Shown: positions 1 through 35,468 of the stretch, piece after piece
Layout of the letters: every line of letters starts with the position of its first letter
Numbering within the stretch: the first letter of the stretch is position 1
Source of the DNA: Weeksellaceae bacterium
GTDB taxonomy: Bacteria; Bacteroidota; Bacteroidia; Flavobacteriales; Weeksellaceae
DNA length: 35,468 bases
Direction of reading: 5' to 3'
Assembly (NCBI GenBank): GCA_022701545.1
Contig: JAKOOG010000402.1
Coordinates: 1-35,468 of the forward strand
Program-made: the position numbers and the translations under genes
The notes under the pieces: model-generated
What the model was told of the DNA's origin: nothing
Seen by the model: only the letters and a program-made list of their open reading frames with translations
Database searches by the model: none

Positions 1-1
1 T

Positions 2-1159
2 AACGCGGTTATCATCGCCGAGACTTCCGGTAAGGTAGAATACGAGGACATCATCCAGGGTATTTCCTTCCAGCTGGAAATCGACGAACAGACCGGATTC
101 GAAGAGAAAGTAATCTCCGAATCCAGAAACAAGAAAGCCGTACCGACGCTGAAAGTGGTAGACTCCAAAGGGGTTGAGCAGAAAGCATACAACTTACCGG
201 TAGGTGCCCACTTAATGGTAAACGATGGTGAAAAGATCAAGGCCGGTAAAGTCTTAATCAAGATCCCGAGAAAATCTGCAAAAGCAGGGGATATCACCGG
301 AGGTCTTCCGAGAGTTACCGAATTATTCGAAGCGAGAAACCCATCCAACCCGGCAGTGGTTACAGAAATCGACGGGGTGGTTTCTTACGGAAAAATCAAG
401 AGAGGTAACCGGGAATTGATCGTTGAGGCCAAGACGGGTGAAAGAAAGATTTATTTAGTTAAATTATCCAACCAGATCTTAGTACAGGAAAATGACTTCG
501 TGAGAGCAGGTTCACCACTTTCCGACGGTTCCATTACACCGGATGATATCTTAAGAATCAAAGGTCCAACGGCGGTTCAGGAATATCTGGTAAATGAAAT
601 TCAGGAAGTTTACCGTCTTCAGGGGGTAAAAATCGACGACAAACACTTCGAAATCATCGTAAGGCAGATGATGACCAAAGTATCGATTGTGGATGGAGGA
701 GATACCCAGTTCCTTGAAGGAGCCCTTGAACACAAATATGACTTCCTGGAAGAAAACAACAGGGTATTCGGTCTTAAAGTTGTGGTAGATTCAGGAGATT
801 CCAAAGTTTTCCAACCGGGTCAGATGATTACGGCAAGAGAACTGAGAGACGAAAACTCCAAGCTGAAGCGTGAAGATCAGGCTTTGGTTCAGGTAAGGGA
901 AGCTTTACCGGCTACAGCAACACCGGTATTGCAGGGGATTACCAGAGCAGCTCTTCAGACGAAATCGTTCATGTCTGCCGCATCATTCCAGGAAACAACC
1001 AAGGTTCTTAACGAAGCTGCGGTTGCCGGAAAGGTAGATCATTTAGGAGGTCTGAAGGAAAATGTAATCGTAGGACACAGAATTCCTGCAGGTACAGGTC
1101 TTAAAGAATATCAGAATGTGATCGTAGGTTCTAAAAAAGAATTCGAAGATCTTAACTAA
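2..1159 (+). CDS. rpoC: DNA-directed RNA polymerase subunit beta' (C-terminal part, truncated at window start)
   Basis: Frame is open from base 2 ([20 protein letters not shown]...) through the ORF at 155..1159. [19 protein letters not shown] and [12 protein letters not shown] are hallmark RpoC C-terminal motifs. Confidence 0.97.
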
Positions 1160-1167
1160 AATTAATG

Positions 1168-1226
1168 ATTCGGAAATTTGGGGTTTGGATTTATTTTTAT
1201 ATTTTCACAACCTCAAAATTTCGAAT
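1168..1226 (+). repeat. Imperfect 18-bp inverted repeat (RNA hairpin candidate) between rpoC and the DUF3467 gene
   Basis: ATTCGGAAATTTGGGGTT (1168-1185) pairs with AACCTCAAAATTTCGAAT (1209-1226), with one mismatch and two G-U pairs. It is followed by A-rich sequence, so it is not a terminator for the + strand. Confidence 0.55.
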
Positions 1227-1245
1227 AAAAAAATATTTATAACAA

Positions 1246-1551
1246 ATGGACAACAATCAAAATCCACAAGACGGAAACATCAACATCGAATTGAACGAAA
1301 TGGTAGCAGCTGGTATCTATGCTAACTTAGCTTTGGTAAACCACTCTCCATCTGAATTCGTAGTAGATTTCATCCAGTTAATGCCAGGTGTACAACAAGC
1401 TAAAGTAAGATCAAGAGTTATTCTTGCTCCGCTTCACGCTAAGAGAGTACTTTCTGCTCTTCAGCAGAACATTGCGAACTATGAGCAGCAATTCGGAGAA
1501 ATCAAAGAAGTTGAGCCTTTCGTATTAGGAGGAAACAACGTACAAGCTTAA
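1246..1551 (+). CDS. DUF3467 domain-containing protein
   Basis: 101 aa. NIELNEMVAAGIYANLALVNHSPSEFVVDFIQLMPGVQQAKVRSRVILAPLHAKRVLSALQQNIANYE matches the DUF3467 family. It sits downstream of rpoC and uses highly biased codons. Confidence 0.9.
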   Translation: MDNNQNPQDGNINIELNEMVAAGIYANLALVNHSPSEFVVDFIQLMPGVQQAKVRSRVILAPLHAKRVLSALQQNIANYEQQFGEIKEVEPFVLGGNNVQA

Positions 1552-1574
1552 GATTTTTTTCTTATATAAAACGA

Positions 1575-1604
1575 AATGCCCCGGTGAAAACCGGGGCATT
1601 TTTT
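1575..1604 (+). terminator. Intrinsic terminator of the rpoC-DUF3467 unit
   Basis: AATGCCCCGG-TGAAAA-CCGGGGCATT followed by TTTT. Confidence 0.9.
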
Positions 1605-1629
1605 AATTGAATTTACCTTATTTTGTTAA

Positions 1630-1862
1630 TTAAATTACTGAAAAAAACGTATCACCAAATGGACGTGAATTAGGCCGAAATCCATATTTTCTGCTTTCTT
1701 CTAACTTATTCATAAGGTTTTGGTTTAAATTCATATGATTAATAATTTCTGGATGTACAGCTTTTTATAAAATAATCCATCATTAAAATATTCTCATCAA
1801 AGAAGCGGAGAATTTATTTAAACTTATTATAAAATGATTCAAATAGATAAAAAGATAGGGTA
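1630..1862 (-). pseudogene. Relic of an unidentified gene (C-terminal fragment with a +1 frameshift and an in-frame stop)
   Basis: The minus strand reads ..LSFYLFESFYNKFK*ILRFFDENILMMDYFIK/AVHPEIINHMNLNQNLMNKLEESRKYGFRPNSRPFGDTFFSVI*. The two segments join if one base is removed from the T5 run at 1762-1766. Confidence 0.45.
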
Positions 1863-1879
1863 CAGACTTCACAATTGTA

Positions 1880-1887
1880 TATCTTTG
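1880..1887 (+). promoter_or_regulatory. Bacteroidetes -7 element (TATCTTTG) upstream of the crp/fnr-family gene
   Basis: Exact TAnnTTTG match 23 nt upstream of the ATG at 1911. Confidence 0.6.
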
Positions 1888-1910
1888 CCGTTAAATATGG
1901 TATAAAGGAT

Positions 1911-2561
1911 ATGGTAAATAATCAGTTTATTCTCAATAAATTCGGCTTTATGGGTGATAATTTCTTAAATGAACTGGATCGGCACGCCGTGATGACCCAT
2001 GTGAAGGCCAAGACCGAGATTGTAAGGGAAGGACAGAAGAATAAATTTGTTCCGTTCCTCATCAGCGGATCCATCCGTGTTTTTACATTGAATGATGGCC
2101 GGGAGCTGATTTACTACTATATCCGCAGGAACGACAGCTGCATGATGACCTTCTCATCCATCTTTACCGATTATACCAGCCGGGTGTATGCTGTAGCTGA
2201 AGAAGATTCTGAAATGATGCTTGTTCCGGTTTCCGTGATTCACGAATGGCTGATCCGTTTTCCTGAAATCAATAAGGTTTTTTATCATGAGTACGACAAA
2301 CGCTTTTCCGATGTCATGAGCATGGTAAACGATGCCGTATTCCACAGATTGGATAAAAGGGTTTTAAACTACATCCGGCAGCAGGTCTCCATTACCGGAA
2401 ACAATCCGATACGGCTTACCCACCGGGAAATTGCAGGAAATCTCGGGACTTCCCGTGAAGTCATCAGCCGGGTAATGAAAAAAATGGAAAATGAAGGAGA
2501 GCTTGTTCAGACCAAAGAAGGAATAAAAATCCCTGTAAATGAAAATGTTAGACAGGACTAA
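1911..2561 (+). CDS. Crp/Fnr family transcriptional regulator
   Basis: cNMP-binding-like N-terminus and a C-terminal HTH (LTHREIAGNLGTSREVISRVMKKMENEGELV). The ORF-track start at 1875 (TTG) overlaps a -7 box; ATG 1911 is preferred. Confidence 0.92.
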   Translation: MVNNQFILNKFGFMGDNFLNELDRHAVMTHVKAKTEIVREGQKNKFVPFLISGSIRVFTLNDGRELIYYYIRRNDSCMMTFSSIFTDYTSRVYAVAEEDSEMMLVPVSVIHEWLIRFPEINKVFYHEYDKRFSDVMSMVNDAVFHRLDKRVLNYIRQQVSITGNNPIRLTHREIAGNLGTSREVISRVMKKMENEGELVQTKEGIKIPVNENVRQD

Positions 2562-2612
2562 TCGTTTTTGTTAAATAATATTAATATCCTTATTGATAAA
2601 AACAATCCGGTC

Positions 2613-2628
2613 GGTGACTTTTATCACA
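2613..2628. promoter_or_regulatory. Candidate Crp-type operator GGTGA-CTTTTA-TCACA
   Basis: GTGA-N6-TCAC core palindrome. It is centred at 2620.5, about 41.5 nt upstream of the start predicted from the TAAGTTTG element. Confidence 0.65.
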
Positions 2629-2650
2629 CGATTCTAACCCTCTAAGTTTC

Positions 2651-2658
2651 TAAGTTTG
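2651..2658 (+). promoter_or_regulatory. -7 element TAAGTTTG of the DUF5777-cytochrome-YceI operon
   Basis: Exact TAnnTTTG match 20 nt upstream of the ATG at 2678. No TTTG at the expected -33 position. Confidence 0.6.
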
Positions 2659-2677
2659 TCGTACTAATCTTTTAATA

Positions 2678-3529
2678 ATGTGTATGACAAAAACTCTCTT
2701 ATTTTTGTCGATTTTCATCTCAGGTTTTGCCTTTGCACAGGAAGATCTGCTGAAAGATATCGACACCATCCAAACCAAAACCCCCGACACCCAACAACCC
2801 GCATTCAAGGCACTGCAGATCGTTACCGGTCAGTCTACCAAGCTTCCCGCAAAGAATGAGTGGTACATTGTGGTTGCCCATCGTTTCGGGGATGTAAGCA
2901 AAGGATTCAAAGACTTTTTCGGATTGGATGACGCCTCTACCAAGCTGGGGGTTATTTATGGGATTGCCGACGGTATTTCAGTAAGCCTTTCCAGGGAAAC
3001 GAATCTTAAAACTTTTGAAGGTGCCGTAAAATACAGGCTCGTCAAGCAAAGCGAAAATTTTCCGGTAGATGTTGCCGGATACAATGTCATGGCAGTGAAT
3101 ACAGACCTGAGCAAAGACAATTATCCGCATCTGCAGTTTGGCGACAGGCTGTCTTATCTTACCCAGGCTTTAATCTCACGAAGATTCAATGATAAATTCT
3201 CTTTGCAACTGACGCCTTCATATGTTCATAAAAATCTGTATGAGCCTTTGATTGAAGATAAAAACCAGTTTCTGGCAGGTTTGGGCGGCCGTTATAAAAT
3301 CTCCAAAAGGATTTCCATCAATGCCGAGTATTTTGTGAATTTCGACAATCACAGTTTCTACAAAAATCCGCTTTCCCTGGGGATGGATATAGAAACCGGG
3401 GGACATGTGTTCCAGCTTTTATTTACCAATTCCCAGCTTAATTCCGATATCGGGTATCTTACCAACGCCGCCGGAAAATGGGAAAAGGGCCAGATTTTCT
3501 TCGGGTTTAATCTTTACAGAGTATTTTAA
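2678..3529 (+). CDS. DUF5777-like outer-membrane beta-barrel protein
   Basis: Signal peptide (MTKTLLFLSIFISGFAFAQ), then alternating beta-strand protein (HRFGDVSKGFKDFFGLDDASTKLGVIYGIADGISVSLSRE). ATG 2684 is an alternative start. Confidence 0.8.
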   Translation: MCMTKTLLFLSIFISGFAFAQEDLLKDIDTIQTKTPDTQQPAFKALQIVTGQSTKLPAKNEWYIVVAHRFGDVSKGFKDFFGLDDASTKLGVIYGIADGISVSLSRETNLKTFEGAVKYRLVKQSENFPVDVAGYNVMAVNTDLSKDNYPHLQFGDRLSYLTQALISRRFNDKFSLQLTPSYVHKNLYEPLIEDKNQFLAGLGGRYKISKRISINAEYFVNFDNHSFYKNPLSLGMDIETGGHVFQLLFTNSQLNSDIGYLTNAAGKWEKGQIFFGFNLYRVF

Positions 3530-3531
3530 GT

Positions 3532-3870
3532 ATGAAAAAGTTAATATGTACCCTTTCAGCAACGGTTTTATTCACAGCCTGTGAGAGCAGAACCTATGAA
3601 GAAATCTCGGATAATACCCCCATTATACAGGTAGTAACCTACAACAAAGATGTTAAAGCGATTATTGATGGCAACTGTGTAAGCTGCCATTCGCCGGGAC
3701 CGCAGGCCCTCACGAATTATACCCAGGTGAAAAGCAACATCAACAGTATCATCGACAGGATAAGCCGTGCCAACGGAGATCCCCTGAAAATGCCGCAGGG
3801 CGGGAGCCTTTCGCCTGCACAAATCAATATCATCAACAAATGGAAAGCCGACGGGCTTCTCGAAAATTAA
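3532..3870 (+). CDS. Mono-haem cytochrome c-like lipoprotein
   Basis: Lipobox-like FTAC, one CxxCH haem motif (CVSCH) and a probable distal Met ligand (LKMPQGG). 2-bp gap from the previous gene. Confidence 0.85.
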   Translation: MKKLICTLSATVLFTACESRTYEEISDNTPIIQVVTYNKDVKAIIDGNCVSCHSPGPQALTNYTQVKSNINSIIDRISRANGDPLKMPQGGSLSPAQINIINKWKADGLLEN

Positions 3871-3880
3871 ATCCATTCCT

Positions 3881-4426
3881 ATGAAAAAGCTCATTTTACT
3901 TATAGCCGCCATACTTTTTGCCAACTTTACATTGGCGCAGAAATATGTGGCGAAAACAGGAAAAGTAACGTTCGAAGCATCGGTACCTTTATTTGAAGAT
4001 GTTTTCGCACAGGATGACAATAACGTAGCGGTAATCAACGCCGATACGGGGGAGTTTGCTTCAGTTTCCAACGTTAAGAATTTCCATTTCAAAACAAAAC
4101 TAATGGAAGAACACTTCAACGAAAGCTATGCGGAAACGGCAAAATTTCCCAAGACCACATTCAAGGGGAAGATCGTCAATTTCGACAAATCCAAACTTTC
4201 TTCATCGCCGCAGAAATATACGGTTCAGGGAACGCTGAATTTTCACGGTGTGGACAAAGCATACAATTCAACGGCGTCTCTTTATGCCAAAGACGGAAAG
4301 ATCTACATGTCCGGAGGATTTGTAGTACGGCCGGCAGACCATAAAGTGACCATCCCGAAAATGGTGACTAAAAAAATTGCTGAAAGCGTAAATGTCCAGT
4401 ATAACTATATCCTTTCAAAACAATGA
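3881..4426 (+). CDS. YceI family protein
   Basis: Signal peptide, then KTGKVTFEASVPLFEDVFAQDDNNVAVINADTGEFASVSNVKNFHFKTKLMEEHFNESYAETAKFPKTTFKG, typical of YceI-like lipocalin-fold proteins. Confidence 0.88.
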   Translation: MKKLILLIAAILFANFTLAQKYVAKTGKVTFEASVPLFEDVFAQDDNNVAVINADTGEFASVSNVKNFHFKTKLMEEHFNESYAETAKFPKTTFKGKIVNFDKSKLSSSPQKYTVQGTLNFHGVDKAYNSTASLYAKDGKIYMSGGFVVRPADHKVTIPKMVTKKIAESVNVQYNYILSKQ

Positions 4427-4950
4427 AAAAGATCATTTTACTCTTAGGCATATTTCTGAACATCGCCCTGTTATCCGCTCAGGAAAAAGCAAAATCGATC
4501 TACGATATTGCAAGAAGCGGGACCGTAGCAGAAGTAAAAGAACTGATGAAACAAAACCCTGACATCATCAACCAGACCAACGAAGGCGGATTTTCACCGC
4601 TTATCCTTGCCTGTTACAGGGGAAATGTTGAGGTTGCTAAATTTTTGATGGACCATGTAAAGGATATCAATTACAAAAGCCAGGAGGGGACAGCTTTATC
4701 CGGGCTTTCTGTGAAATACAACAGAGAGCTGGCAGAATATCTCCTTAGCAAGAACGCAAACCCCAATATCGCAGATGCTAGCGGATCCACCCCTTTATTC
4801 TGGGCAGTGAAATTCGGCAATAAAGAAATGACGGAATTGCTGCTGAAGCACAAAGCCGATAAAACCATCAAGGACGCTCAGGGAATGACGCCTTTTGAAT
4901 ACGCATTACAAACAAACAATAAAGAAATTATTAATCTGCTTAAAAATTAA
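4423..4950 (+). CDS. Exported ankyrin repeat protein
   Basis: Signal peptide MKKIILLLGIFLNIALLSAQ followed by ankyrin repeats (GFSPLILACYRGNVEVAKFLMDH; GSTPLFWAVKFGNKEMTELLLKHKAD). Overlaps the yceI-like stop by 4 bp (ATGA). Confidence 0.9.
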   Translation: MKKIILLLGIFLNIALLSAQEKAKSIYDIARSGTVAEVKELMKQNPDIINQTNEGGFSPLILACYRGNVEVAKFLMDHVKDINYKSQEGTALSGLSVKYNRELAEYLLSKNANPNIADASGSTPLFWAVKFGNKEMTELLLKHKADKTIKDAQGMTPFEYALQTNNKEIINLLKN

Positions 4951-4953
4951 CGA

Positions 4954-5727
4954 ATGAAAAAACTTTTACTTACTTTATCATTGGCTGCAGCTTCCTCATT
5001 CAGCGCGCAGCTTTTTTCCACAGGGACCGTTAGTCTCGGTTCGTCAGGAATGACTGTAAAAATGGTGACTTCTTCCACCAATGTTACATTGACGCTTACC
5101 GGACCTGATACAGCGTATCTGGGATTAGGCTTCGGCGGTACCGGAAGCAGTGGCGGTATGGGAAGCGGGATTGACGGATTTATTTATAATTCCAATTCCA
5201 CAAATACGACCAATCTGGATTATACTTTTGCCGGAGTCGGGGCAACACCTAATGCCGATGCATCACAGGATTGGACCATCAGTTCCAACACAACGGCCGG
5301 AGGAACCAGAACAATTGTAGCTACAAGATCCCTTTCAGGAGGAACAGGAGATACTGCGTTTACCAATTCAACAAGTTCCATCAATATTTTCTATGCGAAG
5401 GGACCAAGTCTTACATTAGCTAATAATTACCATTCCAGCAGAGGATATGCCGTTCTCACAAGATCTTCCGCTCTGGCAACCGGCGAAGTAGCGGCAGAAA
5501 GCAAAAAAACGGTGCTTTATCCAAATCCTGCCAAAGAAACATTTACCTTTAAAAATGTTGATAAAATTAGAACAGTGGATATTTATGAGTCTACAGGAAG
5601 AAAATTGAAGTCCGTAAAAGTGGACGGAAAAGAAGTCAATATTTCCGAACTGAAATCCGGAAATTACTATCTGGAAATTACTTTGAAAGACGGCTCAACC
5701 GTTTTTGAACAATTGATTAAAGAATAA
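4954..5727 (+). CDS. DOMON-like domain protein with T9SS type A sorting domain
   Basis: Signal peptide. DOMON-like pattern TAYLGLGFGG...GGMGSGIDGFIY...FYAKGPSLTLANNYHSSRG. C-terminal sorting domain VLYPNPAKETFTFKN...GNYYLEITLKDGSTVFEQLIKE. Confidence 0.85.
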   Translation: MKKLLLTLSLAAASSFSAQLFSTGTVSLGSSGMTVKMVTSSTNVTLTLTGPDTAYLGLGFGGTGSSGGMGSGIDGFIYNSNSTNTTNLDYTFAGVGATPNADASQDWTISSNTTAGGTRTIVATRSLSGGTGDTAFTNSTSSINIFYAKGPSLTLANNYHSSRGYAVLTRSSALATGEVAAESKKTVLYPNPAKETFTFKNVDKIRTVDIYESTGRKLKSVKVDGKEVNISELKSGNYYLEITLKDGSTVFEQLIKE

Positions 5728-5734
5728 AACGAAG

Positions 5735-5756
5735 GCCACTGCAAAGTGGCTTTTTT
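5735..5756 (+). terminator. Intrinsic terminator of the exported redox operon
   Basis: GCCACT-GCAA-AGTGGC followed by TTTTTT. Confidence 0.88.
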
Positions 5757-5815
5757 ATTTATCACCTTTAATGTTTTTTTAACCGGCTAAACTTTCCTGT
5801 GAAAAATAGGGAAAC

Positions 5816-5823
5816 TAACTTTG
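5816..5823 (+). promoter_or_regulatory. -7 element TAACTTTG
   Basis: Exact TAnnTTTG match 16 nt upstream of the ATG at 5839. Confidence 0.6.
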
Positions 5824-5838
5824 CAGAAAATTTCAACA

Positions 5839-7119
5839 ATGAAGCAAGGGGTATTATTTGTAATGCTGATTTTTTCACTGGCGGTTTCAGCGCAGAAAGC
5901 AAATGCTGATACGGCTCAGGTTGTTGTTCCAAACCGTTACAACAGCGTGGAAGCGCAGAACAAACCATATGTCATCATGATCTCCACCGATGGCTTCCGG
6001 TATGATTATGCCAAAAAATACCATGCTGAAAATCTTTTGAAATATTCCCGAGAAGGGGTTCAGGCAAAAGCGATGCTTCCCAGTTATCCGAGTATTACCT
6101 TTCCGAATCACTGGAGTCTTATGACGGGATTGTATCCGTCTCATCATGGATTGATCGACAATTTTTTTTACGATTATAAAAGGAAGGAGGGATATGCCAT
6201 GAGCAGCAGAAAGAATGCGGAAGACGGAAGCTGGTATGGCGGAACTCCGCTTTGGGCATTGGCTGAAAAGCAGGGCATGGTTTCCGCTTCCATGATGTGG
6301 GTGGGATCTGCAAGTGATGCCGGAGGGAAAAGACCTTCGTACTACTATCCTTATCAGGAAAAATTTTCACCCTCGGAAAAAGTGGATAAAGTCATCAACT
6401 GGCTGAAACTGCCTGCGGAAAAAAGGCCGCATTTTATTTCCCTGTATTTTCCGGAAGTGGATGCCGCCGGCCATCATTTTGGCCCGGACGCCAAAGAAAC
6501 CGAGGATGCGGTACATTTAGTTGATAAAGCCATTGGTGATCTGGTGCAGAAAGTAAATAATCTCGGACTGAAAAATGTAAATTTTGTCTTCGTATCGGAT
6601 CACGGGATGATTAAAGTAGATGGAGGGAATCCTTTGGAAGTTCCGGAGATGCTTTTGAATAAAGAAAAATTCGATTATTATAATTCCCAAACGCTGTTGA
6701 GGGTTTATGTGAAAAATCCTGCTGAGGTAAAAAGTACCTATAAAGAATTAAAGGCAGGCAAGACAGAAGATTATGAGGTGTACCTGGATAAGAGGCTGCC
6801 GAAATACCTCCATTTTGCAGCGAAAGATGACCGCTACAAACGGATCGGGCAAATCCTGCTGATCCCGAAAGCTCCGAAAATATTTCTGGAAAAAGGCAAA
6901 AAAACTTCAGCCGGAAAACATGGTTACAACCCCCGTACCGTTCCTGAAATGAAAGCCACTTTCTTGGCGTGGGGCCCGGAATTTAAAAATGATCTGATCA
7001 TTGATGAATTTCAGAATGTCAATGTTTATCCGCTGGTTGCCGATATATTAGAACTGAAAGTGGATCAGCCGGTCGACGGAAGGCTGAAGGTGCTTAAAAA
7101 AGTATTAAAAGAAAGATAA
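5839..7119 (+). CDS. Ectonucleotide pyrophosphatase/phosphodiesterase (NPP, type I phosphodiesterase) family protein
   Basis: Signal peptide. VIMISTDGFRYDY and the nucleophile region SYPSITFPNHWSLMTGLYPSHHGLIDN; metal ligands DAAGHHFGP and FVSDHGM. Start corrected from TTG 5821 to ATG 5839. Confidence 0.93.
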   Translation: MKQGVLFVMLIFSLAVSAQKANADTAQVVVPNRYNSVEAQNKPYVIMISTDGFRYDYAKKYHAENLLKYSREGVQAKAMLPSYPSITFPNHWSLMTGLYPSHHGLIDNFFYDYKRKEGYAMSSRKNAEDGSWYGGTPLWALAEKQGMVSASMMWVGSASDAGGKRPSYYYPYQEKFSPSEKVDKVINWLKLPAEKRPHFISLYFPEVDAAGHHFGPDAKETEDAVHLVDKAIGDLVQKVNNLGLKNVNFVFVSDHGMIKVDGGNPLEVPEMLLNKEKFDYYNSQTLLRVYVKNPAEVKSTYKELKAGKTEDYEVYLDKRLPKYLHFAAKDDRYKRIGQILLIPKAPKIFLEKGKKTSAGKHGYNPRTVPEMKATFLAWGPEFKNDLIIDEFQNVNVYPLVADILELKVDQPVDGRLKVLKKVLKER

Positions 7120-7394
7120 ACAAAGTAAAAGATACGTATTGATGCTGAAATCTTAGGTCAAGTTTAAATTTTATTCAATAATATTCTTATAAACTTTATT
7201 TGATGTGCTTTTCTAAAGAAATGAAGTTTATTCTTAATAGTAAAAATCTTTAGATTCGACTGAACCAAAATCGGGTAATTTAATTTAATAAATTGGGAAT
7301 CAATACATCGATTTAAATTTAGTTAATAAGAAAAAACTTCTTAATTTCTTAATGTTGAAAAGGTGAGCAGCCTCTCATGATTAGCTTCAAAACA

Positions 7395-7420
7395 AAAACT
7401 CTCCGGAATCGAAGAGTTTT
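7395..7420. terminator. Bidirectional terminator-like hairpin between convergent genes
   Basis: AAAACTCT ... AGAGTTTT stem. Confidence 0.6.
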
Positions 7421-7440
7421 GTTGAAAAAAAGATCAGGGT

Positions 7441-8496
7441 TTATAAAGATTTCATATCAATCACAAAGCGGTATTTCACATCGCTTTTCAGCATTCTCTC
7501 GTATGCTTCGTTGATTTCACTCATTTTGATGAGTTCAATGTCCGAAACAATATTGTGTTCACCGCAGAAATCCAGCATTTCCTGTGTTTCGGCAATTCCT
7601 CCGATCAGGGAACCGGCAACCGAACGTCTCTGGAAGATCATCGGTACCGTGCTTGGCTTGGTCTCTTCAAACTGTCCTACGAATCCTACCAGTACCAGTG
7701 TTCCGTTCAATGCTACCGTTTGCAGATAAGGGTTGATGTCGTGCTCGTAAGGAACCGTATCAATAATCAGATCGAATTTCCCCTGTACAGAATCCATATG
7801 GTCTTTCTCTGTAGAAATAACAACGTGGTCGGCACCCAGTTTTTTCGCATCTTCGGTTTTACCCGGAGTTCTTGAGAATAAAGTGACTTCAGCCCCTAGG
7901 CCTTTCGCCAGCTTAATGGCCATATGTCCAAGACCGCCTAAACCTACAACGGCTACTTTGGAGTCAGGTCCAACATTCCAGTGTCTCAGCGGAGACCAGG
8001 TCGTAATTCCGGCACACAGGAGTGGAGCAACGGCTGCCAAATCCAGGTTTTCCGGTACACTCAGCACAAAGCCCTCATCCACAACCACTTTTTGGGAATA
8101 TCCTCCGAAGGTGTGTCCGCCCAGATGCTTATCTTTTCCATTATAAGTTCCGGTAAATCCGTTCTGGCAATATTGTTCCAGATCGTGTTTGCAGCTTTCG
8201 CATTCCCCGCAGGAATCCACCATACAGCCAACAGCAGCCAGATCACCTACTTTAAATTTGGAAACCTCGCTTCCGATATTGGTAATTCTTCCTACGATTT
8301 CATGGCCGGGAACCACAGGATACATTGATCCGCCCCAGTCATTTCTTGCCGTGTGAAGATCGGAGTGGCATACGCCGCAGTACAGAATATCGATTTCGAT
8401 GTCTTTTGCGGTTACCTCCCTTCTTTCAATGTTTAATTCCTGCAGATCGGCAGTTTTGGACTCTGCGCCGTAAGCTTTTACTGTGAATGTGCTCAT
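7441..8496 (-). CDS. NAD(P)-dependent zinc-containing alcohol dehydrogenase
   Basis: GVCHSDLHTARNDWGGSMYPVVPGHEIVGRI (Zn/cinnamyl-ADH motif), CGECESCKHDLEQYC (structural Zn) and VVGLGGLGHMAIKLAKGLGAEV (Rossmann). Start corrected to MSTFTVKAYG at 8496. Confidence 0.95.
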   Translation of the reverse strand: MSTFTVKAYGAESKTADLQELNIERREVTAKDIEIDILYCGVCHSDLHTARNDWGGSMYPVVPGHEIVGRITNIGSEVSKFKVGDLAAVGCMVDSCGECESCKHDLEQYCQNGFTGTYNGKDKHLGGHTFGGYSQKVVVDEGFVLSVPENLDLAAVAPLLCAGITTWSPLRHWNVGPDSKVAVVGLGGLGHMAIKLAKGLGAEVTLFSRTPGKTEDAKKLGADHVVISTEKDHMDSVQGKFDLIIDTVPYEHDINPYLQTVALNGTLVLVGFVGQFEETKPSTVPMIFQRRSVAGSLIGGIAETQEMLDFCGEHNIVSDIELIKMSEINEAYERMLKSDVKYRFVIDMKSL

Positions 8497-8648
8497 TTGT
8501 TTAGTATTAATTATTTTTGGTTTGCTATTCTTAGATGTAATGATCAGGATAAGCTTAAATATCAGCGTACCTGGTTTGTTTACTCGAAATCTATTGTTAC
8601 AAAAGTCGAACCTTTTACAGAAAATCAGCTTATATAAATTACGGAAAG

Positions 8649-8698
8649 AATTACCAATTTTACCGGCAATGCCTAATGTTCGGGAGAAAGTGGTAATT
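8649..8698. promoter_or_regulatory. 8-bp inverted repeat AATTACCA...TGGTAATT in the divergent ADH/AraC promoter region
   Basis: AATTACCA at 8649-8656 and TGGTAATT at 8691-8698. The right arm overlaps the TAATTTTG -7 element (8694-8701) of the AraC gene. Confidence 0.45.
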
Positions 8699-8719
8699 TT
8701 GAATCCATAAAATAAAGTC

Positions 8720-9622
8720 ATGCAGAATCAGGGCGTTGAAGTTTTTAATACCGTATCGGAATACAATAAAATGCTGAATCACGAAACCCTGCACCCGCTG
8801 GTGAGTGTGGTGGATTTCTCAAAAGCCGATCCGATCTGCCAGTTCATCAGGAAGTTTGGATTTTACATCGTGTTCCTGAAAGACGTAATGTGTGGCGACA
8901 TGCAGTATGGAAAGCACAGCTACGATTACCAGGAAGGCACGCTGGTATTTATTGCGCCCGGGCAGACCTATGGAATCTATAATGCGGATACCTACATTCA
9001 GCCTGCCGGTTTTGCACTGGTATTTCATCCCGATCTGCTGAAGGGCACGAATCTCGGTAAGAACATCAAAGACTATAATTTTTTTTCGTATGACGTTCAT
9101 GAAGCGTTGCACCTCTCGGAAAAAGAACGGGAGACCATCCTGGAATGTTTTAAAAATATAAAGCACGAAATTGCACAGCCGATCGACAAACACAGCAAAT
9201 CGCTAATTATCAACAATATCGAATTGTTCCTGAATTACTGCATGCGGTTTTACGACCGCCAGTTTATCACCAGGGATCATGTCAACCAGGGCGTCATCGG
9301 TAAATTTGATGCTGTGCTGAATGATTATCTGCGGTCCGAAAAACCTAAGAATATCGGTTTGCCGATGGTTAATTATTTTGCCGAGCAGCTGAATCTTTCG
9401 GCAAATTATTTCGGGGACCTGATCAAAAAAGAAACCGGTGTTTCCGCACAGGAATACATTCATAACCGGCTGATTGATGTTGCCAAAGACCAGATTTTCG
9501 ACCCCGCCAAATCCATCAGCGAAATTTCCTATGACCTGGGCTTCAAATATCCGCAGCATTTTACCCGATTATTCAAAAGCAAAGTCGGTGTTTCCCCGAG
9601 TGAGTACAAAGCTTTGAATTGA
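8720..9622 (+). CDS. AraC family transcriptional regulator
   Basis: C-terminal AraC HTH (LNLSANYFGDLIKKETGVSAQEYIHNRLIDVAKDQIFDPAKSISEISYDLGFKYPQHFTRLFKSKVGVSPSEYK). Confidence 0.95.
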   Translation: MQNQGVEVFNTVSEYNKMLNHETLHPLVSVVDFSKADPICQFIRKFGFYIVFLKDVMCGDMQYGKHSYDYQEGTLVFIAPGQTYGIYNADTYIQPAGFALVFHPDLLKGTNLGKNIKDYNFFSYDVHEALHLSEKERETILECFKNIKHEIAQPIDKHSKSLIINNIELFLNYCMRFYDRQFITRDHVNQGVIGKFDAVLNDYLRSEKPKNIGLPMVNYFAEQLNLSANYFGDLIKKETGVSAQEYIHNRLIDVAKDQIFDPAKSISEISYDLGFKYPQHFTRLFKSKVGVSPSEYKALN

Positions 9623-9725
9623 TTTTTCAACAGTGGCAGAACAGGAGAATGGATGTCTTAAATCTTTCACCGTTTACTTTTATGACAAAAATTATTATCT
9701 TTAAAAGAATATAATTTTTTTCGGC

Positions 9726-11051
9726 ATGACGACCCAGCAGCATTCAGGAATTCTTACTTTTCAAACGCCTTCAGGAAAAATTTCGGCAGTACGGCAAAAT
9801 GGCGTGATTCGGGCGAAAAGCATCCGGTATGCCCGTTCGGAAAGATTTAGAAGACCCGTACCCGTAGCAGCTGATCTGCATGGAATTCCGGAGAAAACCC
9901 CGGTCTGTCCGCAGCATATCAGTCCGTTATTAGAAAGACTAATCCAGAAAACAGACGTCGGGCAGTTTGAACCCGATGAGTCACCCCAGTTTTTAACCAT
10001 CACCCGACCCGGCAATTTTACTGAAAATGAAAAGCTTCCGGTTATTGTATGGATCCATGGCGGATCTTATGAAATCGGCTGCGGGGATCTGCCTACCTCC
10101 GATCCGTCGGTCTGGGTAAAAGAACAGCAGATTATCGTGGTTTCCGTTTCCTACCGTCTCGGGCTTTTCGGTTTTTTAGGCGGAAGCGAAGACCGCCCTG
10201 CCAATTTGGGCCTTTTTGATCTCATTGAATCTTTGCGATGGATCAGGAAAAACATCCGGAGTTTTGGCGGTGATCCTGAAAGTGTAACCCTTTTCGGGCA
10301 GTCTTCCGGCGGGGATGCAATTGCCCATCTGATGATCTCCGAGGATGTGGACCGCTTGTTTCAAAGGGCAATTATTCACAGTGCACCGTTGGGTTTCAGA
10401 CTTAAAAGACAAAAAATGTCCCTGGAATTTTTCAGGAAGACGGAATTTTTAAAATACGAAAAGGATCCTTTGAAAATGGTCGATGAATATGTGAATTTTC
10501 TGCCGTCATTTAAAAAATACGGCTTGAAGACTTCCATGCCTTTCTGTACGCAGTATGGCTTTCCGCCGTTGTGTACAGAAGAAGACAGCCTTTCGCAATG
10601 GAAAAAAAATTCGAAAAAGTATGATGTGCTGATCGGATCCAACCACGACGAAACGGCCTTTTACGTAAAAACCGCGAGGGAAGGGCTGTATACCTATCTT
10701 CATGAAAGAATGCTTAATGCAATCGTAAGGAAAACGACAGCATCAATCTATGAAAAACCGGCCGGTATTTTTGCCCGGAATTATGCGGAAGGCGGCGGGA
10801 ATATTTATCAGTTTAAAATTAAATCCACCCTAAAGAACAATTACATCGGAGCGTCACATTGTATGGATCTTCCTCTGATTTTTGAAAACGAAGAAGCCTG
10901 GAAAGACTCCGAATTGTTAAAAGATATTCCATGGGAGTATATTCAGAAGAACGGCAGAAAACTTCGTGCGCTTTGGGCTGAGTTTGCCGCAACGGGGAAA
11001 ATATCTGAAAACCCGGAACTCCCGGAAATCCTGGAACTCCGAAAAATTTAG
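9726..11051 (+). CDS. Carboxylesterase/lipase family protein (type B)
   Basis: VIVWIHGGSYEIGCG (oxyanion region), VSVSYRLGLFGFL and ESVTLFGQSSGGDAIAHLM (nucleophile elbow). Confidence 0.93.
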   Translation: MTTQQHSGILTFQTPSGKISAVRQNGVIRAKSIRYARSERFRRPVPVAADLHGIPEKTPVCPQHISPLLERLIQKTDVGQFEPDESPQFLTITRPGNFTENEKLPVIVWIHGGSYEIGCGDLPTSDPSVWVKEQQIIVVSVSYRLGLFGFLGGSEDRPANLGLFDLIESLRWIRKNIRSFGGDPESVTLFGQSSGGDAIAHLMISEDVDRLFQRAIIHSAPLGFRLKRQKMSLEFFRKTEFLKYEKDPLKMVDEYVNFLPSFKKYGLKTSMPFCTQYGFPPLCTEEDSLSQWKKNSKKYDVLIGSNHDETAFYVKTAREGLYTYLHERMLNAIVRKTTASIYEKPAGIFARNYAEGGGNIYQFKIKSTLKNNYIGASHCMDLPLIFENEEAWKDSELLKDIPWEYIQKNGRKLRALWAEFAATGKISENPELPEILELRKI

Positions 11052-11087
11052 TTTATAAAACCTAACTTGGAAGCGGTTTGAAAATAA

Positions 11088-11154
11088 TCGCTCCGAAGAA
11101 ATTCAGATGTAACCTGCTGAACGCAAAGCAAAACCGATAATTTCTCCGGAGCGA
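11088..11154. repeat. 16-bp near-perfect inverted repeat with 35-nt spacer
   Basis: TCGCTCCGAAGAAATT (11088-11103) and AATTTCTCCGGAGCGA (11139-11154), one mismatch. Confidence 0.7.
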
Positions 11155-11296
11155 CAATTGAGTAAAATAAATAAAGTGGATTCGGCGATATTTAATTTAA
11201 TTCCAATGAGTCAATAAAAATAAGTTTTATATCAAATTTCAGATAGAATTGTTTAATCCTCAGGAAAAACTTCCATCTCATTCATCCGATTTTTAA

Positions 11297-12769
11297 TTAT
11301 TCTTCCAGCCATACGCTTACATTGCCAGCCGGTACAGGGAAATTTCCCCAGCCGTTTTCATCGATGGTCACTTTATTTTCAGATCTGCCCAGGACATCGT
11401 AAAAAGTCTTTCCGATATATCTTTCTCCCATTTCCATTGGCTTTTCGTAAGCATCTTTGTTGCTCAGCACAACAGCACATCCGGAATGTTCTTCATCCCC
11501 TTCACGTACCCATCCCAGGCAGTTGGCATCTTCGAAATAATCCCGCTGCTCACCGTAGGCATTATTTTTCCGGGCTTTCAGCATTTCTTCAATACCGTCA
11601 ACCTTATTTAGAAATATTTCCTGGTCATTGCCTTCTTTATCTTTATCCACATAATGCGCCCCGTATAAATCAGGATAAAAAACGCAGGGATAACCGTCGA
11701 TCCGCAATAAGATCAGCGCATAAGCAAGGGGTTTGAACCATTCTTCTACCGGAGCTTCAAGATCCTGCAGCGGCTGGGTATCATGGTTATCCACGAGGGT
11801 TACCGAATGAAGCGGGTCTTCTTTAGTAAGTGTCTCGTCGAAAATTCTGCGCAGATCATAAGAATTCCCTTCATTTGCAGCGTTATGGAAATTATGATGC
11901 AGGGAGCTGTCAAACAGACTCATGCAGCCTTCCGTAGCGGCGATATATTTCTGCAGCAATGGCAAACGGCCCGGTGCCCAGTATTCCCCGACGGCAAAGA
12001 TATTTTTGCCGGTATTGGAACGCAGCATTGTCAGCCACTCTTTATAAAATTCAAAAGAAATATGCTTTACGGCATCCAGGCGGACCCCGTAAAAATCGGT
12101 CTGATCAAAATACCATTTTCCCCATTTGTTCAGTTCTTCGCGTACATGAGGATTTCTGTGCTCAATATCGTTGAACATCAGGTAATCATAGTTTCCTTTT
12201 TCATCATCGATCATCTCCTCCCAATCGTCGCCGTATTCGGATTTGATCTTAAAAATATGGGAGTCCATCCCTTCGGCATAATCCACGCCGGTAAAGCACG
12301 TAAAGTTCCATTCAAAATCAGAGTATTTTTTCTTTCTTCCAGGAAAAGTAAATTTGGTGTAAGATTGGATTTCAAATTCGTCGGAAATAATTTTTTCGCG
12401 GTCCTCTTCATCAACCTTCACCACTTTGAAAGTCTCCAGCTCATCGCCGCCGCCTTTATGGTTCAGTACAATGTCAACGATCGTTTTGATGTTGTGTTCT
12501 TTTAAGGTATTGATTGCACTGATGTATTCATCCTTAGTACCGTATTTTGTCGCAACGGTGCCCTTTTGGTCGAATTCTCCCAGGTCATAAAGATCATACG
12601 AATCGTATCCTGTGGAATGTCCGCCGCCGGCTCCTTTGTAAGCCGGTGGAAACCAGACTGATGTAATGCCGAGATCGGCTAAGTATTTTGCGTTTTCCTG
12701 TGCCTGTTTCCACAGTTTTCCGTCCCCTTCCGAATACCAATGGAAGTACTGAATCATCGTTTCATTCAT
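11297..12769 (-). CDS. Cytoplasmic alpha-amylase (GH13)
   Basis: GH13 motifs: TIVDIVLNHKGGG, FYGVRLDAVKHI (nucleophile Asp), IFAVGEYWAP (acid/base Glu), TLVDNHDTQP. No signal peptide. Confidence 0.95.
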   Translation of the reverse strand: MNETMIQYFHWYSEGDGKLWKQAQENAKYLADLGITSVWFPPAYKGAGGGHSTGYDSYDLYDLGEFDQKGTVATKYGTKDEYISAINTLKEHNIKTIVDIVLNHKGGGDELETFKVVKVDEEDREKIISDEFEIQSYTKFTFPGRKKKYSDFEWNFTCFTGVDYAEGMDSHIFKIKSEYGDDWEEMIDDEKGNYDYLMFNDIEHRNPHVREELNKWGKWYFDQTDFYGVRLDAVKHISFEFYKEWLTMLRSNTGKNIFAVGEYWAPGRLPLLQKYIAATEGCMSLFDSSLHHNFHNAANEGNSYDLRRIFDETLTKEDPLHSVTLVDNHDTQPLQDLEAPVEEWFKPLAYALILLRIDGYPCVFYPDLYGAHYVDKDKEGNDQEIFLNKVDGIEEMLKARKNNAYGEQRDYFEDANCLGWVREGDEEHSGCAVVLSNKDAYEKPMEMGERYIGKTFYDVLGRSENKVTIDENGWGNFPVPAGNVSVWLEE

Positions 12770-12813
12770 AAAATTGTAAATTTGGTTACTACAATTTAGT
12801 GAAAAAAAACGGA

Positions 12814-13911
12814 TTATCCATTATCAAATTCCCGGAACGGAATTTTCAGCTGTACGGAAACCTGTTTTTTTTCTTCCGTATTCAGATGGGATAGCGACAG
12901 CCCCAATAGCCGTACAGGCTTATCGAAAGGCCGGAGTTCCCATAATTTTTTTCCGGTTTCCACGTATTGTTCCGGAAGTGAAAAATAATCTTCCTGTGTC
13001 ATGCTCCGGGTATACAGTGAAAAATCCTTATACTTAATTTTCAGCGTCAACGTTCTTCCGAGGATGTTGTTTTTCTGCAGGCGGTTGTGCAGTTCCTCGC
13101 TCAGGCTTTCCAGTTTTTCGTTGACCTGCTGTTCTTCAAAAAGATCTTCGGAGAACGTTCTTTCCACCGCCACACTTTTCTGAATGCGGTGCGGTTTTAC
13201 TTCCGACGTATGGATCCCCCGGACCACATGGTAATAATGCGCTCCGGATTTTCCGAACAGTCTCGTCAAATCTTCAATGGATCTTTTCTTCAGGTCTTTC
13301 CCTTTATAAATCCCCAGACTGAACATTTTATTCGCCGTTACTTTTCCTACTCCGTAAAATTTCTCTACCGGAAGTTCTTCCAGGAAACTTTCGATATGGT
13401 TGGGATGAATGGTTTTCTGTCCGTTCGGTTTATTAATGTCTGAGGCGACTTTTGCTAAAAATTTGTTTACGGAAATTCCGGCAGAAGCGGTAAGCCCGGT
13501 TTTTTCAAAGATTTTCCGGCGGATTTCCTTGGCAATCAGGTTGGCAGATTCCATGCCTTTTTTGTTTTCCGTAACGTCGAGGTACGCTTCATCCAGTGAC
13601 AGCGGCTCTACCAGGTCGGTATATTCATAAAAAATTTCCCTGATCTGCCTCGATACTTCTTTATACCGGGGAAAACGCGGCGGCACAAAAATAAGTTCGG
13701 GACATTTCTGCTTTGCGGTCTTACTGGGCATGGCAGAACGTACCCCGTATTTTCGCGCTTCATAGCTGGCTGCCGCTACCACACCACGGTGCTGTCCGCC
13801 GACCGCAATGGCTTTTCCCTTCAATGCAGGATTATCATGCTGCTCTACGGAGGCATAAAATGCGTCCATGTCGACATGAATGATTTTGCGTGTGGAAAAA
13901 GGAAAATCCAT
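12814..13911 (-). CDS. dinB: DNA polymerase IV (Y family)
   Basis: IIHVDMDAFYASVEQHDNPALKGKAIAVGG, PLSLDEAYLDVT and SAGISVNKFLAKVASDINKPNG. Confidence 0.97.
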   Translation of the reverse strand: MDFPFSTRKIIHVDMDAFYASVEQHDNPALKGKAIAVGGQHRGVVAAASYEARKYGVRSAMPSKTAKQKCPELIFVPPRFPRYKEVSRQIREIFYEYTDLVEPLSLDEAYLDVTENKKGMESANLIAKEIRRKIFEKTGLTASAGISVNKFLAKVASDINKPNGQKTIHPNHIESFLEELPVEKFYGVGKVTANKMFSLGIYKGKDLKKRSIEDLTRLFGKSGAHYYHVVRGIHTSEVKPHRIQKSVAVERTFSEDLFEEQQVNEKLESLSEELHNRLQKNNILGRTLTLKIKYKDFSLYTRSMTQEDYFSLPEQYVETGKKLWELRPFDKPVRLLGLSLSHLNTEEKKQVSVQLKIPFREFDNG

Positions 13912-13915
13912 ACCG

Positions 13916-13923
13916 CAAAGATA
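13916..13923 (-). promoter_or_regulatory. -7 element TATCTTTG abutting the dinB start codon
   Basis: CAAAGATA on the + strand, four nucleotides from the ATG (13911). Confidence 0.55.
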
Positions 13924-14004
13924 TGGATTCCTGTTAAAGTTTAAAGTTCAGGGATTTTTTAGTTTAAGGTTAAATATACCTTAAGCTTATTTTCAGCCCC
14001 GTCC

Positions 14005-14526
14005 TTATTTCAAAAGTTTATCAATGGCAGCCTGGATTTCAGGATCTTCCGGAGTGATGGCATAATACTTTGCGATCGCGGATTTCTGGTCGATCACCAT
14101 ATATCTCGGGATCCAGTTGAGATCAACGTAATTGTTGAAGTCGTTTTTCCAGCCGGTCGCAAACCAGTAATTTTCCTTGTCTTTCATATCAAAACGTTCC
14201 AGGCTTCTGGCAAAACCTTCTTTGGAACGGTCCAGCGAAAGAAATACAAAGTCAATATTCTTATTGTTTTCTTCCAGTTCTTTGGCTTTCGGAAGGGCGT
14301 TAAGGCAATCCCGGCACCATCCGGCCCAGAAATCGATCACCAACACTTTGCCTTTATGCTGATCCAGGATCTGCTGGATGGTTACTGTTTTTCCCTTTTC
14401 ATTTTCCAGTTTCTGAGCCAGCGCTTCTTTGGAAAAGCCTGTTTTCAGTACTTTCGGAGCCTGCTGTGAGCAGCTTATTCCGAAAATTCCCATCATCATT
14501 ATTAATAACAGCTTTTTCATATTCAA
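14005..14526 (-). CDS. TlpA/thioredoxin-like family lipoprotein
   Basis: Lipoprotein signal (GIFGISCSQQ), thioredoxin-fold DFWAGWCRDCLNALPKAKEL (WCxxC). Confidence 0.92.
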   Translation of the reverse strand: MNMKKLLLIMMMGIFGISCSQQAPKVLKTGFSKEALAQKLENEKGKTVTIQQILDQHKGKVLVIDFWAGWCRDCLNALPKAKELEENNKNIDFVFLSLDRSKEGFARSLERFDMKDKENYWFATGWKNDFNNYVDLNWIPRYMVIDQKSAIAKYYAITPEDPEIQAAIDKLLK

Positions 14527-14539
14527 AAAATTATTTATA

Positions 14540-14547
14540 CAAATCTA
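14540..14547 (-). promoter_or_regulatory. -7 element TAGATTTG upstream of the TlpA-like gene
   Basis: Exact TAnnTTTG match (CAAATCTA on + strand). Confidence 0.5.
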
Positions 14548-14612
14548 GGCAATGAAACGGAATCCGGAAACAGATTTGCCCTTACGGTAAGTATGGATAA
14601 GATTGAGGATTT

Positions 14613-15428
14613 CTATTGGTAATTTTTAACTAAACCTTTCACCACAGCAATTACATTCGGCATGGCCTTGTTGGCAGCGTTCAGCACTTCTTCATGGGAA
14701 ACGGAAAAGGCGATGTCCGGTCCGCCAAGATCGGTAATAACGGAAACACAGAACACATCCATACCCATATGTTTGGCAACGATGACTTCCGGAACCGTGC
14801 TCATTCCTACCATATCACCGCCGATTGCCTTAATCATACCGTATTCTGCCGGGGTTTCAAATGTTGGGCCCTGAAGCGCCACGTAAATTCCCTGATGGAC
14901 AGAAATGCCGTTTTCAGCAGCTGTTTTTTCGGCAGCTGAAATCATTTTCCGGTTATAAGGCTCGCTCATGTCCACAAAACGGGGACCGAAAGAATCGATA
15001 TTTTTGCCACGGAGCGGATGCTCGGGCATCATGTTGATGTGGTCTTTCACGATGGCGATGTCACCGATCCGGTAATCCGGATTAATGCCGCCGGAAGCAT
15101 TGGAAAGGATGATGTTTTTAATACCCAGTAAATAGAAGACCCTGATAGGGAAAACTACCGCTTCCATGGAATGGCCTTCATAATAATGGAAGCGGCCGCT
15201 CATCATCAGTACTTTTTTGCCTTCCAGCATTCCGAAAATGAGTTTTCCGCCGTGGCCGGCAACAGTGGTTTGCGGGAAATTGGGGATTTCCGGATATTCC
15301 AGAATGTGGATCGCCTCTACTTCATCCTGTAATGTTCCCAGGCCTGAACCGAGAACGATGGCGAAATCAGGCGTATCTTTAATCCTGCTCTTGATAAACT
15401 CTGCGGTCTGCTTAATTTTTTCTAACAT
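14613..15428 (-). CDS. punA: Purine-nucleoside phosphorylase (class I, trimeric type)
   Basis: DFAIVLGSGLG, VAGHGGKLIFG, MMSGRFHYYEGHS, ILSNASGGINP and ALQGPTFETPAEYGMIKAIGGDMVGMSTVPE. Confidence 0.94.
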   Translation of the reverse strand: MLEKIKQTAEFIKSRIKDTPDFAIVLGSGLGTLQDEVEAIHILEYPEIPNFPQTTVAGHGGKLIFGMLEGKKVLMMSGRFHYYEGHSMEAVVFPIRVFYLLGIKNIILSNASGGINPDYRIGDIAIVKDHINMMPEHPLRGKNIDSFGPRFVDMSEPYNRKMISAAEKTAAENGISVHQGIYVALQGPTFETPAEYGMIKAIGGDMVGMSTVPEVIVAKHMGMDVFCVSVITDLGGPDIAFSVSHEEVLNAANKAMPNVIAVVKGLVKNYQ

Positions 15429-16437
15429 AATCTAAGATGATTTGGTTGAATTCTTCCTTTTTATCAATGATCACATTGATCGGCCAGTAGTAAACAATAT
15501 CCCGAAGATAGTCAAAACTTTTAAGACGCACGTAGTCTTTTTCAGTAGTTAAGATTAGTTTATATTCACCCAGCTTCTTGTATTCGGCAACGATATTTTT
15601 AATATCCGCTTCCGTAAAATTATGATGGTCCCGGAATTTCAGGTGTTTTACGCGCTGCGAAAATTTGGCGAGGTGGGTAAGCAGAGGCTTTGGGTTGGCG
15701 ATTCCCGTAATTAAAAGGATGTCGTAATAATTCAGGTTGTTATCGGGAAGCATTTTTTCTCTTCCGTATACGTTTTCGTCGTAGCCAATGGATGAGAAGA
15801 ACACTTTCTGGGTACGGTCCGGCCGTATCCTGGAAACATAATACTGCTTGGTTTCTTCCGTAAGTTCGTCCGGGCATTTGCTCACCATGATGATGTCCGC
15901 TCTTTTGGCACCGGCTCTGGATTCCCTCAGATCCCCGCCGGGAAGAAGGTGGTCCTTAAAATAAGGATCGTTAAAATCCGTCATCAGAATGTTGAAGCCG
16001 GGTTTGATGGCGCGGTGCTGCATCGCATCATCCAGCACCAGGACATCAAGATCCATATCATCGATCACTTTCCGGGCGCCGGGAACCCTTTCTTCGGAAA
16101 CGGCAATTACGAAACGGTTTTTGAAACGTTCAAACAGCTGCATGGCTTCGTCGCCCACCGTTTTATAGTTGCTTTCGTAGTTGGTCACTGCATAGCCTTT
16201 TGTAAGGCGGCCGTAGCCGCGGGAAAGCACACCGGTCCGGTAATGTTTGGATAAAAACTGGGCAAGATACATCACCATCGGCGATTTTCCGCTTCCGCCC
16301 ACGGAAAGGTTTCCGACACAGATGATCGGTGTTTTGAATTTCGTTGATTTAAAAAGTCCCAAATCATACATGGTATTCCGGATACCCGTTACCATGTGAT
16401 AGCCTAAGGAAAAAGGATAGAGGTACCATCTTTTCAT
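15412..16437 (-). CDS. lpxK: Tetraacyldisaccharide 4'-kinase
   Basis: TPIICVGNLSVGGSGKSPMVMYLA (Walker A), GVLSRGYGR, GDEAMQLF and LDVLVLDDAMQHRAIKP. Start moved from TTG 16446 to ATG 16437. Confidence 0.95.
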   Translation of the reverse strand: MKRWYLYPFSLGYHMVTGIRNTMYDLGLFKSTKFKTPIICVGNLSVGGSGKSPMVMYLAQFLSKHYRTGVLSRGYGRLTKGYAVTNYESNYKTVGDEAMQLFERFKNRFVIAVSEERVPGARKVIDDMDLDVLVLDDAMQHRAIKPGFNILMTDFNDPYFKDHLLPGGDLRESRAGAKRADIIMVSKCPDELTEETKQYYVSRIRPDRTQKVFFSSIGYDENVYGREKMLPDNNLNYYDILLITGIANPKPLLTHLAKFSQRVKHLKFRDHHNFTEADIKNIVAEYKKLGEYKLILTTEKDYVRLKSFDYLRDIVYYWPINVIIDKKEEFNQIILDYVRKN

Positions 16438-16443
16438 ACCCTG

Positions 16444-16451
16444 CAAAAATA
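16444..16451 (-). promoter_or_regulatory. -7 element TATTTTTG immediately upstream of lpxK
   Basis: CAAAAATA on the + strand. The ORF-track TTG start lies inside this element. Confidence 0.55.
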
Positions 16452-16519
16452 GGAATTTTCACATGGATTTGAATCAATATGGCAGCATCTTTTCAATATT
16501 TATTTTAAAAATTCTGCTG

Positions 16520-16548
16520 TTGATTATCATTAAATTACAGTATTTTTG
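16520..16548 (+). promoter_or_regulatory. truA promoter: TTG-N18-TATTTTTG
   Basis: TTG at 16520-16522 and TAnnTTTG match at 16541-16548. Confidence 0.6.
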
Positions 16549-16568
16549 CAGACTTATTTTTAATCACA

Positions 16569-17303
16569 TTGAGGTATTTCATTGAATTTTCCTACAACGG
16601 CAAGAATTATTTCGGCTATCAGATCCAGCCGGATGCCATTTCCGTGCAGGAAGAGCTGGAAAAGGCACTTTCCACGATTTTACGGGAAAATATTAAAACA
16701 ACAGGAGCGGGAAGAACGGATACCGGTGTTCATGCCAAAAAGATTTTTGCCCATTTCGATACGGAAAAAGTATTGGATCGGGAACTTCCCCGCAGGCTGA
16801 ACAGTTTCCTGCCGGCAGATATTTCCATCAAAAGGATTTTTCAGGTAAGGGATGATTTTCATGCCCGCTTCGATGCGACTTTCCGGACGTATGAATATTA
16901 TATTTCACTGGAGAAAAATCCGTTTACCCAGGAATCGGCATGGCAGCACTGGCGAAAACCGCTGGATATTGATAAAATGAACGAAGCCTGTAAAATTTTA
17001 TTCGAATATGAGGATTTTACCAGCTTTGCCAAACTCCACACCGATAACAAAACCAACCTTTGCAAAATATACCGGGCGGAATGGGAGCAAAACGGAAGCG
17101 AACTGAAATTCACGGTTTCCGCCAACCGTTTTCTGCGGAATATGGTGCGGGCAATCGTCGGAACCATGGTGGAAGTAGGCACCGGAAAGCTGAAGCCTGA
17201 CGATGTACGGAAAGTGATTGAAGACAGGCACCGCAATTCGGCAGGGACTTCCGCGCCGGCGCACGGGCTGTATCTGGTGGATGTGGGCTATGTGTTTGAC
17301 TGA
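16569..17303 (+). CDS. truA: tRNA pseudouridine(38-40) synthase TruA (TTG start)
   Basis: RYFIEFSYNGKNYFGYQIQP, TTGAGRTDTGVHA (catalytic Asp), FHARFDATFRTYEYYI and FLRNMVRAIVGTMVEVG. Confidence 0.96.
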   Translation: MRYFIEFSYNGKNYFGYQIQPDAISVQEELEKALSTILRENIKTTGAGRTDTGVHAKKIFAHFDTEKVLDRELPRRLNSFLPADISIKRIFQVRDDFHARFDATFRTYEYYISLEKNPFTQESAWQHWRKPLDIDKMNEACKILFEYEDFTSFAKLHTDNKTNLCKIYRAEWEQNGSELKFTVSANRFLRNMVRAIVGTMVEVGTGKLKPDDVRKVIEDRHRNSAGTSAPAHGLYLVDVGYVFD

Positions 17304-17391
17304 AATTAATTTTAAAACATATTATTAAAAAATTCAGATAATGCAACTGTAAAAATCTGATTTGTCTTTTAATGAAACAGAAAAAGATGAC

Positions 17392-17399
17392 TATCTTTG
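17392..17399 (+). promoter_or_regulatory. -7 element TATCTTTG
   Basis: Exact TAnnTTTG match upstream of the ATG at 17433. Confidence 0.5.
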
Positions 17400-17432
17400 A
17401 AATCCTTTATTTAACCCAATAAAACTAATACC

Positions 17433-17774
17433 ATGATTGGAATTTTTATTTTAATTGCTGCTTACCGCTATTATGCGGGTCTTGCAGAACGCTTCGGAAA
17501 AACAAAATGGCACTACGGCCTTCTTGCTTTAGGCATTTATCTCGGAACGCAGCTGGTTTTCGGCTTTTCCTATGGAATCTATAAAGGAATTACGGATCCT
17601 GATTCCCTTGATGACAACAATTATATGGGATTTTCGGCACTGAACCTGGTAAGCTGGCTTATTTCCGTAGCAGCAGTCTGGGGATTTTACAAGATCCTGG
17701 AAGATAAGTTCAGGAAAGAAAGCCTGAAAAAGCCGGCACTGGAAATCGAGGAAATCGGGAAAAAGGAATTGTAA
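17433..17774 (+). CDS. Hypothetical small membrane protein
   Basis: 113 aa with hydrophobic segments (LALGIYLGTQLVFGFSYGIY; LVSWLISVAAVWGFYKIL). Confidence 0.75.
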   Translation: MIGIFILIAAYRYYAGLAERFGKTKWHYGLLALGIYLGTQLVFGFSYGIYKGITDPDSLDDNNYMGFSALNLVSWLISVAAVWGFYKILEDKFRKESLKKPALEIEEIGKKEL

Positions 17775-18145
17775 AAAACAGGACCCGAAGTAAAAACCGT
17801 ATTGAAAGGCTGGAAGAGGGATGCTGAAAGTATCTTCAGTTAAAATACTTCTGAGAGTGTTGAATGTCAGAATGATTTTTTTGCATTAGGCTTAGAAAAC
17901 TTTATTGAAATTTCTAATCTTTTTATTTATTTAAATCACTGAAAAATATGTGGATACTATTAGGTTTGTATTAAAAAGCTGATCGTTCTGTGACTATAAT
18001 CAATGAAATATCGATCTTTTGTTTTCAAGCGGGCAAAAAACTTCCTGCACCTGTCTTCCGGCTTTATCTATCCTATAAATAAAGGTCATCACAAATTTTC
18101 ATCACGAATTCATTGACGGGTAAAGTCGGACAATTTAGAAAGTCT

Positions 18146-18153
18146 TACTTTTG
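18146..18153 (+). promoter_or_regulatory. -7 element TACTTTTG
   Basis: Exact TAnnTTTG match upstream of the ATG at 18192. Confidence 0.5.
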
Positions 18154-18191
18154 CATAGAATTTTATCTCATTCTTTTCTTCAATTCGTACA

Positions 18192-19952
18192 ATGAAAAAA
18201 CAAGATACCTGGGAGATCGTAAAGCGGCTGTTCTTTATCGGAATGAAGTTCCGTTCATGGTTCATCCTTACTTTAATAATCTCCATTATACTCGCCATGG
18301 TTTCTACGTACCGGCCCTACCTTACGATGGAAGTGGTGGATAACGACATTACCAGGCTGAAAGACAAAGCTTTGATGATGAAGCATATCTATCTGCTGGT
18401 AGGATTGGTATGTGCTGAAACAGTGCTCAACTTTTTCCTGGTCTATTTCTCCAACTTTATTTCGCAGAACGTAATCCGGGACATCAGAGAAAGGCTGTAC
18501 AACAAGCTGATTTATTTTAAAACCTCATTTTTCGATAAAACCCCGATCGGGCAGCTGGTAACCAGAGCGGTCGGGGATGTGGAAACCATTGCCACGGTAT
18601 ATACCGACGGATTCCTAATGGTTTTCGGTGATGTATTGAGGATTGTATTCGTCCTGGTGATGATGTTCAGCACCAATGTTCACCTGAGTTACATCACACT
18701 GGCTATTCTGCCGCTGATGGTAGTCATTACCCGGTTTTTCCAAAAAAGGCTGAAAAAAGCATTCGGCGACGAAAGAAACTGGACGTCCAACCAAAACTCT
18801 TTTGTACAGGAACGACTGGCGGGAATGCCGATTATTCAGGTGTTCAACCGGCAGGAGTCCGAATTCAAAAAATTCGATGACATCAACATTACACTAAAAG
18901 ACGCTTTGCTGAGAACGGTTTTTATCTTCTCTCTGTTTTTCCCGGTGGTAGAATTGATTTCTTCACTGTTTATCGGATTTATTCTTTTTTACGGAGGATA
19001 CATTACGATCAGTGCGGGCGTAGTGATTGCCTTTATCCAGTATATTTCCATGCTGATCCGTCCTTTACGCCAGATTGCCGACCGTTTTAACAACATCCAG
19101 CGCGGTATCGTAGGTGCGGAAAGGGTATTGGGATTAATGGATGAAGACAATGCCATGCCGAATACCGGAAGGGTCCGGAAAGATCATTTTGACGGAAAGA
19201 TCGAATTCAAAGGCGTCCATTTTGCCTATGACGAAAAGCAGGAGGTTTTAAAAGGGATCGATTTCACGGTGAATCCCGGAGAAACCGTTGCCATTGTAGG
19301 GGCTACCGGAGCCGGAAAATCGACGATCATCAGCCTCATAACAAGATTGTATGATATTAATTCAGGGAATATCCTGATTGACGATATCGACCTGAAGGAT
19401 TATGAACTTTATAACCTGAGAAGCCACATCGGCGTGGTATTGCAGGATGTGTTCCTGTTCCACGGGAGCATTTTCGAAAATCTTTCATTCGGTGACGACC
19501 GTATTACACTGGATAAGATAAAAGCGGGTGCCAGGGAAATTGAAGTCGACCAGTTTATAGAGCAGCTTCCGGGCGGCTACGATTATATCGTGAGTGAAAG
19601 AGGTTCGTCGATTTCCTTAGGTCAAAGGCAGTTGCTGTCGTTTCTGAGGGCTTATTTATCCGACCCGAAGATCCTTATTCTGGATGAAGCCACTTCATCG
19701 ATCGATCATGAAAGTGAAAAGCTCATCCAGCGGGCAACGGAGAAAATTACAAAAAACAGGACTTCTATTATTATTGCCCACCGTCTTTCCACGATTGAAA
19801 AGGCTGATAAAATTATCGTCATGGAGCACGGAAAGATTGTTGAAGAAGGGAAACACCTGGAGCTTCTGGACAAAAACGGGTACTATGCCACTTTATACAA
19901 AGCCCAGCTGAAACATGAAATCGAGCTGGAAGAAGAGGAAAGCAACAAATAA
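18192..19952 (+). CDS. ABC transporter, fused permease/ATP-binding exporter
   Basis: N-terminal 6-TM exporter domain. Walker A GATGAGKST, signature SLGQRQLLSFLRAYL (degenerate LSGGQ), Walker B ILILDEATSSID. Confidence 0.95.
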   Translation: MKKQDTWEIVKRLFFIGMKFRSWFILTLIISIILAMVSTYRPYLTMEVVDNDITRLKDKALMMKHIYLLVGLVCAETVLNFFLVYFSNFISQNVIRDIRERLYNKLIYFKTSFFDKTPIGQLVTRAVGDVETIATVYTDGFLMVFGDVLRIVFVLVMMFSTNVHLSYITLAILPLMVVITRFFQKRLKKAFGDERNWTSNQNSFVQERLAGMPIIQVFNRQESEFKKFDDINITLKDALLRTVFIFSLFFPVVELISSLFIGFILFYGGYITISAGVVIAFIQYISMLIRPLRQIADRFNNIQRGIVGAERVLGLMDEDNAMPNTGRVRKDHFDGKIEFKGVHFAYDEKQEVLKGIDFTVNPGETVAIVGATGAGKSTIISLITRLYDINSGNILIDDIDLKDYELYNLRSHIGVVLQDVFLFHGSIFENLSFGDDRITLDKIKAGAREIEVDQFIEQLPGGYDYIVSERGSSISLGQRQLLSFLRAYLSDPKILILDEATSSIDHESEKLIQRATEKITKNRTSIIIAHRLSTIEKADKIIVMEHGKIVEEGKHLELLDKNGYYATLYKAQLKHEIELEEEESNK

Positions 19953-19972
19953 TTGATAAAAACGACTAAGTA

Positions 19973-20013
19973 AAGGGGCTAAAATCAACTACGATTTTAA
20001 CCCCTTATTTTTT
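19973..20013 (+). terminator. Intrinsic terminator downstream of the ABC exporter
   Basis: AAGGGG-c-TAAAATC-AACTAC-GATTTTA-aCCCCTT followed by ATTTTTT. Confidence 0.88.
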
Positions 20014-20294
20014 ATTGGATGTTGTCTGTTTTCTGATGGATTTAATGATTTCAGGATGGTCTGCAACTGGTCTGAAAAAAATTAAACAGAATAAAAATCC
20101 TTTACAAAAAAGCTCTTTTAAATGCTGTTGCAAGAAAGCTTCCCAAGTAAATTGTAAATACAAAATATGATAACATTGCATAGATTTTGCAAAACGGTTT
20201 TATTTGTCGCAATTAAAATGAATAATATTTAGCAAAATATTGGGTTTGTATTAAAATAATTGATAACTTTATTTAAAATTTAAACGGTACCCCT

Positions 20295-20302
20295 TAACTT
20301 TG
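20295..20302 (+). promoter_or_regulatory. -7 element TAACTTTG upstream of a 70-aa ORF
   Basis: Exact TAnnTTTG match 52 nt upstream of the ATG at 20355. Confidence 0.5.
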
Positions 20303-20354
20303 GTAGGGTGTTTGATATAAATAAGTACTTTTTAATTAAAATTATCCAAAATAG

Positions 20355-20567
20355 ATGAAAAATATCCAAGATGAATTTCAGGTTTTTAAAGACGAATTGA
20401 GAAAGTTGAATATCGAAGTACAGAAAGTGGTGAAGGTTGGAAATGGCAGCATGGATTTCCACGAAGTCTTTTACAAGTCGCCACGGTATGAAGATGTGAA
20501 GAGCGTATATGTTCAGCGGCATAATCTGGACAATATTCTGGCAAAATTTAAACAAGCCTACCATTAA
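20355..20567 (+). CDS. Small hypothetical protein (70 aa)
   Basis: Coding-like composition (MKNIQDEFQVFKDELRKLNIEVQKVVKVGNGSMDFHEVFYKSPRYEDVKSVYVQRHNLDNILAKFKQAYH), own -7 element and downstream terminator. Confidence 0.75.
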   Translation: MKNIQDEFQVFKDELRKLNIEVQKVVKVGNGSMDFHEVFYKSPRYEDVKSVYVQRHNLDNILAKFKQAYH

Positions 20568-20571
20568 AATA

Positions 20572-20606
20572 AAAACGCGGCCCAGATTTCTGAGCCGCGT
20601 TTGTTT
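20572..20606. terminator. Bidirectional intrinsic terminator
   Basis: ACGCGGC (20575-20581) / GCCGCGT (20594-20600) with A-run on one side and T-rich sequence on the other. Confidence 0.85.
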
Positions 20607-20738
20607 TGCTTTCACTGCGTATTGTAAGATATGCCCAGGAGATCTCCCTATTTTCATGTTCAGCTGCATCATGAGTCCAGCAGTTCTCTGGCTCGGCTCA
20701 TAGCGGGACATTCTTATCATCCCAAGGTGAAAGGGTTA
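20605..20738 (-). ncRNA. Candidate structured non-coding RNA (possibly 6S-like; family unverified)
   Basis: On + coordinates CTTTCAC (20609-20615) pairs with GTGAAAG (20727-20733). GTAAGA-t-ATG-CCC (20624-20636) pairs with GGG-a-CATTCTTAT (20705-20717). ATGAG/CTCAT and CCAG/CTGG form an apical hairpin. The minus-strand RNA would end at the terminator at 20572-20606 and starts near a TATCTTAA box. Confidence 0.5.
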
Positions 20739-20807
20739 AGATAAATGACCATTGGAGCAAAATCAGCAAAATAAAAACGGAGGTAAAAATTTTTTCATCC
20801 GGTAAAT

Positions 20808-20837
20808 AAAAACCGTTCTAAAGATAGAACGGTTTTT
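20808..20837. terminator. Bidirectional terminator hairpin
   Basis: AAAAACCGTTCTA-AAGA-TAGAACGGTTTTT. Confidence 0.88.
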
Positions 20838-20856
20838 ATAATATTCAAATTATTTT

Positions 20857-21609
20857 CTAGAATCGGTATCCCAAAGACAACCCGGTCCGGAATCCTGCCC
20901 ACGGGCCGTCTACATTTACCTTGGCTCCGCTGGAATTGGTTTCTACCGTATAATTTACATAAGGAATATCCAGGTCTTCAATTTCCTGTCTCAGCCGTGC
21001 CTGCATATCAGGCGTCAAAACCACATCGCTGGTCAGAATGAAATCGCCCTGTCCTTTTCCGTAATGTGCACCGGCAATCCAGAAATCAAGCACCAGATTC
21101 CGGCTTCGCGTAAGAAAAAACTGTGCCCCGACCATCAGGCCGCCACTGTTTCCGTGGGTACTGCCGTTTCCTTTCAGTGGGATTTCATAGGTGAATCCGT
21201 TGAAGGTGTAATCATAATAAAAATCGAAAGTATTGGAGGTCACTTTTGAATAGCGGTAATACGGAGCGATATAAAATCCTTTTCCATAACCGGCACCCAG
21301 ATAAAACCGGGGCTCGATGGTGAAATTAAAAGACTTTACTTCAAGATTCTGAAGTCTTTTTTCATCCTCATCATTTAGAAAAGAGTTGATGAAAGGGACT
21401 TTACCTTCAGGCATCGCCCCAAATCCCATATTGACGGAAAACCACTGGGTAAAAGCCCGTTCGTAGGAAAGGTTGATATTTCTGAATGCATAAGCCGTAA
21501 CATTGGTCTTAATGATGTTCATCTTATCCGAAGTTTCGGAAGCTGAAATTTCCTGTGCGGATATTCCCGAGAACATCAGGCATGGGAACAAAAGAAGATA
21601 TTTTTTCAT
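20857..21609 (-). CDS. Outer-membrane beta-barrel-like protein of unknown function
   Basis: Signal peptide MKKYLLLFPCLMFSGISAQ, alternating strands, C-terminal aromatic residue (GLSLGYRF). Start corrected to 21609. Confidence 0.8.
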   Translation of the reverse strand: MKKYLLLFPCLMFSGISAQEISASETSDKMNIIKTNVTAYAFRNINLSYERAFTQWFSVNMGFGAMPEGKVPFINSFLNDEDEKRLQNLEVKSFNFTIEPRFYLGAGYGKGFYIAPYYRYSKVTSNTFDFYYDYTFNGFTYEIPLKGNGSTHGNSGGLMVGAQFFLTRSRNLVLDFWIAGAHYGKGQGDFILTSDVVLTPDMQARLRQEIEDLDIPYVNYTVETNSSGAKVNVDGPWAGFRTGLSLGYRF

Positions 21610-21800
21610 AGGTGCATGTTTAGAGTATTGTTGAGGTGAAAGCAAAAAACGGGCAAAAACAATGAAATATATGCATCCATATAGTAAAATTAATATTCTC
21701 TCTGTAAACAGTCAGCAGGATTTACCGGAATTAATTTAGTCGGACATGTAATATTTATCCGGTCAGGTGTGTCTTATTTCATATTATTCAATATTCGGAA

Positions 21801-23885
21801 ATGAAAAAAGTTTTATGTTCGGTACTTTTCCTTGGTGGGATTTTCGCCTTTTCACAGGAAAAGACAACGAATGATTCCATAAGTGTACCCAAAACAGCCG
21901 AAATTCAGGAAGTGGTTTTGAAGGCACAGCGCAAGAAGCAGCTTACCGACCGAGCGGTTTATACTTTTGATAAAGAGGCACTGGAGAAAGCACGGTATGC
22001 AAAAGACCTGATCCAGACTTTACCGGAACTGCAGCTGGATCCGATCACCAACACGCTGAAAAGCACAAAGGGCGGAACCACCTTGTTTTTAATCAATGGA
22101 ATCGAAGCCACGGACCAGCAGATCCGGAGTGTTGCTCCCGCCGAAGTGGTGAAAGTGGAGTATTACGACATTCCGCCTGCCCGATGGGCTACGAGAGCCG
22201 ATATTGTAGTAAACCTCATCACCCGTTCTACGGAAACAGGGTATGTGTTTGGGACGGATGTGAGCTCGGCGCTGAATACCGGTTTTGTAAACGGTTCGGC
22301 ATATGCCAATTTTACCAAAGGAAAAAACAACATCGGGCTGGAATATTCTATTAACCTGAGGGATTACAACAACCGGAAGGTTCACAGCATTTACGATTAT
22401 CAGTTAAATGGCAGCCATTACCGTACCGACGAAAATAAAGTCGATCATTTCGGGTATACTTCGCAGAATGTAGCGTTGAGATATACCCGGATGGTGCCGG
22501 ACGATTATGCTTTTCAGGCGAAAATGGATGTGGATATTTTTACCGGCTTTTTCAAAGGAAACGGCGGCAGCATTTTTACCAAAGACAGCTTTACGGAAGA
22601 GCATGCCCTGTTGAAAAACGGATCTTCCGGTTATATCACCCCAACACTGGACCTTTATTTTTCCAAAAACATCGGCAAAAAAGATGAAGTGAGTGTAAAT
22701 CTGGTAGGATCGGCCTTTACCACCAATACGTCCGAGTTTGCCAGGGAATGGATTGTTTCTTCCGGAGCATCCGTTTTCGATAATGATATGAATCTCCGGA
22801 CAAAACAGACCGGAATTGTCGGGGAGCTTGCTCACATCCATACTTTTGAAGCAGGAAAGCTGTCCTCCGGATACCGGGTTTCCAATACGGCGATCTCCAA
22901 TGATCTTCAGAACCTTGCCGGGTTTTCGGAATACAGCGTTAATTATCTGGAACAGTATTTCTACACCGAATTTTCGGGGAAAGTGAACAAGTTCAGCTAC
23001 CGGATCGGTGCCGGACTGACGAACATCCACAATAAAAGTGCTGAAAATACTTTCGATCAGTGGGCTTTCACGCCAAAGCTAATTTTGGGATACCAGCTGA
23101 AAGATAACCAAAGTGTCCGTTTCACCAGCAGCTATAAACCGGTAAGTCCGTGGAGCAGTGCCCTGAGCAGCAATATCGTGCAGATGGCTCCTAATATCGT
23201 GCAGAAAGGGAATCCTTTCCTGAAATCGCAGCAGGTGTTTGCCAATAATTTTATTTATTCATTTAATAATAAGTATTTTGATTTTAATGCCAATCTGTTT
23301 TATCAGTATACAGACCGGATTATTAACCAATATTATGTAGCGGATGAAAATTTCGGCTATGCGCTGACGTACGAGAATGCGAAAAATGCACAACGCCTTG
23401 GGGTTCAGCTCTCAGGTTCTTATAAGCCTTTCGGGAACAGCTTACTGGTCGCAAAATTAAATCTGACTCCGGCAACCGAAACCGTGAGGACCAGCAATGG
23501 AGCTCTGATTAAGAATAATTATTTAGCCAACAATCTCGTGCTGTCTTCCGAATATAAATCGTTCAGCCTGCAGTACCAGCTGAATATTCCGGTATATACA
23601 CTAAACGGTGCTTTTTTAACCGCCAATGAAAACCAGAACCATTTTTTTGCAAGCTATAAAAGGAAAGCATGGACGCTAACGGCCGGAATGTATTGGATCG
23701 GAATGCCTTCGGAATACAAAACCAAAAGCCTTCCGGAGAGCCTTGTAAATTACAGCCGGGTCAACCGGATCATGAACAACCGGTCTATGTTTGTGATGGG
23801 CTTCAGCTATGATTTCTCAAAAGGCAAAAAGACCGAACTGGATAAGAAGCTGAACAATTATACGGCACCGGCCGCTACTTTCTAA
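21801..23885 (+). CDS. TonB-dependent receptor-like outer-membrane protein
   Basis: Signal peptide, plug-like domain (EIQEVVLKAQRKKQLTDRAVYTFDKEALEKARYAKDLIQTLPELQLD...TTLFLINGIEATDQQIRSV) and a long beta-barrel. Confidence 0.88.
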   Translation: MKKVLCSVLFLGGIFAFSQEKTTNDSISVPKTAEIQEVVLKAQRKKQLTDRAVYTFDKEALEKARYAKDLIQTLPELQLDPITNTLKSTKGGTTLFLINGIEATDQQIRSVAPAEVVKVEYYDIPPARWATRADIVVNLITRSTETGYVFGTDVSSALNTGFVNGSAYANFTKGKNNIGLEYSINLRDYNNRKVHSIYDYQLNGSHYRTDENKVDHFGYTSQNVALRYTRMVPDDYAFQAKMDVDIFTGFFKGNGGSIFTKDSFTEEHALLKNGSSGYITPTLDLYFSKNIGKKDEVSVNLVGSAFTTNTSEFAREWIVSSGASVFDNDMNLRTKQTGIVGELAHIHTFEAGKLSSGYRVSNTAISNDLQNLAGFSEYSVNYLEQYFYTEFSGKVNKFSYRIGAGLTNIHNKSAENTFDQWAFTPKLILGYQLKDNQSVRFTSSYKPVSPWSSALSSNIVQMAPNIVQKGNPFLKSQQVFANNFIYSFNNKYFDFNANLFYQYTDRIINQYYVADENFGYALTYENAKNAQRLGVQLSGSYKPFGNSLLVAKLNLTPATETVRTSNGALIKNNYLANNLVLSSEYKSFSLQYQLNIPVYTLNGAFLTANENQNHFFASYKRKAWTLTAGMYWIGMPSEYKTKSLPESLVNYSRVNRIMNNRSMFVMGFSYDFSKGKKTELDKKLNNYTAPAATF

Positions 23886-23917
23886 TCTGATTTTACCGTT
23901 TGTTTTTTTCACACGTA

Positions 23918-23956
23918 AACATAACTCCGCCCGGAATTTCCGGGCGGAGTTATGTT
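23918..23956. terminator. Strong hairpin between convergent genes
   Basis: AACATAACTCCGCCCGGAA-T-TTCCGGGCGGAGTTATGTT: 19-bp perfect arms. Confidence 0.85.
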
Positions 23957-23975
23957 TATGCGTAGAATTTAAATT

Positions 23976-24983
23976 TTATTTTTTAATGAATTTTGATGTT
24001 TCCGGCTTCGGATTATTTTTTCCGGATACCTCAATAAAATACGAAGCGGAAGGAAGATCGGAAACCTGTATTTTTCCGGACTGGATATCGGAAGTTTTAA
24101 TAAGCTTTCCGTCTACGCTGTAAATTTTCGCGGTTGAATATTCGCCGGTCTGCCCTTTAAACCCGATAAAATCCTGAGCCGGATTCGGATAAACCTGCAG
24201 GCCTGCTCTTTTTGCATTTATTTCTCCGGTTGAAAGAACTGCAGAGCTCAGAACCTGTGCTCCGTCGGTTGTCTGGTTGTTGATGTTGGCAACAGGTACA
24301 TTAATCACGGTCTGGATGGTGGTCAGCACCGGGAACTTCCTGGAGCTGCTGTAATAGGAGTAAGACGTATTGGTAATGGTCCCGATTGAAAACAGGAAGT
24401 TGGGATCGTTCGGTAAATATAAATTGAAGGTTTGAACAGATCGTACCCGTAATACGTTCGTGAATGTGTAAGCCCCCAGGATCAGTGTTCCGGAAGCATT
24501 GGGATTGATGGTAATGGTTCCTCTGCAGAGCCCGTTGATGGTAGTAGAAGAAAATGTTCCCTGTGCCTGATCCGTTTCCGTTGTGGTGGTATACTGGGTA
24601 GGATAGCTGATGAACGTCCCGTTGTTAGCCGATAAATTCAGGGTAGCATCCGGAGTCATCAATCCTGTAATTTCAAGTTTGGAAGCACTCTGTTTGTAGA
24701 ATACCGTATTTCCGGTGCCCGTCATTTTCAGGGTCGATCCCGGAAAAGTACTGATTTCGCTGGCCGTAGGAGTGGAGTAGGCTGTTGTAGCCGATCCTGC
24801 AAAGGTCAGCGATCCGTTATTAAAAGTGGTGTTGGCACCCGTAGCAGAATTATCCGGTGTTCCGTTCACGCCGAGATAAGCGACCGTTTCACCGGCAACA
24901 GGATCATTAAATGCTTTGGTAATCGTGGTCTGAGCGGATAAAATGCCTGCTGTCGCCAACAGAAAAAGTAAAGATTGTTTCAT
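23976..24983 (-). CDS. T9SS type A sorting domain-containing secreted protein
   Basis: Signal peptide MKQSLLFLLATAGILSAQ, Ser/Thr-rich body, C-terminal sorting domain GLQVYPNPAQDFIGFKG...DLPSASYFIEVSG. Confidence 0.88.
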   Translation of the reverse strand: MKQSLLFLLATAGILSAQTTITKAFNDPVAGETVAYLGVNGTPDNSATGANTTFNNGSLTFAGSATTAYSTPTASEISTFPGSTLKMTGTGNTVFYKQSASKLEITGLMTPDATLNLSANNGTFISYPTQYTTTTETDQAQGTFSSTTINGLCRGTITINPNASGTLILGAYTFTNVLRVRSVQTFNLYLPNDPNFLFSIGTITNTSYSYYSSSRKFPVLTTIQTVINVPVANINNQTTDGAQVLSSAVLSTGEINAKRAGLQVYPNPAQDFIGFKGQTGEYSTAKIYSVDGKLIKTSDIQSGKIQVSDLPSASYFIEVSGKNNPKPETSKFIKK

Positions 24984-25164
24984 ATGTTTTTTTGTTTTTA
25001 AAGATAAGAAAAAAAGACACTATGGCACTCAGGTGTTTTACGGATTTTTAGAGGTAAGTTAATGACTCACAATATAATGAATTGTTTTATCTGAAATTAC
25101 CCTTGTATGACTAGGTTTTAGAGCCTGATGGCAGGATTTGGCCGTTATTTTTCAGAAAGATTAA

Positions 25165-25245
25165 ATATTTTACCTGCTCTTTTGGGAAGCTTTTATAAAG
25201 GCAATAAAAGCGCAGCGCTCTGAAATCTTATGATGGGTAAAATAT
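25165..25245. repeat. Nested inverted repeats in intergenic DNA
   Basis: Outer arms ATATTTTACC (25165-25174) / GGTAAAATAT (25236-25245). Inner hairpin GCTTTTAT-AAAGGCA-ATAAAAGC (25189-25211). Confidence 0.65.
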
Positions 25246-25330
25246 CGACGGAGGCTGTCAAAATGGGATCATTGTCAGCAGTCTTTCATATCAAATAATA
25301 TTATCTGTTGAGCCTTCCAAATCATCAGGT

Positions 25331-25930
25331 TCAGGTGATCCATCCTACAGATTTTTTCCAGGCTTCCATTTCTTTGTTTCTCTGCGTCAGATCTGCCGGA
25401 GGATGTCGGTTTTCTTTTATGGCGAGGCTTCTGATGAGGGCAGTCTGGTCTTCCAGCGAATTCAGGCCGAGTGATTTTCGTCTTTGGTTTACCTGATTCA
25501 GATCATCATAAACATTCGGACTCAGCTGTCCGTTTTCGTCCCAGTCGAACTGGGTTCCGTACAGCTGCGGCCTTCCCTCGAAAACAGAAATCCGGTCGGA
25601 CAAATAAGCAATATTAATTTTTTCAGCAAGGCTTTCAGGAGTGGAGTCTTCCAGCAGTTTCAGGCATTTTCTCATAAAATCAGGTTGCCCGATGGCATGC
25701 TGGATGACCATCCATGACGCGTCAGCCGCTTCTCCTCCTACTTTTTCAGCCGTAGGATATCCGATACGATCAATAATTTTATCTAATATTTCTGCATTTT
25801 CATGATGAAGAGCCTGCATTTCTTCGTGATATCCATGGCCCAGTTCTCCGTTACGGAGCAGCCGGTCCCGGAGTTCGAGATCGGCATTTTTGAGACGGAT
25901 GATGTTTTCGGCTATGTTTTTGAAATCCAT
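25331..25930 (-). CDS. DUF6624-like hypothetical protein
   Basis: LRDRLLRNGELGHGYHEEMQALHHENAEILDKIIDRIGYPTAEKVGGEAADASWMVIQHAIGQPDFMRKCLKLLE and YGTQFDWDENGQL resemble DUF6624 proteins. Confidence 0.75.
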   Translation of the reverse strand: MDFKNIAENIIRLKNADLELRDRLLRNGELGHGYHEEMQALHHENAEILDKIIDRIGYPTAEKVGGEAADASWMVIQHAIGQPDFMRKCLKLLEDSTPESLAEKINIAYLSDRISVFEGRPQLYGTQFDWDENGQLSPNVYDDLNQVNQRRKSLGLNSLEDQTALIRSLAIKENRHPPADLTQRNKEMEAWKKSVGWIT

Positions 25931-25944
25931 ACGGTAAAAGAATA

Positions 25945-26469
25945 TTAATCCTGATAAAAATTTTCCCTGCGTATGGCATACACCAGCTCATCCTGCAATT
26001 CACCGTTTTTAATCAGGGTCTTTGCAAACCGTGCTTCCAATGTAAATCCGTTCTTTTCCAGGACTTTTTGCGAAGCGGTGTTGCTTCCAAACGGGCGGGC
26101 AAAAATCCGGTCGATTTCATCATAATTCCGAAACGCAAAATCCACGGCCTGCTGGATGGCCCGGCTGATGATTCCCATTCCCCAGAAAGGTTCTCCCAGC
26201 CAGTAGCCGAGTTCAGCATTCTTCCGGTGAATGTCGTGCTGAGGATGGATCCCGATACCGCCAACCGCTTCACCATCCGCCTCAATGGCGAAAATATGAG
26301 CGGAACCCGCTGTGGTGGCAAACTCAATAAATGCAATGCCATCCGCTTCCGAATAAGGATGCGGAAACATGTCGGTCATATTCCGGGCAATGTTTAAATT
26401 GTCTGCATATCTAACCAGACTGCTAAGGTCTTGCTTTTCCCACGATCTTAATTTGAATTCTTTTTCCAT
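25945..26469 (-). CDS. GNAT family N-acetyltransferase (RimJ/RimL-like)
   Basis: FKLRSWEKQDLSSLVRYADN...ELGYWLGEPFWGMGIISRAIQQAVDFAF...ARPFGSNTASQKVLEKNGFTLEA. Start corrected to ATG 26469. Confidence 0.93.
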   Translation of the reverse strand: MEKEFKLRSWEKQDLSSLVRYADNLNIARNMTDMFPHPYSEADGIAFIEFATTAGSAHIFAIEADGEAVGGIGIHPQHDIHRKNAELGYWLGEPFWGMGIISRAIQQAVDFAFRNYDEIDRIFARPFGSNTASQKVLEKNGFTLEARFAKTLIKNGELQDELVYAIRRENFYQD

Positions 26470-26486
26470 ATCAATTTCTGTAAGAG

Positions 26487-26494
26487 CAAATGTA
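26487..26494 (-). promoter_or_regulatory. -7 element TACATTTG upstream of the GNAT gene
   Basis: CAAATGTA on the + strand; lies inside the ORF-track extension 26470-26523. Confidence 0.5.
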
Positions 26495-26659
26495 GGAAAT
26501 CTCAACGTCCTGCCATTGAACAATGAATTAAGTTTCTACGGGATGTTTCAAAGGCGTTCATAATTATCTGACTATAGGCAAATCGAATGGCTTTGGTCTC
26601 ATTGAAATTCAAAGCTTTCAGGATTATTCAACTAAATTCATCGTTAAGAATAAACCGAT

Positions 26660-27019
26660 TCATTCGATACTTAATTTCACATAGGTTTGGCCATCTTCCC
26701 CTTCAACATCAGTATTATATACTCTTTTACCGACAACGGATTTCAGAAAATCTAGGATATTCTCCAGGTCACCGGCAAATTCAGCGCTCAGGTAATTGGA
26801 TTCGCCAAAAGCTTTCGGATCAATAAAATCTGATACATACAGGTTGAAGCGGTCCAGCAGGTCTTCCAGCGGATATTGGGAGTCTTCGTTGTCTTCCAGC
26901 TCAAAGCTGAGGGCAGTGACGTAAGTATTTTCTTCCGTATTCCTGTAGATGTAAGGGTCTACGGACTCATAAACCAAATGACTGTACTTTTCCAGGGTAA
27001 TGGATCTGATGTTTTTCAT
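26660..27019 (-). CDS. Hypothetical protein
   Basis: 119-aa acidic ORF with good coding composition. Confidence 0.7.
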   Translation of the reverse strand: MKNIRSITLEKYSHLVYESVDPYIYRNTEENTYVTALSFELEDNEDSQYPLEDLLDRFNLYVSDFIDPKAFGESNYLSAEFAGDLENILDFLKSVVGKRVYNTDVEGEDGQTYVKLSIE

Positions 27020-27116
27020 TGCGTATAATTAATTTATATTGACAGAAAGAACTTCCGGCATTCAACCTCCTTCCTCAGATCTTTTAATGTGATTATCACT
27101 TCGGGTTTACTTTAAA

Positions 27117-28898
27117 TTAATAAAAATTTTCAAGTTCCAGTTTTTTGATCCGGGCCACAATGGCTCCTTTGGTCCTGCCGAGACGATCGGCGATTTCCTT
27201 AATCGGGCAGCCATCACTAAACATACCAGCCAGTTCCTCATCTTCATCCTGAGTCCATGGTTTGTAAGCACCTTTGTGGGCCATCCTGACCTGTTCCAGG
27301 GAAAAAGTATTTCCTGGTTTATTCCTGGTTTTTGTACCGGCAGAAGTTTTCTTCGGCAGCACCTCATCATCCTCTTTTACTTTTACCACAAGAATGGCCG
27401 GTGATTCCAAAATAAAGGTGTCCGGCAGCAGGGTTTCAGGAATGGAAAGGGTATTTTTAGCCCTCGTCACTGCCACGTAGAGCAGATTGATCTCTTCATT
27501 GGTTTTAGGAATATTCAGTTCAAAGTTTTTTTTATCTTCCTTAAGCTTTTCGAGTCTTTTTTCGGAGATAAAATCATTCACCAGCTCCACCGAATCGTAT
27601 TCCATGCCTTTGCAGCGGTGAACGGTGGAGAAAATCATATCCGCGTCCTCTTTATTGTTGTTTCCGACATGCCTTTTCTTAATGGTATTGATGATTTCCG
27701 GGATTTCGCTCTCATATTCCTTAATAATTTCGACCATCAGGGAAAGCTGAACGTCTTCCGTTTTTTCGATATAATCTTCCAGCTCGGCCAGGTCTTTCAT
27801 CGACCGGATGAGTTCATCCTTAATCAGATGGCGTTTATTGGTGTAGAGATTCAGGACATCGTAAAGCGAGGCACCTTCATCGGCATACGTGTAAGAGCTG
27901 ATGTTGCCCTCAAAATAAATCTGTCTGGATTTTTTGTTTTCCGTAACGTATTCAATGGCTTTCAGCAGCAGCCCGAGGTTCGTTCTCGCCAGGGTAGCCC
28001 TGGTTTTAATTGCTTTACTTTTGCCTGCGCCTGTTATGGAGACGGAAGTTGTAAAGTTTTCATAAAGATGCTTTTTCAGATCCAATACCTCCGAAGCCAG
28101 ATCAGCAATGTCCTGTCCGAAACGGAAGCTGGTGGAAAGGTGGTAGGTCGTAAAGTCTGCTTTCTCGTGGGAATTCACGGCATACCGCCAGCTGTAGATC
28201 TGCTGATGGGTATCGCCGACGATCACCTTTACGGCTTTCTGATTAAAGAAGAGGTCGAGCATCGCCGGAGAAGCATCCTGGCCTTCATCGAAGAGGATAT
28301 AGTCATAACCGAGCTCCGGGTTCAGCAGCTGGAATTTTTTCAGGTAAAAGTCATGGGTCACCTCAATTTCCCCTTTGTCCATTTTACTCAGCAGCAGCCG
28401 GGTCTGCGCAATGATGTAGTCGTAGAATGTTGAAACGAATGCTTTGGCTTTCGGATCGGTAACGGTATCCAGGTAATTCAGGTCCTGGACTTTCCGTTTG
28501 TCACTGTTGCAGAAATAAGCAATGCATTTGTTGATGTGATTGGCGACAATATATTCGGCATGTTTCTCACCGTTGCCCTGCAGGTTCAGTAGGGCGGCAA
28601 TCTCATGGGTTTTATAGCCCTGCGCGCGGACTTTGTAATTGTATTGGAAAACGATATGCCGGAAGGCCAGCGAATGGGCGGTTTCCACCCTGACGTTATG
28701 AAGCCCTTTCTCGGCAAACTTTCTAGCCGCTTCGATCCGCACGGCTTTGTTGAAAACCAGATAGAGGATTTTACTGCCCGCCGGGCGCGTGCCGGCATAT
28801 TCGATAACGGTGGTGGTTTTTCCCGAACCGGCTACGGCATTGATTTTAATGTTTCCGGACGAGTTAAGGATGTCCTGTTGTTCTTTTGTTAAATTCAT
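27117..28898 (-). CDS. UvrD/FBH1-like superfamily 1 helicase with C-terminal helix-turn-helix/Myb-like domain
   Basis: INAVAGSGKTTTVIEYA (Walker A), YDYILFDEGQDASPAMLDLF (motif II), VGDTHQQIYSWRYA (motif III), STSFRFG (motif IV) and LLYVAVTRAKNTL (motif VI). C-terminus WTQDEDEELAGMFSDGCPIKEIADRLGRTKGAIVARIKKL. Confidence 0.9.
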   Translation of the reverse strand: MNLTKEQQDILNSSGNIKINAVAGSGKTTTVIEYAGTRPAGSKILYLVFNKAVRIEAARKFAEKGLHNVRVETAHSLAFRHIVFQYNYKVRAQGYKTHEIAALLNLQGNGEKHAEYIVANHINKCIAYFCNSDKRKVQDLNYLDTVTDPKAKAFVSTFYDYIIAQTRLLLSKMDKGEIEVTHDFYLKKFQLLNPELGYDYILFDEGQDASPAMLDLFFNQKAVKVIVGDTHQQIYSWRYAVNSHEKADFTTYHLSTSFRFGQDIADLASEVLDLKKHLYENFTTSVSITGAGKSKAIKTRATLARTNLGLLLKAIEYVTENKKSRQIYFEGNISSYTYADEGASLYDVLNLYTNKRHLIKDELIRSMKDLAELEDYIEKTEDVQLSLMVEIIKEYESEIPEIINTIKKRHVGNNNKEDADMIFSTVHRCKGMEYDSVELVNDFISEKRLEKLKEDKKNFELNIPKTNEEINLLYVAVTRAKNTLSIPETLLPDTFILESPAILVVKVKEDDEVLPKKTSAGTKTRNKPGNTFSLEQVRMAHKGAYKPWTQDEDEELAGMFSDGCPIKEIADRLGRTKGAIVARIKKLELENFY

Positions 28899-28957
28899 CG
28901 GTTTTGTGTTTTGGTGTATTGATTATATCAGTAAGTCAGAATAACTAAGGTTAGTGT

Positions 28958-29569
28958 TTACTCCAGCAAATGATAATTTTCCAGTCTGAAATTTTTTATT
29001 AGACTTTCCGCATCCGGTCTTCTTTCGTCATGGCGGTGAATATCAGCCCCTGCTGAAATGAGTGTCCTGAATATTTTTCTGAGCTGCTGCAACAGGATAC
29101 CGTCAGACAAATCCGCATTTGGATGATGGATCACCTGGTTGGCATCCAGAATGGCGCGGTGCAGGCAATTGTTCCCATACGAATCCATAGCGTTGGGATC
29201 TGCCTTGCGGTTCAGCATCTGCTGAAAGAGAGCAAAAGCCTGGTCAAACCGGGCAGTATCTTTCTGAAGCGTATAGGAATTAAAAATCATGGCCCGGATG
29301 CAATCATGAAGGACAGGTGCTGTCCACTCGTTGATGGCCGAGGTTTCCATGAAATTGACGTCTGCTCCTTTTTCGATCAGAAGCCCGGCGATATCGAAGT
29401 TCCCGGTTTTAAAAGCCACCTGCAGCCCGGACTGTCCGTCGTTCTTTTTAGGCGGTGACAAGCTGCACGTGGTAAGATAAGCCTTATCCGCTTCAATAAG
29501 TTCCGCTACTTTTTGGATGTTGCCATCCGTAATGACTTTGAAATAAGTTTTGATCTCTTTCTTCTTCAT
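28958..29569 (-). CDS. Ankyrin repeat protein
   Basis: SGLQVAFKTGNFDIAGLLIEKGADVNFME; GNNCLHRAILDAN; RTLISAGADIHRHDER. No signal peptide. Confidence 0.85.
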   Translation of the reverse strand: MKKKEIKTYFKVITDGNIQKVAELIEADKAYLTTCSLSPPKKNDGQSGLQVAFKTGNFDIAGLLIEKGADVNFMETSAINEWTAPVLHDCIRAMIFNSYTLQKDTARFDQAFALFQQMLNRKADPNAMDSYGNNCLHRAILDANQVIHHPNADLSDGILLQQLRKIFRTLISAGADIHRHDERRPDAESLIKNFRLENYHLLE

Positions 29570-29588
29570 CCGGCAATTCTTTTAGCAT

Positions 29589-30194
29589 TTACTCCAAAAA
29601 TTCTTCATTAATAAAATCATATCCTTTCTCCATCAGTATTTTCAGGTATTCTTCAAAGCTGCCGGCGATGACGCTTAATTCATCCGGATCATGGACGAAA
29701 CGGATGATCTGTCCTTTTGTCCCTTTTTCCGACGGACTGAAATCGATGAACAGCTGCGAGGTCCCGCCGTTGTTCATGCAGTCTGAAAAATGGAGCCATT
29801 TCAAATCTTTTACCGTAGTGGCAATCTTTTCGTCGACATCCACTTCATCATATTCCCGTTCGATATAATCTTTATAATATCTCACTGCCAGATCATGATT
29901 TTCGATCATTTCACCGGAAGACAGCAGGTAATAGGGATATTCTTCCATATCGGAACCGAGAAAGTAAAAGGCTATTTTCTCACCACCATATTCCCGCCAG
30001 TAGGTCCCGTCCACATATTTCAGAAGATCAGTCAACGCTTCAGGAATTTCCGGGTAAAGTTCTTTCAGCTTCTGAATATTTTCTTCAGCAGCGCCATGTT
30101 TTATCTTTTCAAAATGGTCCCAGCTTTCTTTTCCCTGATTTTCAAAGTACGCTTTTTTCAGGCCGGCAATATACTGTTCTGCAATCGGATTCAT
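29589..30194 (-). CDS. SMI1/KNR4 (SUKH) family protein
   Basis: IQKLKELYPEIPEALTDLLKYVDGTYWREYGGEKIAFYFLG...LFIDFSPSEKGTKGQIIRFVHDPDELSVIAGSFEEYLKILMEKG. Confidence 0.85.
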   Translation of the reverse strand: MNPIAEQYIAGLKKAYFENQGKESWDHFEKIKHGAAEENIQKLKELYPEIPEALTDLLKYVDGTYWREYGGEKIAFYFLGSDMEEYPYYLLSSGEMIENHDLAVRYYKDYIEREYDEVDVDEKIATTVKDLKWLHFSDCMNNGGTSQLFIDFSPSEKGTKGQIIRFVHDPDELSVIAGSFEEYLKILMEKGYDFINEEFLE

Positions 30195-30290
30195 TTTTTT
30201 ATTTTAAATATACGGAATTCCGTTGTAATTGCTGCCAGGACGGTGTTGACTTTTCCTGTCACAAACTTCCTTTTTAAGCCGGCTGGCCTG

Positions 30291-31637
30291 TTATTTTGTA
30301 ATGTTTATAAATTCAGGGTTTGCAAAAAGATTCTGAAGCTGCGGGAAGTTCCGGGCATCTTCTTTCAGTTCAGGTTCCAGCTCAAAAGTGGTTTTTAAAA
30401 GTTCAAGGCATTCGGAGGTTTTTCCCTGGAGGTTTTTCATGATGGCCATCTGGTAATAGTTCCAGGAAAAAGATTGGACGGCATTAAGCCGATCATAAAG
30501 CAGAATGGCTTCGTCATATTTTCCGATTCCTTTTAAATAAAGGCCTTTGTTATATTTAAGCTGGTATTTCGCTTCCTCACCGGATTCATTCTCTATGATG
30601 TCAAACTGCTTCATGGCCTGTTCTTCAGGAAGCATATTCATGGTATCTACCATAAGCTGAATGGTAACATTTTCCGGATAATATTTTTGAAACAGTTTCC
30701 TGACAGATCTGGCAGCATCATCAATAAGGTTTTCCTTTTGATAAAACTGAATAATAAATATCAGGGCATTGGGATTCTCCGGATCATTTGCCAGGACGTC
30801 CTTTATGTTCAGGATAAATTCATCTTCCTCAATTTTACCTTCCTGAAACAGTTCGAAAGCAAAGTCTACTTTATTCTCCAGGATCTGCTGATGTCCCGGC
30901 TCCAGTTCCAGGGCTTTATTGGTAAAGAACAGTGCCTGTTCCGTATCGTTCTTTAAAGCATAAAGCTTTCCTTTATTGGCGTAGGCCAGAGTTGCATTTT
31001 CATCCAGTTCTATAGCTTTGTCGAACAGTTCCAATGCATTGTCCAGATCACCTCTGTCCATCTGATAGGCTCCATATCCGATATAACGGTCGATCTGGTC
31101 CCGGTCTGTATTTCCCCGGGTGTGCTCCGGGTTAGGGGTGATTTTAATTTCCGAGATCACGCCGCTGTCGAGTTTTTCCTGGAAATCATTAACCATCTCG
31201 GTGTTCTTTTCCTGTAACGCAGTAACGATCTCTTCCGACTGTTTTCTGCTCAGCTCTTCTTTGAACAGTTCATGCCGGACTACCTCGTAACGGTGGTTGT
31301 TCTGAAAATACAGCTGCTGCGCATGATCCAGGATTTTTGCACGGTACGCTTTACTGTTGAAAAGATTTTTATCGATTCCCTGATCCTGAGAAGATGAAGG
31401 CTTCAGTTTCCGCCCGGAAATTTCCTTTGCTTTCTCCAGGATGATGGCCACCTGCTCATCATTCAGCCCTGCCTTTTTCATTTCATAAACCGCAATATTC
31501 GGATTCATGTTATTTTCCTCCAGTTTCCATAAAGCCAAAGCACAGATCTGATCCTGAAACTGCACCGAATTGAATATCGAATTTTCGATTCCTGTATTGT
31601 CCTGTTTTTTCTTTTTGAAAAAATCAAATAGTCCCAT
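30291..31637 (-). CDS. Tetratricopeptide repeat protein
   Basis: YGAYQMDRGDLDNALELFDKAIELDENATLAYANKGKLYALKNDTEQALFFTNKALELEPGHQ and other TPR units. Confidence 0.88.
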   Translation of the reverse strand: MGLFDFFKKKKQDNTGIENSIFNSVQFQDQICALALWKLEENNMNPNIAVYEMKKAGLNDEQVAIILEKAKEISGRKLKPSSSQDQGIDKNLFNSKAYRAKILDHAQQLYFQNNHRYEVVRHELFKEELSRKQSEEIVTALQEKNTEMVNDFQEKLDSGVISEIKITPNPEHTRGNTDRDQIDRYIGYGAYQMDRGDLDNALELFDKAIELDENATLAYANKGKLYALKNDTEQALFFTNKALELEPGHQQILENKVDFAFELFQEGKIEEDEFILNIKDVLANDPENPNALIFIIQFYQKENLIDDAARSVRKLFQKYYPENVTIQLMVDTMNMLPEEQAMKQFDIIENESGEEAKYQLKYNKGLYLKGIGKYDEAILLYDRLNAVQSFSWNYYQMAIMKNLQGKTSECLELLKTTFELEPELKEDARNFPQLQNLFANPEFINITK

Positions 31638-31707
31638 GGGTTTTTAATTTTGTTTTACGGTAGGGTAATCAGTTCTTAACTGAAGTTTTTTAATTGGATG
31701 CTTGAGT

Positions 31708-32298
31708 TTATTCTTCCTTTTCAAAACGGAAGCCCTGCGCCTGCAGATATTCGTCCAGGTCTACTTCAAACGGGAGGTAATAGCCGTTTTCCAGGTCATA
31801 CACCGCACTGCTGGAATCCGAAGCTTCCAGAAATCCCAGGACTTTCGAGCGGGTTTCTTCTTTTGCATTTTTCCAGCACTGTCTCAGGAATTCATGTTCC
31901 AGCCCGGATTGGTTTTCCCAGTAACCGGTGGTGTCCAGCCTGTTGTCTGCATTAAGGCGGCTGGTATACTGGATGTCATTTTCATCCAGGACTTTTTTGC
32001 AAAGGTCCTGAAGGTCTGCCAGGGTATAATCTTCAAATCCGTGCTCTTTCAGATGGAGCTCTGCGATATGAACGGTTTTGTCAGGCGCATAATAGGCATA
32101 ATTCGGCATGGCAAACAGGAAGCTCAGCGGGCTTGCCGCGTAATAATACAGTCCGATGATCTCTACTTTCCTGTCGTCTTCCCTGAAAGAGTCGGTTGAG
32201 TTTAAAACCTTTACCAGGAAATCCGTCACGGCTTTTTCCCTGGGGAAAAGAAAGGTTTCCTGAAAGGCTTCGTCTATTTTTGATTCCAGATTCTTCAT
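31708..32298 (-). CDS. Hypothetical protein
   Basis: 196-aa ORF with coding-like composition (MKNLESKIDEAFQETFLFPREKAVTDFLVKVL...). Confidence 0.75.
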   Translation of the reverse strand: MKNLESKIDEAFQETFLFPREKAVTDFLVKVLNSTDSFREDDRKVEIIGLYYYAASPLSFLFAMPNYAYYAPDKTVHIAELHLKEHGFEDYTLADLQDLCKKVLDENDIQYTSRLNADNRLDTTGYWENQSGLEHEFLRQCWKNAKEETRSKVLGFLEASDSSSAVYDLENGYYLPFEVDLDEYLQAQGFRFEKEE

Positions 32299-32591
32299 AA
32301 TAGCTGTTTAAAGGATAAAAATAAGGAAAAGGCTTTGGAAAATCGATGCAAGATTCAGATTATAATTGATTCCGTTTCAGGACCTGTATTTTTTAACATT
32401 AAGAAATTAACATGTTTAGCTTTTAAAAATCCATTTACAGAATGCCGCTTTATTTATTTAATTCATTAATATTGAGCAAAAGATTCCGTCGTGGTAAAAG
32501 TTAAGAATAAACAAAGTTTATTTGAATAAGATAATTAAGAGTAAGAGAGATCATAAAAATATTCTGAGTTGGATTTAAGTAAGCTCTTAAA

Positions 32592-33239
32592 TTACTTTCT
32601 TTTCAGATCGGTGATCAATAATGCATTGTCCTGCCTCAGCTTTTCGATTACTTTTTCGGTTTCGGAAGGGGCCGGATTCTCTTCCAATTGTTTGAATTCG
32701 TCGGTGGTGAGACCTATAATCTGCAAAAATGAAACTTCTCCGTGCGGCGTGTCTATTTTTCCGAGTTCGGGATCGAGGGCAAAAGACAAAGCGGTAATGT
32801 TGGTATCATATCCGCTCCGGATCGGGCCATTGGCGGGGATGAGGTGGTATTCCTCAAACCATTTGCCGGATTGGAAGACATACCGTGCCAGATTCTGGAG
32901 AAGATTGCACACCCAATGGATGTTGTCGTCTTCGTTTTCCATTTTCAGCCTGAAGGTAAGTTCGAAACCGAATTTGCTGAATTCCCCGCCGGCACTTTTT
33001 TCACTGTAATAGAGTTCCGAGAATCCATAGGTGATAAAATGGAAATGTCTTTCCTGTTTTTCGCTCCGGTACACACTGATTCCGTCCAGCGGGTCGTTGC
33101 CGCCTGCGATATAATGGAGTGGCGGGGCAAAATGCAGCGGTTCGTGGCCGGGATAGATTTTTTCCAGTTCTTTATCAATGCATTCCCAGCCGACCGCATC
33201 GTCTTCGGTAAATTGTTTTCTGTATTCTTCTGTGTTCAT
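32592..33239 (-). CDS. Suppressor of fused (SUFU) domain protein
   Basis: GWECIDKELEKIYPGHEPLHFAPPLHYIAGGNDPLDGISVYRSEKQERHFHFITYGFSELY...SKFGFELTFRL matches bacterial SUFU-domain proteins. Confidence 0.88.
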   Translation of the reverse strand: MNTEEYRKQFTEDDAVGWECIDKELEKIYPGHEPLHFAPPLHYIAGGNDPLDGISVYRSEKQERHFHFITYGFSELYYSEKSAGGEFSKFGFELTFRLKMENEDDNIHWVCNLLQNLARYVFQSGKWFEEYHLIPANGPIRSGYDTNITALSFALDPELGKIDTPHGEVSFLQIIGLTTDEFKQLEENPAPSETEKVIEKLRQDNALLITDLKRK

Positions 33240-33326
33240 TGGTGGATTTTTGAGGAATTAAGGTACGGAAAAATGTGGGAATAGTTACCGGGCTATACTA
33301 AGATTAATCTTCACCGATCGTATGTT

Positions 33327-34421
33327 TTACTTCATTCTATTGATTTCGGTGGCACTGTAAAGTCCTCCGATGGCTTCGAAAACCTCATCCTGATCTTTTT
33401 TATCGGACCATCCTTTTCCGGCAAGTTCTTTTCTTATTTCCTCTTCCGATTTATTTTTAACAGCATGGTAACAGGCAAAATCCACGACTTCGGCAGGTAT
33501 TCTTTCAAGGACATATTTGGTAAGAACCGTCACTATTTTCAGATAAGTGAAAAGGCCGGTTAGTCCCAACTGAATAATCCAGCTGATGATCCAGCCGATC
33601 CAGCCCAGATTGATCTTATTTACCGTAAATCCCTGAGAAAACCGAATCTTTAAAAAGCTCAGAAATCCGATTCTTTCCAGATTGTTCTCACGAAGAATTA
33701 TTTCATACTGAAAATACTGATTTGAGGCATAAATCAATAGAATCATAGCGGCTAATACGTATTGAAGCTTTCTAAAATCGGTATAATTTGAAAACTTAAT
33801 ACAGTATTTCATGGCAAAAACAAGGGCCGTTGCGACAAGAAATTCAAACAGGCCGATCAGATAGATTCCTTTTATGGAAAGGTATGCCAGGGTAAATCCC
33901 AGAATAAGTGAAACGAATAAACTGCCGATTAAGGGAATGGTAAGATTGGGAGTTTTTGTCTGTACCGGTTTTGGCAGGGTATCCGGAATGATATAGTCGT
34001 CCCAGTTGTTTTTTCTCTCCGCTTCTTTTTCTAATTCCTGCAGTGCTTCCTGATCTAATGTTTTCAGGGTTTCCTGATAAGCGTAGATGAACAGCTTTAC
34101 TCTTTTAGAGTTTTTGCCGGCATCCCAGATTTCATTGCCCAAAGATTCGCTTTTTACAGCAATGTTTTCTTCTTTGTATGTTGCAGTAATGATTTCCGTC
34201 CAACGTTCATTCATCCAGCCGGCTTCCTTGCGTTTTGCTTCAATATTAAAGTTGTCTTTATAAACCAGGTCCCACCCAAGTTTTTCAAATGCTTTTTCCG
34301 CAACTGCAATAAAAATGATCTCATTAACCGGTGTCTTAAATTCTTCTTGGTATTTTGGCGAAAAGCTGATGCTGTGCTTTCTGGGAATTGTTTCTTCGTA
34401 ATTTTTGAAATTTTTATCCAT
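33327..34421 (-). CDS. Hypothetical multi-TM membrane protein with soluble N-terminal domain
   Basis: N-terminal soluble domain (IIFIAVAEKAFEKLGWDLVYKDNFNIEAKRK...ENIAVKSES), about 4-5 TM segments, and a C-terminal helical tail (SEEEIRKELAGKGWSDKKDQDEVFEAIGG). Confidence 0.8.
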   Translation of the reverse strand: MDKNFKNYEETIPRKHSISFSPKYQEEFKTPVNEIIFIAVAEKAFEKLGWDLVYKDNFNIEAKRKEAGWMNERWTEIITATYKEENIAVKSESLGNEIWDAGKNSKRVKLFIYAYQETLKTLDQEALQELEKEAERKNNWDDYIIPDTLPKPVQTKTPNLTIPLIGSLFVSLILGFTLAYLSIKGIYLIGLFEFLVATALVFAMKYCIKFSNYTDFRKLQYVLAAMILLIYASNQYFQYEIILRENNLERIGFLSFLKIRFSQGFTVNKINLGWIGWIISWIIQLGLTGLFTYLKIVTVLTKYVLERIPAEVVDFACYHAVKNKSEEEIRKELAGKGWSDKKDQDEVFEAIGGLYSATEINRMK

Positions 34422-34460
34422 TGATGATCTGAAAATGGTTGATCAGTTTGATTTTGCCTG

Positions 34461-34468
34461 CAAATGTA
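34461..34468 (-). promoter_or_regulatory. -7 element TACATTTG upstream of the 33327..34421 gene
   Basis: CAAATGTA on the + strand. Confidence 0.45.
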
Positions 34469-34581
34469 ATAAAATAGGGGTTTTATGAAGAAAGACATTG
34501 TGAAATAATCATGGACTAATTTTGTTTATCTTTCCATTTAATGTGGAATAAACGCGATATTTGCGCCAGTGAAAGAAAGCA

Positions 34582-35247
34582 TCAATATTTTGTTTTATAT
34601 TTTCTTCTCCCAAGCAGAAAAGACATTCCCAACACTAAAATTCCGGTCATTACGCACAGAAGAATCGTTAGGTTTCTATTTTCAGTTTTCAGCTCTTCGT
34701 ATCTGGAATCTGCCAGATCGGCTCTTCTTTTTAGCTTTTTAATATAAATGTCCGGCTTGTTTGTTTCCGGCTCAAAGTCTTCTATAAAAGGCTTTACAAC
34801 TGCATATTCATCCTGACTCAGATATTTTTTCTCTAGATCCTGTAAAATTTTCAGTTCGTCTTTCGTGACGTTTTTCAGAGGTCTGGTATAAGTGCAGAAT
34901 TCAGAGTAGAGCAGGCCGGTATCGGGTTCGATATAACCGAAAATCAGATACTCGGTATTTTTATCGTAAGACAGATCGCATGATCTGAGCGGGGATGAAA
35001 ATAGAACGGCCTCTTTTTTATAAAATTCTCCGTAAGCCTCCGACTTATAAATTGTATTGACCTTTATTTTGCTGAGGTAGTTATTTAAGCTTTTAAACCC
35101 CGAAGGGATCTGAACAATATCATAGACTTTTCCTGTAAACACAAAATCTGCATGGTTAAAGGATTCCTGAATGCTCATGTTCTCGCATTTGCATCCGGAT
35201 AATTTTGCTGAAATCAGAAATGATAAGATAAGTAATTTTATTTTCAT
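34582..35247 (-). CDS. Exported NTR/TIMP-like domain protein with C-terminal transmembrane anchor
   Basis: MKIKLLILSFLISAKLSGCKCENMSIQESFNHADFVFTGKV...SCDLSYDKNTEYLIFGYIEPDTGLLYSEFCTYTRPL, then TM LLCVMTGILVLGMSFLLG-RRK. Start corrected to 35247. Confidence 0.72.
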   Translation of the reverse strand: MKIKLLILSFLISAKLSGCKCENMSIQESFNHADFVFTGKVYDIVQIPSGFKSLNNYLSKIKVNTIYKSEAYGEFYKKEAVLFSSPLRSCDLSYDKNTEYLIFGYIEPDTGLLYSEFCTYTRPLKNVTKDELKILQDLEKKYLSQDEYAVVKPFIEDFEPETNKPDIYIKKLKRRADLADSRYEELKTENRNLTILLCVMTGILVLGMSFLLGRRKYKTKY

Positions 35248-35291
35248 GGCTATTTCATAAAGGGCTACTATTTTTAAAGTATTCTTCACAT

Positions 35292-35468
35292 TCAAACCAA
35301 AGATGCCCCATTCAAATCCGTCGTCAGCACTTCGCTCATGTAATCGAAGAAAGGCCGCATGGCCCGTAAGGTGAGTACTGCTTCTTTCGTAAAATCGGCC
35401 GAAAAAACTTCCTGATCGGTAAACGGCCGCATCACGACGTACTGCTTTTTCCGGATGAGGTCGATGGC
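35292..35468 (-). CDS. C-terminal fragment of an unidentified protein (truncated at window end)
   Basis: Minus strand open frame from window end: AIDLIRKKQYVVMRPFTDQEVFSADFTKEAVLTLRAMRPFFDYMSEVLTTDLNGASLV*. Confidence 0.75.
   Translation of the reverse strand, partial: AIDLIRKKQYVVMRPFTDQEVFSADFTKEAVLTLRAMRPFFDYMSEVLTTDLNGASLV

Follow-up and report, generated by a model that had tools for sequence, protein, structure and literature searches.

A Weeksellaceae bacterium (assembly GCA_022701545.1) encodes five exported proteins in one row of genes which, with the gene for a Crp/Fnr-family regulator upstream, likely form a single transcription unit, to judge by their sequence. The exported set has the look of a so far undescribed system for moving electrons or haem across the outer envelope. 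With slightly less than even confidence, we read the operon as an inducible envelope electron-transfer module, which would end in a surface b-type cytochrome and employ an ankyrin protein as haem-loading helper. The window is the whole stretch of DNA that was analyzed (35,468 nt of contig JAKOOG010000402.1). Genes and proteins are referred to by letters: R (Crp/Fnr regulator), B (DUF5777 barrel), c (cytochrome), Y (YceI), A (ankyrin) and D (DOMON). The evidence comes from the sequence and consists of the gene order, the architecture of the promoter, the exclusivity of the regulator box, conserved haem-ligand residues, fold matches and export signals. The features are listed in Table 1.

Table 1. 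Features of the operon and its control region (positions in the window)
Feature	Position	Strand	Characteristics
R, Crp/Fnr-family regulator	1911..2561	+	HTH_Crp_2 5.7e-9, cNMP_binding 4.9e-8
Degenerate second half-site TTGATAAAAACAAT	2593..2607	.	inverted repeat I5; 21 bp, or two helical turns, ahead of the main box
Crp-type operator GTGACTTTTATCAC	2614..2627	.	in the gap between R and barrel gene; centre about -42.5
Bacteroidota -7 element TAAGTTTG	2651..2658	+	TAnnTTTG match
B, DUF5777 outer-membrane beta-barrel with signal peptide	2678..3529	+	PF19089 7e-87
c, single-haem c-type cytochrome lipoprotein	3532..3870	+	lipobox Cys17, C49-x-x-C52-H53, distal Met87
Y, YceI-family lipocalin-like protein with signal peptide	3881..4426	+	PF04264 5.3e-9
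A, exported ankyrin-repeat protein	4423..4950	+	Ank_2 3e-28
D, DOMON domain and type IX secretion C-terminal tail	4954..5727	+	candidate haem b ligands Met69, His160
Intrinsic terminator	5731..5754	+	10-bp stem, then T-run; -14 kcal/mol, z -3.9

The genes and the exported proteins

The genes B, c, Y, A and D lie on the + strand and are separated by 2, 10, -4 and 3 nt (ORF coordinates). An earlier note on this DNA, made from the letters alone, had described the same five genes, and the ORFs match its order and gaps exactly. The families that it named agree with the Pfam matches, the DOMON assignment being secured via relatives and fold, and the export signals that it reported for all five proteins are visible by eye as an N-terminal signal or a lipobox. 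The sixth partner, R, had been overlooked. The prediction of one transcription unit is supported by a conserved promoter architecture (see below) and by the terminator. An antisense ORF of 183 aa (window 3568-4119, - strand) overlaps the c and Y genes; it is probably spurious, and gene calling by length can select it in place of both. A hairpin with a 12-bp stem (window 1574-1601), located between the end of rpoC/the 101-aa gene and R, likely separates R from the RNA polymerase operon.

B scores 291 bits against PF19089 (cut-off 23.1 bits). The true start is probably the ATG at 2684 rather than 2678, because the homologues begin with MTKTLLF. The predicted model has 12 strands and is KdgM/NanC-like, at low confidence (pLDDT 63), and a PDB sequence search with the barrel returned no match. 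Two residues, His 68 and His 243, are invariant in 97 of 97 homologues across Bacteroidota.

The cytochrome has weak Pfam matches to Haem_bd and Cytochrome_CBB3 and carries the motif CVSCH. In its family, Cys17, Cys49, Cys52 and His53 are present in 80/80 members and the distal Met87 in 79/80; some relatives have CX4CH instead of CXXCH. Y is above the curated PF04264 cut-off (37.0 vs 23.7 bits), and its profile matches solved YceI proteins, among them 5ixg and 1y0g. By analogy, Y would likely carry an isoprenoid such as menaquinone; some YceI members bind lipids without redox activity. In Cbp2D from Cellvibrio, YceI is fused to a cytochrome c, its YceI class binds ubiquinone-8, and the cytochrome hands electrons to an enzyme (PMC8981238).

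D matches DOMON (PF03351) with an E-value of 5.5e-5 and 23.8 bits, and with 26.1 bits when scored alongside relatives, both under the curated cut-off of 32.7; 21 of 23 relatives match the same family at E<=0.01 (best 8.8e-12). The sorting tail is over the cut-offs for PF18962 (42.1 vs 27 bits, 1.1e-10) and TIGR04183 (38.4 vs 23). His160 and Arg125 are each found in 140/140 homologues of D and Met69 in 138/140, the other two having a Met two residues on. With identity down to about 25%, Met69/His160 is the only Met/His pair that is invariant across this set. Two T9SS proteins that at first clustered with D (L098 and L099) were removed, since they have only the tail in common with it and lack the ligands. 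Searched by sequence against the PDB, the DOMON profile returned WD-40 repeat artefacts and T9SS tails only, so that a fold search was needed. The AlphaFold model of D (pLDDT 79) was matched by Foldseek to the DOMON domain of DBH, the gamma subunit of ethylbenzene dehydrogenase (EBDH), subunit C of nitrite oxidoreductase (Nxr) and the cytochrome domain of cellobiose dehydrogenase (CDH) at probabilities of 0.99-1.00; 4zel, 2ivf_C and 1d7b reached 1.00, as did the C-terminal domain of RemA (T9SS tail). A Met and a His coordinate haem b axially in CDH-type (AA8) domains, and the same role is proposed for such a pair in CYBDOM proteins (PMC6881789, PMC10784544). D very probably binds haem, with Met69 and His160 as candidate ligands of haem b. 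The earlier note had predicted haem binding for the cytochrome and the DOMON protein, and for both this prediction is strongly supported by invariant candidate ligands and, at the level of models, by fold matches. In another family, longer DOMON proteins (425-501 aa) have additional repeats inserted ahead of the C-terminal tail, after the DOMON domain (L206:5218-6495, L207:5875-7266, L210:63-1568).

The regulator and its promoter box

R passes the cut-offs for a cNMP-type sensor domain (33.3 vs 27.5 bits) and for the Crp HTH (36.2 vs 27 bits). Its gene ends 116 nt upstream of the barrel gene on the same strand. The closest solved structure is 3dv8 (6.6e-23). The N-terminal cysteine cluster of Fe-S FNR-type proteins is absent from R, and among 39 homologues the only conserved cysteine is Cys77, which is invariant, lies in the effector domain and aligns with a Cys of 3dv8, a Eubacterium-type homologue.

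The gap between R and the barrel gene contains a Crp-type operator, and this box is present in 121 of 124 R loci. Its strict form GTGACTTTWRTCAC occurs exactly once per genome in nine of the ten genomes searched, always in the gap that separates R from the barrel gene. In G035, a further strict site was rejected as an R target, as it adjoins unrelated genes. A wider R regulon was also considered and discarded: a looser box GTGACNNNNRTCAC is no commoner than its control, the reversed pattern, and the strict box alone stands out. At exactly 20 nt before the box, TGATAAAA is found in 95/119 loci; this second, degenerate half-site, placed exactly 21 bp upstream, occurs in most Chryseobacterium and is absent outside that genus. 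Some Chryseobacterium carry two operon copies, whole or partial (L260 and L279 in C. balustinum; L259, L293 and L295 in C. viscerum), and some of the duplicate-copy loci have variant boxes (GTGACTAATGTCAC, GTGACAAATATCAC).

A TAnnTTTG element lies 29-30 nt downstream of the box centre in 121/121 box loci, where 0.001 would be expected at a fixed offset; many of these loci belong to one genus and are not independent, but genera in which the region is otherwise different keep the same offset (L059-L074). The flavobacterial TAnnTTTG covers -12 to -5 (PMC9723704). This places the predicted transcription start at about 2663 and the box at about -42.5, which is the position of a class II activator. 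R is best read, from these sequence patterns, as a single-target activator that would be dedicated to this operon.

Conservation and gene neighbourhoods

DUF5777 occurs in 42 of 150 Weeksellaceae genomes and in 99 of 248 Bacteroidota genomes. We read 100 gene neighbourhoods, plus 80 further loci that are nearly all from Chryseobacterium. R-B-c-Y-A-D is the standard order in Weeksellaceae, kept throughout Chryseobacterium and three related genera, and the 80 extra loci have the same order with few exceptions. R adjoins the barrel gene in 38 of the 42 Weeksellaceae loci, and R, A and D co-occur, all three being present in 38 loci and none in four. Y and A overlap by -4 or -1 in 122/128 loci. This arrangement exceeds chance, since the order is kept in most of about 125 loci and the intergene distances are tightly kept.

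Outside Weeksellaceae, 49/55 loci encode c and/or Y no more than three genes away from B and in the same orientation, usually as c-Y-B; in several of the remaining six, they adjoin B divergently. B thus recurs together with c and/or Y across Bacteroidota. The A-D pair is also found in further families of Flavobacteriales, at times by itself (L202, L203) and at times with A and D convergent (L206, L207); in the Flavobacterium-type loci L119, L158, L200 and L201 it adjoins B without R. Because B/c/Y and A/D occur separately, the operon joins two older modules. The earlier note had overlooked this origin from separately inherited modules. It had fixed conservation of the gene order past close relatives as a point on which its proposal could fail; on this point the proposal stands, for the whole order is found in several Weeksellaceae genera, and the sub-modules extend across the order and the phylum. 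On the whole, the note's interpretation is partly supported.

In other lineages, B has Rieske proteins beside it at L102 and L105, a plastocyanin that ends in a T9SS tail at L107, and NrfD with a 4Fe-4S protein and cytochrome c at L157 and L153. One-electron carriers dominate among the neighbours of B, an argument for a core role in electron transfer. In the last two loci (L157:4005-9132, L153:3986-9064), a DUF5777 subfamily member and a cytochrome c lipoprotein head an operon that continues with a protein having a Tat-type leader, a 4Fe-4S ferredoxin, an NrfD membrane subunit, an unassigned exported protein and a second cytochrome c; this is apparently a separate undescribed respiratory set. 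In a Flavobacterium-type locus (L123:6083-11722), B/c/Y follow a FecR anti-sigma gene and genes for an 844-aa TonB-receptor-like protein and a tRNA_anti-like protein. Such a FecR/TonB setting implies that control differs from that of the Crp/Fnr version.

Possible functions and relation to known systems

As an electron-transfer module, the operon would work as follows. When its signal is present, R would bind the box and switch on this one operon. Electrons from the respiratory quinone or a periplasmic donor would pass to Y, a possible quinone carrier, and/or to c, a lipid-anchored single-haem relay, and then to the outer membrane at the barrel B. A, a periplasmic ankyrin protein, would bind D, or haem for D, prior to export. 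D, a DOMON b-type cytochrome, would be sent to the surface or the medium by type IX secretion, receive the electrons at B and hand them singly to an outside acceptor. We infer the haem b in D, the quinone in Y, the path and direction of the electrons, the roles of A and B, the signal of R and the acceptor. This reading draws on the nearly invariant haem-c motif and distal Met, the invariant Met/His pair and fold matches of D, the one-electron carriers beside B elsewhere, the YceI-cytochrome fusion of Cbp2D and the co-inheritance of R, A and D. It counts against it that neither a catalytic partner nor a terminal acceptor is encoded within the operon. Passage of electrons or proteins through B is speculative because the barrel model is weak, and a surface cytochrome D would be optional, since B often occurs without it. 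In a wider form, which we regard as clearly doubtful, DUF5777 with a single-haem lipoprotein cytochrome (or Rieske protein or cupredoxin) and YceI would form a hitherto unrecognised conduit for electrons at the outer membrane, present in about 40% of the sampled Bacteroidota genomes, to which the Weeksellaceae version would add a secreted b-type cytochrome (DOMON) at the outer end, an ankyrin haem-loading chaperone and a single-target Crp/Fnr switch.

An unlikely but serious competitor is haem handling, with D as a secreted haem carrier, B as an outer-membrane channel for haem or haem proteins, A as a periplasmic haem chaperone and R as a sensor of haem, iron or oxidative stress, while c would be a by-standing redox sensor or reductase. 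A and D remain a pair also away from the operon. The barrel operon of Flavobacterium-type genomes follows genes for a TonB-dependent receptor and a FecR-type anti-sigma factor, a pairing familiar from iron and haem uptake, and this context keeps the iron/haem explanation alive; the Chryseobacterium unit, however, has no TonB receptor. Six-coordination by Met/His, as predicted here, is typical of electron carriers and not of haem scavengers. The B/c/Y core mostly exists without A or D, so its central role is not to supply D with haem. The Campylobacter ankyrin protein Cj1386 binds haem via a Tyr and delivers it to catalase (PMC11442138). In A, Tyr65 is invariant (134/134 homologues) and may be the counterpart of Tyr57 of Cj1386.

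It is improbable that the operon serves detoxification, where R would respond to NO, peroxide or a shortage of oxygen and the haem proteins of the envelope would remove or tolerate a reactive oxidant by peroxidase-like or NO-reacting chemistry. A Crp/Fnr regulator with one invariant Cys, one dedicated operon and an activator position would suit such a role, and YceI proteins as well as ankyrin/catalase pairs are often stress-linked. Yet haems that are six-coordinate, as predicted here, leave no catalytic site open, and Cys77 may not be a sensor, as it also aligns with a Cys in 3dv8. A link to denitrification is disfavoured: among 21 sampled genomes of the genus, NirK is above the cut-off in three, the present one not being among them, and NosZ in none.

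That unrelated exported proteins share only a strong promoter is highly improbable: some lineages do have B accompanied by just one of c and Y, or A-D by itself, but the same pairs re-form across families and the phylum in varied order and orientation (c-Y-B, A-D-x-B-c-Y, convergent A/D), which is unexpected if the association were neutral. Least probable of all is an electron donor for secreted polysaccharide oxidation that stands in for cellobiose dehydrogenase/Cbp2D and serves LPMOs, for although the parts are functionally the same (YceI with cytochrome c as in Cbp2D, a CDH-like cytochrome domain), the operon has neither a carbohydrate-binding module nor a dehydrogenase, and an AA10 family search (PF03067) found none in this genome (87% complete).

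The electron-transfer reading has partial parallels in known systems. Cbp2D/Cbp2E of Cellvibrio japonicus (YceI X158 with c-type cytochrome X183/X132) likewise bring YceI and small c-type cytochromes together for a redox function outside the cell. Cbp2D, however, is one fused protein with a carbohydrate-binding module and is tied to cellulose and LPMO, and the pair lacks the barrel, ankyrin, DOMON and dedicated regulator found here. The CDH cytochrome domain (AA8) and CYBDOM proteins share with D the DOMON-type fold and an invariant Met and His about 85-100 residues apart, and haem b binding and extracellular single-electron transfer would be expected for all of them; unlike these, the D domain stands alone with its type IX tail, having no flavin dehydrogenase or cytochrome b561 attached. 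Cj1386, which delivers haem to KatA, resembles A in that both are small ankyrin proteins whose gene is paired with that of a haem protein, a predicted one in the case of A; its haem ligand is a Tyr, and A has an invariant Tyr. A differs from Cj1386 in being exported and in having a secreted DOMON protein as partner; the likeness covers the ankyrin repeats. MtrCAB-type porin-cytochrome conduits are alike in outline, with an outer-membrane barrel and cytochromes on both faces, but here the cytochrome is single-haem rather than multihaem, the DUF5777 barrel is unrelated and a YceI carrier is present; the operon is not a member of that type.

In the open-licence literature, no paper was found that names DUF5777 or links these families, and likewise no described function for the five-family combination, as the earlier note had supposed. 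Two papers that contain both YceI and DOMON mention either term a single time. An iron study in Riemerella was set aside as a link: ankyrin and YceI genes appear in its table of expression changes, but at different genome places. The parts are of known kinds; their assembly is new. DUF5777, YceI, exported ankyrins and bacterial DOMON proteins are four widespread families without settled roles, which are now brought together in one testable unit with a switch. If electron transfer is true, Bacteroidota would have an outer-envelope electron route that is unlike the multihaem conduits and ends in a T9SS-exported b-type cytochrome; if haem is what is handled, DOMON and ankyrin proteins would gain a role in haem supply. 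On either reading, R and its single box offer a ready reporter for finding the signal.
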